Below, piece after piece: positions 1 to 50,557 of a DNA stretch of 50,557 bases. The DNA is from an uncultured Oscillospiraceae bacterium. GTDB taxonomy: Bacteria > Bacillota > Clostridia > Oscillospirales > Oscillospiraceae. Where the stretch lies: contig CANQKA010000003.1 of NCBI GenBank assembly GCA_947624395.1, forward strand, positions 1-50,557, written 5' to 3'. The translations under genes were made by a program, and so were the position numbers. Every line of letters begins with the position of its first letter. Positions within the stretch are counted from its first letter, which is position 1. The notes beneath the pieces were generated by a model. That model saw only the letters and a program-made list of their open reading frames with translations, was not told where the DNA came from and did not search any database.

Positions 1-140
1 TTAAAAAGGCTCGTAACGATGCCCATGATCATGGGCAGGACCACAAATGCGGCAAAAAAGCAAAGCGCCGGAAGCATGAACAGGTAAGCCGTCACTGTCT
101 CGCGCCGTTTGAGCGCGTGGCTTTGCCCGGATCCACTCAT
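1..140 (-). CDS. ABC sugar transporter permease, N-terminus only (runs off the left edge)
   Basis: Only the first 46 codons lie in the window. They read MSGSGQSHALKRRETV, then a hydrophobic segment TAYLFMLPALCFFAAF and the start of the next hydrophobic stretch. A charged cytoplasmic N-tail followed by AYLFMLPAL is typical of MalF/UgpA-type (binding-protein-dependent sugar) permeases. The ATG is preceded by a good GGGAGGAAC ribosome binding site. The gene lies directly downstream of the solute-binding protein gene on the same strand, separated by a perfect 13-bp hairpin, so the two probably form one operon with the hairpin lowering permease expression. The family call is firm; the transported sugar cannot be told from this fragment. 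Confidence 0.75.
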   Translation of the reverse strand, partial: MSGSGQSHALKRRETVTAYLFMLPALCFFAAFVVLPMIMGIVTSLF

Positions 141-171
141 ATAAGTTCCTCCCTTCTCTTTTGGGAACAAA

Positions 172-200
172 GCCGCCTCCCCGCCCAGCGGGGAGGCGGC
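172..200 (-). terminator. Intercistronic hairpin between binding-protein and permease genes
   Basis: A perfect 13-bp inverted repeat (GCCGCCTCCCCGC with its complement, 3-nt loop CCA). In the transcript direction it is followed by TTTGTTCCC, a poor U-tract. This suggests a partial terminator or mRNA-stabilising stem, a common device for making more binding protein than permease. Confidence 0.65.
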
Positions 201-249
201 CACTTATAATGGCATAACGCCCTGCGGCGGACGCCGCGTCAGTCCGGTT

Positions 250-3138
250 TTATCCGGCCATACCCTTGTTGGACGCTTCCACAGCCGCGTTGGCAAGCTC
301 GGTCACATCGCCGCCGTCGGTTATCCGCTGCAGCATGTCGAACCACTGCGCACGCATGTTCGCAAAGCCGTCCATCGTGTTGTAGTACGGACCGTACATC
401 TTCGTGAACTCAGCCAGCAGCTCCTTCTCCGCATCGTCCGGATACAGATTCCCCATGCTCGTCTTCACAGGGAACGCGCCAGTCCGCACAACGTTTTCCT
501 CGCTGTCGCAGATCCACTGGATGAACTCTTTCGCCGCCGCGGCTTTCGCCTCGTCTCCGTTGTCGAACACGCAGAAGCCATTCACCAGGTACTCCAGCTC
601 CGCCTTGCCGTCGTCAGACGGGAACGGCAGCGAGATCGGCGTAACGCCGTTCTCTTCCATCGTCGCCGCGTTGTTCCCCGCAGCAGACGTGCCCCAGCAC
701 AGCTCAAAGCTCGTCTGACCAGCCACAAACAGCTCGATGCTCTGCCCGCCGTTGTACTCAACGCCGTTGCCAAGCCAGCCCTTATCCAGCCATTCCTGCG
801 CCTTCTCCAGGCCCTTGATCATCTCCGGACTGTTGAACGTGTACTTCTCCATGTCCGCCACGCTGCCGCTGTACAGGTTCGCGATCAGCGCACGCGTGCC
901 CTGGTCGCCGCCCTGGCCGTTGCAGAACAGCACGCCGGGGTTATAACCGGCCTCGTACAGCGCTTCCAGCGCCTTCTCGAAGTTCTCCGTCGTCCAGGAG
1001 CGGTCCCCTTCCAGGTTCACATACTCCATCGCGCCGGATTCTTCCCACATCTCCTCGTTGATCGCCATGTAGAACGGCGACGCGGAAATCGGGAACATGT
1101 AATACGTCCCGTCGCCCTGGCAGCTGGTCAGAAGCGCGTCGTTGTCCACGTCCTTCACAAACTCGTCCGTGAACATGTCGTCCAGGGGCACCAGTTTGCC
1201 GTTCTTGCCGTACTCGATGATACGGCCCGGTGCGTCGAACAGCACGTCAGCAGCCGTGCCGCTCTCGATGGCCGTGGTGATCTTGTCGCTGGCCGTGGTG
1301 AAGTCGATGGTCTCCACGCGCACCGTGATCCCAGGATGGGTCTCGTTGAATTCTTCTACCAGCTTTTCCTCGTAAGTACCCGCAGGGTCGTCCGCGTCCT
1401 GGATGAACGTGGGCGGCGCCCACCACAGAAGCTCTACCGGCTCGTCGGTCTTCACTGGGCCGGGGGCTGTGACGGTCTTGGGATTTTTGTCCGCCTCTTT
1501 GCTGTCCTCGGCGGCCTCTTCGTCGGCAGCGGGTTCCTCTTCCTCGGGAGCTTCCTCAGCGGTCTCATCCTCGGGAGCCTCTTCCTCGTCCTCGCCCTCA
1601 AGGGCGGCCTCAGCGCCCGCGATCGTGGCCTCTACCAGGGCCTCGCCCGCGCCCTCGGCTACCTCGTTGTATTCCTCGATGATGCCGATCTCTTCGTTGG
1701 AGGCCTTCGTCGCCGCGTTGGCAAGCTCGGTCACATCGCCGCCGTCGGTTATCCGCTGCAGCATGTCGAACCACTGCGCACGCATGTTCGCAAAGCCGTC
1801 CATCGTGTTGTAGTACGGACCGTACATCTTCGTGAACTCAGCCAGCAGCTCCTTCTCCGCATCGTCCGGATACAGATTCCCCATGCTCGTCTTCACAGGG
1901 AACGCGCCAGTCCGCACAACGTTTTCCTCGCTGTCGCAGATCCACTGGATGAACTCTTTCGCCGCCGCGGCTTTCGCCTCGTCTCCGTTGTCGAACACGC
2001 AGAAGCCATTCACCAGGTACTCCAGCTCCGCCTTGCCGTCGTCAGACGGGAACGGCAGCGAGATCGGCGTAACGCCGTTCTCTTCCATCGTCGCCGCGTT
2101 GTTCCCCGCAGCAGACGTGCCCCAGCACAGCTCAAAGCTCGTCTGACCAGCCACAAACAGCTCGATGCTCTGCCCGCCGTTGTACTCAACGCCGTTGCCA
2201 AGCCAGCCCTTATCCAGCCATTCCTGCGCCTTCTCCAGGCCCTTGATCATCTCCGGACTGTTGAACGTGTACTTCTCCATGTCCGCCACGCTGCCGCTGT
2301 ACAGGTTCGCGATCAGCGCACGCGTGCCCTGGTCGCCGCCCTGGCCGTTGCAGAACAGCACGCCGGGGTTATAACCGGCCTCGTACAGCGCTTCCAGCGC
2401 CTTCTCGAAGTTCTCCGTCGTCCAGGAGCGGTCCCCTTCCAGGTTCACATACTCCATCGCGCCGGATTCTTCCCACATCTCCTCGTTGATCGCCATGTAG
2501 AACGGCGAGGCGGAGATCGGGAACATGTAATACGTCCCGTCGCCCTGGCAGCTCGTCAGGAGCGCGTCGTTGTCCACGTCCTTCACAAACTCGTCCGTGA
2601 ACATGTCGTCCAGGGGCACCAGTTTCCCGTTCTTGCCGTACTCGATGATACGGCCCGGCGCGTCGAACAGCACGTCAGCAGCCGTTCCGCTCTCGATGGC
2701 CGTGGTGATCTTGTCGCTTGCAGTGGTGAAGTCGATGGTCTCCACGCGCACCGTGATCCCCGGGTGGGTCTCGTTGAATTCCTCTACCAGCTTTTCCTCA
2801 TAAGTACCCGCAGGGTCGTCCGCGTCCTGAATGAACGTGGGCGGCGCCCACCACAAAAGCTCTACCGGCTCGTCGGTGGGTTCGGGTTCCTCGGTGGGAG
2901 CCTCGGTGGGGGCCTCGGTGGGCTCAGGTTCCTCAGTGGGAGCCTCGGTGGGAGCTTCCGTAGGCGCTTCCTCAGCCGTCTCCTCCTCGTCGGTGTCGCT
3001 CGCTTCCTCGACAGGAGCCTCTTCCTCGGTCTTGGGCTCTTCCGCAGGCTTCTCATCCGTCTTGTCGCCGCCGCAGGCAGCAAGGCTGAACACCATCGCA
3101 AGACAGAGGATGAACGCGAGCAGTTTCTTCAACTTCAT
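250..3138 (-). CDS. ABC sugar-type solute-binding lipoprotein with two tandem identical binding domains
   Basis: 962 residues, about twice the usual 400-450 of a family 1 (sugar) extracellular solute-binding protein. Residues 1-22 are a lipoprotein signal with lipobox LAAC (Cys22), so the mature protein should be lipid-anchored outside the membrane. Residues 23-90 are a Glu/Pro/Thr-rich stalk with repeated EAPT and EPEPT units. Binding domain 1 starts near residue 88 at TDEPVELLWWAPP and ends near 476 at DVTELANAA. An acidic linker of about 87 residues follows, then binding domain 2 with exactly the same amino-acid sequence and a short tail (VEASNKGMAG). The start has a strong AAGGAGG site and a near-consensus promoter upstream. 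The neighbouring permease and epimerase genes point to uptake of a sugar or amino sugar. The ligand is not identifiable. Confidence 0.9.
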   Translation of the reverse strand: MKLKKLLAFILCLAMVFSLAACGGDKTDEKPAEEPKTEEEAPVEEASDTDEEETAEEAPTEAPTEAPTEEPEPTEAPTEAPTEEPEPTDEPVELLWWAPPTFIQDADDPAGTYEEKLVEEFNETHPGITVRVETIDFTTASDKITTAIESGTAADVLFDAPGRIIEYGKNGKLVPLDDMFTDEFVKDVDNDALLTSCQGDGTYYMFPISASPFYMAINEEMWEESGAMEYVNLEGDRSWTTENFEKALEALYEAGYNPGVLFCNGQGGDQGTRALIANLYSGSVADMEKYTFNSPEMIKGLEKAQEWLDKGWLGNGVEYNGGQSIELFVAGQTSFELCWGTSAAGNNAATMEENGVTPISLPFPSDDGKAELEYLVNGFCVFDNGDEAKAAAAKEFIQWICDSEENVVRTGAFPVKTSMGNLYPDDAEKELLAEFTKMYGPYYNTMDGFANMRAQWFDMLQRITDGGDVTELANAATKASNEEIGIIEEYNEVAEGAGEALVEATIAGAEAALEGEDEEEAPEDETAEEAPEEEEPAADEEAAEDSKEADKNPKTVTAPGPVKTDEPVELLWWAPPTFIQDADDPAGTYEEKLVEEFNETHPGITVRVETIDFTTASDKITTAIESGTAADVLFDAPGRIIEYGKNGKLVPLDDMFTDEFVKDVDNDALLTSCQGDGTYYMFPISASPFYMAINEEMWEESGAMEYVNLEGDRSWTTENFEKALEALYEAGYNPGVLFCNGQGGDQGTRALIANLYSGSVADMEKYTFNSPEMIKGLEKAQEWLDKGWLGNGVEYNGGQSIELFVAGQTSFELCWGTSAAGNNAATMEENGVTPISLPFPSDDGKAELEYLVNGFCVFDNGDEAKAAAAKEFIQWICDSEENVVRTGAFPVKTSMGNLYPDDAEKELLAEFTKMYGPYYNTMDGFANMRAQWFDMLQRITDGGDVTELANAAVEASNKGMAG
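284..1449. repeat. Intragenic direct repeat, copy B (C-terminal binding domain)
   Basis: A 1166-bp direct repeat of 1712-2877 at an offset of 1428 bp. Positions 284-1080 show no mismatch to 1712-2508; about 15 mismatches fall in 1081-1449. All mismatches are silent, because the two encoded domains are identical in protein. Confidence 0.95.
1712..2877. repeat. Intragenic direct repeat, copy A (N-terminal binding domain)
   Basis: Partner of 284-1449. The intervening 1450-1711 encodes the acidic linker and has no second copy, so this is a true tandem duplication with a unique spacer and not a simple duplicated read. Confidence 0.95.
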
Positions 3139-3205
3139 GGATTTACCTCCTTAATGTGATGAATTTCCATAAATTTTTCCCGCAAAGCGGGTCCATTCTC
3201 GTTAG

Positions 3206-3234
3206 ATTTTACAATACGTCAGGAAAATTGTCAA
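3206..3234 (-). promoter_or_regulatory. SigA-type promoter of the tandem binding-protein gene
   Basis: On the minus strand TTGACA (3229-3234), a 17-nt spacer and TAAAAT (3206-3211), about 65 bp before the ATG at 3138. The binding-protein gene can therefore be transcribed apart from the upstream epimerase gene. Confidence 0.75.
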
Positions 3235-3271
3235 TAACTTGGTTGTCCCTGATTTTAGAAATATTGTCTTT

Positions 3272-4510
3272 TCACTTTTGGACCGGGTACGCCATATCTC
3301 CGCCGCCCAGAAGCTGGCCCAGCATCGTGTCGCACATGATAAGGCTCCGGGGCAGGTGGAACGGCCCTTTGAAGGTGGAGCCCTTGGTGGGCGGCATGGT
3401 GGGCAGGCCGTCCCGGCGCAGATACCCGTACCACTCGCCGTTGGCAGGGTCCGCGAAATGGGCTTTGCAGTAGTCCACATCTTTGCGGAACCAGTCCAGG
3501 TACTTCTCATCGCCCGTGTCCCGGTAGAGCATGAGAGAGGATATAAGTATCTCATTGTGGGGCCACCAGAGCTTCATGTCGTGCTCGTAGGCCTCGGGGG
3601 GCTTTTTCTGGCAGTCCAGGAAATAAAGCAGCCCGCCGTATTCCTCATCCCAGCCGGCCTCGATGGCCCAGTTGAAGATCTGCTCCGCGCCGTCGTGGAG
3701 CTTTTTGTCACCGGTCCTGTTGGCGTACTCCAGCAAAAACCAGACGCACTCGATGTCGTGGCCGGGGTTGACCTTGCGCCCGTCGGTGTACCAAAGCTCC
3801 GGGTCACCCTCCATGTCCACGCTCTCCAGGGTGCAGCGAAGCTCCGGCTTGACGTGATACTTGAATATCTCGCCGGCGCATATGGCGGCCCGCTCGTCGT
3901 ACAGCGCCGCCTGCTCCTGGTCCACCCGGCGCAGCACGGAGGTGATATTCAGATAGATCATGGGGTCGGCCAGCGCCCGGCCGGACCGGGTCTCGGGGAT
4001 GGTCTTGGGGCCCATACCCGTGGGGTCCGCGATGAGGCCCCGGTTCAGCTGCCAGATCATCTCATAGGCCCGACGGGCCCGCTCCAAATGCTCACGCTCG
4101 CCGGTGACGCCGTAATACTCCGCGTTGGCCAGAGCGTAAAACCCCTCGGAGAAGCAATACCGCCGCTGGCGCAGGGGCTTGCCCTCGGCGGTGACGGTGA
4201 AATACAGCCGTCCGCCGGCGTCATGGTTGACGCAATGGTCCTCCAAAAAGTCTATGCAGCTTTTGGCCGCTTCAAGCCACTGTTTTCTTGTCCCGTACAC
4301 GTGACACAGGTAAGAAAACGTCCAGCCGCACCGGCCCTGCATCCACACGCTCTTGTCGGTGGAGTAGATCTGACCCGTGCGGTCCAGGCAGGTGTACACC
4401 CCGCCGTGCTCCTTGTCCATGCCGTGGGCCAGCCAGAAATCCACGCAGGCGCGCAGCTCGCCCTGTATCCAGTCCCGGTAGGACTTCAACTCTTGCGTAT
4501 GGGTATCCAT
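3272..4510 (-). CDS. AGE-family (N-acylglucosamine 2-epimerase-like) isomerase
   Basis: 412 residues, the normal length for this cytoplasmic (alpha/alpha)6-barrel family, whose members interconvert GlcNAc/ManNAc or epimerise related sugars at C2. Family features visible are the N-terminal HGGVYTCLDRTG region, KSVWMQGRCGWTFS, EYGGLLYFLDCQ, and the C-terminal KGSTFKGPFHLPRSL motif with the conserved His. The ATG has an AAGGGAG site and a near-consensus promoter. It sits between a solute-binding protein gene and a divergent kinase-like gene, so it probably processes the imported sugar, for instance as a step in amino-sugar or sialic-acid breakdown. Other AGE members act on mannose or cellobiose, so the exact substrate is uncertain. 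Confidence 0.85.
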   Translation of the reverse strand: MDTHTQELKSYRDWIQGELRACVDFWLAHGMDKEHGGVYTCLDRTGQIYSTDKSVWMQGRCGWTFSYLCHVYGTRKQWLEAAKSCIDFLEDHCVNHDAGGRLYFTVTAEGKPLRQRRYCFSEGFYALANAEYYGVTGEREHLERARRAYEMIWQLNRGLIADPTGMGPKTIPETRSGRALADPMIYLNITSVLRRVDQEQAALYDERAAICAGEIFKYHVKPELRCTLESVDMEGDPELWYTDGRKVNPGHDIECVWFLLEYANRTGDKKLHDGAEQIFNWAIEAGWDEEYGGLLYFLDCQKKPPEAYEHDMKLWWPHNEILISSLMLYRDTGDEKYLDWFRKDVDYCKAHFADPANGEWYGYLRRDGLPTMPPTKGSTFKGPFHLPRSLIMCDTMLGQLLGGGDMAYPVQK

Positions 4511-4551
4511 GAGGCATGCTCTCCCTTCTGAAAATAGGTTTCAATGGTCCC

Positions 4552-4580
4552 ATCATATGGGCTTTTCGACCTCCCGTCAA
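4552..4580 (-). promoter_or_regulatory. Promoter of the AGE epimerase gene
   Basis: On the minus strand TTGACG (4575-4580), a 17-nt spacer and TATGAT (4552-4557), 42 bp upstream of the ATG. It stands back to back with the plus-strand promoter at 4603, so one regulator bound here could control both directions. Confidence 0.75.
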
Positions 4581-4602
4581 GGAAAAAATGTGAAATTTTC
4601 TC

Positions 4603-4630
4603 TTGACAATATAGAAAAAACTGATAGCCT
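4603..4630 (+). promoter_or_regulatory. Putative promoter of the kinase-like/SGNH operon
   Basis: TTGACA at 4603-4608 with TAGCCT at 4625-4630 (16-nt spacer) is the best pair. The -35 is perfect but the -10 is weak, which is common for regulated promoters. Confidence 0.5.
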
Positions 4631-4708
4631 ATTAAATACAGAGGGAAAGAAATTTATTTCTTTTCGACAAAAAACCACAAGCCGCGCCATTTTTAAGGAG
4701 GACTTGCC

Positions 4709-6094
4709 ATGCGCCATTTGGGTATTGAAGTATCCGTCAAAAACGTCCCCTCCCTGGACCCGGGATTTCTGCCCCTGAACCGCTTCAACGAGGCGTTTCT
4801 CAAGACAGCGAAAGAACCCTTTGACATCGCCGTGGAACGGGCCAGCGGCCAGATGGCCGTTTACAAGACCTTTGTCCACGGAACGGCGGACATGTTTGAC
4901 GCGGACGTGTACTACATCGAGCGGACCGTGAAGACACTGCTTTGGATGAAAGGCGGCTTCCGGGTGTACCTGGCGGGCAATGAGGCGGTCTGCGCCGCCA
5001 TTGAGAAGATTTATTCCGCCGACGGCCAGCAGCAGTTCGACCACCACTTTATGGCCCACGTATTCGAGCACCCCTTCGAGGTGGTGCGCGTGGATAAGGT
5101 GCCCGACGCCAAGGACAGCCCCCAGCGCATCGGCGGGCACATGGACGGCTGCCGCATCGGCTTTGACGCCGGCGGGTCCGACCGTAAAGTTTCCGCCGTC
5201 GTCAACGGGGAGAGCGTGTATTCCGAGGAAGTGGTCTGGTACCCCAAGATCACCGCCGACCCGGACTATCACTATGAGGGCATCGTGTCCGCCTTAAAAT
5301 CCGCCGCGGCCCATATGCCCCGTGTGGACGCGGTGGGCGTATCCTCCGCCGGTATCTACATCAATAACCGCACCATGCGGGCCAGCCTGTTTTTGCAGGT
5401 GCCCGACGATTTGTTCGACGCCAAGGTCAAGGACATCTACATCCGGGCCATCACGGACACCTTCGGCGACATACCCTACGCGGTCATCAACGACGGCGAC
5501 GTGTCGGCTCTGGCGGGCATGATGAGCCTGGGCGAGCCCAACGTGCTGGGCATCGCCATGGGCACCAGCGAGGCCGTGGGCTATGTGGACGCCGAGGGGT
5601 GCATCACCGGCTGGCTCAACGAGCTTGCTTTCGTGCCCGTGGACGCAAACCCCGGATCCATGCGGGACGAGTGGAGCGGCGACATCGGCTGCGGCGTCAA
5701 GTACTTCTCCCAGGACGCGGTCATCAAGCTGGCCCCCGCCGCCGGTATCGAGCTGGACGAGAGCCTGTCGCCCGCCCAGAAGCTGAAGGCCGTCCAGGCC
5801 CTCATGGAGGCGGACGATGAGCGGGCCGCGAAAATTTACGACTCCATCGGCGTGTACCTGGCCCACGCGCTGGCCTATTACTACGACCTCTATAAATTCC
5901 GCCACGTGCTGCTGCTGGGCCGGGTCATGTCCGGCAAGGGCGGCGACCTGATTTTGGCCCGGTGCAAGGCCGTGTTGGCCGACGAGTACCCCGCCGTGAG
6001 CGAGGCCATCCGCCCCGCTCTGCCCGACGAGAAGTTCCGCCGGGTAGGCCAGTCCGCCGCGGCCGCCAGTCTGCCGGCGTTGAAAGAGGGCTGA
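4709..6094 (+). CDS. ROK/ASKHA-superfamily sugar-kinase-like protein
   Basis: 461 residues, longer than a typical ROK kinase (about 300) because of an N-terminal extension of some 140 residues. The ASKHA actin-like fold is suggested by phosphate-1 loop GFDAGGSDRKVSAVV (about 149-163), NDGDVSALAG (about 259-268) and the phosphate-2-like GIAMGTSEAVGYVD. The cysteine-rich zinc motif of classical ROK kinases and repressors (CxCGxxGC) is absent. The start has an AAGGAGG site. It lies 2 bp before an SGNH hydrolase gene and divergent from an epimerase gene, so phosphorylation of a sugar released or imported at this locus is the likely role. A sensor function without catalysis cannot be excluded. Confidence 0.6.
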   Translation: MRHLGIEVSVKNVPSLDPGFLPLNRFNEAFLKTAKEPFDIAVERASGQMAVYKTFVHGTADMFDADVYYIERTVKTLLWMKGGFRVYLAGNEAVCAAIEKIYSADGQQQFDHHFMAHVFEHPFEVVRVDKVPDAKDSPQRIGGHMDGCRIGFDAGGSDRKVSAVVNGESVYSEEVVWYPKITADPDYHYEGIVSALKSAAAHMPRVDAVGVSSAGIYINNRTMRASLFLQVPDDLFDAKVKDIYIRAITDTFGDIPYAVINDGDVSALAGMMSLGEPNVLGIAMGTSEAVGYVDAEGCITGWLNELAFVPVDANPGSMRDEWSGDIGCGVKYFSQDAVIKLAPAAGIELDESLSPAQKLKAVQALMEADDERAAKIYDSIGVYLAHALAYYYDLYKFRHVLLLGRVMSGKGGDLILARCKAVLADEYPAVSEAIRPALPDEKFRRVGQSAAAASLPALKEG

Positions 6095-6096
6095 AC

Positions 6097-6735
6097 ATGA
6101 AAAAACACATCGTCTGCTTCGGGGACTCCAACACCCACGGGTACTGCGCCGACCCCAACGACACCGCCGACGGCGGCAATCGCTTCAACGAGGACGAGCG
6201 CTGGCCCTGCGTGCTGCAAAAGCTGCTGGGGGACGAATATCTCGTCCTGGAGGAAGGCCTTGGCGGCCGGACCACGGTCTTTGACGACCCCATCCACGGG
6301 GACCTGGCCGGCACCGACTACATAACCCCCTGCCTTCTCAGCCACGAGCCGGTGGACCTGCTCATCATCATGCTTGGCACCAACGACTCCAAGGAGCGCT
6401 TCGGCTGCACCGCCGCCGCCATCGGCGTGGCCATGCAGCGGCTGGTCCGTCAGGCGCAAAATACCCTGTGCTGGGGCGCTCACGGGCCCAACGTGCTGGT
6501 CGTGGCTCCGCCGCCCATCGGGGAGGGCTTTTTCGACCCGGCCATGGGCGAGGGCTGCCGGGAGCGGACATTGGGGATGGCCGCCGCGTTCAAGGACGCC
6601 GCCGCCCTCACCGGCGCCCACTTCGCCGACGCCGTTGACTGTGAGTTCAACCCCATCGACCACATGCACCTGACACGGCAAGGCCACAGCCAGCTTGCCC
6701 ACCTGCTGGCGGAACTTGTGCCCACGCTGGTGTAA
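6097..6735 (+). CDS. SGNH/GDSL-family hydrolase
   Basis: 212 residues. All four SGNH blocks are visible: Ser in CFGDSNTHGY (residues 7-16), Gly in GLGGRTTVFDD, Asn in LGTNDSKERFG, and the Asp/His pair in DHMHLTRQGH. No signal peptide is seen, so it is probably cytoplasmic, acting as an esterase such as a sugar O-acetyl esterase. The start chosen is the ATG 2 bp after the stop of the kinase-like gene; the reading frame extends further upstream inside that gene, but the GDS block would then lie far from the N-terminus. Translational coupling to the kinase-like gene is likely. The substrate is unknown; deacetylation of an imported sugar would fit the locus. Confidence 0.85.
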   Translation: MKKHIVCFGDSNTHGYCADPNDTADGGNRFNEDERWPCVLQKLLGDEYLVLEEGLGGRTTVFDDPIHGDLAGTDYITPCLLSHEPVDLLIIMLGTNDSKERFGCTAAAIGVAMQRLVRQAQNTLCWGAHGPNVLVVAPPPIGEGFFDPAMGEGCRERTLGMAAAFKDAAALTGAHFADAVDCEFNPIDHMHLTRQGHSQLAHLLAELVPTLV

Positions 6736-6751
6736 AAATCTGCATAGCAAC

Positions 6752-6786
6752 GCCCCATGCGTCCATTTGGAACGCATGGGGCATTT
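6752..6786 (+). terminator. Rho-independent terminator after the SGNH gene
   Basis: An 11-bp perfect stem (GCCCCATGCGT at 6752-6762 with 6772-6782) and a 9-nt loop, followed by ATTTTG. Confidence 0.75.
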
Positions 6787-6827
6787 TGATGATGTCCTGG
6801 CTGGGCACATCGCAGCTTTTGGCCAGT

Positions 6828-7106
6828 TTACTTCCTGAAAATATCGGAATGTGAGCCTGTGTCCACAAGGGTCAAGGTCATGACATCGTTTTCGATGAGA
6901 TAGACCAGCAACCAATCCGGCTTGATATGGCATTCCCGAAAACCGGCAAAACTACCGGACAAACCGTGATCCCGATACTTTTCGTCGAGCCGCTTACCCT
7001 GACGCAGCAGTTCGACTACCTCATCCAGCAAAGAGAGGTCAAGGCCACGCCTCTTCATTTGTTTATAACTTTTCTTATAAATCGTGGTGAATTTTACCTG
7101 GTACAT
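6828..7106 (-). CDS. YafQ-family (RelE superfamily) type II toxin
   Basis: 92 residues. The signature DHGLSGSFAGFRECHIKPDW followed by LLVY is characteristic of YafQ-type mRNA interferases, which cut mRNA in the ribosome; the His residues in this stretch and near the C-terminus (GSHSDIF) fit the catalytic set. Its ATG overlaps the antitoxin stop by one base (TGATG), the usual antitoxin-toxin coupling. Function is inferred from the family. Confidence 0.88.
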   Translation of the reverse strand: MYQVKFTTIYKKSYKQMKRRGLDLSLLDEVVELLRQGKRLDEKYRDHGLSGSFAGFRECHIKPDWLLVYLIENDVMTLTLVDTGSHSDIFRK

Positions 7107-7378
7107 CAGTCGTTAAGCGCCGCTTTCAACTCTTCCATACTTTTGTATCCCTTGACGTCAGGGTCGCGGGATATTCTTCTGGCCTCCGCCATCGCACTAA
7201 GTGTCCTGTCGCTGTATTGCGGAACTTCCACGGCAAAAGGCAATCCGCCGCGCAGGACGCACTGGTGCAGAAACAGATTCACCGCGCCGGACATATCCAA
7301 GCCGAGATCGGCAAAAAGAGCCGTTGCTTCACGCTTTATATCCGCGTCGATACGGACCTGAGTAGGAGTTGTAGCCAT
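7106..7378 (-). CDS. RelB/DinJ-family type II antitoxin
   Basis: 90 residues with an N-terminal ribbon-helix-helix region (TPTQVRIDADIKREATALFADLGLDM) and the DinJ-type continuation SGAVNLFLHQCVLRGGLPF. The C-terminal segment SMEELKAAL would bind the toxin. The start is the ATG at 7378, preceded by AAAGGAGATGATCAC; an in-frame start 8 codons upstream has no better site. It is the first gene of a two-gene operon with the YafQ-like toxin and is expected to repress its own consensus promoter. Confidence 0.88.
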   Translation of the reverse strand: MATTPTQVRIDADIKREATALFADLGLDMSGAVNLFLHQCVLRGGLPFAVEVPQYSDRTLSAMAEARRISRDPDVKGYKSMEELKAALND

Positions 7379-7406
7379 GTGATCATCTCCTTTCAACCAC
7401 ACCCAT

Positions 7407-7435
7407 ATTATATGCAGTTTACTTTACATTGTCAA
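7407..7435 (-). promoter_or_regulatory. Consensus promoter of the toxin-antitoxin operon
   Basis: On the minus strand a perfect TTGACA (7430-7435), a 17-nt spacer and a perfect TATAAT (7407-7412). Such strong promoters suit operons kept off by their own antitoxin. Confidence 0.85.
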
Positions 7436-7506
7436 GCATTTCGGTGAGCTTATAAAAGCACGGCCTAGGCGATCTGCTCGATCTTGGCCCGCTGCTTAAT
7501 TGAAAT

Positions 7507-7965
7507 TTACTGCAATGCCATTACATAAATCTGGCAAGGATTACATTTATCCCATAAAGTTGGGAAAACCTCAAATTCTTTGAAGCCCATATTGATATAA
7601 AATCGATTTGTTCTATCGTATTCCTCATATCTTCCCATTTGGACGGTTTTCACCTGCATAAATGAATAACCGTTCTCCAATGCGGTATGTTTTGCCGCTT
7701 CAAACAAACTCCGCCCAATGCCACGGCGTTGGTACTCCCTTAATACGCCCATGACATACAATTCTACTGTATCCCTTCCGGATTCCTTCAGATAAAGAAA
7801 GCCTACGGGAACAGAGTCTTCTATCGCGGCAAAAAATAATTGACCCGCACTTTTCTCAATATATTCCTCTCTTGCCTCCGGAATACCGAACCAATCCGTT
7901 AAGGCTTCAAGGACAGATCTTGTGATCCGTCTTTTTTCACTTTCATCCATTATTTGCTTTATCAT
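7507..7965 (-). CDS. GNAT-family N-acetyltransferase
   Basis: 152 residues. Acetyl-CoA motif A reads VLREYQRRGIGRSLFEAA (about residues 75-92), followed by the beta-bulge strand VKTVQMG and the C-terminal FYINMGFKEFEVFP. The substrate is unknown; small-molecule or peptide amines are typical. The ATG has a GGAGGG site. The gene is visibly more AT-rich than its neighbours and sits between a toxin-antitoxin cassette and a hairpin-rich element, which suggests acquired DNA. Confidence 0.85.
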   Translation of the reverse strand: MIKQIMDESEKRRITRSVLEALTDWFGIPEAREEYIEKSAGQLFFAAIEDSVPVGFLYLKESGRDTVELYVMGVLREYQRRGIGRSLFEAAKHTALENGYSFMQVKTVQMGRYEEYDRTNRFYINMGFKEFEVFPTLWDKCNPCQIYVMALQ

Positions 7966-8047
7966 GCATTTCCCTCCAAAAATACCGACGTCTCGGCGTA
8001 CAAGCAGAACACCAGCCGCACACGCAGGGCGTTCAGACTATTTCCCG

Positions 8048-8056
8048 ATTATAACA
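8048..8056 (-). promoter_or_regulatory. Extended -10 promoter of the GNAT gene
   Basis: TGTTATAAT on the minus strand, 83 bp before the ATG at 7965. No clear -35 is seen. The region 7966-8265 has no gene; the rest is the hairpin-rich element at 8117-8235. Confidence 0.5.
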
Positions 8057-8116
8057 CGCGCCGCGGTCCCGGTCATCTAAAATTTAACAACTCATTCACT
8101 ACACGGGGCACATTTG

Positions 8117-8235
8117 TGCTATAATAGCCGCAAGCGGCTATTATATTTGATTTAAGGCGGTTTTGCTCCCGGCTGACGCCGGAACCGCAAAACATGCCGC
8201 ATTATAGCATCCCGCCTCCGGCTCTATGCTATAAT
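8117..8235 (+). repeat. Hairpin-rich element carrying extended -10 promoter motifs
   Basis: Three stems lie in series: ATAATAGCCGC with its complement across AA (8121-8144); a nested stem built from GTTTTGC/GCAAAAC around CCGGC/GCCGG (8160-8193); and ATTATAGCAT (8201-8210) with ATGCTATAAT (8226-8235). Both ends carry TGCTATAAT (8117-8125 and 8227-8235), an extended -10 motif. The right one lies 31 bp before the acyltransferase ATG and probably drives it. Confidence 0.6.
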
Positions 8236-8265
8236 CAGAGAAAGCCAGGAGGACGGAGAGGCGCG

Positions 8266-9042
8266 ATGGAAGAGAAGAAGACAAGCTTTGCATACAAGAT
8301 CATACGGCGGCTGGTGCTGCTGTTTTACCCCAAAACGGCGGTGTCCGGGGCGGAGAACCTGCCGGACGGACCATGTATCGCGGTGGGCAACCACACCCAG
8401 ATGAACGGCCCCATCGTGGGGGAGCTGTATTATCCGGGGCCACATTATATCTGGTGCGCCGCCCAGATGATGGACCGGAAGGAGGTCCCCGCCTATGCCT
8501 ATCAGGACTTCTGGTCCGGCAAGCCGAAATACATCCGCTGGTACTATAAGCTGGCAAGCTACCTGATCGCGCCGCTGGCCCAGTGCATCTTCACCAACGC
8601 CCACACTATCCCGGTATACCACGACACCCGCCTGCTGACCACCTTCCGCCTGACCATCCAGCGGCTGCAGGAGGGGGCCAGCGTGGTCATCTTCCCGGAG
8701 CACGACAGGAAGTACAACAACATCCTCTATGAATTTCAGGACCGGTTCGTGGACGTGGCACGGCTCTATTACAAAAAGACAGGCCAGGCGATCCCATTTG
8801 TGCCCATGTACATAGCCCCCGCGCTGCGCACGGTCTATCTGGGCAAGCCGGTCATATTTGACCCGGCGGCGCCTATCGCAAAGGAGCGGGAGCGTATCTG
8901 CGCCTATCTGCGGGACGAGATCACGGCCATCGCCGCCGCCCTGCCGGAGCACACCGTGGTGCCGTACCGGAACGTCCCCAGGCGGCTGTATCCCAAAAAT
9001 AAGCCCGTCGAGGTCTACGCCCATGAAGAAGAAACCCGTTGA
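8266..9042 (+). CDS. Lysophospholipid acyltransferase (PlsC/LPLAT)-like protein
   Basis: 258 residues. An N-terminal hydrophobic stretch (RRLVLLFYP) precedes the LPLAT core: GNHTQMNG stands where the catalytic NHxSxxD box is expected, VVIFPEHDR resembles motif III (FPEGxR), and IPFVPMYIAPAL resembles motif IV. The Asp of the HX4D dyad is not present at its expected place (Gly there, Asn just before), so activity or substrate may differ. The ATG at 8266 was chosen over an in-frame upstream start because GGAGAGG lies 5 bp before it and the promoter motif lies just upstream. It overlaps the following PAP2-like gene by 20 bp, which suggests paired roles in membrane lipid metabolism. Confidence 0.75.
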   Translation: MEEKKTSFAYKIIRRLVLLFYPKTAVSGAENLPDGPCIAVGNHTQMNGPIVGELYYPGPHYIWCAAQMMDRKEVPAYAYQDFWSGKPKYIRWYYKLASYLIAPLAQCIFTNAHTIPVYHDTRLLTTFRLTIQRLQEGASVVIFPEHDRKYNNILYEFQDRFVDVARLYYKKTGQAIPFVPMYIAPALRTVYLGKPVIFDPAAPIAKERERICAYLRDEITAIAAALPEHTVVPYRNVPRRLYPKNKPVEVYAHEEETR

Positions 9043-9694
9043 TTACAGCGGCTTTCGCCTGTCAAGGCTGAACGAGCCGCGATTTGCCCACGCAAAGCTC
9101 CTGGCGGGGTGGCTGGGGTATTTCGCGTTGTATCTGCTGACGGAAAACCTGATACCGGCGGAGAAGTGCCACCCGGTCCACTGCTTTTTGGACGACATCA
9201 TCCCGTTCAACGAGTGGTTTCTGCTGTTTTACGTGAGCTGGTACCTGCTGGTGTTCGGCTCGCTGGCCTACACGTTTTTCTACGACGTGGACCGGTTTCG
9301 CCAGGTGCAGACCTACATCATCCTGACCCAGATCATCGCCATGGCGGCCTATATCCTCTGGCCCACCCGGCAGGACCTGCGGCCGGAGGTGTTCGACCGG
9401 GACAATATCCTCACCCGGCTCATGGGTCTTATCTACGCCTTCGACACCAATACGGGCGTGTGCCCGTCCCTGCACGTGGGGTACTCCCTGGGCATTTTGT
9501 CAGTGTTTTTGAAGGACAAAGACCTCTCCGCTGTCCGGAAAGGTCTTTTGACGGTGTATGTGCTGGGCATATGCGCGTCCGTGTGCTTCGTCAAGCAGCA
9601 CTCCGCCGTGGACGTGCTGGCGGCGCTGCCCATGTGCGCCGTGGCGGAATACCTGGTGTTCAAAAAAGAGCTTTGGAAAAAGTGGGCCCGTTAG
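9023..9694 (+). CDS. PAP2-superfamily membrane phosphatase-like protein
   Basis: 223 residues with about six hydrophobic segments. The PAP2 signatures CPSLHVGYSLG and KQHSAVDVLAALP carry the two catalytic His and the Asp. The first PAP2 motif (KxxxxxxRP) is not clear, as in the PAP2_3/inositol-phosphorylceramide-synthase-like branch. The ATG at 9023 lies inside the end of the acyltransferase gene, so translation is probably coupled. Likely role: dephosphorylation or head-group transfer on a lipid phosphate or polyprenyl phosphate at the membrane. Its stop codon overlaps the stop of the convergent ABC gene (TTAG). Confidence 0.78.
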   Translation: MKKKPVDYSGFRLSRLNEPRFAHAKLLAGWLGYFALYLLTENLIPAEKCHPVHCFLDDIIPFNEWFLLFYVSWYLLVFGSLAYTFFYDVDRFRQVQTYIILTQIIAMAAYILWPTRQDLRPEVFDRDNILTRLMGLIYAFDTNTGVCPSLHVGYSLGILSVFLKDKDLSAVRKGLLTVYVLGICASVCFVKQHSAVDVLAALPMCAVAEYLVFKKELWKKWAR

Positions 9695-11400
9695 GCGGCC
9701 ACGGTGTATAGGGAGTAAAAGTACCCCTTTTGCGCCATCAGGTCCCGGAACGTGCCCCGCTCCTGTATCGCGCCGTTTTTCAGCACGAAAATCTCATCGT
9801 ACCTCTCCAGGAGGGCCGGGTCCAGCCGGTGGGTGACCACCAGCCGGGTCAGGCCCTTCAGGTTTAATATGGCTTCTGTGACCGCATAGGCGGTCCGGTT
9901 GTCCAGGGCGGCGGTGGCCTCGTCCAACAGCAGCACGCTCGTTCCCCGCAGCAGGGCGCGGGCGATGCTCACCCGCTGGCGCTCCCCGCCGGAAAGACCG
10001 CACCCGTTTTCCCCGCAGCGGTAATCCTCGCCCCGCTGGGCCAGCAGGGCCGTCAGCCCCGCCCGCTCCACGGCGTCGTCCACAGCATCGTCGGGAAAGT
10101 CCCGGAACATGGTGATGTTTTTGCGGACCGTGTCGTCAAAGAGGAACACGCTCTGGCCAATCAGGCTCTCCAGGTCGTACAGGCTGGCCGGGTCCACGTC
10201 CCGCAACTGGCGCCCATCCACGGTCAGAGAGCCGGTGTAGTCCCCATGCGCCCCCATGAGCAGATCGAGAAGGGTGCTCTTGCCGGAGCCGGAGGGCCCC
10301 ACCAGGGCGTATTTTTTGCCCGCTTCCAGCCGCAGCGACACGTCCCGCAGCACCGGCTTCCCCGGCTCGTAGGCGAAGGACACATGCCGCAGCTCGATGG
10401 CGTCACGGAGCACGGGCTCGATGGTCTCGCCCGTTCGGGCGGCGTTTTCCGCCGTCACCGCCGCCAGCTTTTCAATGAGCCCCCTGGCGGCCTTTCGGTC
10501 CGCCCAATACTGCGGGACAGTCTGCACCGAGCGCAGCAGGTTGTTGCTCAGCTGGGTGAATACGATCACCGTCCCGGCGGCAGCCCTGCCCCGGAGCGCC
10601 AACCAGGCGCTCAGGAAGAACACGCCGAACTGCATCACGCACCCCGCGTAGCCGCTGGCGGTGCTCAAGAGCCCCGCCCACCAGCGCCGGTCGGCTCTGG
10701 CTCGCTCCAGCGCGCCGTTTTCCCGGTCAAAGACCGCGCTCGTCTCCGGCTCGGCCTTGAAGCTTTTGATGACGGCAAAGCCCGCCAGCAGGTCCCGGAG
10801 CCTGCCCACGAACCCCTCGCCCTGGTCGCTGACGGTCTTTTCCCGTCGGGCCAGACCTGGCCCCAACACCGCCGCCGCCCCAAAGGGCAGCAGGCACAGC
10901 GCCGCGGTGACGCCGGTGAGAAGAGGACTGTACCACAGCAGCATCCCCAACGTGGCCAGAAACGCCAGCGGCTGGATGATGAGCTCGAACTGCTGGCAGA
11001 GGTACTTTTCCTCCACCGTGTTCACGTCGCTTGTGAGCACGGACAAATACCGGCCTGTGTTTTCAGCCGTGAAAGCGCTGACGGATTTTCCCGCGATCTT
11101 CTGAAAGGCCAGGAGCTTGTATTGCGTCAGCGCCCGACGGAGAAACGCCGCCCTTGCCCTGTGCCAGCCCAGCTCCAGGACGACCATCGTCGGGACGAAC
11201 ACCGCCGCCCGCCATGCACACTGTGCCAGCGGCTCCATTTTTCCTGCGGCGATGGTGTCCATGACCGCCCCCAGCAGCCACGCCAGATACAGCATCCCCG
11301 CCTGGTCCAGCGCTTCCAGCGCCAGGGTCAGGGCGAACCGGCCCCGGTTGCGCGCATAAAAGGCCCGGACGTAGGGTCGGGCTGGGTCAGGCTTTTTCAT
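9691..11400 (-). CDS. ABC exporter half-transporter (membrane domain fused to ATPase)
   Basis: 569 residues. Residues 1-310 hold a type I exporter membrane domain with hydrophobic helices; the ATPase follows with Walker A GPSGSGKST, Q-loop SLIGQSVFLF, signature LSGGERQRVS, Walker B VLLLDEATAALD and switch His in VTHRLD. The ATG at 11400 has GGGAGGAAG upstream; a TTG 21 bp earlier would place the ribosome binding site inside the coding region. No partner half-transporter is next to it, so a homodimer exporting a drug, peptide or lipid is likely. It overlaps the upstream XRE gene by 14 bp and is probably co-transcribed with it. Confidence 0.88.
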   Translation of the reverse strand: MKKPDPARPYVRAFYARNRGRFALTLALEALDQAGMLYLAWLLGAVMDTIAAGKMEPLAQCAWRAAVFVPTMVVLELGWHRARAAFLRRALTQYKLLAFQKIAGKSVSAFTAENTGRYLSVLTSDVNTVEEKYLCQQFELIIQPLAFLATLGMLLWYSPLLTGVTAALCLLPFGAAAVLGPGLARREKTVSDQGEGFVGRLRDLLAGFAVIKSFKAEPETSAVFDRENGALERARADRRWWAGLLSTASGYAGCVMQFGVFFLSAWLALRGRAAAGTVIVFTQLSNNLLRSVQTVPQYWADRKAARGLIEKLAAVTAENAARTGETIEPVLRDAIELRHVSFAYEPGKPVLRDVSLRLEAGKKYALVGPSGSGKSTLLDLLMGAHGDYTGSLTVDGRQLRDVDPASLYDLESLIGQSVFLFDDTVRKNITMFRDFPDDAVDDAVERAGLTALLAQRGEDYRCGENGCGLSGGERQRVSIARALLRGTSVLLLDEATAALDNRTAYAVTEAILNLKGLTRLVVTHRLDPALLERYDEIFVLKNGAIQERGTFRDLMAQKGYFYSLYTVAA

Positions 11401-12277
11401 TTTCCTCTTCCTCCCGCTCAAAGGGCTGTGTGCTCAGACTGTTGGTGCACAGATAGAGATTATGGCCCTGCAGCACCCAGCGGGCGAAGGTCAAGAGGAC
11501 CACCAGCCCGCCGTCATCCAGGAAAGCATAGGCGGTCACCGGCCCTTCCGGCAGGATGATCTCCCGCTTGTTGAGCTGGCAGGTGTCCTCCGCCAGGGCC
11601 TCCAGGGCCCGCTCCGTCTCCGGCAGAGGCCGCCCTGTGCGCTGGGCCACCGCCGCCGCCGAATAAAGCGCCTGCTCGTTCCGGCAGAAAAACCGCAGCG
11701 TCTCCATGACCCCCGGCTGCGCCAGAGCACCGAACAGCACCCGGTACTCGTCGTCGGAGGCAAAATACCGCTCATAGCCCGCCTCCGGCTCTGGGAACAC
11801 GCCGAAGTAGGCATAGTCTTCCGCCCCCACGCCCATGATGTAGCCGCTGTCGATGCCCGTCACCGTGCGCAGCATCACCCGGCGTGCGTTGGCCAGCATA
11901 TCCATCTCCGCATTTTCGGGAAAACCAATGCTCGGTATGTTGGACGCGAGATCGTCGCAGACGCCGTAGATGGTGGCATCCCACAAAAGCCGGGTCAGGC
12001 CGGTCAGCCTATCTTTCTCCGGCAGCGACCGCAGCCACTGGATTAGCTCATTGGATATATCTTTCGCCGGACCGCTCTCCCGGCCAAAAAGGGCGTCCAC
12101 CGTCACGTGCAGCCGGTCCGCGATGGCCGGCAGCAGCGCCACGTCCGGGGCCCCGCCGCACTCCCACCGGCTCACCGCCTGGGTGCTCACCCCCGCCGCC
12201 TTGCCCAACTCCTCCTGAGTCAGGCCCGCCGCCTTTCTGTATTTGGCGATTTGTTCGCCGATCAGGTTCGTATTCAT
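11387..12277 (-). CDS. XRE-family regulator with C-terminal sensing domain
   Basis: 296 residues. Residues 5-62 form an HTH_3 domain (IGEQIAKYRKAAGLTQEELG, then AGVSTQAVSRWECG). The remaining 230 residues include a stretch GVMETLRFFCRNEQALYSAA followed by a possible winged-helix region and have no function I recognise. The ATG at 12277 was chosen for its GGGAGG site. The gene overlaps the ABC exporter gene, so it is probably the local regulator of that exporter, and the inverted repeat over its own promoter suggests autoregulation. Confidence 0.82.
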   Translation of the reverse strand: MNTNLIGEQIAKYRKAAGLTQEELGKAAGVSTQAVSRWECGGAPDVALLPAIADRLHVTVDALFGRESGPAKDISNELIQWLRSLPEKDRLTGLTRLLWDATIYGVCDDLASNIPSIGFPENAEMDMLANARRVMLRTVTGIDSGYIMGVGAEDYAYFGVFPEPEAGYERYFASDDEYRVLFGALAQPGVMETLRFFCRNEQALYSAAAVAQRTGRPLPETERALEALAEDTCQLNKREIILPEGPVTAYAFLDDGGLVVLLTFARWVLQGHNLYLCTNSLSTQPFEREEEENEKA

Positions 12278-12302
12278 CCAAAAACGCCTCCCGTATTCAA
12301 CC

Positions 12303-12340
12303 GTCGCTTGTATTCTACCCCAAGCGACCCTTGAAAACAA
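12303..12340 (-). promoter_or_regulatory. Promoter and operator of the XRE-ABC operon
   Basis: On the minus strand TTGTTT (12335-12340), a 17-nt spacer and TAGAAT (12312-12317). A perfect 8-bp inverted repeat GTCGCTTG-N10-CAAGCGAC (12303-12328) surrounds the -10 box exactly, a plausible repressor site for the XRE protein encoded 26 bp downstream. Confidence 0.7.
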
Positions 12341-12401
12341 CGGAGGCGTTCTTGACAAATATCAACTTAAACTTGAGTTTCTCTAAACAAAAGCGTACAA
12401 A

Positions 12402-12608
12402 TCAGGTATTCCGCAGTCCCAATATCTCGTCCGCCGAAACGCGGTACAGCCTGCACAGCGCCACCAGATGGCGCAGGGGCAATTCATTGGCGCCCCGCTC
12501 ATACCGGGCATACATGGTCTGGGACGTGCCCAGATATTTCGCCACCTGCTCCTGGGTCAGGTCATGGTCCTCCCGCAGCGCCCGTATCCGCTCCTGGTAG
12601 CCGTTCAT
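12402..12608 (-). CDS. Small XRE-family (HTH_3) repressor
   Basis: 68 residues, essentially a bare Cro/CI-type helix-turn-helix: IRALREDHDLTQEQVAKYLG followed by TSQTMYARYERG. The start is the ATG at 12608 with GTGAGGG upstream. It is divergent from a helical-repeat gene, and the intergenic region holds two matching operator-like repeats inside the two promoters, so it probably represses both itself and the divergent gene. Confidence 0.85.
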   Translation of the reverse strand: MNGYQERIRALREDHDLTQEQVAKYLGTSQTMYARYERGANELPLRHLVALCRLYRVSADEILGLRNT

Positions 12609-12630
12609 GCCCTCACCCCCTGATAGGGGG

Positions 12631-12659
12631 AGTATACCCCAGTAAAGATATTTACTATT
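12631..12659 (-). promoter_or_regulatory. Putative promoter of the small XRE repressor gene
   Basis: On the minus strand TATACT (12631-12636) with a weak -35 AATAGT (12654-12659) at 17-nt spacing. The spacer contains operator site 1 (12641-12656). Confidence 0.5.
12641..12656. promoter_or_regulatory. Operator-like inverted repeat, site 1
   Basis: AGTAAA-GATA-TTTACT, a perfect palindrome with 6-bp arms. The half-sites are the same as in site 2, centred 25 bp away. Confidence 0.7.
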
Positions 12660-12686
12660 GACTTTAGTAAATATTTTTACTAAAAT
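12658..12686 (+). promoter_or_regulatory. Promoter of the divergent helical-repeat gene
   Basis: TTGACT (12658-12663), a 17-nt spacer and TAAAAT (12681-12686). Operator site 2 fills the spacer. Confidence 0.8.
12663..12684. promoter_or_regulatory. Operator-like inverted repeat, site 2
   Basis: TTTAGTAAA-TATT-TTTACTAAA, a perfect 9-bp-arm inverted repeat with the AGTAAA-N4-TTTACT core shared with site 1. It overlaps the plus-strand promoter, where repressor binding would block polymerase. Confidence 0.75.
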
Positions 12687-12760
12687 AGAGCTAGACCGTC
12701 CCTTGAGAACAGGGATCACGGTTGCTATATGATAAAAAGAGAAATTCAGGAGGAAAATCT

Positions 12761-13411
12761 ATGGACAGCAAAAATGATTTTATTCAGTCTGCGCAGGCAT
12801 TCATCAGCAGTTCCATTGCATCAGTAATGACGCATAGGCTTTATAATGACTGGGAGAACATTACAAACAGTTGTTCCCAAATCATAGACGTGGCCACAAA
12901 AGTTCTAAGCATCAATGACTTGTCCCCCGACACAAAATATGAGGCGCTAAGAGGGCTTTATTTTGCTCTGCACAATTTGGCTCTTTCCAGTTATTTGGAT
13001 GATGACTATACTACCGCGCTGAACTTCTTGAATAATATCGATCTGAACGTCTTTCCCTTGTCGGCGCCCCTACTGGGCCGTTGCAACCAGTTGCAAATTT
13101 CCAGTATAACAAATGACTCCGAACAGGCATGGAACGCTATGCTCCAATACGCCCGGATATTGGACGAACATGAAGATGAGGTTTTTGCAGAGAACCCGAT
13201 AGGCATTGATCAACTGCTGATCAGCAGAGCATATATAAACTTATCCCTTACTTACAGAGGTGGCCTGGGTGTTCCTCGGAACCTGGAGACGGCGCAAAGG
13301 TATTTGCAGCGAGGTATTGCACGGCTGGATGAAGACGACGCACTGGCACCGCTTCAAGAAGAGCTTTCTCACTACAAGACTGGTCTCTTTGGCGGCTTAA
13401 AATATGTTTAA
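12761..13411 (+). CDS. Helical-repeat (TPR/Sel1-like) protein, function unknown
   Basis: 216 residues, all-helical in appearance, with TPR-like periodicity (YEALRGLYFALHNLALSSYL, DDYTTALNFLNNI, and a Sel1-like RNLETAQRYLQRGIA near the end). No signal peptide or membrane segment. AGGAGG precedes the ATG at 12761. Base composition is clearly lower in GC than the flanking pfkA and ABC genes, suggesting transfer. The strong operator-covered promoter and divergent XRE gene make it the probable target of that repressor. Probably a protein-interaction scaffold; no enzymatic motif is seen. Confidence 0.7.
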   Translation: MDSKNDFIQSAQAFISSSIASVMTHRLYNDWENITNSCSQIIDVATKVLSINDLSPDTKYEALRGLYFALHNLALSSYLDDDYTTALNFLNNIDLNVFPLSAPLLGRCNQLQISSITNDSEQAWNAMLQYARILDEHEDEVFAENPIGIDQLLISRAYINLSLTYRGGLGVPRNLETAQRYLQRGIARLDEDDALAPLQEELSHYKTGLFGGLKYV

Positions 13412-13425
13412 AGGGGCTATCTTTT

Positions 13426-13620
13426 ATGTCCAAAGACTACTACGGCAAATGCGGGATGTGCAAATACTGTGAACTGGGGACGGCCTATACATTTGCCTAT
13501 TCCACCAGCTTCACATGCACCCGAAACAATTATTCTGTGAAGGCAGATGAAAAGCCCTGCGGTCGCTATGAGCCCGCGCCGGGACGGACGAACGCCACCG
13601 TCGCCCAATACGACAAATGA
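13426..13620 (+). CDS. Small cysteine-rich protein, function unknown
   Basis: 64 residues beginning MSKDYYGKCGMCKYCELG. Five cysteines: a CxxCxxC cluster at the N-terminus, then two single Cys near residues 31 and 46 (FTCTRN, KPCGRY), a pattern fitting a small zinc ribbon or metal-binding knuckle. GGGG lies upstream of the ATG, and it follows the helical-repeat gene by 14 bp before a terminator, so the two look like an operon under the divergent XRE repressor. I do not recognise the family. Confidence 0.6.
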   Translation: MSKDYYGKCGMCKYCELGTAYTFAYSTSFTCTRNNYSVKADEKPCGRYEPAPGRTNATVAQYDK

Positions 13621-13638
13621 CCACATCCCGCACCAAAA

Positions 13639-13669
13639 ACACAGCACACCGCGAGGCGGTGTGCTGTGT
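13639..13669. terminator. Bidirectional terminator
   Basis: A perfect 14-bp stem (ACACAGCACACCGC at 13639-13652 with 13656-13669) and GAG loop. T-rich sequence follows on both strands, serving the plus-strand small-protein operon and the convergent pfkA gene. Confidence 0.85.
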
Positions 13670-13695
13670 GCGTTTTATGCGTTTTACGCAGTGCT

Positions 13696-14679
13696 TCACA
13701 TATTCTTCGCGTGCATGGCCTCCAGGACCTCGTAGCGGTCCATGGGCAGGTGCTTTTTCTCGGCCAAAGCCTGTTCGATGGGCTTGGTGACCAGGTGGCC
13801 GTCGTGGGTACAGACGATGCAGTTGCCCTCGCCCTGAACAAGGCTCATGACGGCCTTGTAGCCCATGCGGGCGGCCATTTCCCTATCGCGGGCCGTGGGG
13901 GACCCGCCCCGCTGGATATGTCCCAAAACCGTCACACGCGGGTCCATGCCCAGCTCCTCATGAATACGTTGGCCGATCTCGTTGGCGCTGCCGGCGCCCT
14001 CGGCCACCACGATCATGAAGTGGGTATTGCCCATCATGCGGGACTGGCGAATGCGCTCCACCACGTCCTGGTCGAAATCCACCGGCCGCTCCGGGATGAG
14101 CACGGCGGTGGCGCCCACCGCCAGGCCCACGTACAGGGCAAGGTAACCGGCGTGACGGCCCATGACCTCCACCACCGAGCAGCGCTCGTGGCTCTGCATG
14201 GTGTCCCGCAGCTTGTCGATGCACTCGATGGCGGTGTTGCAGGCGGTGTCAAAGCCCAGGGTGTAGTAGGAGCAGCCCACGTCGTTGTCGATGGTGGCAG
14301 GGATGCCCACCACGGTCACCCCCAGGCGGGACAGCTCCAGCGCGCCACGGAAAGTCCCGTCGCCGCCGATGGCGACCACCGCGTCCAGCCCCAGCAGCTT
14401 GCAGGTGGCCACGGCCTTGTCCCGGCCCTCGGGGGAGAGAAATTCCTCGCTCCGGGCGGTGTACAGTATGGTGCCGCCGGCGGCCAGGATATGGCTCACC
14501 GCGTTGGAATCCAGGGGCACGAAGTCGCTGAACACCAGGCCGTTCCAGCCCCGGCGAATGCCCACGCACTCGATGCCCTGGCCGATGGCCGTGCGCACCA
14601 CGGCCCGCACCGCCGCGTTCATACCCGGCGCGTCGCCGCCGCTGGTCAGCACGCCGATCCTCTTGATCTTGTTTTCCAT
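13696..14679 (-). CDS. pfkA: ATP-dependent 6-phosphofructokinase
   Basis: 327 residues, a normal PfkA length. It phosphorylates fructose 6-phosphate to the 1,6-bisphosphate in glycolysis. Motifs: GVLTSGGDAPGMNAAVR at the N-terminus, ATP-binding GGDGTF, catalytic PATIDND, substrate MGRHAG and GHIQRGGSPTARDR. The GGDGT form indicates an ATP enzyme rather than a pyrophosphate enzyme. The start is the ATG at 14679 with AAGGAG upstream; the frame is open further upstream, but that part is the antisense of the DUF624 gene. It follows the DUF624 gene by 13 bp. Confidence 0.95.
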   Translation of the reverse strand: MENKIKRIGVLTSGGDAPGMNAAVRAVVRTAIGQGIECVGIRRGWNGLVFSDFVPLDSNAVSHILAAGGTILYTARSEEFLSPEGRDKAVATCKLLGLDAVVAIGGDGTFRGALELSRLGVTVVGIPATIDNDVGCSYYTLGFDTACNTAIECIDKLRDTMQSHERCSVVEVMGRHAGYLALYVGLAVGATAVLIPERPVDFDQDVVERIRQSRMMGNTHFMIVVAEGAGSANEIGQRIHEELGMDPRVTVLGHIQRGGSPTARDREMAARMGYKAVMSLVQGEGNCIVCTHDGHLVTKPIEQALAEKKHLPMDRYEVLEAMHAKNM

Positions 14680-14692
14680 AGTCCTTCTCCTT

Positions 14693-15361
14693 TTATGTAT
14701 TGTTGTCTGTTTCCTCTGTCTCGTCCCCGTCGTCCTCAGGCTCGTCCTGGGGCAAATACGGGGCAAAAATGCGCTCCATGAACAGCGAGCACAGCAGCGC
14801 CGCCAGTCCGGGCGTGAAAAGCACCGGCAAAAACGCCTTTTTGTACGTGAACAGCGCCGCTTCCTCCACCAGCAGTGCAACTATCGCCGCCGATGGCAGG
14901 TGGGCGATCGCCAGCTTGGCCGCCGTCTTGACCAGATCCCAGGGGCCGAAGGTGAATCGGCTCAGGGTGAACATGGCGAACAGCCACACCGCCAGCGGCG
15001 CCAGCAGCAGTATCCGGCACGCGTTCAGCCAAACGTACGCCGCCTCGCTGCCGCCGGCGGCCATCACATAGGCCACGTACCAGAGATAATAGAGCGCCGC
15101 CGCCAGCACCAGCGCCGGGACCGTGATCCACGCGGCGGGCTTGAAGCTCTCCCGAAACGTGCGGAAAAAGCGGGCGTAATCCCCCAGCTCGCCCTTGCGG
15201 ACGCCGTGAAACACCGCGTCGTACAGCGCCACGGTCGCCGCGCCGATGGTGATGACAGGCAGGGAGCACACGGCCCAGCACACGCTCAGACCCACCACGT
15301 CGCACAGCCGGGCAAAGCCCCGCCAGAAGCCGTTCAGCGGGTCAAATACGCGCCGAAACAC
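14693..15361 (-). CDS. DUF624 (YesL-like) membrane protein
   Basis: About 222 residues with four or five hydrophobic segments and an acidic tail (QDEPEDDGDETEETDNN). The N-terminal FDPLNGFWRGFARLCDVVGL and the following VCSLPVITIGAATVALY are typical of DUF624/YesL, a family often found near carbohydrate ABC transporters and of unknown function. A GTG start at 15361 follows the dipeptidase stop by 4 bp; a TTG at 15403 inside that gene is an alternative. Probably co-transcribed with the dipeptidase and pfkA genes. Confidence 0.82.
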   Translation of the reverse strand: MFRRVFDPLNGFWRGFARLCDVVGLSVCWAVCSLPVITIGAATVALYDAVFHGVRKGELGDYARFFRTFRESFKPAAWITVPALVLAAALYYLWYVAYVMAAGGSEAAYVWLNACRILLLAPLAVWLFAMFTLSRFTFGPWDLVKTAAKLAIAHLPSAAIVALLVEEAALFTYKKAFLPVLFTPGLAALLCSLFMERIFAPYLPQDEPEDDGDETEETDNNT

Positions 15362-15365
15362 GCCC

Positions 15366-16775
15366 TTATTCTCCCGTACACAGGTCGGCCACGGCCTGGG
15401 CAAATATCTCCGCCGCGGTGAGCAGGTCCTGCACCTTTATGCGCTCGTTGGCTCCGTGCATGCGCACGTCCTCGCCGGGCATGACCACGCCGAAGGCCAC
15501 GCCGCCGGGCACGTCGTGTACGTAGGTCCCGCCGCCCATGGAGTAGCAGCCGCCCTCCCGGCCGGAATAGGTCTCATAGCACCGGTTCAGGGTCTGGATG
15601 AAGTCGCCCTCCGCCGGGGTATAGTGGGGCGGTATCATCTCCCCCTCCGACGTAAAGCCCTGCGCGGCCATGGCGCTGTCCGCCACGCGCTTGCAGTTTT
15701 CCTCGTTGGCGCACACCGGCACCCGGCAGTCGCACAGGCCGAAAAGCTCCGTATCCGCGATGTCGATCTGGGTGAAGGAGCAGGTGAGCGGCCCGGTCAC
15801 GGCGTCACGCTGGGCGATACCCAGGGCCTTGCCGTAATAGTCCCCGTGGGGCAGCAGCGTATCCAGCGCGTGCAGCGCCTCGGTGGAGGCGCAGTCCGCC
15901 AGCGGCAAGCCGCACAGCACCCGTATCAGCGCCGTGTTGGCGTTGTTGCCGGTCTCCGGCTCGGCGGCGTGGCAGCCCTTGGCCGTCAGTATGAGCTTCA
16001 CGCCGTTTTCCGCTTCCTCCGCCCGGACCGTTGCTCCCAGCGCCGCCGCCAGAGGCTCGGCTTTCGCCAGCAGTGACCCCGGGTCCATGCCCGCGACAAT
16101 GGCGAATGCCACCCCCGGCACCACGTTCACCCGGAACCCTCCGTGCAGCTCCGCCACCCTTGGCAGTGCCATCTCAGGGGCCCAGGACTTTTTGAACCGC
16201 AGGCGGTAAAAGCCCTTCTCTGCGTTGCACACAGGGAAATTGGAATCCGGCGTAAAGGTCATGGGCGCGGGCTTTACCCGCTCGTAATAATAGGCCACGT
16301 CGCTGGAGCCGTTTTCCTCGTCCGTGCCCAGGATGAGACGGCACCGGCCCCGCAGGTCGAGGCCCAACTCCTTCACGCACCGCATGGCGTACAGCGCCGC
16401 GATGGCACCGCCCTTGTCGTCCGCCACGCCCCGGCCATAGATATACCCGTCCGGCTTTTCCACGGGCTCAAAGGGGTCCGTGTCCCAGCCGTCGCCGGGG
16501 CCGACCACGTCCAAATGGGCCAGTATGTCCAGCGTGGGCGCGGTCGGACCCATGTCCGCCGTCATCACCCGGCCGGCGTGGTCCGTCACCGTCAGGCCGT
16601 ACTCCGCGCACAGCTCCATCGCCGTGTCCAGCGCCTTGCGGGCCTGTCTGCCGTACGGCGCACCGGGCTCCGCCGGTCCGCCCACGCTGGGCACCCGGCA
16701 CAGGGTCTTCAGGTCCTCGATCAGTTCTCCCTGATGGGTCAGCATCCATGAGACGATCCGCGGGTCTTTTTCCAT
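15366..16775 (-). CDS. M20-family dipeptidase, PepV-like
   Basis: 469 residues, the usual PepV length. A cytoplasmic di-zinc peptidase that cleaves dipeptides. Metal ligands are in ILAHLDVVGPGDGW (His), GRGVADDKGG (bridging Asp), GTDEENGSSD (catalytic Glu-Glu), FTPDSNFPV (Asp) and MHGANERI (His). A lid domain lies at about 180-380. AAGGAAC precedes the ATG. First gene of a likely operon with DUF624 and pfkA, supplying amino acids from peptides. Confidence 0.92.
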   Translation of the reverse strand: MEKDPRIVSWMLTHQGELIEDLKTLCRVPSVGGPAEPGAPYGRQARKALDTAMELCAEYGLTVTDHAGRVMTADMGPTAPTLDILAHLDVVGPGDGWDTDPFEPVEKPDGYIYGRGVADDKGGAIAALYAMRCVKELGLDLRGRCRLILGTDEENGSSDVAYYYERVKPAPMTFTPDSNFPVCNAEKGFYRLRFKKSWAPEMALPRVAELHGGFRVNVVPGVAFAIVAGMDPGSLLAKAEPLAAALGATVRAEEAENGVKLILTAKGCHAAEPETGNNANTALIRVLCGLPLADCASTEALHALDTLLPHGDYYGKALGIAQRDAVTGPLTCSFTQIDIADTELFGLCDCRVPVCANEENCKRVADSAMAAQGFTSEGEMIPPHYTPAEGDFIQTLNRCYETYSGREGGCYSMGGGTYVHDVPGGVAFGVVMPGEDVRMHGANERIKVQDLLTAAEIFAQAVADLCTGE

Positions 16776-16811
16776 ATCCTGTTCCTTTCCGCCCTTCCGG
16801 GCTGCCAGTCA

Positions 16812-16837
16812 TCCCCGGAAGGCGAGCCCTCCGGGGA
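16812..16837 (-). terminator. Hairpin after the SLH-transglutaminase gene
   Basis: An 8-bp stem TCCCCGGA/TCCGGGGA with a 10-nt loop and no U-tract. Weak as a terminator; it may only stabilise the mRNA end. Confidence 0.35.
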
Positions 16838-16855
16838 CAGTTGATCTATTAATAT

Positions 16856-19030
16856 TTATTCGTTGCCGGACGGCTCCGTCACACCGACAGCAGCCGTCTG
16901 TCCACCCTCGGCGCCTGTGGACCCAGCGGTCCCCGTGTCCACGATCGTGCCTGTTCCCGCGTTGGGATCCGTACCGGTCCCGGCGTTGGGGTCCGTGCCC
17001 GTTCCCGCGTTCGGGTCCGGCACCACCGGCGGGTCTGTGACCACCGGCGGGTCCGTCACCACCGGCACATCCGTCACCGGCGGCTGGTCCGGGTACGAGG
17101 GGTCCTCATCGGGGGGCATCGTCGGGTCCACGGTCGCACCGCCGCCGTTCGGGTCCACAGTGGGCTGTGGGTTATTGGGATCGTAGTCCGGGTCCTCGAT
17201 GGTATAGCTGGTGGACGTGCCCGCGCTGGCCCCGGTGAGATAGGTGATGGTGACCGTGATGGTCCCGTCGCCGTTGTTATGGTAGGACACGGTATAATCC
17301 ACGCCCTCCACCATATCGTCGCCTATCACGTCGTTGGGGCCGGTGCCGGTCCCGTTGCCGCCCGTCTGATTGCCCAGGGCGTCCGTATCGTCCATGGGCG
17401 GCTCGCTCCATGTATCGCCGGGGAAGATATACAGGCACACCGACTGCCCCCGGGTCTGCTTGAACAGGTCCCGGCCCGGCCGGATAGGCACCCGGCCGTG
17501 GGCGCCTGTCCGGTAAGCCCAATCCAGCTCTATGTCATAGATATATTCGTCCGGGTCTATCTTACGCGTCAGCTCGTTTTTGTTCTCCTCGGTGTTCACG
17601 TCGTTGTCATCAATGTCGCCGTGGTCGATCATGACCCAGGCGTGCAGGGCGTTGTTCTCGTTGACGCCGCCGCAGACCGGGTAGGCCTGGAAGCCCAGCC
17701 GTCGGGCCAGGTACAAAAACGCCGCCGCCCAGAAGTAGCAGGACCCGCGCTTTGTCTCGTACATGGTCTTGGCGCACTCCAGCGACCAGCCCACAGACCC
17801 GCGTATCCAGCCCACGGGCCGGGTCATGTAGTCGTAATCGCCGAACAGCAGCACGTTATACGCCTCGCGCAGCTTGCTCTCGTTGAGCAGATTGGAGGTC
17901 TGGCCCTGGATGATGTCCGCCAGAATGGCGTCCACATAGCCGTCCACCTCCGCGTCGCCGGTGGTATAGCGGCCGTTATCACCGAAGTAGAGGTAGCCCA
18001 GCTCATAGTGCGTGGCAAAGGGGCCGTCCGCCTGGGGCACATAGAACAGCGACCCGTCCACCTCCTGCAGGCCGGCCTGGAACCGCTGGAGGAAATAGCC
18101 GTCCTCCGGCGCGTAATAGATGCCGTCCGTGGCGAGGCCGTCCTGGAAGGTGTGGAAGCCCTTTTCAAAATAGTCCAGCTTGTGCTCTGCGTTGACGTGG
18201 CACAGACGCTCATCCAGCAGGAGCATACCCTGCGCGGCGTTCTCGTCGCCGTCCATGATATAACCCAGCAGCTCGTTGGTATAGGACGCGTCCACGATGT
18301 CGTAATAGGCCCACATGCCCTGGCCCACGTCCTGGTAAGGCGATGTCTCACAGGCCAGATCGATGGCCCGCTTATTGGGCGTCCACCCTCTGGCCCGGTT
18401 CAGGAGCACCACCGCCTCCGCACGGGTCAGGGGCGCGTCGGGATAAAAATCCCCATCCTGGTACCCGCTGAGCCAGCCGCTGGTCATGGCCGCCGCCACG
18501 CTGCCCACGGCCCAGTGCTCCGCGCCCACGTCATCAAACGCCAGCGCCATTACCTCGTCCTTATGGGCCAGACGGCACAGCATGGCCACCGCCTCGCCGC
18601 GGGTGACAGGCTCGTCCGGCCGGAAAGTCCCGTCGCCGTACCCGCCCAGCACGCCCAGCGCCGCCAGCTTTTCCACATCGGCCTGCAGCGGGCTTCCTAC
18701 CGGCAGGTCCGTGAACGCCGACTCGCTGCCTGTTGCGGCCGCTTCATCCTCGTCCAGCAGCTGGCACACGATTTGCGCCATCTGCCCACGGGTCACCGCC
18801 TCGTCAGGATGAAACGCGCCGTCCGGCGCGTCCATATACCGCGTATAATCGCCCCTCAGCAGACCCGCCGTCACAGGCTCGGCAGCACCGGACGTAGCCG
18901 TCGGCTGAAACTCCATGGACTCGCTCACGTGGGGCGTTTTGTCCGCCTCGCTCTTATGGCACGCCGCCAGCACGCACGCCAGCGCGACGCTCACCACGGC
19001 CGCCAATATGATAAACCGGGAACGTTTCAT
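16856..19030 (-). CDS. SLH-domain lipoprotein with transglutaminase-like domain
   Basis: 724 residues. Residues 1-25 form a lipoprotein signal (VLAAC lipobox). Three SLH modules follow at about 40-215, marked by FHPDEAVTRGQMA, FRPDEPVTRGEAV and FYPDAPLTRAEAV, which bind cell-wall polymer. A transglutaminase-like domain at about 420-500 shows the triad Cys in GSCYFWAAAF, His in ALHAWVMID and a nearby Asp. The tail is low-complexity, with PPVVTD and DPNAGTGT repeats. The ATG at 19030 has GGAGGAAGG upstream. Having both a lipid anchor and SLH modules is unusual and could tie membrane to wall. Role unknown: protein cross-linking, peptidoglycan amide cleavage, or a non-catalytic fold. Confidence 0.8.
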   Translation of the reverse strand: MKRSRFIILAAVVSVALACVLAACHKSEADKTPHVSESMEFQPTATSGAAEPVTAGLLRGDYTRYMDAPDGAFHPDEAVTRGQMAQIVCQLLDEDEAAATGSESAFTDLPVGSPLQADVEKLAALGVLGGYGDGTFRPDEPVTRGEAVAMLCRLAHKDEVMALAFDDVGAEHWAVGSVAAAMTSGWLSGYQDGDFYPDAPLTRAEAVVLLNRARGWTPNKRAIDLACETSPYQDVGQGMWAYYDIVDASYTNELLGYIMDGDENAAQGMLLLDERLCHVNAEHKLDYFEKGFHTFQDGLATDGIYYAPEDGYFLQRFQAGLQEVDGSLFYVPQADGPFATHYELGYLYFGDNGRYTTGDAEVDGYVDAILADIIQGQTSNLLNESKLREAYNVLLFGDYDYMTRPVGWIRGSVGWSLECAKTMYETKRGSCYFWAAAFLYLARRLGFQAYPVCGGVNENNALHAWVMIDHGDIDDNDVNTEENKNELTRKIDPDEYIYDIELDWAYRTGAHGRVPIRPGRDLFKQTRGQSVCLYIFPGDTWSEPPMDDTDALGNQTGGNGTGTGPNDVIGDDMVEGVDYTVSYHNNGDGTITVTITYLTGASAGTSTSYTIEDPDYDPNNPQPTVDPNGGGATVDPTMPPDEDPSYPDQPPVTDVPVVTDPPVVTDPPVVPDPNAGTGTDPNAGTGTDPNAGTGTIVDTGTAGSTGAEGGQTAAVGVTEPSGNE
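16950..17083. repeat. In-frame minisatellite in the SLH protein gene
   Basis: About three 24-bp units encoding DPNAGTGT, followed by 18-bp units encoding PPVVTD. Copy number may vary between strains by slippage. Confidence 0.7.
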
Positions 19031-19154
19031 AAACCTTCCTCCGTAAACGCTTTTCCACATACGCGCCAGTATACCATAATACCGTCGAATATTCCATAGG
19101 CAAATCGCTGATATGGCCCAACCGCGTTTTATCCTTTTCAATAGGGGAAAAATA

Positions 19155-19163
19155 TGTTATAAT
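19155..19163 (+). promoter_or_regulatory. Extended -10 promoter of the COG0523 gene pair
   Basis: TGTTATAAT with a weak TTTTCA -35 at 19135-19140 (17-nt spacer), 83 bp before the ATG. No clear Zur-like palindrome was found between here and the start. Confidence 0.6.
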
Positions 19164-19245
19164 AATTGTTTGGGAATATCATACACCCATTTCCCCATTT
19201 TGTGTGAACGGTATTTTATTTTTCACGTTCAGAAAGGCGATATAC

Positions 19246-20319
19246 ATGACACGTATCGACATTTTTTCCGGCTTTCTGGGGGCCGGGAAGACGACCCTCA
19301 TCAAGAAGCTCCTGGCGGACGGTTACGCGGGCCAGAAGCTGGTGCTGATCGAAAACGAGTTTGGCGAGATCGGCGTGGACGGCGGCTTTTTGAAGGACGC
19401 CGGCGTCATCGTCAACGAGCTGGAGTCCGGCTGCATCTGCTGCAGCCTGGTGGGCGACTTCCGGGAGGCGCTGCACATGGTGGCGGACCAGTACGCCCCC
19501 GACCGCGTCCTCATCGAGCCCTCCGGCGTGGGCAAGCTCTCGGAGATCGTGGCGGCGGTCAAGTCCGCCGGGGACGAGTTCGCCCTGGGCGGGCTGACCA
19601 CGGTGGTGGACGCGTCCAAGGCGAAGATGTACATGAAAAACTTCGGCGAATTTTTCGACGACCAGGTCAAGTCCGCCAACTGCATCGTCCTGAGCCGCAC
19701 AGGCGCTCTGGCGCCGGAGAAGATCGCCCAGGCGGAAGAGCTGCTGCGGGAGAAAAACCCCGACGCGGTCATCGTCTCCACGCCCTGGGACGAGCTCACC
19801 GGCGCGCAGATCCTGGACGCCATCGACCGGCGCAGCTCCATCACCGCCGACCTGGCGGCACTGCTGGCCGAGCATGAGCGTGAGGAAGCGGAAGAGGACG
19901 ACGATGACGACGAGTGCGACGACCCGGACTGCGAGTGCCACCATCATCACCACCACGACCACGACCACGATGACGATGACCACGACGAGCACGAGCACCA
20001 TCATCACCACCATCACCATCATCATCACCACGGCCACGACGCCGACGAGGTTTTCCAGAGCTGGGGCGCGGAGACATCGAAAAAATACGCCCCCGCGGCC
20101 ATCGACGCCATCCTGGACGCGCTGGCGGACGCGGACAAATACGGCCTCGTGATACGCGCCAAGGGCTATGTCCCCGCGCCTGACGGCACCTGGGTCCACT
20201 TTGACTACACCCCTGGCGAGAAGAACATCCGCACCGGCCCGGCCAACGTGGCCGGACGGGTCTGCGTCATCGGCGCGAACCTCAACGAGGCCGCGGTGAA
20301 GGAGCTGTTCGGCCTGTGA
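19246..20319 (+). CDS. COG0523 (CobW/ZNG1-like) metallochaperone GTPase
   Basis: 357 residues. N-terminal P-loop GFLGAGKTT (residues 8-16), family metal-binding motif ESGCICCSL (CxCC), and Walker B-type VLIEPSGVGK. The usual NKxD guanine motif is replaced by LSRTG. An acidic and His-rich stretch at about 215-267 (DDECDDPDCECHHHHHH and a run of about 12 His) is a probable zinc or nickel reservoir, followed by a CobW C-terminal domain. Such GTPases insert or deliver metals under shortage. The ATG at 19246 was chosen for its AGAAAGG site and direct entry into the GTPase fold. Its stop overlaps the GTG of the next COG0523 gene. Confidence 0.88.
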   Translation: MTRIDIFSGFLGAGKTTLIKKLLADGYAGQKLVLIENEFGEIGVDGGFLKDAGVIVNELESGCICCSLVGDFREALHMVADQYAPDRVLIEPSGVGKLSEIVAAVKSAGDEFALGGLTTVVDASKAKMYMKNFGEFFDDQVKSANCIVLSRTGALAPEKIAQAEELLREKNPDAVIVSTPWDELTGAQILDAIDRRSSITADLAALLAEHEREEAEEDDDDDECDDPDCECHHHHHHDHDHDDDDHDEHEHHHHHHHHHHHHGHDADEVFQSWGAETSKKYAPAAIDAILDALADADKYGLVIRAKGYVPAPDGTWVHFDYTPGEKNIRTGPANVAGRVCVIGANLNEAAVKELFGL

Positions 20320-21260
20320 ACCAGATACCCGTCTACCTCTTCACCGGCTTTCTGGAGGCCGGCAAGACAAAATTCATCCAGGAGACCTTGGCGGACCCCC
20401 GCTTCAACCAGGGGGAGCGGACGCTGCTGCTGCTGTGCGAGGAGGGCGTGGAGGAATACGACCCCTCGACTTTCGCCGGGCCCAACGTGTTCATCCGGGA
20501 GGTCGAAAGCTCTGACCAGCTCACGGCCGCGTTCATGTCCGCCGCGCTGCGGGATTGCCGCGCCGAGCGGGTGATGGTGGAGTACAACGGCATGTGGCTG
20601 CTGGACGACCTCTACCAGCGCCTGCCGGAGGCGTGGGTCGTGGCCCAGGAGTTCCTGTTCTGCGACGCCGGCACGTTCCTTACCTACAACGCCAACATGC
20701 GCCAGCTGGTCTACGACAAGCTGAAAAGCTGCGAACTGGTGGTCTTCAACCGCTGGCGGCCTGACATGGACCAGATGGAATTTCACAAGATCGTCCGCGC
20801 CGCGAACCGCCGGTGCGACATCGCCTACGAGGCCGCGGACGGCCAGGTGACGTACGACGAGATCCAGGACCCGCTGCCCTTTGACCTGAACGCCCCCGTC
20901 GTCGATATCGCCGACGAGGACTACGCCCTTTTCTACGCGGACCTGTCCGAGGACTTCTCCAAGTACGACGGCAAGACCCTTCGCTACAAGGCCATGGTGG
21001 CCCACAGCCCCCGCCTGCCCAAGGACGATTTCGTTTTCGGCCGTCAGCTCATGACCTGCTGCGCCAACGACATCCAGTTCACAGGCCTGATCTGCCGCTG
21101 GCCGGATGCCCCGACCCTGGAAAAGGGCCAGTGGCTCACCGTCACGGCCAAAGTAGAGCTCAAGTGGCACCGCGGCTACGGCAAAAAAGGCCCGGTCCTG
21201 AACGTGCTGGAATTGCACCCCGCCGCACCACCAGCCCAACCCGTCGCGACGTTCTATTAA
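20316..21260 (+). CDS. CobW-like GTPase fused to a DUF1980 (YcgQ C-terminal)-like domain
   Basis: 314 residues, starting with GTG in the overlap GTGA with the upstream stop. Residues 1-180 are CobW-like (P-loop GFLEAGKTKF), but the CxCC metal motif is missing. Residues about 190-300 (LRYKAMVAHSPRLPKDDFVF, then GRQLMTCCANDIQFTGL, GQWLTVTAKVEL) resemble the C-terminal domain of the YcgQ/TIGR03943 putative permease subunit, including its paired Cys. No membrane segment is present, unlike YcgQ. Coupling to a His-rich COG0523 GTPase suggests a two-component metal-handling pair in which this subunit meets a membrane or target partner. The domain assignment is from memory of the family motif. Confidence 0.72.
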   Translation: MNQIPVYLFTGFLEAGKTKFIQETLADPRFNQGERTLLLLCEEGVEEYDPSTFAGPNVFIREVESSDQLTAAFMSAALRDCRAERVMVEYNGMWLLDDLYQRLPEAWVVAQEFLFCDAGTFLTYNANMRQLVYDKLKSCELVVFNRWRPDMDQMEFHKIVRAANRRCDIAYEAADGQVTYDEIQDPLPFDLNAPVVDIADEDYALFYADLSEDFSKYDGKTLRYKAMVAHSPRLPKDDFVFGRQLMTCCANDIQFTGLICRWPDAPTLEKGQWLTVTAKVELKWHRGYGKKGPVLNVLELHPAAPPAQPVATFY

Positions 21261-21280
21261 ATCAACATTCCTTATCGCAA

Positions 21281-21527
21281 GCCCCCCTTGTCAAAGGGGG
21301 GTGGTCGCCATAGGCGGCCGGGGGGATTGTTGCCGCACTTCTTACGCCCCCTTGTGTAAAGGGCGGTGGCCGCCATAGGCGGCCGGGGGGATTGCTGCCG
21401 CACCTCTTAAGCCCCCCTTGTCAAAGGGGGGTGGCCGCCATCGGCGGCCGGGGGGATTGCTGTACGTCTAAGCACGATCCCCCAGTCAGCGCAGAGGTGC
21501 TGCCAGCCCCCTTTTCACAAGGGGGCC
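21281..21527. repeat. Palindromic intergenic repeats, cluster A (four units)
   Basis: Units at 21281-21329, 21346-21394 and 21411-21459 are near-identical direct copies; 21474-21527 is an inverted, diverged copy. Each has stem 1 (CCCCCTTGTCAAAGGGGG or a variant), stem 2 (GCCGCC-ata-GGCGGC type) and a terminal GGGGGATTG. They fill the space between the COG0523 pair and the DUF559 gene; no other feature is seen in 21261-21577. Confidence 0.9.
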
Positions 21528-21577
21528 TTTCACTAAGGAAGCGTCGTTGCCGCGATTACCACAAAGGAGGCGCACAG

Positions 21578-21934
21578 TTGCACTACCGACACAACAAATG
21601 CCTCGTTCCTGCTGCAAAAGACTTGCGCAAAAACATGACGAAGGAAGAGCGCCGTCTGTGGTTTGACTTTCTTCGGGATTATCCCGTTCGTTTTATGCGG
21701 CAGAAGCCGTTGGGGCAATATATCGTGGACTTCTACTGTGCCGCCGCACATTTGGTCATAGAGCTCGATGGCTCGCAGCACTATGATGCACCTGCCATAG
21801 CGCATGACGCGGAGAGGACCGCATACCTGAAACAGCTTGGCATTTCCGTTGTCCGCATCCCCAATGATGAAATAAACGAGAACTTTCAAGGCGTCTGCGA
21901 ATATATCGACCACCTCGTTCATCGCTCCATATAA
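21578..21934 (+). CDS. DUF559-family (Vsr/PD-(D/E)XK-like) endonuclease-domain protein
   Basis: 118 residues. DUF559 features: ARDLRK-type start (here AKDLRKNMTKEERRLWFDFL), FMRQKPLGQYIVDFYCAAAH and VIELDGSQHYD, which hold the Asp and Glu/Asp expected of a Vsr-like nuclease core, then LKQLGISVVRIPNDEI. The start is a TTG at 21578 with an ideal AAAGGAGG site 7 bp upstream; no ATG is suitably placed. The gene is enclosed on both sides by the palindromic repeats and by nothing else, so the nuclease may be associated with these repeats. Function of the family is not established. Confidence 0.82.
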   Translation: MHYRHNKCLVPAAKDLRKNMTKEERRLWFDFLRDYPVRFMRQKPLGQYIVDFYCAAAHLVIELDGSQHYDAPAIAHDAERTAYLKQLGISVVRIPNDEINENFQGVCEYIDHLVHRSI

Positions 21935-21936
21935 AA

Positions 21937-22190
21937 CCCCCTTGTCAAAGGGGGCTTTACCTTTTATGGCCCCCTTGTCAAAGGGGGCTGTCATGCGTCA
22001 GCATGACTGGGGGATTGTTGCCGCACTTCATATGCCCCCCTTATCAAAATTGAAATGCGGCAAAGCCGCACTGCTTATGGCCCCCTTGTCAAAGGGGGCT
22101 GTCATGCGTCAGCATGACTGGGGGATTGCTCTTCGACTAACGTCAATCCCCCCGGCCCTACGGCCCACCCCCCTTTGACACGGGGGGCAT
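21937..22190. repeat. Palindromic intergenic repeats, cluster B
   Basis: A lone stem 1 at 21937-21954; full units at 21968-22016 and 22080-22128 of identical type (stem 2 GTCATGC-GTCA-GCATGAC); a broken unit at about 22034-22075; and an inverted unit at 22142-22190. With cluster A they bracket the DUF559 gene. No gene is seen in 21935-22244. Confidence 0.88.
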
Positions 22191-22195
22191 AATAT

Positions 22196-22229
22196 GTAAA
22201 AAAATCCCCCGGTCTTTCGACCGGGGGAT
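22196..22229 (-). terminator. Strong Rho-independent terminator of the giant surface protein gene
   Basis: On the minus strand an 11-bp perfect stem (ATCCCCCGGTC with its complement, 4-nt loop) followed directly by TTTTTTTACA. Confidence 0.9.
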
Positions 22230-22244
22230 CCCGCTATATGTTTC

Positions 22245-25200
22245 TTACTTCGCGTACTTGATGGTCTTGCTGGTGTTGTACCCGGTGCCGAACACAGTCT
22301 TGGTGGTACCCTTGACAGTGCACGGACGGACCGTGAACTGGTAGCTGGTGCCGACAGTGCCGTGCTTCCAGGTGTAGGTCAGGTTGGCGTTGTGGCCGAT
22401 GGCCTTCCAAGCGCCGCCCACAGTCTTGTAGTACACGCGGTAGGTATCCGCGCCCGCGACCTTGGTCCAGCTGATCGTGATGCCCTTGGCGGCCTGCTTG
22501 ACCGTGACGGTGGGCGTCTTCACGAACTGGACTTTGCCGCTGGCCTTATAGGTCGCGTCGGCGATCAGGGTCGCCTTGCCGCTGACCAGCTTGCAGCCGC
22601 GGACCGCAAACTCGAACGTCTTCCCATCCGGGTTGGTGGCCTTGTAGCCCTTCCAGGTATAGGTCAGGTTCTTGTTGTGGCCGATAGCCGTCCACTTGCT
22701 GGTGCCGGCGATGCGGTAGTACACCCGATAGGTGTCCGCGCCGTCCAGCTTGGTCCAGCTGATCTGGATGCCGTTCGCGACCTGCTTGGCCGTAGCCGTC
22801 ACGACAGCCTTGGTGGGCTGGTCGGTGGTAGGAGGCATAGTGGGCTGATCGCTGGGAGAAGAGGTGGGAGGCGCAGTCGGCGTGCTGGGCGTGGTAGTGC
22901 CGGCCTTCTGCGCGCCGCACACGGTGCACTTGTTGTCAGCGCCCCAGGTGTGGTTCGCACGGTCATACTTCGCGCCGCACACGGAGCACTCATGATAGTG
23001 CTCGAACTCGTCGCTCTTATAGGTCGTGTCGCCGTCGTGCTTGGCCAGTTCGACCTGGGTGTGGCACACGTTGCAGGTCTTCCAGTGGTGCGTGCCGTTG
23101 CTCTGCCAGGTGTCACCGGGCACGTGCAGCAGCTTGCCGATCGCCAGTTCATCCAGGCTGGCCAGAGTGTGGCCTTTGTCGGAGAACGTCGCCTGGCAGG
23201 TCTCGTAGCTGCACTGCCAGTAGGCCTGACGGCCGGGCTGCGTGCAGGTGGCGAGGATAGCGGGATGCTCATCCAGCTGGGCGAACGGGTGACGCACGCC
23301 TTTATGGATCATGAAGCCTTCCGCCTCGGTGCCCTCCAGGAGCTTGCCATCCACGCTGATGTAGGTCTTCTCGGTGTTATTCTTGACGGACACATCCTTG
23401 CCCGCAGGCAGCGTCACCTTGTAGGGGGTGGTCTTGGAGTTGGCCATCAGAGAGCCAAGCACCAGGGTGTCGCCCTCATCCAGGACCTTGGCCGCCTGTT
23501 CGATCACGGCCTGGCTGGTCGCGGCGGTGTCCACATAGAACCGGGTCTCGTCCGCGCCCACGACGCCGACGCAGGCAACCACGCCGCTGCTGGCCAGATG
23601 ATCGGTCACGTCGGCATTGAACACGCCCTTATTGATAGTGGTCTTGTGAGTCCCGGTCGGAACCGTCTCGGCAGCCTTGCCGTACACGGTGTAGGCCACC
23701 ACGTTGCCGCTCTCCGCGAGAACGGTGGGATAGGGCTCGCCATTCGCGCCAGTGTCGCCAACGGTCACGGTGGCGTAAGTCTTATCAGCGCCAAGCTTGT
23801 CGTTCACGATGGCCGCGCAGGGCACGTCGTACTTCGCGCCGCCGTTGGTGGCCTCGCCCACGCCGTTCACGGTCCCGGTGCCGGTGGCGGTAACAGAGCC
23901 GCCGGTCACGCTGACGGTCCCTTTGTCCCGGGCCACGATACCGGCCGGGCCGGTCACGGCGCCGCCGGTCACGTTGAGCGTGCCGCCCTCGACGCAGGCG
24001 CCAGCCAGCTCGCCGACGACTATGCCGCCCACGACCTCTTCCGTCTCATCATCGATGGGATCGCCGTTCACGGTCACAACACCGCCAGCCATGTACAAGC
24101 CGGAGTTGTCGCCTCCCACGACGCCACCGTTGAGATTAATGGTGCCTCCCTTGACGCAGATACCGTACTGCTCGCCGCTGATCTCCACATCGGAATCAGC
24201 CGCGACGGTCAAGGTGCCGGTCACGGTCTCAATACCGTTGTAGCCGCTGATTTTAGCTGTTTTATCGATTACTATGCCGCCAACACGGCTATTAGCAACT
24301 CCAGACAGAATGCCCGCAACTTGCTCCAGGCCCATGCCTTTCTCTGCGACCGTGGGGGCAGTGGCCCTGGCCATGACCTCGCCGCCGGTGATGCTCACGC
24401 CGGCAGCAGCGTTCACATGGATGCCGATGTAGCTGCCTTCACCGATTTCGCCGGCTTTCACGGCCAGAACGCCCGCGCCAGCGGCGTTGACCAGGATGCC
24501 GGTCTCGCCCTGGACCTTAGCGTTCGCGCCGTTGATTTCCACAGTGCCGCTCGTGGTGTTGATGCCGGCCTTCTCAACGCCGTCCGCCCCGGACGGATCG
24601 TCCGTCTTGACGCTCTGGCCCAGGCTCTTCACGGTGCCGCCCGCAACGACCAGCGCGCCCGCGTTCCTCACGCCGTACAGATCGCCGCTGACGACGCCGC
24701 CGGAGATGTTCACATTCGCGGCGTTGGCGACATTCATGCCGATGCCGGCAACCTTCTTGAAGCCCGCTTCAGGGGTGGCGCCGGTCTTGGTCAGGACCTC
24801 GATGGTGCCGCCCTTGACGGACACAGCGGGCTTTTCGGTCGTACCAACCGCCGAGACATTGATGCCGGTGACGTTGCCATTTTGGGCGACGGTCGTCTTC
24901 ATGTCGGCCTTGATCATCGCCCCGTCGCTCACGACAACCGAGCCATTAGAGGAGACACTGATAATTTCGATGGCCTCAGTAGCCGCAACAGTCTTGCCAT
25001 CCGCGTCAACGCCGTTCACGGTCTCCACCGTGCCGCCGCTGATGGTGGTCGCGCCGGCCGCCAGGGCCAGGACGCCCGCGTTCTCCGAACGGACGGTGCC
25101 GCCGGTGATGTTCAGCTCGGCCTTCGAGTTATCAATAGAGCCGCTGCTGGTCTGAGCAATGTTGATGACAGTCTCGCCCTTGTTGCTCACATTGCCGCCG

Positions 25201-27959
25201 CTGATGTTCACGGCGATCTCAGGAGCTGTGGTGCCGGAAGCACCCTCGACGTCGATCGCATACTTATCTGTTGCGCCCGAGCCGATCACGTTGCCGCCGG
25301 AGACATTGACCTCGCCGCCGTTAACGGTGATCGTGGTGCCTTCGCCAGATTCTTCGCTCTCTCCCGCGCCGGCCGTGGCAGCCTCGCGACCGCTCACAAC
25401 GCCGCCGCTGACGTTCAGCGCGCCGCCATTAGTGACCGTCACAGCGCCCGCTTCGCCCCAGCCGCGGACCGCGCCGGTTCCCGTAACGTTGACGGTGCCG
25501 TCCGCACCGATGCTGATGACCGCTTCGGTGTCGCTCGCGCTCTGCACCTTAGCGCCGTCGCCGATATCGACCTTGGCGACCTGATTTTCAGTGCCGCCGA
25601 CCTCGATGACGTTCGCCGCGCCGGTGTTCGTGACCGTGGCGCCCTCGATATCGACTGCGCCCTCAGTCACGGTGATCGCTTTATCAGCTTCCTCAGCGCC
25701 GCCCACGACGCCCTCGGTGATCTTGGCCGCGGCTTTCGCGTCATTGACGGTCAGCGCCTTGACGTTGCCGCCGTCCATCTCCAGATTGGCCGCCGTGATG
25801 GTCAGAGCCTTGATCACGCCGTTCGCCTTGTCGGGCGCAGGACTCTTGCCCTGGTCCTCAGCGGACATGCCGCTCACCTGCACGAGGGCGTCCTTGTCCG
25901 CGCTGACAGCGCCGACCACGCCGTCATCCACGTCCAGCGTGCCGCCGGTCAGAGCCACGGCCAACGTGGAGTTGCCGCCCTTCTTGATCTCCGCGCCCTT
26001 GCCATTGACGAGCACCCTCGCGCTGCCCGCGACAGTCACAGTGCCCTTGTCGGCGGCGGTAGAGTTCGCATGACCTTCGACCGTGCCGTTGGCGCCCACG
26101 GTCAGAGTGGCGTTTTTGCTCAGGGCGACCGCAGCCGTGTCCGCGGTCCCGGCGGTGATCTTCGCCGGGCCGCCGCTAGCCGTGCTGCCGGCCACCTTGA
26201 CCGCGCCGGTCCCTTCGGCCGTCACGGTGCCGACGATGGTGCCGCCGGCCTCAACGTTCACGTTGCCGCTGCTGACCTTGATGTTCTTGGAGAGCTGCGC
26301 GCCGGTGATCGCGCCCCCAGTCTGGGCCACGCCCTTGACGGTCAGCGTACCGCCCGCCACAGCGATATCATTCAAGGCAGCAGCGTTCCCCTTAGTAGTG
26401 GTGAGGGTCAAATCCGACGTAGCGGTGACCTCCACCTCGCCGCTGGTGATCTTGATGGGCTCGACAGTCGCAGCCGTAGTTCCATCCCCGTTGGCGACCT
26501 CGATCGTGCCAGTATTCCCACCGACCTTGACCGTGCCGCCGCTTACCAGCAGGGCCGGTACGGCTTCTGTCTTATTCGTGTCTTCTCTTGTGTTATTCTT
26601 GATCGTGCCGCCCACGAGATTCAGCGTGCCGGCGCTCGCGACTACGGCGCTCTGCAGAGTCGCGGTACCAGCCGCGTTCTGGCCAACGCCGCCGGTGATG
26701 GTGCCGGTGGTGAGCGTCGCCACAGCGGTCGTTCCGTTGACGGTCAGGGCCGTACCCTTATCGTTGCTGATGGCTTTGTTGTTGGTGAACTTACCGCCGC
26801 TGACGGTCACAGCACCCGCGATGCCGCCGTAAGCAGTGCCGCCGACGTTCAGATCGCCGGTGCCGCCCACGGTCACAGCGCCCGTGATTTTGTTGCCCTC
26901 TTTATCACCAACTACGTCCACATCACCGCCATTGACGGCGAGAGCGGTCCCGCTGGCGTTCGTTATGTTGCCGGTGACCTTGACCGCGCCGTTGCTCACG
27001 GTAACAGTGCCGGTCACGTCGCCGCTCAGGATTACGTTATAATCGGCATTCTCGCTCCTCGTTGTAGTCGCGCTCGCCAGCTCCGGAGCCGTGGCGCTCA
27101 CGGTCACGTTGCCGGTGACCTTGGCGCTGATCGTGTTTCCCTTGCCGCCGCTAATGGACAGGCTGGTGGCGTTGGTGTTGTTGCCGATTTTGCACCCCAC
27201 AGTAACACTGGAGGCCTTGCTGTTCATAACGGACAAGCTGGTGATGGTAGTGCTAGCCACACTAGCCGTCAGCACAGCATTCGCGCCGTTCACGGTGACC
27301 GTGCCGGCGATCGTGCCGTTCGCGCTGGTGGAGTTGTCCGTCACGCTCAGCGTACCCTGCACAATGATGCCGCTGGTGGTCAGCGTATGGCCGTTCAGAT
27401 CCAGGGTGAGCTCCACGTCCTCGGGGACCGTGAAGCTGTCGCTGATGTTGGCGCCCAGCTTGACCTCGCCCGACTTACCCGATCCAGCCTTAAGCGCATC
27501 GCTCACACCGTTATCTTTGTCTACAGAGCCTCCCAGCAGCGCCGTCTCGGGCTCGGCTTCGGGCTCTTCCTCGGGCTCCTCGGTGGGCTCCTCCACGCTG
27601 GGCTCCGCGGGCTCCTCAGTCACTTCGGGCTCCTGAACGGGCTCCTCGGTGGCCACGGGCTCAGTGGGAACCTCGGTGGGCTCGGCCTCAGTGGGCTGCT
27701 CGGGCTCCTGGGTGGGCTCGGTCTCAACCGATTCCTCGGGCTCCTCCGCAGGAGCGGACTCCTCAGGTACGGGAGTTTCATCCCCCTCCTCCGGGACCTC
27801 AGGCTCCTCCGGGGTCTCGTCGGGAGCGGGCTCCGCGGGGACCTCTACGGTCTCACCGGAAACTTCCGCCGCAGGCTCTTCTTCCGCCGCGTAAGTCGGC
27901 AGAGCCAGGCTCAGTACCATGAGTACCGCCAGGAGCATGGATAAACTGCGTTTTGCCAT
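22245..27959 (-). CDS. Giant secreted repeat (beta-helix-like) surface protein with Fn3-like C-terminus
   Basis: 1904 residues. Residues 1-25 are a Sec signal (MAKRSLSMLLAVLMVLSLAL, then PTYAA). About 26-165 is a Glu/Pro/Thr stalk. About 165-1530 consists of short repeats of the type GGTV-xVSGG-x-V rich in Gly, Thr, Val and Asn, as in parallel beta-helix adhesins. About 1575-1690 has several CxxC pairs (CSYETC, CNVCHTQ, CSVCGAK, CTVCGAQK), likely a metal-bound or disulfide module. A Thr/Pro linker leads to two Fn3-like modules (YRVYYR, TYTWKGY) at about 1717-1904. No LPxTG or SLH anchor is seen. The ATG at 27959 has GAAAGG upstream; the promoter lies near 28250, giving a long leader. Probable role: adhesion. 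Confidence 0.85.
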   Translation of the reverse strand: MAKRSLSMLLAVLMVLSLALPTYAAEEEPAAEVSGETVEVPAEPAPDETPEEPEVPEEGDETPVPEESAPAEEPEESVETEPTQEPEQPTEAEPTEVPTEPVATEEPVQEPEVTEEPAEPSVEEPTEEPEEEPEAEPETALLGGSVDKDNGVSDALKAGSGKSGEVKLGANISDSFTVPEDVELTLDLNGHTLTTSGIIVQGTLSVTDNSTSANGTIAGTVTVNGANAVLTASVASTTITSLSVMNSKASSVTVGCKIGNNTNATSLSISGGKGNTISAKVTGNVTVSATAPELASATTTRSENADYNVILSGDVTGTVTVSNGAVKVTGNITNASGTALAVNGGDVDVVGDKEGNKITGAVTVGGTGDLNVGGTAYGGIAGAVTVSGGKFTNNKAISNDKGTALTVNGTTAVATLTTGTITGGVGQNAAGTATLQSAVVASAGTLNLVGGTIKNNTREDTNKTEAVPALLVSGGTVKVGGNTGTIEVANGDGTTAATVEPIKITSGEVEVTATSDLTLTTTKGNAAALNDIAVAGGTLTVKGVAQTGGAITGAQLSKNIKVSSGNVNVEAGGTIVGTVTAEGTGAVKVAGSTASGGPAKITAGTADTAAVALSKNATLTVGANGTVEGHANSTAADKGTVTVAGSARVLVNGKGAEIKKGGNSTLAVALTGGTLDVDDGVVGAVSADKDALVQVSGMSAEDQGKSPAPDKANGVIKALTITAANLEMDGGNVKALTVNDAKAAAKITEGVVGGAEEADKAITVTEGAVDIEGATVTNTGAANVIEVGGTENQVAKVDIGDGAKVQSASDTEAVISIGADGTVNVTGTGAVRGWGEAGAVTVTNGGALNVSGGVVSGREAATAGAGESEESGEGTTITVNGGEVNVSGGNVIGSGATDKYAIDVEGASGTTAPEIAVNISGGNVSNKGETVINIAQTSSGSIDNSKAELNITGGTVRSENAGVLALAAGATTISGGTVETVNGVDADGKTVAATEAIEIISVSSNGSVVVSDGAMIKADMKTTVAQNGNVTGINVSAVGTTEKPAVSVKGGTIEVLTKTGATPEAGFKKVAGIGMNVANAANVNISGGVVSGDLYGVRNAGALVVAGGTVKSLGQSVKTDDPSGADGVEKAGINTTSGTVEINGANAKVQGETGILVNAAGAGVLAVKAGEIGEGSYIGIHVNAAAGVSITGGEVMARATAPTVAEKGMGLEQVAGILSGVANSRVGGIVIDKTAKISGYNGIETVTGTLTVAADSDVEISGEQYGICVKGGTINLNGGVVGGDNSGLYMAGGVVTVNGDPIDDETEEVVGGIVVGELAGACVEGGTLNVTGGAVTGPAGIVARDKGTVSVTGGSVTATGTGTVNGVGEATNGGAKYDVPCAAIVNDKLGADKTYATVTVGDTGANGEPYPTVLAESGNVVAYTVYGKAAETVPTGTHKTTINKGVFNADVTDHLASSGVVACVGVVGADETRFYVDTAATSQAVIEQAAKVLDEGDTLVLGSLMANSKTTPYKVTLPAGKDVSVKNNTEKTYISVDGKLLEGTEAEGFMIHKGVRHPFAQLDEHPAILATCTQPGRQAYWQCSYETCQATFSDKGHTLASLDELAIGKLLHVPGDTWQSNGTHHWKTCNVCHTQVELAKHDGDTTYKSDEFEHYHECSVCGAKYDRANHTWGADNKCTVCGAQKAGTTTPSTPTAPPTSSPSDQPTMPPTTDQPTKAVVTATAKQVANGIQISWTKLDGADTYRVYYRIAGTSKWTAIGHNKNLTYTWKGYKATNPDGKTFEFAVRGCKLVSGKATLIADATYKASGKVQFVKTPTVTVKQAAKGITISWTKVAGADTYRVYYKTVGGAWKAIGHNANLTYTWKHGTVGTSYQFTVRPCTVKGTTKTVFGTGYNTSKTIKYAK

Positions 27960-28235
27960 GATCTTGTACCTTTCCTTTCCATTTTTTGATTTCTGGCAAA
28001 TCAGTCCCGGGGCCAGGATATCATTATCCCGTCCTCGCGACCACTCCGCCAAGATAACACCAGCGGCGCAGGGTCAAAGCCCCTACACCGCCCGCCCCAC
28101 GCGCCCGGCATGCTTATGTACTCTCGCAAAGCCGGTGCGCAGAGGGCTCCGCCGTGTCAGGAGGACCGCTCCTGCATTGCGACTCGCGCCGGGTTTCCCC
28201 GCCACAAGTCATGCCTCTGCTATCTTGTCTTCTTG

Positions 28236-28264
28236 ATTTTAATACGTTCTTCCGCGAAATGCAA
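28236..28264 (-). promoter_or_regulatory. Promoter of the giant surface protein, with a leader of about 270 nt
   Basis: On the minus strand TTGCAT (28259-28264), a 17-nt spacer and TAAAAT (28236-28241). The leader from about 28230 to 27960 is GC-rich; I recognise no riboswitch or T-box in it, and no other gene lies in 27960-28359. Confidence 0.6.
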
Positions 28265-28314
28265 GGGTTTTTTAAAAAAAATCGCTGCAACTTCCCCCTT
28301 TGGCAGCAATTCCC

Positions 28315-28342
28315 TTGCGCGAAAACCAAAATATGCTATAAT
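28315..28342 (+). promoter_or_regulatory. Promoter of tRNA-Leu
   Basis: TTGCGC (28315-28320), a 16-nt spacer and TATAAT (28337-28342) within the extended motif TGCTATAAT, 18 bp before the tRNA. Confidence 0.7.
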
Positions 28343-28359
28343 TATAGCCGTCAAAACAC

Positions 28360-28442
28360 GCGGGTATGGTGGAATTGGCAGACACGCGGGATTTAGGTTC
28401 CCGTGGGCGACCGTGCAGGTTCAAATCCTGTTACCCGCACCA
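28360..28442 (+). tRNA. tRNA-Leu (anticodon TAG), with encoded CCA
   Basis: 83 nt including CCA. The acceptor GCGGGTA pairs with TACCCGC; the anticodon stem CGGGA/TCCCG encloses the loop TTTAGGT (anticodon TAG, reads CUN codons). It is a class II tRNA with a long variable arm (about TGGGCGACCGTGC) and T-loop TTCAAAT. Confidence 0.97.
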
Positions 28443-28467
28443 GCGGCCCAGCCGCACATTATCGACG

Positions 28468-28731
28468 GCTCCCTTGTGTAAAGGGAGCTGTCGCCGCCGT
28501 CAGGCGGTGACTGAGGGATTGTCTTTCGTCCAACAGCAATCCCCCCGAGCCGCCATTCGGCGGCCCACCCCCCTTTGACAAGGGGGGCTATTGGGGTGTT
28601 CTCTCCCTCCGTCGCGGCTTGCGCCGCGCCACCTCCCTCGTCAGAGGGAGGCTTTTATATGTGTTTTCCTTTTAAAAAGGCCCCCTCTGACGAGGGGGCT
28701 GTCAGCGCTCCGCGCTGACTGGGGGAGAGAC
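28468..28731. repeat. Palindromic intergenic repeats, cluster C (four units)
   Basis: Units at 28468-28521 (plus), 28538-28589 (inverted), 28600-28653 (inverted, CCTCCCTC subtype) and 28679-28731 (plus). At least three subtypes stand side by side between the tRNA-Leu and the orphan antitoxin gene. No gene is seen in 28443-28771. Confidence 0.88.
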
Positions 28732-28771
28732 AGATTTTCAAAGGCACCCTTTACACCAGGGGACCGTATAC

Positions 28772-29035
28772 CTATCCAAGATGCTTCCTCCGCAGGGCAG
28801 GAAGCGCGGTCCTGGCGTCCAGAAGAACGCCGTCCGCCTCAAATTCCTTCTCCGCCTCCCGGATCGCGTCGTCGGTCCGGGCGGTCCCGATCAGCTCGTC
28901 GTATGCCTCGATGCTCATGACCACCAGGTCGCCATAGCCGTTTTTCGTGATGAAAAGCGGCTCCCGGTTCGCGTGGCAAAGCTCGGAAATTTCGGTCGTG
29001 TTCCGCAGGTCGGTGATCGGTCTGATTTGCGGCAT
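28772..29035 (-). CDS. Phd/YefM-family antitoxin without a visible toxin partner
   Basis: 87 residues. The N-terminal MPQIRPITDLRNTTEISELC and LFITKNGYGDLVVMSIEAYD are the Phd/YefM DNA-binding fold. These proteins bind their own operator and neutralise a Doc or YoeB/RelE toxin through the C-terminal tail. Normally the toxin gene follows directly, but here the downstream side holds only palindromic repeats and the tRNA. The ATG has a GGGGG-type site, and the promoter carries an inverted repeat over the -10. It may be a remnant, an anti-addiction antitoxin, or a stand-alone repressor. Confidence 0.85.
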   Translation of the reverse strand: MPQIRPITDLRNTTEISELCHANREPLFITKNGYGDLVVMSIEAYDELIGTARTDDAIREAEKEFEADGVLLDARTALPALRRKHLG

Positions 29036-29055
29036 GGGTCTTAGCCCCCTTTCTT

Positions 29056-29091
29056 GCGCATAATTATAGCAGAATTATGTGCAAAATTCAA
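29056..29091 (-). promoter_or_regulatory. Promoter and operator of the orphan antitoxin gene
   Basis: On the minus strand TTGAAT (29086-29091), a 17-nt spacer and TATAAT (29063-29068, extended by TGC). A 10-bp inverted repeat with one mismatch, arms 29056-29065 and 29073-29082 (core CATAATT-N7-AATTATG), covers the -10, as expected for antitoxin autoregulation. Confidence 0.75.
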
Positions 29092-29104
29092 CGCAAATAT
29101 TCCC

Positions 29105-30220
29105 TTACCGTATCCGCCGGCACTCCACGTACCACCGCTTGTCCAGCGTCTCGCCCACGGAAAAGCTCTTTTTTGGGTACGTGCCATACTTTAATATGTG
29201 CGGGAACAGCTCGCCCTTGTCCAGCGCCGGCAGCAGCCACGCGCAGCAGCCAGGTCGTGCGCCCATGGTCCGGGCTTCCTCCGTGCCGTGGATATAGTCG
29301 ATATGGCCGCCGTGGGCCGCCACATACGCCTGGGCCAGCTCGTCCGCCTTTGCCACCAGCTCGCCGGTGTCCGCCCCGGAAAGCTCCTGCACAAAGCCGC
29401 CAGCGTCCGTGTCGAACGCCACCCGGTGTATCGGATAAAACTCCACCGCCCCATCCCGCAGGTTTTCCAGCTCTGCCAGCGCGTACCGGGCCGGGTGGTC
29501 CATGGGGGCCCCCGCCGCCTTCAGCTCCTCCCAGCGGTTTTTCGCCGCCGCGAGAGAGTGGTTGCCGTCGCCCATGGCGAACACCAGCGCCCCCGGCAGC
29601 GCGTCGATGGCGGCCTTCACTTTTTCTGCCGCGGGACCCGTCAGCCGCGAGCCCTTGATATGCCCGCCGCCGGCATATAAATCAAAGTCGTACAGCGCCT
29701 CCCCCGACTCCGCGCAGCCAAGAACACTGTCGTCGGGATCGTCCATGAACAGCACGATGTGGGGCATCTCCAGCGCCGTGCGCCGCCGCAGCTCCACCCG
29801 CGTGGGCAGCCGCTCGGGCACCGTGGCCTCCGTGGACCGGACCGGGGAGGCGCTTCCGGTCGTCCAGTCGTACGCCTCCAGGTCCAGTTTCCCCACCAGA
29901 CCACGCCGGAGCTTGCCATTGGGCAGCGTGCGCTCCACACAGACGTAAGAATCCGGTATTTCCCGAAATACATCCCCCACCAGGTAATCCTCCATCGCCT
30001 GGCACATGGCCGCCTTGCGCGCTTCCACGTCAGTGGCGTGCAGGTACGCCTCCGGCAGCATCAGCCGCAGGGCCGACGGCTCGCCGCCCACATACTGGCT
30101 CATGTTTTCCCAATATTCGGGCTTGGCGGAGAACTGGTCGCAGGCCACCGCCGCCCATTTCGTCATGTCCGCGCCGGACCTGGGCAGCAGTATATCCGCG
30201 GGCGTGAAGATGTCTTTCAT
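29105..30220 (-). CDS. DUF1015-domain protein
   Basis: 371 residues, cytoplasmic. The DUF1015 signature FAMGDGNHSLAAAKNRWEEL is present at about residue 213, with an N-terminal DILLPRSGADMTKWAAVACDQ. The family has no settled function; in other Clostridia it often lies beside serine biosynthesis genes, which are not seen here. The ATG has an AAGGAGG site and follows the C39 peptidase gene by 13 bp on the same strand, so the two may be co-transcribed, although one product is secreted and the other is not. Confidence 0.85.
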   Translation of the reverse strand: MKDIFTPADILLPRSGADMTKWAAVACDQFSAKPEYWENMSQYVGGEPSALRLMLPEAYLHATDVEARKAAMCQAMEDYLVGDVFREIPDSYVCVERTLPNGKLRRGLVGKLDLEAYDWTTGSASPVRSTEATVPERLPTRVELRRRTALEMPHIVLFMDDPDDSVLGCAESGEALYDFDLYAGGGHIKGSRLTGPAAEKVKAAIDALPGALVFAMGDGNHSLAAAKNRWEELKAAGAPMDHPARYALAELENLRDGAVEFYPIHRVAFDTDAGGFVQELSGADTGELVAKADELAQAYVAAHGGHIDYIHGTEEARTMGARPGCCAWLLPALDKGELFPHILKYGTYPKKSFSVGETLDKRWYVECRRIR

Positions 30221-30233
30221 GGTCGTTTCCTCC

Positions 30234-31919
30234 TTATGCCTGAGAGCGGGTGAAGCTGATGTACGTGAGCGTGCCGTTTTTGTTGCCCAGAGACATGTTC
30301 CGGTTGCTCTTTATGGGCACGGCCGCCGACGTCATGGGCCCGCCGGCCACGGCCGGGTCCGCTATCAGGTATTCGCCCAGGGTCTCGTCATAGCCCACCG
30401 CGACCACGAAATGGGTGTTGGCGGTGGACAAGTTGTGTACAGGGATGATGATGGGGCAGCCGTCCGCCAGGGACCGGTCGATGATGGCCCGCAGGTCGTC
30501 AACAGAGGCGGCGGCGCTGATGTTGACCTTATAGGTGTACCCGTCGGAGCCGGCCAGTTTGGTATTTGGACCCACGTTCGCCGCGTCGCTGCCCGGGGCC
30601 GTCCAGTCGTAGGGCCCGTATTTATCCCAGCCCAGGATGAGATTCGCGGCCATGGAAAAGCTGGTGGCCAGACAGCAGCCCCGATTGCCCTGAGAAAGGC
30701 CGCTGACCCTGCCCAGATTGTCCAGCGGGCGGGTAGCCTGGAACGCGTACACGGCGGCGTATCCGGCGGTATCATAAGCGCTGGTAAATCTCTTGCCGTC
30801 GGCGCTGAGGCACCGGACCGTGAACACATACCCCACCTGGTCCCGTGCGTCGGCCCAGGTGAAGCTGGTGCCCGTGGTGTCCCCAAGCTTGTCCCAGCCG
30901 TTCGGCCCTCGGAGGTACACCCGGTACCGGGCCGCGCCGGCCACTGCGTCCCAGGTCAGCTCCATGCCCTTGGCGGTGCTCACGGCATTTTTGATCTTCG
31001 GTGCGGCTATATAAGTCAGGCTCTTGCCCGCCGTATCATAGGCGCTGGTGAAGCTCTTCTTGTCCGCAGCCAGACACCGGACCGTGAACGTATAGCGCTC
31101 GCCGCTCTTGGCCCCAGTCCAGAGAAGGCTCGTCCCGGCCGTATCCCCAATGCGCTGCCAGCCGGAGGCCGTCTTGTAATACACCCGGTATTGGGCCGCG
31201 CCGGCTACCGCGTCCCACTGTACCCGCACGCCGCCGTCGGCGCAGCTGACCTGCCGCAGCACCGGCGGGGCCAGGTAGGTCATGGTCCGGCCCACAGTAT
31301 CATAGGCGCTGAGAAAGCTCTTTTTGTCCCCGGCCAAGACCCGGACCGTGAACGTATAGCGCTCGCCGCTCTTTGCCCCGGTCCAGAGAAGGCTCGTCCC
31401 GGTTGTGTCCCCGATGCGTTGCCAGCCCGAGGCCGTCTTATAATAAACCCGGTAACCCCCGGCCGCGCCGGCCACGGCGTTCCATTGCAGCCGCACTCCA
31501 TTTGCCGCACATTCGGCCTGGGCGATCACCGGCGCCGCCACGTAGGACAGGACCCGGCCTACGGCGTCATAGTACCCGCCCTGGCCCGCGGCGTCAAAGG
31601 CCCGGACCGTGAAGGTGTACGTGGCGCCGCTTTTGGCGCCTACCCAGATCAGGGTGTTGGCCCCGGTCTCGGCGATACGCTGCCAGCCGGAGGCGGTCTT
31701 GTAATAGACCCGGTACTTTGCCGCGCCGGGAACCGCCGACCAGGCGATCTTTGCCCCCTGCGCCGTGCAGGAGACCTCGCCAATGGCCGGGGCGGGCAGC
31801 TTGTCCGTCTCGGCGGATACGGCGGCAGGCTCCGCCGGGGCCCCATCTCCAAACGCCGGAACGGCGAAGGACAGGACCGTCAGCAGAGCCAGAATAAGAC
31901 ACGGTATTTTCTTTATCAT
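30234..31919 (-). CDS. Secreted Fn3-repeat protein with C39-like (papain-fold) peptidase domain
   Basis: 561 residues. A Sec signal at 1-24 (CLILALLTVLSFAVPAFG) is followed by four Fn3-like modules of about 90 residues at 42-405, each with YRVYYKTASGWQRIG or a variant and YTFTVR. The C-terminal 150 residues resemble Peptidase_C39_2: Cys in GNRGCCLATSFSMAAN, His in NTHFVVAVGYDE and Asp in YLIADPA. Likely an extracellular cysteine peptidase or peptide-binding protein. The start at 31919 has GAGGAAACGCCT upstream. The Fn3 modules are the same type as those ending the giant surface protein, pointing to a shared wall or glycan contact. Confidence 0.83.
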   Translation of the reverse strand: MIKKIPCLILALLTVLSFAVPAFGDGAPAEPAAVSAETDKLPAPAIGEVSCTAQGAKIAWSAVPGAAKYRVYYKTASGWQRIAETGANTLIWVGAKSGATYTFTVRAFDAAGQGGYYDAVGRVLSYVAAPVIAQAECAANGVRLQWNAVAGAAGGYRVYYKTASGWQRIGDTTGTSLLWTGAKSGERYTFTVRVLAGDKKSFLSAYDTVGRTMTYLAPPVLRQVSCADGGVRVQWDAVAGAAQYRVYYKTASGWQRIGDTAGTSLLWTGAKSGERYTFTVRCLAADKKSFTSAYDTAGKSLTYIAAPKIKNAVSTAKGMELTWDAVAGAARYRVYLRGPNGWDKLGDTTGTSFTWADARDQVGYVFTVRCLSADGKRFTSAYDTAGYAAVYAFQATRPLDNLGRVSGLSQGNRGCCLATSFSMAANLILGWDKYGPYDWTAPGSDAANVGPNTKLAGSDGYTYKVNISAAASVDDLRAIIDRSLADGCPIIIPVHNLSTANTHFVVAVGYDETLGEYLIADPAVAGGPMTSAAVPIKSNRNMSLGNKNGTLTYISFTRSQA

Positions 31920-31992
31920 AGGCGTTTCCTCGCTGTGCGCAGCCTCCCGCACTGGCGGGAGGTCCGTTCGGCCGCGTTCATTTCATAGATAC

Positions 31993-32021
31993 ATTATAAT
32001 GTCACTGCCCTGGAAACGCAA
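31993..32021 (-). promoter_or_regulatory. Promoter of the C39 peptidase/DUF1015 operon
   Basis: On the minus strand TTGCGT (32016-32021), a 17-nt spacer and TATAAT (31993-31998). A GC-rich hairpin (31943-31962) lies in the leader. Confidence 0.65.
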
Positions 32022-32027
32022 GCGCGC

Positions 32028-33410
32028 TCACTCAGTGATAAGCGCCTTTCTCCGCCACGCGCCCCGGCGGAAGGCGATCCAGCTCAGCAGCGCCCCGGCG
32101 GCCCAGGACACCAGCAGCGACACAAACAGCGCCTGGGGCTGGCCCTTGGGATACGCCTCTGTGCGCGTAAAATACGCCAGACCGTAGGCCACGGGCACCC
32201 GTATGACGATGGTGGAGACCATGGTGATCCACATGGGCGTGGCCGTATCGCCCGCGCCGCGCATCACGCCGCCCAGCACCTGGGTCACCGCCACGCAGAT
32301 ATAGCCCACCGCCAGAATGCGCATCATGCGCACCGCCAAGTCCATCAGCTCCGGCGTGTCCGTAAACAGCGCGAACATGTACCGGCTGGCGAACAGCAGC
32401 AGCGTGGTGATACCGGCGGACACCGCCACGGCAATAGCGCCGCCCTGCTTCAGACCCTTGTCCACCCGGTCCATTTTTCCCGCGCCCACGTTCTGTCCGG
32501 CGTAGACGCTCAATGCCTGACCAAAGCTCATGTTGGGCATCATGGCGAAGCCGTCCACCCGCATAATGATGACGTTGCATGCCATCACCATCTCGCCCAT
32601 GCTGTTGGTCAACGACTGGACCACCAGCATCGCCATGGACATGATGCCCTGGGTGATACCGGAGGGGATGCCCAGCTTGATGATCCGCCAGGAGGCGTCT
32701 TTGGTCATGCGCAGGGTGCGCCAGTTCAGGTCGAACACGCTGCGCATGTGCAGCAGCTTCACCAGGCACAGCGCCGCCGATATGGCCTGGGCGATGATGG
32801 TCGCCAGAGCCACGCCGGGCACGCCCAGGCCGAAGCTGGCCACGAACCACACGTCCAGGAAGATGTTGAGTATCGTCGCCAGCAGCAGAAAGCCCAGGGC
32901 GGAGAACGAATCCCCCAGACCCCGCAGGATGCCGGAGAGGATATTATAATATGTGAAGCCCGCCGCACCCAGGAAGAAGATCTTCAGGTATTGGGCGCAC
33001 CAGTCGAACACGGAGTCAGGCGTGTCCAGCAGCCGCAGCAGCGGCTCGGTGATGACCACGCCGATGAGCATGGTGGCGACGGAGGTGATGGCCGCCAGGG
33101 TGATGCAGTTGCCGATGGCCGTGGACAGGCCCTTCCGGTCGCCGGCGCCGAACCTCTGGCTTATCACGATGCCCGCGCCGGTGGACACGCCCACGAACAC
33201 CGCCAGCAGCAGATTGAAGATGGGCATGCAGGTGCCCACCGCCGCCAGGGCGTTGTCCCCCACGTACTTGCCCACCACGATGGAGTCCACCGTGTTATAT
33301 AGCTGCTGCGCCACGTTGCCGATGAGCATGGGCACGGCAAATTCCATGATACGTTTCCAGGGCGCGCCCTCGGTCATGTCCCGGGCGGTGAACAGCTCCC
33401 GCAGCTTCAA
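32028..33410 (-). CDS. MATE-family efflux transporter
   Basis: 460 residues with about 12 hydrophobic segments. MATE hallmarks are PMLIGNVAQQLYNTVDSIVVGKYVGDNALAAVG at the N-terminus (split across helix 1), SGILRGLGDS and GVMRGAGDT at the end of each half. It exports drugs or metabolites using a Na+ or H+ gradient. The start is a TTG at 33410; the next in-frame ATG (33377) has no ribosome binding site. It lies 27 bp downstream of the MFS gene, forming a two-exporter operon. Confidence 0.9.
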   Translation of the reverse strand: MKLRELFTARDMTEGAPWKRIMEFAVPMLIGNVAQQLYNTVDSIVVGKYVGDNALAAVGTCMPIFNLLLAVFVGVSTGAGIVISQRFGAGDRKGLSTAIGNCITLAAITSVATMLIGVVITEPLLRLLDTPDSVFDWCAQYLKIFFLGAAGFTYYNILSGILRGLGDSFSALGFLLLATILNIFLDVWFVASFGLGVPGVALATIIAQAISAALCLVKLLHMRSVFDLNWRTLRMTKDASWRIIKLGIPSGITQGIMSMAMLVVQSLTNSMGEMVMACNVIIMRVDGFAMMPNMSFGQALSVYAGQNVGAGKMDRVDKGLKQGGAIAVAVSAGITTLLLFASRYMFALFTDTPELMDLAVRMMRILAVGYICVAVTQVLGGVMRGAGDTATPMWITMVSTIVIRVPVAYGLAYFTRTEAYPKGQPQALFVSLLVSWAAGALLSWIAFRRGAWRRKALITE

Positions 33411-33437
33411 ATCCTATCCCAACCTTTCCTGATCTTA

Positions 33438-34715
33438 TCAACTTCTTTTTCCCGCACGACCCAAACGCCGGCGGAAAGCCAAACACACCACCGCGCCCAG
33501 CACCCCCAGGGCGAACATGGTCAGCGCCGGACCGGGGTTGCCGCCCGCGCCGAACAGCCGGGCCAGAGGTCCGTCCGGGTCCGCCGTCAGCGGCAAGCAG
33601 ACCTTATCTACCAGAAAGCCCCCGGCGGCCAGCCCCAGGGGGATGGTGCAAAACTGCAGGGTGTTCCGACAGGCATAGACCCGGCCCTGCATACCGGGCG
33701 GTATGGTGCTGCGCAATATCACGTCCATGTTGGCGTTCATCACCGGCACCACGCTCCATCCCACCAGCTGGGCCAGACACCACCAGACGGGCCGGCCGGT
33801 AAAGGCCAAAATAAAATTCTCCGTACACAGGGAAAACAGCATGGTCCACCAGATCGCCCGGACCCGGTTTTTGGGCGGCGGCAGCACCGTCACCAGCACG
33901 CTGCCCGCCAAAGTCGCCAGTCCCGCGCAGGAAGCCACTGCCCCCAGCGCCTTTTCGCCCCCGTTGGGGCTGGACAGCACATAGGCCGGCAGCGCCGCGT
34001 CAAAGGCCGAGGCCACAAAATTCACCCCCGCCATGAACAGGATCAGCGCCAGGATCAGCTTATTGCGACCCAGCCATGCCAGCCCCGCTCTTGCGTCGGA
34101 TAAAAGGCTCCCGCCGCCGGTCCCGTCCGGCTCTGCCGCCGGGATACGCACAAAAACCGCCAGGGTCAGCGCCGCCACGGCGAAGGTGGCCAAGTCCACA
34201 TATATCACGCCCTCCATCCCCGCAAACGCGAACAGCGCCGTTGCCAGCACGGGGTGCGCCAGCGTGACCAGCGCGCCGGAAAGGGACCGCAGACCGCTGG
34301 CCCGCTGGTACTGCTCCCTGGGCGTGATGAGCGTCATGGCCACATCGCTGGCCGGTGACTGGACGGTGTTCATCAGGCCGGCCACGGCGTTGAGGACATA
34401 TAAATGCCCCGGCCGCAGCGCGTCCAGCCGCAGCAGGAACAGTACGACCGCCGAACAGCACGCCGCCAGACCGTCGCAGACCAGCATGGTCCGCTTTTTG
34501 TCCCACCGGTCGCACAGCGCCCCGGCGAAAACGCTCATGAGCACGTAGGGCCCGTAAGAGCAGATGGACAAAAGCGCCGTTCCCAGCGCCGAGCCTGTCC
34601 GCTCGTACAGCCACAGCGTCAGGGCGAAAACCGTCATCTCACTTCCCAGTTGGGAAAGGCTCTGGGTGGACCAGAGGACGAAAAAGGTCCTGAGACCCCG
34701 ATATGTATTTTTCAT
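33438..34715 (-). CDS. MFS-family transporter (MFS_3/macrolide-efflux-like)
   Basis: 425 residues with about 12 hydrophobic segments. The N-terminus FVLWSTQSLSQLGSEMTVFA and the loop GALCDRWDKKRTMLVCDG match the MFS_3 drug-efflux branch; MQGRVYACRNTLQFC opens the second half. The substrate is unknown. AAAGGAGC lies upstream of the ATG. First gene of an operon with the MATE exporter. A perfect 10-bp inverted repeat 72 bp upstream may regulate it. Confidence 0.88.
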   Translation of the reverse strand: MKNTYRGLRTFFVLWSTQSLSQLGSEMTVFALTLWLYERTGSALGTALLSICSYGPYVLMSVFAGALCDRWDKKRTMLVCDGLAACCSAVVLFLLRLDALRPGHLYVLNAVAGLMNTVQSPASDVAMTLITPREQYQRASGLRSLSGALVTLAHPVLATALFAFAGMEGVIYVDLATFAVAALTLAVFVRIPAAEPDGTGGGSLLSDARAGLAWLGRNKLILALILFMAGVNFVASAFDAALPAYVLSSPNGGEKALGAVASCAGLATLAGSVLVTVLPPPKNRVRAIWWTMLFSLCTENFILAFTGRPVWWCLAQLVGWSVVPVMNANMDVILRSTIPPGMQGRVYACRNTLQFCTIPLGLAAGGFLVDKVCLPLTADPDGPLARLFGAGGNPGPALTMFALGVLGAVVCLAFRRRLGRAGKRS

Positions 34716-34786
34716 TTCGACTTTGCTCCTTTGATGTTTGGTATACTGTCAAATTTGCAAAGTCCGAGGATATTTATTTACTTATC

Positions 34787-34820
34787 GCTCCATGCAGTAT
34801 CCTCTGACCTTGCATGGAGC
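34787..34820. promoter_or_regulatory. Inverted repeat upstream of the MFS gene
   Basis: GCTCCATGCA (34787-34796), a 14-nt loop and TGCATGGAGC (34811-34820). Perfect arms and no U-tract. A regulator site or leader hairpin for the exporter operon. The rest of 34716-35030 is AT-rich spacer and repeat cluster D. Confidence 0.5.
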
Positions 34821-34868
34821 GCCGCCAATGGCAAGGGGCAGCGTGGGCATAAATACTCTCCTTTTTCT

Positions 34869-35000
34869 TCTCTCCCCCAGTCTCGCTTCGCTCGACAGCC
34901 CCCTCGTCAGAGGGGGCCATATTCTTTTCCGCGGCAGAGAATCAGCCTCCCTCTGACGAGGGAGGTGGCTCCGGCGTAAGCCGGAGACGGAGGGAGAGAC
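34869..35000. repeat. Palindromic intergenic repeats, cluster D (two units)
   Basis: An inverted unit at 34869-34917 (CCCCCTCGTCAGAGGGGG stem) and a plus unit at 34945-35000 (CCTCCCTCTGACGAGGGAGG stem, second stem CTCCGGC-gtaa-GCCGGAG, ending GGAGGGAGAGA). Confidence 0.87.
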
Positions 35001-35030
35001 TTGTTGCCTTTTGCGCCAAATGCGCTTATA

Positions 35031-35429
35031 CTACTTTTTGGCCGTCACGTCGGGGATGGTCTGGCCGTGGGCGGTCATATGGGCCCGGATGGCATCAAAT
35101 GTCTCGTCGGAGATGTCGTGCTCGATCTTGCACGCGTCCCGATAGGCGGTGTCCCGCTCCACCCCCAGGCTCATGAGCACGGCGGCGATGGTCTCGTGCC
35201 GCTGGTATATGCGCTTGGCGATGGCCAGACCCTTGTCCTGCAGGTACAAAAGCCGGTCCTCGTCCCGGCGTATATAGCCGTTTTCCTCCAGCTGCTTCAT
35301 CGCCACGCTGACAGACGGCTTGGAGTAGCCGAGGGCGTTGGCGATGTCGATGGAGCGGACATAGCCCTTTTCCAGGGTCTGCATGTAGATGGCTTCCAGA
35401 TAATCCTCCGCGGATTCATGGATATTCAT
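35031..35429 (-). CDS. DtxR/MntR-family metal-dependent regulator
   Basis: 132 residues. Winged helix (ESAEDYLEAIYMQ, then YVRSIDIANALGYSKPSVSVAMKQL, split here) and dimerisation domain with metal ligands His in QRHETIA and CKIEH in DACKIEHDIS. The Cys-x-x-Glu-His set matches the DtxR/IdeR iron site rather than the Glu-x-x-Glu-His of MntR, so iron is the more likely co-repressor. No SH3 domain, as in short clostridial members. GGGAGG precedes the ATG at 35429. No metal transporter gene is adjacent. Confidence 0.88.
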   Translation of the reverse strand: MNIHESAEDYLEAIYMQTLEKGYVRSIDIANALGYSKPSVSVAMKQLEENGYIRRDEDRLLYLQDKGLAIAKRIYQRHETIAAVLMSLGVERDTAYRDACKIEHDISDETFDAIRAHMTAHGQTIPDVTAKK

Positions 35430-35514
35430 AATGCGCGCCTCCCGGCCTTTCATGTCTTTTGTAAAAATGTATTTTACCATAAATCCATAGGAAAAACAAG
35501 GTGGTGTGGTCCTG

Positions 35515-36855
35515 TTGAACGTGCCCGATCATGTGCAAGCGCTGCTGGCGGCCCTGCGGGACGCCGGCTTTGAGGCGTACCCGGTGGGCGGCTGCGTGCG
35601 GGACAGTCTCATGGGCCGCACGCCCTCCGATTGGGACCTGTGCACCGCCGCCACTCCGGCCCAGACTGAGGCAGCCCTGGCCGGGTACCGGCTCATCGAG
35701 ACCGGCGTAAAGCACGGCACCGTGACCGTCCTCACCGAACGGGGCCCTGTGGAGATCACCACCTTCCGCACCGATGGCGAATACTTTGACCACCGGCGGC
35801 CGGAGCGCGTCACCTTCGTGCCGGACCTTCGGGAGGACCTGGCCCGACGGGACTTCACCGTGAACGCCATGGCCCTGGACCCGTCCGGGAGCGTCGTTGA
35901 CCCATTCGGCGGGCGGACGGACCTGGCGGCGGGCATCATCCGCTGCGTGGGGGAGCCGGACAGGCGCTTCGGGGAGGACGCCCTGCGCATTTTGCGGGCG
36001 CTTCGCTTTGCGGCCAAGCTGGACTTTTCCATCGACCCAGCCACGGGGGACAGTGCCGTGAAAAACCGGGCGCTGCTGGATGATATCGCCCGGGAGCGGG
36101 TTTTCGCGGAGCTCACAGGCCTTCTGACCGGCCCCGGCGCGGGCCGGGTGCTGCGGGAATACGCACCCATTATTTTCCAGATGATCCCCGAACTGGCGGC
36201 CCAGGCGGGCTTTGACCAGAAAAATCCGAACCATATCCACGACATATGGACCCACACGACCATGGCCGTGGACGCCGCCCCGCCGGAGCCGGTGCTGCGG
36301 CTGACCATGCTGCTGCACGACGTGGGAAAACCGGCCTGCTTTTTCACGGACGAGGCCGGCGTGGGCCACTTTTACGGCCACGGGGAGCGGGGCGCGGAGA
36401 TGGCGGACGGCATCCTGCGGCGGCTGCGGTGCGACAACGCCACCCGGGAGCGGGTGTGTCTGATGATACGAAACCACGACATCGAGCCGCCCCAAACGCC
36501 CAGGGCCGCACGGCGGCTGCTGGCGCGGCTGGGCGAGGACGGGGCGCGGCAGCTGATCGCCTGCTGGCGGGCGGACAACGCTGACCGGGGCGAGGCGGTC
36601 CGGGTGCGGAACCTGGCCCTGATCGACGACTGGGAAAAGCTGCTGGCGGAAGCGCTGGCGGGACCGGCTCCATGCTTTTCCGTGAAGAGTCTGGCTGTGA
36701 AGGGCCAGGACATTATGGCCCTTGGCATACCGGAGGGGCCGGAAGTGGGCCGGGTACTGGCGGCGCTGTTCGACGCCGTGACCGACGGGGAGGTCCCCAA
36801 TGAAAGGGAAGCGTTACTCCATAAGGCTCTTGTAATCAGCCGTGAAAAGGACTAA
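35515..36855 (+). CDS. cca: CCA tRNA nucleotidyltransferase
   Basis: 446 residues. Adds or repairs the 3' CCA of tRNAs. The class II nucleotidyltransferase head shows VGGCVRDSLMGRTPSDWDLCT (two catalytic Asp) at about 23-43 and RRDFTVNAMAL, with PDRRFGEDALRILRALRFAAKL; an HD phosphohydrolase domain (LLHDVGKPACF) follows. The start is set at the TTG at 35515, 9 bp after AAGGTGGT; a GTG at 35506 is an alternative. The tRNA-Leu in this window already encodes CCA, so repair may matter most. Confidence 0.93.
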   Translation: MNVPDHVQALLAALRDAGFEAYPVGGCVRDSLMGRTPSDWDLCTAATPAQTEAALAGYRLIETGVKHGTVTVLTERGPVEITTFRTDGEYFDHRRPERVTFVPDLREDLARRDFTVNAMALDPSGSVVDPFGGRTDLAAGIIRCVGEPDRRFGEDALRILRALRFAAKLDFSIDPATGDSAVKNRALLDDIARERVFAELTGLLTGPGAGRVLREYAPIIFQMIPELAAQAGFDQKNPNHIHDIWTHTTMAVDAAPPEPVLRLTMLLHDVGKPACFFTDEAGVGHFYGHGERGAEMADGILRRLRCDNATRERVCLMIRNHDIEPPQTPRAARRLLARLGEDGARQLIACWRADNADRGEAVRVRNLALIDDWEKLLAEALAGPAPCFSVKSLAVKGQDIMALGIPEGPEVGRVLAALFDAVTDGEVPNEREALLHKALVISREKD

Positions 36856-36896
36856 TATATTGCCATTCTATTTATTAAACGGGAGATGACCTTGCG

Positions 36897-37742
36897 TTGA
36901 ACATCAAAGTGACGGCGGACAGCACCTGCGACCTGACGCCGGAATTGGTCGAAAAATACGGCGTCACGATAACGCCCCTGCACGTGTCCTGCGCGGACGG
37001 GAACTATCTGGACGGGACTGAGATCACGCCGGACGAGCTTTACGCCAAGATCGCCGCGGCGGGCGGCAAGCTGGCCTCCACGGCGGCGGTGAACGTGCAG
37101 GAGTACATCGACGTGTTCACCCGCCTGCGGCAAAGCTGCGACGCGGTGATCCACTTCACCATCAGCGCCCAGATGTCCGCCTGTTACCAGAACGCCTGCA
37201 TCGCGGCGGAAGAGGTGGGCGGCGTGTACGTGGTGGACAGCAAAAATCTCTCCACCGGCATCGCCCATCTTGTGCTGGACGCCTGCGACATGGCGAAAAC
37301 CGGCATGGACCCGGCCGACATCAAAAAGACCCTGGACGAGCGGCGGGAGAAACTGGACGTGAGCTTCGTGGTGGACACGCTGGAATATCTGCGCAAGGGC
37401 GGGCGCTGCACAGCCCTGGCCGCTATGGGAGCCAATATTTTGAAGCTGCACCCCTGCATCTTCGTCAAGGACGGCGAAATGGGCGTGGGCAAGAAATACC
37501 GGGGCAAGCTGGCCGAGTGCCTGACGGCCTATGTGCGCGACCGCTTGGCGGACATCGACACGGTGGACACCCGGCGCATCTTCATCACCGACTCCGGCGT
37601 GGACGAATCTATCCGCGACGCGGTGGAACAGCAGCTTCGCTCCATCGCGCCCTTTGACCAGATCATCCGCACCCGCGCCGGCTGCACCGTAAGCTGTCAC
37701 TGCGGGCCGGGGACCCTGGGCATCCTGTTTTACCGGAAGTGA
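36897..37742 (+). CDS. DegV-family fatty-acid-binding protein
   Basis: 281 residues. DegV hallmarks: ADSTCDLTPELVEKYG at the N-terminus, HFTISAQMSACYQNA around the fatty-acid head-group Ser, VDTLEYLRKGGR and GCTVSCHCGPGTLGILF at the end. In Firmicutes such proteins (FakB) present fatty acids to the FakA kinase; fakA is not in this window. TTG start at 36897 with GGGAGAT upstream. Confidence 0.92.
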   Translation: MNIKVTADSTCDLTPELVEKYGVTITPLHVSCADGNYLDGTEITPDELYAKIAAAGGKLASTAAVNVQEYIDVFTRLRQSCDAVIHFTISAQMSACYQNACIAAEEVGGVYVVDSKNLSTGIAHLVLDACDMAKTGMDPADIKKTLDERREKLDVSFVVDTLEYLRKGGRCTALAAMGANILKLHPCIFVKDGEMGVGKKYRGKLAECLTAYVRDRLADIDTVDTRRIFITDSGVDESIRDAVEQQLRSIAPFDQIIRTRAGCTVSCHCGPGTLGILFYRK

Positions 37743-37818
37743 CCGGGCAAAACATACATATTTCGACACTTTGTTTATAGCGCAAATAAAATTAATAAAT
37801 ATTTTATTGATTTTGGAC

Positions 37819-37847
37819 TTGTTTTATTGCGGAAACTATATTATAAT
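37819..37847 (+). promoter_or_regulatory. Promoter of the coiled-coil protein gene
   Basis: TTGTTT (37819-37824), a 17-nt spacer and TATAAT (37842-37847), 39 bp before the ATG and in AT-rich DNA. Confidence 0.75.
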
Positions 37848-37885
37848 CGGGCGTACGAAAATAAATCACCAAGGAGGATATTCAC

Positions 37886-38221
37886 ATGCCCCGTCCCAAG
37901 GGAAGCAAGAATAAAAAAACCATCCAGACCGTCTCTCAGGTAGAGACCCAGATCGCCTCCAAGCTGGAAGCCAAGGCCGCCCTGGAAGCCGAGCAGGCCG
38001 CCATCGTCGCCGAGATCGACAAGCAGAAGCAGCTTCTGCGGGCCAAGAAGAAGGAACTGCGGGCCGCGGAAAAGAGCATTCTGGCGCTGGAGGAAAAGAA
38101 GGCGCAGGCCGAGGCCATCGCCGCCGCCCAGAGCCAGAAGGCGGAGATCGAAAAGGCGGTCTCCAAGCTGGTCAGCAGCGGCAAGTCCGCCGAAGAGATC
38201 CTGGAGATGCTCAACAAGTGA
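37886..38221 (+). CDS. Small basic coiled-coil protein, possibly DNA-binding
   Basis: 111 residues. The N-terminus MPRPKGSKNKKT resembles an AT-hook-like basic arm. Residues 20-95 are a long Ala/Glu/Lys-rich coiled coil, and the end SSGKSAEEILEMLNK may be a short helical domain. AAGGAGG precedes the ATG; its own promoter and a very strong terminator suggest an abundant monocistronic mRNA. A nucleoid-associated or transcription-modulating role is possible but inferred only from charge and shape. Confidence 0.75.
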   Translation: MPRPKGSKNKKTIQTVSQVETQIASKLEAKAALEAEQAAIVAEIDKQKQLLRAKKKELRAAEKSILALEEKKAQAEAIAAAQSQKAEIEKAVSKLVSSGKSAEEILEMLNK

Positions 38222-38226
38222 GACCA

Positions 38227-38266
38227 TTCCGGCCGGCGTTTTCCGCCGGCCGGAAAGTATTTTTTA
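38227..38266 (+). terminator. Rho-independent terminator
   Basis: A 12-bp perfect stem (TTCCGGCCGGCG at 38227-38238 with 38244-38255), 5-nt loop, then GTATTTTTTATT. Confidence 0.92.
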
Positions 38267-38277
38267 TTGGAACGTTT

Positions 38278-39012
38278 ATGCGACCCATACAAGAACTGCT
38301 TCCTTGCAAAAAAGCCATATTTTTTGACCTGGACGGCACGCTGGTCGATTCCATCGGCGTGTGGAACGAGGCGGACGAACTTTTGGCCCGGGAGCTGACC
38401 GGCGCCGCCCCGGACCGGGCAGAGATACGCCGGTTTCGGGAGGAATGTCTGCGCCGGTTCCGGGGCGAGCCGGAGCCCTATCTGTGCTACTGCGCGGAGC
38501 TTAAATACCGCTACGGAACGGAACTGTCCCCCCGGCAGGTACATCAGCGGCGGCAGACCATCGCCCGCGGGCTCTTGACGCGGATGGACTACCGCCCCGG
38601 CGCGGACATTTTTCTGCGGGCATTAAAGGCCCGGGGCTATATTCTCGTCCTTGCCACCACGGGCCGCAGGGCCAGCGTGGACGTGTACCGGACGGAGAAC
38701 GAAAATATCGCCGCCAAAGCCCCCATCGACGCCATATTCGACCGGGTCTATACCTGCGAGGACGTGACGGCCATCAAGCCGAACCCGGAGATTTATATCC
38801 GGGCGCTTCAAGACCTGGGCCTGTCTGCGGGGGAGTGCCTGGTATTCGAGGACTCTTTGGCCGGGGTCCAGGCCGCCAAGGCCGCGGGCCTGGAAACCGT
38901 CGCAATTTATGATAAATATTCCGACCCAGACAGAGAGGAGATAAACGCCCTGGCGGACTGTCAGGTCTCGGATTATCCCACCATTTTATCATCGTTAAAT
39001 TGGGGAAAATAA
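38278..39012 (+). CDS. HAD-family phosphatase/phosphomutase-like hydrolase
   Basis: 244 residues. HAD motif I FFDLDGTLVDS at the N-terminus, a helical cap at about 30-110, motif II LATTGRRAS, motif III Lys in AIKPNPEIY and motif IV EDSLAGVQAA. Resembles beta-phosphoglucomutase/phosphoglycolate phosphatase-like enzymes; substrate unknown. The ATG at 38278 follows the terminator closely and has only a weak TGGAAC site, so expression may be low. Confidence 0.88.
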   Translation: MRPIQELLPCKKAIFFDLDGTLVDSIGVWNEADELLARELTGAAPDRAEIRRFREECLRRFRGEPEPYLCYCAELKYRYGTELSPRQVHQRRQTIARGLLTRMDYRPGADIFLRALKARGYILVLATTGRRASVDVYRTENENIAAKAPIDAIFDRVYTCEDVTAIKPNPEIYIRALQDLGLSAGECLVFEDSLAGVQAAKAAGLETVAIYDKYSDPDREEINALADCQVSDYPTILSSLNWGK

Positions 39013-39096
39013 ATTTTTCTCTCTTGGCATTATATCAAATATAATATATCGCGTGGAAAACAGTGCAAATAATCGGGATTTTATGGGAATATTGGC

Positions 39097-39618
39097 ATGG
39101 TCTATTATGATAAAGATGGAATAGTGATTCGCGATCTGCGGCAGAGCGACGCTCAAACGCTTACGGAGGAAGAGGTCGCGCAGGGCTGGGATTCGACGAT
39201 CGATAAATACGAAATGCGGCTGAGACACCAGGCCGAGGGCAGATCGATCGCATTGGCCGCAGAATGGAACGGTAATATTGCCGGATATATCAACGTCTAT
39301 CCCGACGCCAAAAGCGGCGCATTTGGAGACCTGGGCTACGCGGAGATCGTGGACTTCGGCGTTCTGGAGAAATACAGGCGCAGAGGCATTGGCGGCAAGC
39401 TCATGGACATTGCGGAGCAGATCGCGTTTTCATATTCGGACGTGATCTACCTGGGCGTGGGACTGCACAGCGGATACGGAAGCGCCCAGAGAATGTACGT
39501 CAAGCGGGGATACGTTCCGGACGGCAGCGGTGTCTGGTATAAAGATGCGGTCTGCGAACCGTATCGTGAGTGCCGGAATGACGACGATTTGGTGCTGTAT
39601 TTATCAAAACATATTTGA
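39097..39618 (+). CDS. GNAT-family N-acetyltransferase
   Basis: 173 residues. Motif A: DFGVLEKYRRRGIGGKLMDIAE at about residues 88-108, followed by VIYLGVGLHSGYGSAQRMYV and RGYVPDGSGVWY. Similar in layout to aminoglycoside/small-molecule GNATs of Firmicutes; substrate unknown. A possible TATAAT lies at 39040-39045. It precedes the thioesterase gene by 22 bp. Confidence 0.85.
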   Translation: MVYYDKDGIVIRDLRQSDAQTLTEEEVAQGWDSTIDKYEMRLRHQAEGRSIALAAEWNGNIAGYINVYPDAKSGAFGDLGYAEIVDFGVLEKYRRRGIGGKLMDIAEQIAFSYSDVIYLGVGLHSGYGSAQRMYVKRGYVPDGSGVWYKDAVCEPYRECRNDDDLVLYLSKHI

Positions 39619-39640
39619 CGGGACAGGGAGAGATTTTTTC

Positions 39641-40051
39641 ATGCAGCCGTATCATCACAAAGTACAGTATTACGAGACGGACAAGATGGGCATCACCCAC
39701 CACGCCAACTATATCCACTGGATGGAGGAGGCCCGCATCGACCTGCTGGACCAGCTGGGCTTTCCCTTTGACAAACTGGAAGCGCTGGGCATTGGCTCGC
39801 CGGTGATGAGCGTGGAATGCCGGTACCGCTCCCCCAGCACTTTCGCGGACGACATCGCCGTGACCGTGCACGTGGAGACATTCAAGAGCGTGCGGGTCCG
39901 GTTCGTCTACGAGATGACAAAGGCGGACGGGACCGTGGTGTGTCAAGCCAGAAGCGAGCACTGTTTCGTCAGCCCCGAGGGAAAGCTGCTGCGGCTGGAT
40001 AAGGCATGTCCCTCCCTGGCGGAAAAGCTGACAGAGCTGGCCCAGGGGTGA
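39641..40051 (+). CDS. Hotdog-fold acyl-CoA thioesterase (4HBT/YbgC-like)
   Basis: 136 residues. The signature YYETDKMGITHHANYIHWME carries the catalytic Asp and the MGxxHHxxY motif. It hydrolyses acyl-CoA or acyl-ACP thioesters in the cytoplasm. The start at 39641 has GGGAGAG upstream; the frame extends further upstream into the GNAT gene. Chain length preference unknown. Confidence 0.9.
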   Translation: MQPYHHKVQYYETDKMGITHHANYIHWMEEARIDLLDQLGFPFDKLEALGIGSPVMSVECRYRSPSTFADDIAVTVHVETFKSVRVRFVYEMTKADGTVVCQARSEHCFVSPEGKLLRLDKACPSLAEKLTELAQG

Positions 40052-40078
40052 TTTTTCCTCCAAACGGATATACTAAAC

Positions 40079-40112
40079 CCGCCCGGTATCTTGCGTAGGA
40101 CCGGGCGGTTGT
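40079..40112 (+). terminator. Probable terminator of the thioesterase gene
   Basis: A 9-bp stem CCGCCCGGT/ACCGGGCGG with a 12-nt loop and then TTGT. It overlaps the promoter region of the next operon. Confidence 0.55.
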
Positions 40113-40120
40113 GATACAAT
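40091..40120 (+). promoter_or_regulatory. Promoter of the trxR-like/trx/valS operon
   Basis: TTGCGT (40091-40096), an 18-nt spacer and TACAAT (40115-40120, extended by TGA). No T-box leader is visible although valS is in the operon. Confidence 0.55.
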
Positions 40121-40155
40121 GCCTTCTTAGCAGAATATGACGCGGAGGGCGGTTT

Positions 40156-40986
40156 ATGGACGGCAGCGCCTTTGACATCCTCATATTGGGCGCGGGACCG
40201 GCGGGCATCTCAGCGGCGCTGACCGCACGCGCCCGGGGCCGGTCCGTGGCCGTGCTGGGCTCGGACCCCATGCGCTCGGCCCTGGCCAGGGCGGAGCGCA
40301 TCGACAATTACCCCGGCCTTTCCGGTATGAGCGGGTGGGATATGCTGGCCGCCATGCTGGGGGACCTGGAACGGCAGGGCATACCGCGTATCACGGGCCG
40401 GGCCACGGCCGTCATGCCCTTTCACGGCCGGTTCATGGTGAGCGCGGAGCGGGACGTGTACGAAGCCGGCGCATTGATTTTAGCCGCCGGCACCCAGCAG
40501 GCCGCACGGCCATACCCCGGTGAGACGAAACTTCTGGGCCGGGGCGTCAGCTACTGCGCCACATGCGACGGGATGCTGTACCGGGGCAGACGGGTTGCTG
40601 TACTTGGCCTGAGCGCCGGGAGCGAGGCGGACCGGGACTTTCTGAAAAGTATCGGCTGCCAGGTCCTGTATTTCACCGGTACTCAGGCGAAAAACATCGA
40701 GATACAGGGAGAGGAAAAGGTCACGGGCCTTTGGGTGAACGGCGAGGAATACGCCGTGGACGGGGTGTTCGTGCTGCGGGACGCGGTGGCGGCGGACGTG
40801 CTGCTGCCAGGGCTCGATATGTCGGACGGGCACATTACCGTGGGGCCGGATATGGCCACAAGCGTACCCGGCGTATTCGCCGCCGGGGACTGCACCGGCC
40901 GGCCCTACCAGATCGCCCGGGCCGTGGGACAGGGAAATATCGCGGCGCTGGCCGCGGACAGATATGTAAAGGAGCATGAAAAATGA
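40156..40986 (+). CDS. Thioredoxin reductase-like flavoprotein lacking NADPH-binding motifs
   Basis: 276 residues, shorter than NADPH-dependent TrxB (about 310). FAD binding: ILGAGPAGISAAL at residues 10-22 and GVFAAGDCTGRPYQIARAVG near the end. The redox centre is CATCD at about 135. Where TrxB has GGGxSA and HRRxxxRA for NADPH, this protein reads VLGLSAGSEADRDFL and LYFTGTQAKN, so neither motif is present. The known ferredoxin-dependent flavin thioredoxin reductases of clostridia lack the same motifs. GGAGGGCGG lies before the ATG. It overlaps the thioredoxin gene by 4 bp (ATGA). It probably reduces that thioredoxin, with ferredoxin or another donor. Confidence 0.82.
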   Translation: MDGSAFDILILGAGPAGISAALTARARGRSVAVLGSDPMRSALARAERIDNYPGLSGMSGWDMLAAMLGDLERQGIPRITGRATAVMPFHGRFMVSAERDVYEAGALILAAGTQQAARPYPGETKLLGRGVSYCATCDGMLYRGRRVAVLGLSAGSEADRDFLKSIGCQVLYFTGTQAKNIEIQGEEKVTGLWVNGEEYAVDGVFVLRDAVAADVLLPGLDMSDGHITVGPDMATSVPGVFAAGDCTGRPYQIARAVGQGNIAALAADRYVKEHEK

Positions 40987-41282
40987 TCCAGGAGCTTACA
41001 AGCGAGAATTTTGACCAGATCACCGCCGCCGGCGACGTGCTGGTGGATTTCTGGGCCGTGTGGTGCGGCCCGTGCAGGATGCAGAGCCCCATCGTGGACG
41101 AGTTTGCGGACAAACACCCGGACGTGACCGTGTGCAAGGTGAACGTAGACAACGAGCCCGCCCTGGCGGCCCGGTTCGGCGTCGCGGCCATCCCCACCCT
41201 GGCGGCCTTCCAGGGCGGCCAGCTGACGGGCAAGAAGGTGGGCCTATCCAATCTGGAAGAGATCGAGGACATGTACAAATGA
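40983..41282 (+). CDS. trxA: Thioredoxin
   Basis: 99 residues with the WCGPCRM active site (Cys31, Cys34 by count from [10 protein letters not shown]), the cis-Pro loop [10 protein letters not shown] and a normal thioredoxin fold length. General protein disulfide reductase. Coupled by ATGA overlaps both to the reductase-like gene before it and to valS after it, which supports the reductase as its partner. Confidence 0.95.
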
Positions 41283-43888
41283 GAGAACTGCCAAAACAGT
41301 ACGACCCCAAGCAGGTCGAGGGAAAGATCTATCAACAGTGGCAGGACGGGAACTATTTCCACGCCCAGCGGGACCCTGAGAAAAAGCCCTTCACCATCGT
41401 CATCCCGCCCCCCAACGTGACGGGCCAGCTGCACCTGGGCCACGCCGTGGACGAGACCATCCAGGACGTGCTGATACGCTATAAGCGCATGAAGGGCTAC
41501 GCCGCCCTGTGGGTGCCGGGTTGCGACCACGCCGGCATCGCCACCCAGATCAAGGTGGAGGAAGACCTTCGCGTCAACGAGGGCCTGACCCGCTTTGACC
41601 TGGGCCGGGACAAGTTTCTGGACCGGGTGTGGGACTGGAAGAACAGGTTCGGCGACCGCATCGTGACCCAGCTCAAAACCCTGGGTTCCTCCTGCGACTG
41701 GGACCGCCAGCGCTTCACCATGGACGAGGGCTGCTCCAAGGCCGTGCGGGAGGTATTCTGCTCCCTGTACGAAAAGGGCCTCATCTACAAGGGCAAGCGC
41801 ATCATCAACTGGTGCCCCCACTGCACCACCGCCCTTTCCGACGCTGAAGTCGAGTACGAGGAAAAACCCGGCCACCTGTGGCACCTGCGCTATCCCCTGG
41901 CGGACGGCTCCGGGGAGGTCGTGGTGGCAACTACGCGCCCCGAGACCATGCTGGGCGACACCGGCGTGGCCGTGAACCCCGCCGACGAGCGCTATACCTC
42001 CATCGTGGGCAAGACCTGCATCCTGCCTCTGGTGGGCCGGGAAATTCCCATCGTGGCGGACGATTACGTGGACATGGCCTTCGGCACCGGCTGCGTGAAG
42101 ATGACCCCATGTCACGACCCCAACGACTTTGAAGTGGGCCTGCGGCACAACCTGGAACAGATTCTCGTCATCGATGACAACGGCTGCATCATCAACGGCG
42201 GCAAATATAACGGCCTGGACCGGTACGAGGCCCGTAAGGTCATCCTGCATGACCTGGAGGACCAGGGCTATCTGGTCAAGGTGGAGGAACACGTACATAA
42301 CGTGGGCACCTGCTACCGCTGCCACTCCGACGTGGAGCCTCTGGCCAGCGACCAGTGGTTTGTGAAGATGGAGCCGTTGGCGAAAGAGGCCATCCGTGTC
42401 GTGGAGGACGGCACCATCAAATTCGTCCCCGACCGGTTCGCCAAGACCTATCTGAACTGGATGCACAATGTCCGGGACTGGTGCATTTCCCGCCAGCTCT
42501 GGTGGGGCCACCAGATACCGGCCTGGTACTGCGCCGACTGCGGCCACGTGACCGTGAGCCGGACCGACGCCTGCCGGTGCGAAAAGTGCGGCTCCGAGCA
42601 CATCACCCGCGACCCGGACGTGCTGGACACCTGGTTCAGCTCCGCCCTGTGGCCCTTCTCCACCCTGGGCTGGCCGGAAAAGACGGAGGACCTGGAATAT
42701 TTCTATCCCACGGACGTGCTGGTCACGGGCTATGACATCATCTTCTTCTGGGTAGCCCGGATGATCTTCTCCGGCATGGAGCACATGAAAAAGGAGCCCT
42801 TCAAGACCGTGCTGATACACGGCCTCATCCGGGACCCCCACGGCAAGAAGATGTCGAAGTCCGCCGGCAACGGCGTGGACCCCATCGAGATGATCGACAA
42901 GTACGGCGCGGACGCGTTGCGCTTCAACCTCATCACCGGCAACTCCCCCGGCAACGACATGCGCTTTTATGAAGAGCGCTGCGAGGCCATGCGCAACTTC
43001 GCCAACAAGCTGTGGAACGCGGCCCGGTACGTGATGATGAACCTGACCGTGGAGAAAAACGAGCTTCCGGCGGAATTGAAGCTGGAGGACAAGTGGATAC
43101 TGTCCAAGCTGCAAAGTCTCATTGCCGAGGTCAACGAGAACTTTGACAAGTACGAGCTTGGTCTGGCCGCCACGAAAATTTACGACTTCATCTGGGACAG
43201 CTTCTGCGACTGGTATATCGAGATCACAAAGCCCCGTCTGCGGGAGGGCGACAAGAGCGCCCAGCAGGTGCTTTTGTACGTGCTGACGGACATTTTGCGG
43301 CTGCTGCACCCGTTCATGCCCTTCATCACCGAGGAGATCTACGGCGCCATCCCCCACGATGCCCAGGCGCTCATCATCGACAGGTACCCGGAGTTCAATG
43401 CCGCCCTGGCCTTCAAACAGGAAGAAGCGGACTTTGAGTCCGTCATGGAGGCGGTCAAGGCCATCCGCAGCCGTCGGGCGGAGATGAACGTGCCCCCCGC
43501 CAAGCGGCCCCATATCACCATCGTCACGGAAAAGCCCGACGTGTTCCGGGCCGGGACCATGTATATGGCGAACCTGGCCTTCGCCGGCGGCGTGAACGTG
43601 ACGGGAGAGGCCCCGGCCGACACGGAGGGCATGGTGAACGTGGTCACGGGCGACGCGTCCATCTACATGCCCCTGGCGGAGCTTGTGGACCTGGACAAGG
43701 AGCGCGCCCGCATTGAAAAGGAGCTGGAAAAGGCCCGCCGGGACATCGAGAACCAGCAGAAGAAACTGGCAAACGAGAGCTTCGTCTCCCGCGCACCGGA
43801 GCGGGTGGTCGCCGCCGAGCGGGACAAGCTTGCCAAGGCCCAGGCCCTCGCGGCGAATCTGGAAGAAAGTTTGAAGAATCTGGGCTAA
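41279..43888 (+). CDS. valS: Valyl-tRNA synthetase
   Basis: 869 residues, a normal bacterial length. Class I signatures: HIGH-type [16 protein letters not shown] at about 45-60 and [13 protein letters not shown] at about 522-534. The CP1 editing domain ([12 protein letters not shown]) and C-terminal coiled-coil arm ([20 protein letters not shown]) are both present. The ATG at 41279 overlaps the thioredoxin stop (ATGA); the frame is open upstream inside the thioredoxin gene but without a start that fits the family. Confidence 0.97.
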
Positions 43889-43905
43889 GACAGCAAAAGA
43901 ATGAT

Positions 43906-43942
43906 AAACGGGTCTGCCATTATCGCGGCAGACCCGTTTTCC
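43906..43942 (+). terminator. Rho-independent terminator of the valS operon
   Basis: A 13-bp stem AAACGGGTCTGCC/GGCAGACCCGTTT, 8-nt loop, then TCC. Confidence 0.88.
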
Positions 43943-43950
43943 TTGTTGAA

Positions 43951-44079
43951 TGCCTCCCCTGTGTAAGGGGAGGTGGGCCGGCGTCAGCCGGGTCGGAGGG
44001 GTTGTTACCAGACTTAAAGCATGGTAACAATCCCCCAGTCATGCTGACGCATGACAGCCCCCTTTACACAAGGGGGCCT
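43951..44079. repeat. Palindromic intergenic repeats, cluster E (two units)
   Basis: A plus unit at 43951-44006 (CCTCCCCTGTGTAAGGGGAGG stem type) and an inverted unit at 44022-44079 whose second stem, GTCATGC-TGAC-GCATGAC, is the same as in cluster B. Confidence 0.88.
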
Positions 44080-44104
44080 TTTGATAAGGTGTGCGCCTTT
44101 GGCG

Positions 44105-44443
44105 CTATTGCACCTCTTTGAGCAGTTCCTCCGGCGTCAGGCCATAGAGCCTTGCCAGAGCCATTAGATTGGTGGTGCTGGGGTCGGACCGCCCGCTCTC
44201 CCATTTGCTCACTGCCTGACGGCTGACGCCCAGCGCCTCCGCCACGAACTCCTGTGTCATGCCGCACCCGACCCGGCGGTTTTTCAGCGCCTCGCCCAGG
44301 GACCGGGCCGTCTCCGCCTTCTCCTGCCTGACCGGCTCGGACCGGATGTATTTGCGCAGCGCCTTTATCACCAGATAGGCAAGATAGCCAAACAGCGCAA
44401 AGCCGGGGAGGTAAATGAGGGCTATGACCAGTGTGGAAAACAT
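44105..44443 (-). CDS. Membrane-anchored XRE-family regulator
   Basis: 112 residues. Residues 3-30 are one hydrophobic helix (LVIALIYLPGFALFGYLAYL); residues 45-105 are an HTH_3 domain (LGEALKNRRVGCGMTQEFVA, then EALGVSRQAVSKWESGRSDP). An XRE domain with an N-terminal membrane anchor could sense membrane state. The start at 44443 has AAGGAGG. It is divergent from an ECF sigma gene. Alternatively the hydrophobic part only serves protein contacts. Confidence 0.83.
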   Translation of the reverse strand: MFSTLVIALIYLPGFALFGYLAYLVIKALRKYIRSEPVRQEKAETARSLGEALKNRRVGCGMTQEFVAEALGVSRQAVSKWESGRSDPSTTNLMALARLYGLTPEELLKEVQ

Positions 44444-44467
44444 ATCGCCGCCTCCTTTCTGGCGGAC

Positions 44468-44476
44468 AGTATAGCA
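44468..44476 (-). promoter_or_regulatory. Extended -10 promoter of the membrane XRE gene
   Basis: TGCTATACT on the minus strand, 25 bp before the ATG. No clear -35. Confidence 0.55.
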
Positions 44477-44543
44477 GAGACCGGGCCGGTTGCGCCACCA
44501 ACTATCGCGCAACCTTGGGGCAGACGCAAAATTTTCCGTCCAA

Positions 44544-44572
44544 TGCAACCTTTTTGCCTTTTGGATCGTGTA
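44544..44572 (+). promoter_or_regulatory. ECF-type autoregulated promoter
   Basis: TGCAAC (44544-44549), a 17-nt spacer and CGTGTA (44567-44572) match the AAC/CGT pattern of Bacillus SigM/SigX/SigW-type promoters. It lies 37 bp before the ECF sigma start. A TATACT at 44571-44576 overlaps it. Confidence 0.65.
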
Positions 44573-44608
44573 TACTGCGAAGGGACCTTCAAGACAAAGG
44601 AGCGTTTT

Positions 44609-45091
44609 ATGAGACTTTCGGCGGCGCAGGCGTACGAAAAATACGCGGACCGGGTCTTTGCGGTGGCGTTCAGCGTGTGCCGGGATCGGGCGGACGCGGA
44701 CGACGTGACGCAGGACACGTTCATGCGCTATCTGACCCAGGACCAGAACTACCGTGACGAGGAACACCTGAAGGCGTGGCTGCTGCGGGTAGCCGTGAAC
44801 CGGGCCAAGGACCTGACCCGCGCCTTCTGGCGGCGCAATCGGGTGTCCTGGGAGGACACGATGGCGGAGCTGCCATTCGAGGAACCCGCCGACCGGGACC
44901 TGTTCGCGGCGGTCATGGACCTGCCGGAAAAGTACCGGGTCGCGATACACCTCTTTTACTACGAGGACTACAGCATTGCCCAGATCGCGGTACTGCTGGG
45001 TCTGCGGGAGGGCACGGTCAAAAGCCGCCTGAGCCGGGGTAGGACGCTCCTGAAAAACACGCTGATGGAGGATTGGAACGATGACGAATGA
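44609..45091 (+). CDS. ECF-family RNA polymerase sigma factor
   Basis: 160 residues with only regions 2 and 4. Region 2: YADRVFAVAFSVCRDRADAD, DVTQDTFMRYL, and HLKAWLLRVAVNRAKDL. Region 4: LPEKYRVAIHLFYYEDYSIA, then QIAVLLGLREGTVKSRLSRG. The ATG at 44609 has AAAGGAG. Expected to direct an extracytoplasmic stress regulon and to be held by the overlapping downstream membrane protein. Confidence 0.93.
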   Translation: MRLSAAQAYEKYADRVFAVAFSVCRDRADADDVTQDTFMRYLTQDQNYRDEEHLKAWLLRVAVNRAKDLTRAFWRRNRVSWEDTMAELPFEEPADRDLFAAVMDLPEKYRVAIHLFYYEDYSIAQIAVLLGLREGTVKSRLSRGRTLLKNTLMEDWNDDE

Positions 45092-45668
45092 AGCGCGGTA
45101 CAAGAGAGCGTTTTCCACGCTCCACGCCTCCGGAAATTTCATGGAGGTCAAAACGATGAACAACACGAAAAAACGTTATGTCCCCAAATTAGCGGCCATA
45201 TGCGCGGCGGCGGCGCTGGTGCTGGCGCTGGCGGGCGGGGCCTACGCCGCGGACGTGGGCGGTGTCCGCCACGCGGTCCAGGTGTGGCTGCACGGCGACC
45301 TGACCAACGCCACCCTGGACATCCAAGGCGGCGAGTACACCCTGACCTACACCGACGGCCAGGGCAATGCCCAGGAGCGTGGCGGCGGCGGTATCGTCAT
45401 GGAGGCGGACGGCTCGGAGCGGCCCCTGACCGAGGGGGAGATCGTGGAGCAGCTCAACTCCCCGGAGGTAGAGTACGGTGAGGACGGCGCCGTCACCGTC
45501 TGGTGGCGCGGCCAGCAGCTGGACATCACGGACAAGTTCGACGGCAAGGTGTGCTACGTAAAGCTCACCGACGGGGCCGAGACCGTGTATCTGACCGTGA
45601 AATACCACGGCGGCTACGGCTGGAGCAACGAGGATTACCCCGACCCCAGCGATTTTTACGCCGAGTGA
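45081..45668 (+). CDS. Putative single-pass membrane anti-sigma factor
   Basis: 195 residues. A short cytoplasmic part (MTNEARYKRAFSTLHASGNF) is followed by one membrane helix (LAAICAAAALVLALAGGAYA at about 37-56) and an extracytoplasmic domain with beta-rich repeats. Gene position (overlapping the sigma stop by 11 bp) and topology fit an anti-sigma factor of the clostridial type; no zinc-binding HxxxCxxC motif is present. An alternative start at 45156 with GGAGG would shorten the cytoplasmic part. The outer domain may sense an envelope signal. Confidence 0.72.
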   Translation: MTNEARYKRAFSTLHASGNFMEVKTMNNTKKRYVPKLAAICAAAALVLALAGGAYAADVGGVRHAVQVWLHGDLTNATLDIQGGEYTLTYTDGQGNAQERGGGGIVMEADGSERPLTEGEIVEQLNSPEVEYGEDGAVTVWWRGQQLDITDKFDGKVCYVKLTDGAETVYLTVKYHGGYGWSNEDYPDPSDFYAE

Positions 45669-45694
45669 CCCCAGCCATCATAGTCCACTTATGA

Positions 45695-45724
45695 AAAATC
45701 GCCGCCCTCGGGCGGCGATTTTGT
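45695..45724. terminator. Rho-independent terminator, likely bidirectional
   Basis: A 13-bp perfect stem AAAATCGCCGCCC/GGGCGGCGATTTT with a TC loop. The A- and T-rich arms let it serve both strands. Confidence 0.88.
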
Positions 45725-45787
45725 CACCGTTTATTTCTACTCACATCTATCAACAGGTGTTCTCCGTCACATAGTCGTAGTGAAACA

Positions 45788-46327
45788 TCACAGCAGCTCC
45801 TCCACTTTTGCCTTCAGTTTATCCAGAGAGTCCGTGGGCTCGAACCGTCCGGCGATGTTGCCGTCCCGGTCGATGACGAACTTGGTGAAGTTCCACTTGA
45901 TGCTGCCGTTGTTTTTATAGTCCTTGTCCATCTTCTTCACGATGGGCTTGAGGACCAGCCCCATGGGACCGCTGAACCCGCCGAAGGCGGTGTTGGCCGT
46001 GAGATGCTTGTAAAGGGGGATGGCGTTCTCTCCGTTCACGTCGATCTTGGAAAACTGGGGGAAGGTGATGCCGAAGCGGCCGGTGCAGAAGGCGTGTATC
46101 TCCTCGTCGGTGCCGGGGGCCTGGTCCATGAACTGGTTGCAGGGGAAGTCCAGTATCTCCAGCCCGTCTTTCTGATGCAGCTCATACAGGTCCTGCAGTT
46201 CGTCATACTGGGGCGTGAAGCCGCAGCCGGTGGCGGTATTGACGATGACCAGCACTTTGCCCTTATAATCCGCCAGCGAGACCTCGCCGCCGTCCTGCGC
46301 CTTTACCGTGAAATCATAGATACTCAT
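45788..46327 (-). CDS. Glutathione peroxidase-family (thiol peroxidase) protein
   Basis: 179 residues. The peroxidatic Cys is in NTATGCGFTPQY, and the family tetrad Gln/Trp/Asn appears in FPCNQFMDQ and IKWNFTKFVID. Bacterial Cys-GPx proteins usually use thioredoxin as donor. The ATG at 46327 is 8 bp after GAGGAG; a TTG two codons earlier is less likely. It has its own near-consensus promoter. Confidence 0.93.
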   Translation of the reverse strand: MSIYDFTVKAQDGGEVSLADYKGKVLVIVNTATGCGFTPQYDELQDLYELHQKDGLEILDFPCNQFMDQAPGTDEEIHAFCTGRFGITFPQFSKIDVNGENAIPLYKHLTANTAFGGFSGPMGLVLKPIVKKMDKDYKNNGSIKWNFTKFVIDRDGNIAGRFEPTDSLDKLKAKVEELL

Positions 46328-46377
46328 GTCCAATTCTCCTCTGGTCCATATATATTTAATCTTGCGAGATTGAATTC

Positions 46378-46406
46378 AGTATATACCAACTTTCCGCAGA
46401 TGTCAA
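46378..46406 (-). promoter_or_regulatory. Promoter of the glutathione peroxidase gene
   Basis: On the minus strand a perfect TTGACA (46401-46406), a 17-nt spacer and TATACT (46378-46383). Just downstream in the leader are small palindromes TGAATTCA (46371-46378) and AATCT-TGCG-AGATT (46358-46371), possible regulator sites. Confidence 0.82.
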
Positions 46407-46516
46407 TAGCGAAACACTAAATTTATTTCAATCTGTCGAGGTCCTGTCTGCGCACCCGAAGGTATAAACCTTTAATGTCGCGGACGACACGTTTTTGTCG
46501 TCCGCGGTAATAATTT

Positions 46517-46570
46517 TATTGACATCATGTCAGAATGGTGCTATATTACGTTCTGACAAGATGTCAGAAC
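46517..46570 (+). promoter_or_regulatory. Promoter and two operators of the TetR operon
   Basis: TTGACA (46519-46524), a 17-nt spacer and TATATT (46542-46547). Operator 1 (46520-46532) is TGACA-TCA-TGTCA, overlapping the -35. Operator 2 (46550-46570) is the perfect 9-bp-arm palindrome GTTCTGACA-AGA-TGTCAGAAC, just after the -10. Both share TGACA-N3-TGTCA(GAA), as expected for the TetR-family repressor encoded downstream. Confidence 0.82.
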
Positions 46571-46588
46571 GCGGATGGAGGCATGAAT

Positions 46589-47113
46589 ATGAAGAAGAAC
46601 ATCGGTCCCAGGCTGGCGCTGTACCCCGTACCCATCACGGTGATCACGGTGATAATGATTATCGCAAGGCGAAAACGAATGTTTTCGCCGCCAAACGGCA
46701 CGTTTGGCGGCAAATGATCCAAGGATCATTTGCGCGATGCTCATTGCAATGAATATCTGGCAAAACAGCATAGCTGTTTTGCTGAGCCGCAAAGCGGCTC
46801 GGCGCAACGCCTTACGGCGTTTCGCCAACAGATAATCATTATCGGCGCGATGAACGGCGACAAGCCCACCTGGACGCTGGCGGGGCACCTGGGCATCATC
46901 GGCCACGATAAGGTGCTGGTGAGCCTGGCCGCGCCCCATTTCATCAACGGGAGGATCAAGGAAACGAAAAAGCTGTCCATCAACCTGGTGGACAAGGCGG
47001 GCAAGATAAATTACAACACCCTGAAGCCGGTGCTGTTTGAGTTTCCCACCTATCATTATCTGAAAACCGGCGACGTGCTTGGCAAATGCCTGTCGTTCAA
47101 GCCGGAGAAATAA
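46589..47113 (+). pseudogene. Disrupted flavin reductase-like gene
   Basis: The N-terminal part (MKKNIGPRLALYPVPITVI) and later parts (GAMNGDKPTWTLAGHLGIIG, and FPTYHYLKTGDVLGKC at the end) match the flavin reductase-like FMN-binding family. Between them lies a chain of hairpins (46651-46843) with an in-frame stop TGA at 46715-46717. Further on, LSINLVDKAGKINYNTLKPV joins two segments that are normally separated by some 70-80 residues in this family, so the middle of the domain is also missing. Position directly under the TetR promoter shows it was once the first gene of the operon. The protein is almost surely not functional. Confidence 0.75.
46651..46843. mobile_element. MITE-like insertion made of consecutive hairpins
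   Basis: About 193 bp bounded by GATAATGATTATC (46651-46663) and GATAATCATTATC (46831-46843). Inside are stems at 46668-46689 (GGCGAAAAC), 46688-46710 (CCGCCAAACG), 46711-46732 (CAAATGATCC), 46741-46752 (palindrome TCATTGCAATGA), 46760-46782 (GCAAAACAGC), 46784-46800 (GAGCCGC) and 46801-46826 (11 bp, one mismatch). It encodes no protein and interrupts the flavin reductase gene. Exact ends and target duplication are uncertain. Confidence 0.75.
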
Positions 47114-47125
47114 GGAGGACGCCAC

Positions 47126-47755
47126 ATGCCGAAAGGATCGCCGGAGCTGACGAACGCCCGGAAAGAGGAGATCATAAACGCCTGCGAGGCGCTTTACCAG
47201 ACCATGGGGTTCAAAGAGATCACCATGAAGGACATAAGCGCGGCCACCAGCTTCACCAGAACGTCTATCTACAACTACTTCCAGACGAAAGAAGAAATTT
47301 TCCTGGCGCTGCTCCAGCGGGAATACGGGCTGTGGATAGCGGACCTGAACGCCATGATGGAGGCAAATGACGCCCTTACCAAGGAGGCTTTCGCGGACAA
47401 ATTCGCCCGGACGCTGGAAAAGCGGGCCCAGCTTTTGAAGATCATGAGCATGAACCACTACGACATGGAAACCGGCAGCCGACCAGAGCGGCTCAAAGAG
47501 TTCAAAACGGTCTATGGCAAGTCTTTGCAGACCGTTCGTGCCTGTCTGGATAAGTTTTTCCCCGAGATGTCTATGGAGGAAAAGCAGGATTTCATCTACA
47601 CCTTTTTCCCGTTCATGTTCGGAATTTATCCTTACACCTTCGTCACGGTCAAGCAACGGACGGCCATGGAGGAGGCGGGGGTCAATTACGTGTTCCTGTC
47701 TATTTATGAGATAACCTATAACTGCGCAAAAAAGCTTTTGGGAGGCCAAAAATGA
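47126..47755 (+). CDS. TetR-family transcriptional regulator
   Basis: 209 residues. N-terminal HTH: RKEEIINACEALYQTMGFKE, then ITMKDISAATSFTRTSIYNYFQTKEE (split here), residues about 12-60; the rest is a ligand-binding domain (TetR_C-like). AAGGAGG precedes the ATG. It overlaps the aldo/keto reductase start by 4 bp (ATGA). Probably represses its own operon through the two palindromes at 46520 and 46550. Confidence 0.92.
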   Translation: MPKGSPELTNARKEEIINACEALYQTMGFKEITMKDISAATSFTRTSIYNYFQTKEEIFLALLQREYGLWIADLNAMMEANDALTKEAFADKFARTLEKRAQLLKIMSMNHYDMETGSRPERLKEFKTVYGKSLQTVRACLDKFFPEMSMEEKQDFIYTFFPFMFGIYPYTFVTVKQRTAMEEAGVNYVFLSIYEITYNCAKKLLGGQK

Positions 47756-48762
47756 AATACACAAAACTGGGAAAGTCCGACCTGACCGTCTCCCGCATCT
47801 GCATGGGGTGCATGGGCTTTGGCAACGCCGCCACCGGGCAGCACAGCTGGACGGTGGGCGAGGCCGAGACGAAAGAGATAATCAAACACGGCCTGGACCT
47901 GGGCGTCAATTTCTATGACACCGCCATCGCCTACCAGAACGGCACCAGCGAGCAGTACGTGGGCAAGGCCCTGCGGGAGCTTGCCAAGCGGGACGATTAC
48001 GTGATCGCCACCAAGTTCACGCCCCGGACCCAGGACGAGATCGACGCGGGCGTGAGCGGCCAGAAGCACATTGAAAACTATCTGGACCAGAGCCTGAAGA
48101 ATCTGGGCCTGGACTATGTGGACCTGTACATCTATCACATGTGGGACTACCACACGCCCATGGAGGAGATCATGGAAGGCCTGCATAACGCGGTGAAGGC
48201 GGGCAAGGTCCGGGCCATCGGCATCTCCAACTGCTTCGCCTGGCAGCTTGCCAAGGCCAACTTTTACGCCAGGGAGAACGGCCTCACGGAATTCGTGTCC
48301 GTCCAGACCCACTACAATCTGCTGGCCCGGGAGGAAGAGCGGGAGATGGCCCCCTTCTGCGCCGACCAGAATATTGCCATGACGCCCTACAGCGCCCTGG
48401 CCAGCGGGCGGCTGTCCAAGCGCCCCGGCGAGACAAGCAAGCGCTTGGAGCAGGACGCCTACGCCAAGTTCAAGTATGACGCCACCGCAGAGGCGGACGG
48501 GAAGATCATCGCCCGTGTGGCGGAGATCGCCGACAAGCGGGGCGTGTCCATGACGGAGGTGTCCCTGGCGTGGCTGCTCACCAAGGTGACATCGCCGGTG
48601 GTGGGCGCGACGAAGTTCTCCCACGTGGAGGGCGCGGCCAGGGCCGTGGACCTGGAGCTGACCCCGGACGAGATAGACTATCTGGAAGAATTATACGTCC
48701 CCCACGTTCTGGTAGGCGTCATGGCCCAGAACGGGAAACAAAAAGCAGGAAACGTAGTCTGA
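47752..48762 (+). CDS. Aldo/keto reductase
   Basis: 336 residues. AKR catalytic tetrad: Asp and Tyr in FYDTAIAYQNG, Lys in VIATKF, His in YIYHMWDYHTP; cofactor region ASGRLSKRP and VVGATKF. NADPH-dependent carbonyl reductase of the YajO/YghZ-like subgroup by appearance. It follows the TetR gene in an ATGA overlap and precedes the esterase gene by 18 bp, so carbonyl or quinone detoxification under TetR control is likely. Confidence 0.92.
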   Translation: MKYTKLGKSDLTVSRICMGCMGFGNAATGQHSWTVGEAETKEIIKHGLDLGVNFYDTAIAYQNGTSEQYVGKALRELAKRDDYVIATKFTPRTQDEIDAGVSGQKHIENYLDQSLKNLGLDYVDLYIYHMWDYHTPMEEIMEGLHNAVKAGKVRAIGISNCFAWQLAKANFYARENGLTEFVSVQTHYNLLAREEEREMAPFCADQNIAMTPYSALASGRLSKRPGETSKRLEQDAYAKFKYDATAEADGKIIARVAEIADKRGVSMTEVSLAWLLTKVTSPVVGATKFSHVEGAARAVDLELTPDEIDYLEELYVPHVLVGVMAQNGKQKAGNVV

Positions 48763-48780
48763 GAAAGGAGAAGAATCACA

Positions 48781-49581
48781 ATGGCAGTTTTGCAGGTAGA
48801 ATTTCATTCAGAGACGTTGAAGCGGGTGGTGTCGTTCAAGGCGATCCTGCCCACGGAACGATTCCAAGCGCCTTATCCCACGCTGTATCTGCTCCACGGC
48901 CTGACGGACAACGCCAGCGCGTGGCTGTATAACACCAAGATCCGGCTGTGGGCGGAGGAGATGGGCCTCGCGGTGGTGCTGCCCTCCGGGGAGAACTCCT
49001 TTTATCTGGATGTCCCGGTCAAGGACGGCTGCTACGGCGACTTCGGTGAGTACGTCGGCCGGGAGCTGGTGGAGGTGACCCGGGAGATGTTCCCCCTGTC
49101 CCGAAGGCGGGAGGACACCTTCATCGGTGGGCTCTCCATGGGCGGCTACGGTGCCTGCCGGAACGGACTGAAATACTGCGATACCTTCAGCAAGGTGGCT
49201 ATGCTGTCCGCGGCGGTACACTTCTTTGAGTGGCCCAGGGAAAAGGCCATGGGCGACGGCAATACCATCGGGGAGCTGCAGTGCTTCGGCGACCTGGACA
49301 AGATGGAAAACACCGACCGCAATCCCCGGTATCTCATCCGTGCCATTCAGGAACGGAACAAGAAAGACGGCGTCGATCATTTCCCAGACTTCTATGTGAC
49401 CTGCGGCACGGAGGACCGGCTTCTCGACGCGGACCGCTCCCTTGCCGCCGCGCTGAAGGAGGCGGGAGCTGATGTGTTCTATGAGGACGGGCCGGGCATC
49501 CACGACTGGTATTTCTGGGGCGAGCACATCCGCTATGTACTGGATTGGCTGCCTATAAACACGCAGAAAAAGGAAGACTAA
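48781..49581 (+). CDS. Esterase (FrmB/tributyrin esterase-like alpha/beta hydrolase)
   Basis: 266 residues, no signal peptide. Nucleophile elbow GGLSMGGYGA (Ser), Asp in CGTEDRLLDAD and His in GPGIHDWYFW; YLLHGLTDNASAW gives the oxyanion region. Related to S-formylglutathione hydrolase and tributyrin esterase. AAAGGAG precedes the ATG. Last gene of the TetR operon. Confidence 0.9.
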   Translation: MAVLQVEFHSETLKRVVSFKAILPTERFQAPYPTLYLLHGLTDNASAWLYNTKIRLWAEEMGLAVVLPSGENSFYLDVPVKDGCYGDFGEYVGRELVEVTREMFPLSRRREDTFIGGLSMGGYGACRNGLKYCDTFSKVAMLSAAVHFFEWPREKAMGDGNTIGELQCFGDLDKMENTDRNPRYLIRAIQERNKKDGVDHFPDFYVTCGTEDRLLDADRSLAAALKEAGADVFYEDGPGIHDWYFWGEHIRYVLDWLPINTQKKED

Positions 49582-49693
49582 CTATTAAAAGTCAAGGCTG
49601 AATTTGTAGAGTTGGACGAAAGAATGTGGAGCCGCAAGAGGGCATGACAAAGCAGACGCCGGTGAAGGCGCCGTGGCGGTGACAGAGTGCAGA

Positions 49694-50557
49694 CTAGGCG
49701 GCAGTACGAGGCTGGTAAGGCAGGCCAGACTTCTCCATGGCGTAGATTAGCCGCACGAGCTTCTTGGCAGCGTGAGACAGTGCCACATTGTAATGCTTGC
49801 CTTCAGCGCGTTTCTTGGCAAGGTAGGCGGCAAAGGTCGGGTCCCAGTGGCAGACGTACTTCGTAGCGTTGTAGATGGCATAGCGCAGGTATCTGGACCC
49901 TCGCTTCTCCATGTGGGCGTAACAGTTGTTTAGCTGCCCGGATTGGTAAGTAGAAGGAGAAAGGCCAGCGTAGGCCAGGACTTTGTCAGGAGAATCGAAG
50001 CGGGAGAAGTCGCCAACCTCGGCCAGGATCATGGCGGCCATGCGGAAACCTATTCCCGGAATGGTTGTAATGGGCGAGTGCAGTTCCGCCATAATGGACT
50101 GGATAGATGCTTCAACATCTGCTATCTCAGCGTCCAGTTCCCGGATGAGGCGAATGGTGTGCCGTAGTTCCAGAGACTTAGCGGGCATAACAGAGCCAAC
50201 GGAGGCCTTGGCGGCGTCCCGGATGGTCACTGCCATGTCCCGCCCGTAGTGTCCCTTGGAGGCGTCGGCAAGAAGGAACTTTAACCGGGTGAGATTGGCA
50301 GCGGCGATCTGCTTGGCCCCCGGAAACTCCTCCAGGAGGGTGTAGACAGAGGTCAGATGGAGAGAGGGCACCAGTTTTTCCAGTTCCGGGAACAGGATGC
50401 AGACCAGACGGGAAACGGACTGCTTGAGTTTCGCTCGCTCCCTAACCTTGTCAAATCTGTATCTGGTGAGTGACTTTAGTTCCTCGTTGTGGTATGCTGT
50501 ATCCGTGTAGGGCTTGAGGCCCACATCGGACAAGAGCATAGCCGCAATGGTACGCGC
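49694..50557 (-). CDS. IS110-family transposase, cut by the right window edge
   Basis: At least 287 codons, open to the edge. The visible N-terminal end reads ARTIAAMLLSDVG, the end of the DxxDARTIA region of the DEDD domain, followed by a helical part. The C-terminal Transposase_20 domain carries TTIPGIGFRMAAMILAEVGD, YAGLSPSTYQSG and the catalytic-Ser region GSRYLRYAIYNATKY. The upstream DEDD residues lie outside the window. IS110 elements are recombined under guidance of a bridge RNA. The noncoding 49582-49693 between the esterase gene and this stop should contain one end of the element. Confidence 0.9.
   Translation of the reverse strand, partial: ARTIAAMLLSDVGLKPYTDTAYHNEELKSLTRYRFDKVRERAKLKQSVSRLVCILFPELEKLVPSLHLTSVYTLLEEFPGAKQIAAANLTRLKFLLADASKGHYGRDMAVTIRDAAKASVGSVMPAKSLELRHTIRLIRELDAEIADVEASIQSIMAELHSPITTIPGIGFRMAAMILAEVGDFSRFDSPDKVLAYAGLSPSTYQSGQLNNCYAHMEKRGSRYLRYAIYNATKYVCHWDPTFAAYLAKKRAEGKHYNVALSHAAKKLVRLIYAMEKSGLPYQPRTAA

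Follow-up and report, generated by a model that had tools for sequence, protein, structure and literature searches.

A lipoprotein with two identical tandem solute-binding domains, probably homogenised within the gene, in one genus of Oscillospiraceae

Introduction

The receptors of ABC importers are usually single lipoproteins. A gene located at positions 250 to 3138 on the minus strand of the window (the whole 50,557-nt stretch of an uncultured Oscillospiraceae bacterium analysed here) raises the question of how one lipid-anchored chain comes to carry two binding domains of the same sequence, what keeps them the same, and what two equal receptors could offer a single importer. A lineage in which recombination restores identical twins would provide a natural experiment on multiple receptors per importer, whether the gain lies in local concentration, wall reach or cooperation between domains. 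It would also constitute an unusual case of concerted evolution within a bacterial gene having just two 400-residue repeats, and it warns that such genes may go unseen or be broken in genomes assembled from short reads.

Architecture of the tandem gene

The gene begins with an ATG codon and encodes a solute-binding lipoprotein of 962 residues. Residues 1–22 (3073–3138, minus strand, as for all parts of the gene) correspond to a signal peptide and lipobox, LAAC within FSLAAC, of which Cys22 is presumably the lipidated residue according to the motif rule. A stalk rich in Glu, Pro and Thr follows (residues 23–87, 2878–3072), then a first binding domain, D1 (residues 88–476, 1711–2877), an acidic linker of 87 residues (477–563, 1450–1710) and a second binding domain, D2 (residues 564–952, 283–1449). 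Asp and Glu together account for 42% of residues 23–86, 38% of residues 486–562 and 18% of residues 87–485. D1 and D2 are identical at 389 of 389 residues. The Pfam family SBP_bac_1 (PF01547) was matched in two stretches (E value of 4.3e-57; 194.9 bits for the whole protein with a cut-off of 26), and in profile searches of the same genome each half alone scored above the SBP_bac_1/SBP_bac_8 Pfam cut-off, which places both halves in the family. Sequence and Pfam thus confirm the original prediction of a solute-binding lipoprotein with a single lipid anchor and two identical 389-residue domains separated by an acidic linker of about 87 residues.

Chance identity of D1 and D2 is out of the question. 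At the DNA level the two blocks of 389 codons differ at 16 sites, all of which are synonymous, indicating that the repeat is not simply one stretch doubled by the assembler. Fifteen of these differences fall within nucleotides 282–629 of the gene and the last one at nucleotide 1427, the final base of the block. The 797 nt lying between them are without difference (1712–2508 in D1 and 284–1080 in D2) and, given the clustering of differences described below, form a candidate conversion tract.

The draft genome that contains the gene (2.06 Mb in 131 contigs, 82.7% complete) has no second doublet among its eight SBP_bac_1 matches, one of which is below the cut-off, and its nine SBP_bac_8 matches; two matches on one chain were found only here. 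A 1035-residue frame on contig C25 of genome G000 (L050, 1–2694) was considered as a doublet and rejected, as it carries one solute-binding domain, in its C-terminal half, and adjoins a permease gene. Two weak matches restricted to the stalk were likewise set aside by eye as other surface proteins, one with repeated segments (contig C56), the other combining a C-terminal membrane segment with a long stretch rich in Pro and Thr (contig C81). An AlphaFold model of the single domain (five sequences) was poor, with a mean pLDDT of 58, and gives no support either way.

Distribution of one- and two-domain forms

We searched 149 related genomes, including that of the window, and found a match in 35. 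Fourteen longer stretches were read, consisting of 11 from members of the genus with long frames, one with a genus member's single-domain paralogue, and two outside the genus but within the family. Together with the window they contain ten complete two-domain genes, six with domains of one type (A; the window and L033–L037) and four with domains of another type (B; L038–L041), as well as three single-domain genes (L044–L046) and two B genes (L042 and L043) cut by the contig end within the second copy, of which 37 and 61 residues, matching the start of the first copy, are left. Counting these two truncated genes, at least 12 genomes of this one genus carry the doublet. Apparent three-domain frames of 1506 and 1606 residues were discarded because the real ORFs have 1007 and 1073 residues and two domains.

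A locus marked by a kinase gene was detected in 19 of 35 genomes of the genus. Ten of the 19 have a complete doublet at this locus and two a cut doublet, whereas in G030 and G026 the locus carries just one B-like domain, which is complete. The contig ends within the first domain in G004 and G019, and in the stalk or at its end in G033 and G013. In G015 the contig carries NagB and NagA beside the kinase, and the queries used found no binding protein there. A complete gene with one domain also lies near the epimerase gene in G016, a genome that gave no kinase match.

Beyond the genus, no doublet was found at the family level among 76 matching genomes (400 searched, E value ≤1e-60, two matches required on one frame) or at the order level among 15 matching genomes (394 searched, E value ≤1e-60); the two lists have nine genomes in common, were obtained with different queries and include a few matches at contig ends. 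Homologues outside the genus have one domain each among the best 80 of 203 relatives. A scan of GTDB r220 gave five doublets and 73 singles among the 78 loci kept. Since it relied on A-type patterns and on the best 80 of 203 relatives, B doublets are not expected in it. All five doublets are 'Lapin' MAGs, which correspond to G012, G011, G010, G002 and G025 and which we read, from the isolate name, as originating from rabbit gut.

The expectation that single-domain relatives exist elsewhere was borne out, as none of the matches outside the genus in the genomes searched is a doublet and singles also occur at the locus itself. Comparison of close relatives, as originally proposed, recovered both forms, the ten complete and two cut doublets all being in this genus.

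Genetic context and predicted ligand

The contig starts at window base 1, within the permease gene that follows the doublet. What is left of this gene, importer permease 1 (3–203, minus strand), encodes the first 67 residues, 99% identical to the permease of L033, and its assignment rests on the Pfam match (BPD_transp_1) of the L034 orthologue. The genes farther downstream in the window genome lie beyond the contig and are taken from L033. Directly upstream of the doublet is a gene of the N-acylglucosamine 2-epimerase family (3272–4510, minus strand; profile match), followed by a divergent ROK-like sugar kinase gene (4709–6094, plus strand) and by a GDSL/SGNH hydrolase gene conserved at the locus (6097–6735, plus strand; Pfam match in the L034 orthologue). 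The kinase-like protein has 461 residues, about 145 of which precede a ROK-like part that scores weakly, under the Pfam cut-off, and it has no NCBIfam match. Between the hydrolase gene and a GNAT gene, positions 6828–7402 (minus strand) encode a YafQ-type toxin and a RelB-type antitoxin (Pfam YafQ_toxin, 8.8e-33; RelB, 1.9e-11).

A and B doublets share the gene order hydrolase, kinase, epimerase, doublet, permease 1, permease 2, then NagB and NagA, the permease pair being present downstream of the doublet in L033–L041 and as the permease 1 fragment in the window. An ATPase gene comes next in L033, L037, L038, L039 and L041; none was found downstream in L034–L036. Eight doublet loci could be read as far as NagB; a lyase of the DHDPS family, which we read as NanA-like, separates permease 2 from NagB in L037 and L041 and is absent from this interval in L033, L034, L035, L036, L038 and L039. 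In the single-domain relative L060, permease 2 (8245–9309) is matched as two pieces with a gap.

The closest solved relative of the domain is PDB 9rsi with its variants, a single-domain sugar ABC transporter binding protein (E value of 1.2e-130). Four of its five variants were compared in alignments and differ at the residues matching F50, R76, Q183 and R366; we infer that these variants were made to probe ligand binding. Each of the 25 domains compared has R76, Q183 and R366, the putative ligand residues, and F50 is Phe in type A and Tyr in type B. Many of the listed matches are streptococcal homologues with 52–55% identity to the domain. Homology to 9rsi, the operon and the streptococcal relatives together suggest that the ligand is perhaps a sialic acid. 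Genes of the epimerase, kinase, NagB and NagA families belong to amino-sugar metabolism in general, and those of the operon would serve other amino sugars as well. Sialic-acid ABC importers include, in the portion of a review available to us, the families SAT2/ST7 (SatXYZ) and SAT3/ST6 (SatEFG, found in streptococci) (PMC10017367), and the accessible parts of that review and of a second source describe SatX of Ruminococcus gnavus (SAT2/ST7) and SAT3/ST6 SatEFG as sialic-acid importer receptors of gut and oral bacteria (PMC10017367, PMC10955332). An anhydro-sialic acid oxidoreductase marks SAT2. Receptors of the SatX and SatEFG type have a single domain, whereas the doublet carries two, and its putative link to a sialic acid comes from operon context and homology.

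Concerted evolution of the twin domains

In all ten complete tandem genes, D1 and D2 are 98.0–99.8% identical in protein and 95.3–99.7% in DNA, whereas domains of different species share 88–99.8% identity within type A, 66–98.5% within type B and 33–37% between the two types. Synonymous divergence (dS) ranges from 0.011 to 0.21 between D1 and D2 and from 0.13 to 0.69 between species for domains of the same type; in nine genes of ten the former is below the latter. Trees of trimmed codon sequences gave a concordant picture, the twins of one gene being sisters in nine of ten cases with ultrafast bootstrap values of 94–100. The exception is L036 (D1–D2 dS of 0.21), whose D2 falls beside the L034 pair and is closer to L034 than to the D1 of the same gene.

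The linkers behave otherwise. Within close sets they are 94% (window/L033), 96% (L034/L036), 86% (L034/L035), 85% (L035/L036) and 91% (L039/L040) identical, with z scores of 15–30 relative to codon shuffles (23–30 for window/L033, L034/L036 and L039/L040). They are thus orthologous, and within these sets the duplication is older than the species splits. Between distant A-type sets the linkers align poorly (z scores of −1 to 4), which makes a single duplication behind all A genes no more than a possibility.

The four domains of the window and L033 form an instructive quartet, in which 37 sites pair each gene with itself, twin with twin, another 16, of which 15 lie at the very ends, pair domains of the same slot, and two cross. 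In these sequences, homogenisation is visible in the DNA of the domain bodies. The slot-specific ends nevertheless raise slot-matched protein identity (99–100%) above that of the twins (98%). In all six A genes D2 ends with GMAG, as does the single-domain L060, and D1 ends otherwise. The place of the longest identical tract between twins also varies by gene (codons 125–389 in the window, 1–239 in L037, 1–381 in L038 and 111–408 in L041). Twin differences are clustered beyond random placement on variable codons in all nine testable genes (P = 0.035 in L035 and ≤0.0006 in the others), L040 having no core difference. Summed over the ten genes, core differences between twins amount to 107 synonymous and 7 nonsynonymous changes (P = 2e-59 relative to 23% synonymous expected), an excess which argues that neither domain is decaying. 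Sister twins, orthologous linkers and clustered differences together point to concerted evolution, for which gene conversion between the two halves of the gene is the simplest mechanism. Unequal exchange, through repeat expansion and contraction, could contribute, as is suggested by the segments preceding the two slots of L038, which to the eye look swapped.

On the sequences compared, the doublet is not a young one-off. The original prediction had counted a single copy, or relatives whose two domains are diverged and old, against itself; this pair of outcomes was incomplete, as the relatives display a third, in which the doublet has sufficient age for several species to have it in common and yet its domains are not diverged, being homogenised gene by gene.

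Origin and function of the doublet

Our preferred reading, to which we assign a probability of roughly 0.72, is that the gene encodes the receptor of a sugar-type ABC importer, built as anchor, stalk, domain, linker and identical domain, whose halves are homogenised by intragenic conversion to provide two equal receptors. The sequence shows a lipid anchor that holds an acidic, probably disordered stalk, then D1, the acidic linker and the identical D2; in this model, gene conversion, or repeat expansion and contraction, between the two domain-coding halves would maintain their identity. Both domains would load the same ligand and dock by turns on one permease pair, the tether keeping both near the permease and the outer one possibly reaching into the cell wall. 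By analogy with GlnPQ and OpuA, discussed below, such an arrangement most likely doubles the receptors per anchor near one permease pair, and cooperation between the twins is possible. The earlier proposal that doubled identical domains would raise the local receptor concentration with specificity unchanged fits the conservation of the putative ligand residues in both copies; from their sequence, both domains look functional.

The alternative that survives best, although we consider it improbable, is that the second domain would act as a spacer or wall-reaching part and that its identity would be a benefit-free by-product of conversion, a process that between long direct repeats requires no selection. 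The doublet has however been kept in at least 12 genomes even though deletion between direct repeats should be easy, and the putative ligand residues are retained in both copies.

Somewhat less probable still is a recent independent duplication in each lineage, in which single genes would have doubled many times and twins would be alike because they are young. Single-domain relatives at the locus (L139 and L140, and L141 without a kinase match) would be suitable starting points, L060, the closest A-type single, ends exactly like D2, and the poor alignment of distant A-type linkers is also in keeping with repeated doubling. In window and L033, in L034, L035 and L036, and in L039 and L040, however, the linkers are orthologous and yet the domain bodies group by gene (L036 excepted), and the slot-specific ends of window and L033 are orthologous too. 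Moreover, a simple young duplication predicts neither clustered differences nor long identical tracts placed differently in each gene. Independent doubling is thus disfavoured inside these three sets, whereas it may apply between them and between the A and B types.

That the twins result from assembly, by a repeat in a metagenome graph walked twice or by the joining of strain variants, appears very unlikely, even though all the doublets lie in draft assemblies, MAGs of one project with SPAdes-style contig names supplying at least five of the records, and contigs end inside the gene or at the stalk in 6 of the 19 kinase genomes (G004, G007, G008, G013, G019 and G033). In 12 of 12 genes the end of one domain runs through an in-frame linker into the start of the next, and our judgement of the twin architecture rests on this continuity; in addition, twins differ at synonymous sites, and two domain types are doubled in different genomes. 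The contig breaks of L042 and L043 early in the second copy are what a true repeat would be expected to cause in short-read assembly. Where repeats differ at isolated sites, short-read assembly can collapse these differences, and the exact identity of the twins may therefore be overstated.

Least probable of all, purifying selection alone, without conversion, would account for the predominance of synonymous core differences, but selection on the protein leaves synonymous differences in place, and these are both clustered and, in nine of ten genes, fewer between twins than between species as measured by dS.

Comparison with known systems

Tandem substrate-binding domains serving one ABC importer are described for GlnPQ of Lactococcus lactis, where, according to the part of the source available, the domains differ in specificity, their coupling is without effect on ligand binding, and linker length affects transport (PMC8025302). 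The doublet resembles this system in having two binding domains in tandem on one chain for one importer. It differs in that the domains of GlnPQ are joined to the transmembrane domain and have different specificities, whereas the doublet is a separate lipoprotein with permeases encoded by other genes, and its domains are identical over 389 residues across an 87-residue acidic linker. OpuA has two binding domains per transporter, proposed in the accessible text to interact and deliver cooperatively (PMC11065425); these are linked to two transmembrane domains, whereas here both are on one lipid-anchored chain. Intragenic repeats homogenised between distinct flanking ends are reported for spider silk genes, as far as the available excerpt goes (PMC3933166), which are eukaryotic structural repeats rather than two 400-residue bacterial receptor domains. 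Among the open-access literature matches listed, none described a lipoprotein with two identical binding domains; GlnPQ and OpuA surfaced in this search, and PMC6739813 was rejected as a precedent because the "two SBP domains" in the text available are parts of one protein.

Exchange of the receptor and permease block

Comparison of the A-type locus L033 with the B-type locus L038 revealed 92% DNA identity in a stretch that runs from the epimerase gene to within the stalk, and 90% in a second stretch that starts inside permease 2 and extends past the ATPase gene, whereas the middle, roughly 3.9 kb, retains only fragments of 71–75% identity. The permeases of the two types are 57–67% alike. In the window, leader and stalk (2878–3138, minus strand) are 92–93% identical in DNA to those of L038 (from 10261) while the binding domains are about 36% alike. 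At the sequence level, a receptor–permease block is thus shown to have been exchanged between A and B types at one locus. No mixed A/B doublet was found among the 12 tandems read, two of which include only the start of the second copy.

Homology between A and B linkers was detected in 10 of the 12 pairs that involve L041 or L043 (z scores of 3–8), the two pairs with L037 having z scores of about 0–1; the other 24 A–B pairs have little homology (z scores of −2 to 5). These linkers suggest a single origin of the stalk and linker scaffold for both types. More speculatively, the scaffold may offer two slots that require the same domain twice, the type being swapped together with the permeases and conversion re-equalising the slots, under selection for paired identical receptors through cooperative docking or avidity; we regard this extension as tentative.

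Inspection by eye of the segments around the domains disclosed several recurrent features. A helix-like motif (approximately AVDELAEEAGEALVxAAIxAAExAL) occurs in the linkers of the window, L033–L038, L041 and L043 and in the stalks of L039 and L040, and a TxPGP-like motif is seen in several linkers or stalks. In L038, the sequences preceding slots 1 and 2 look exchanged relative to those of L039 and L040.
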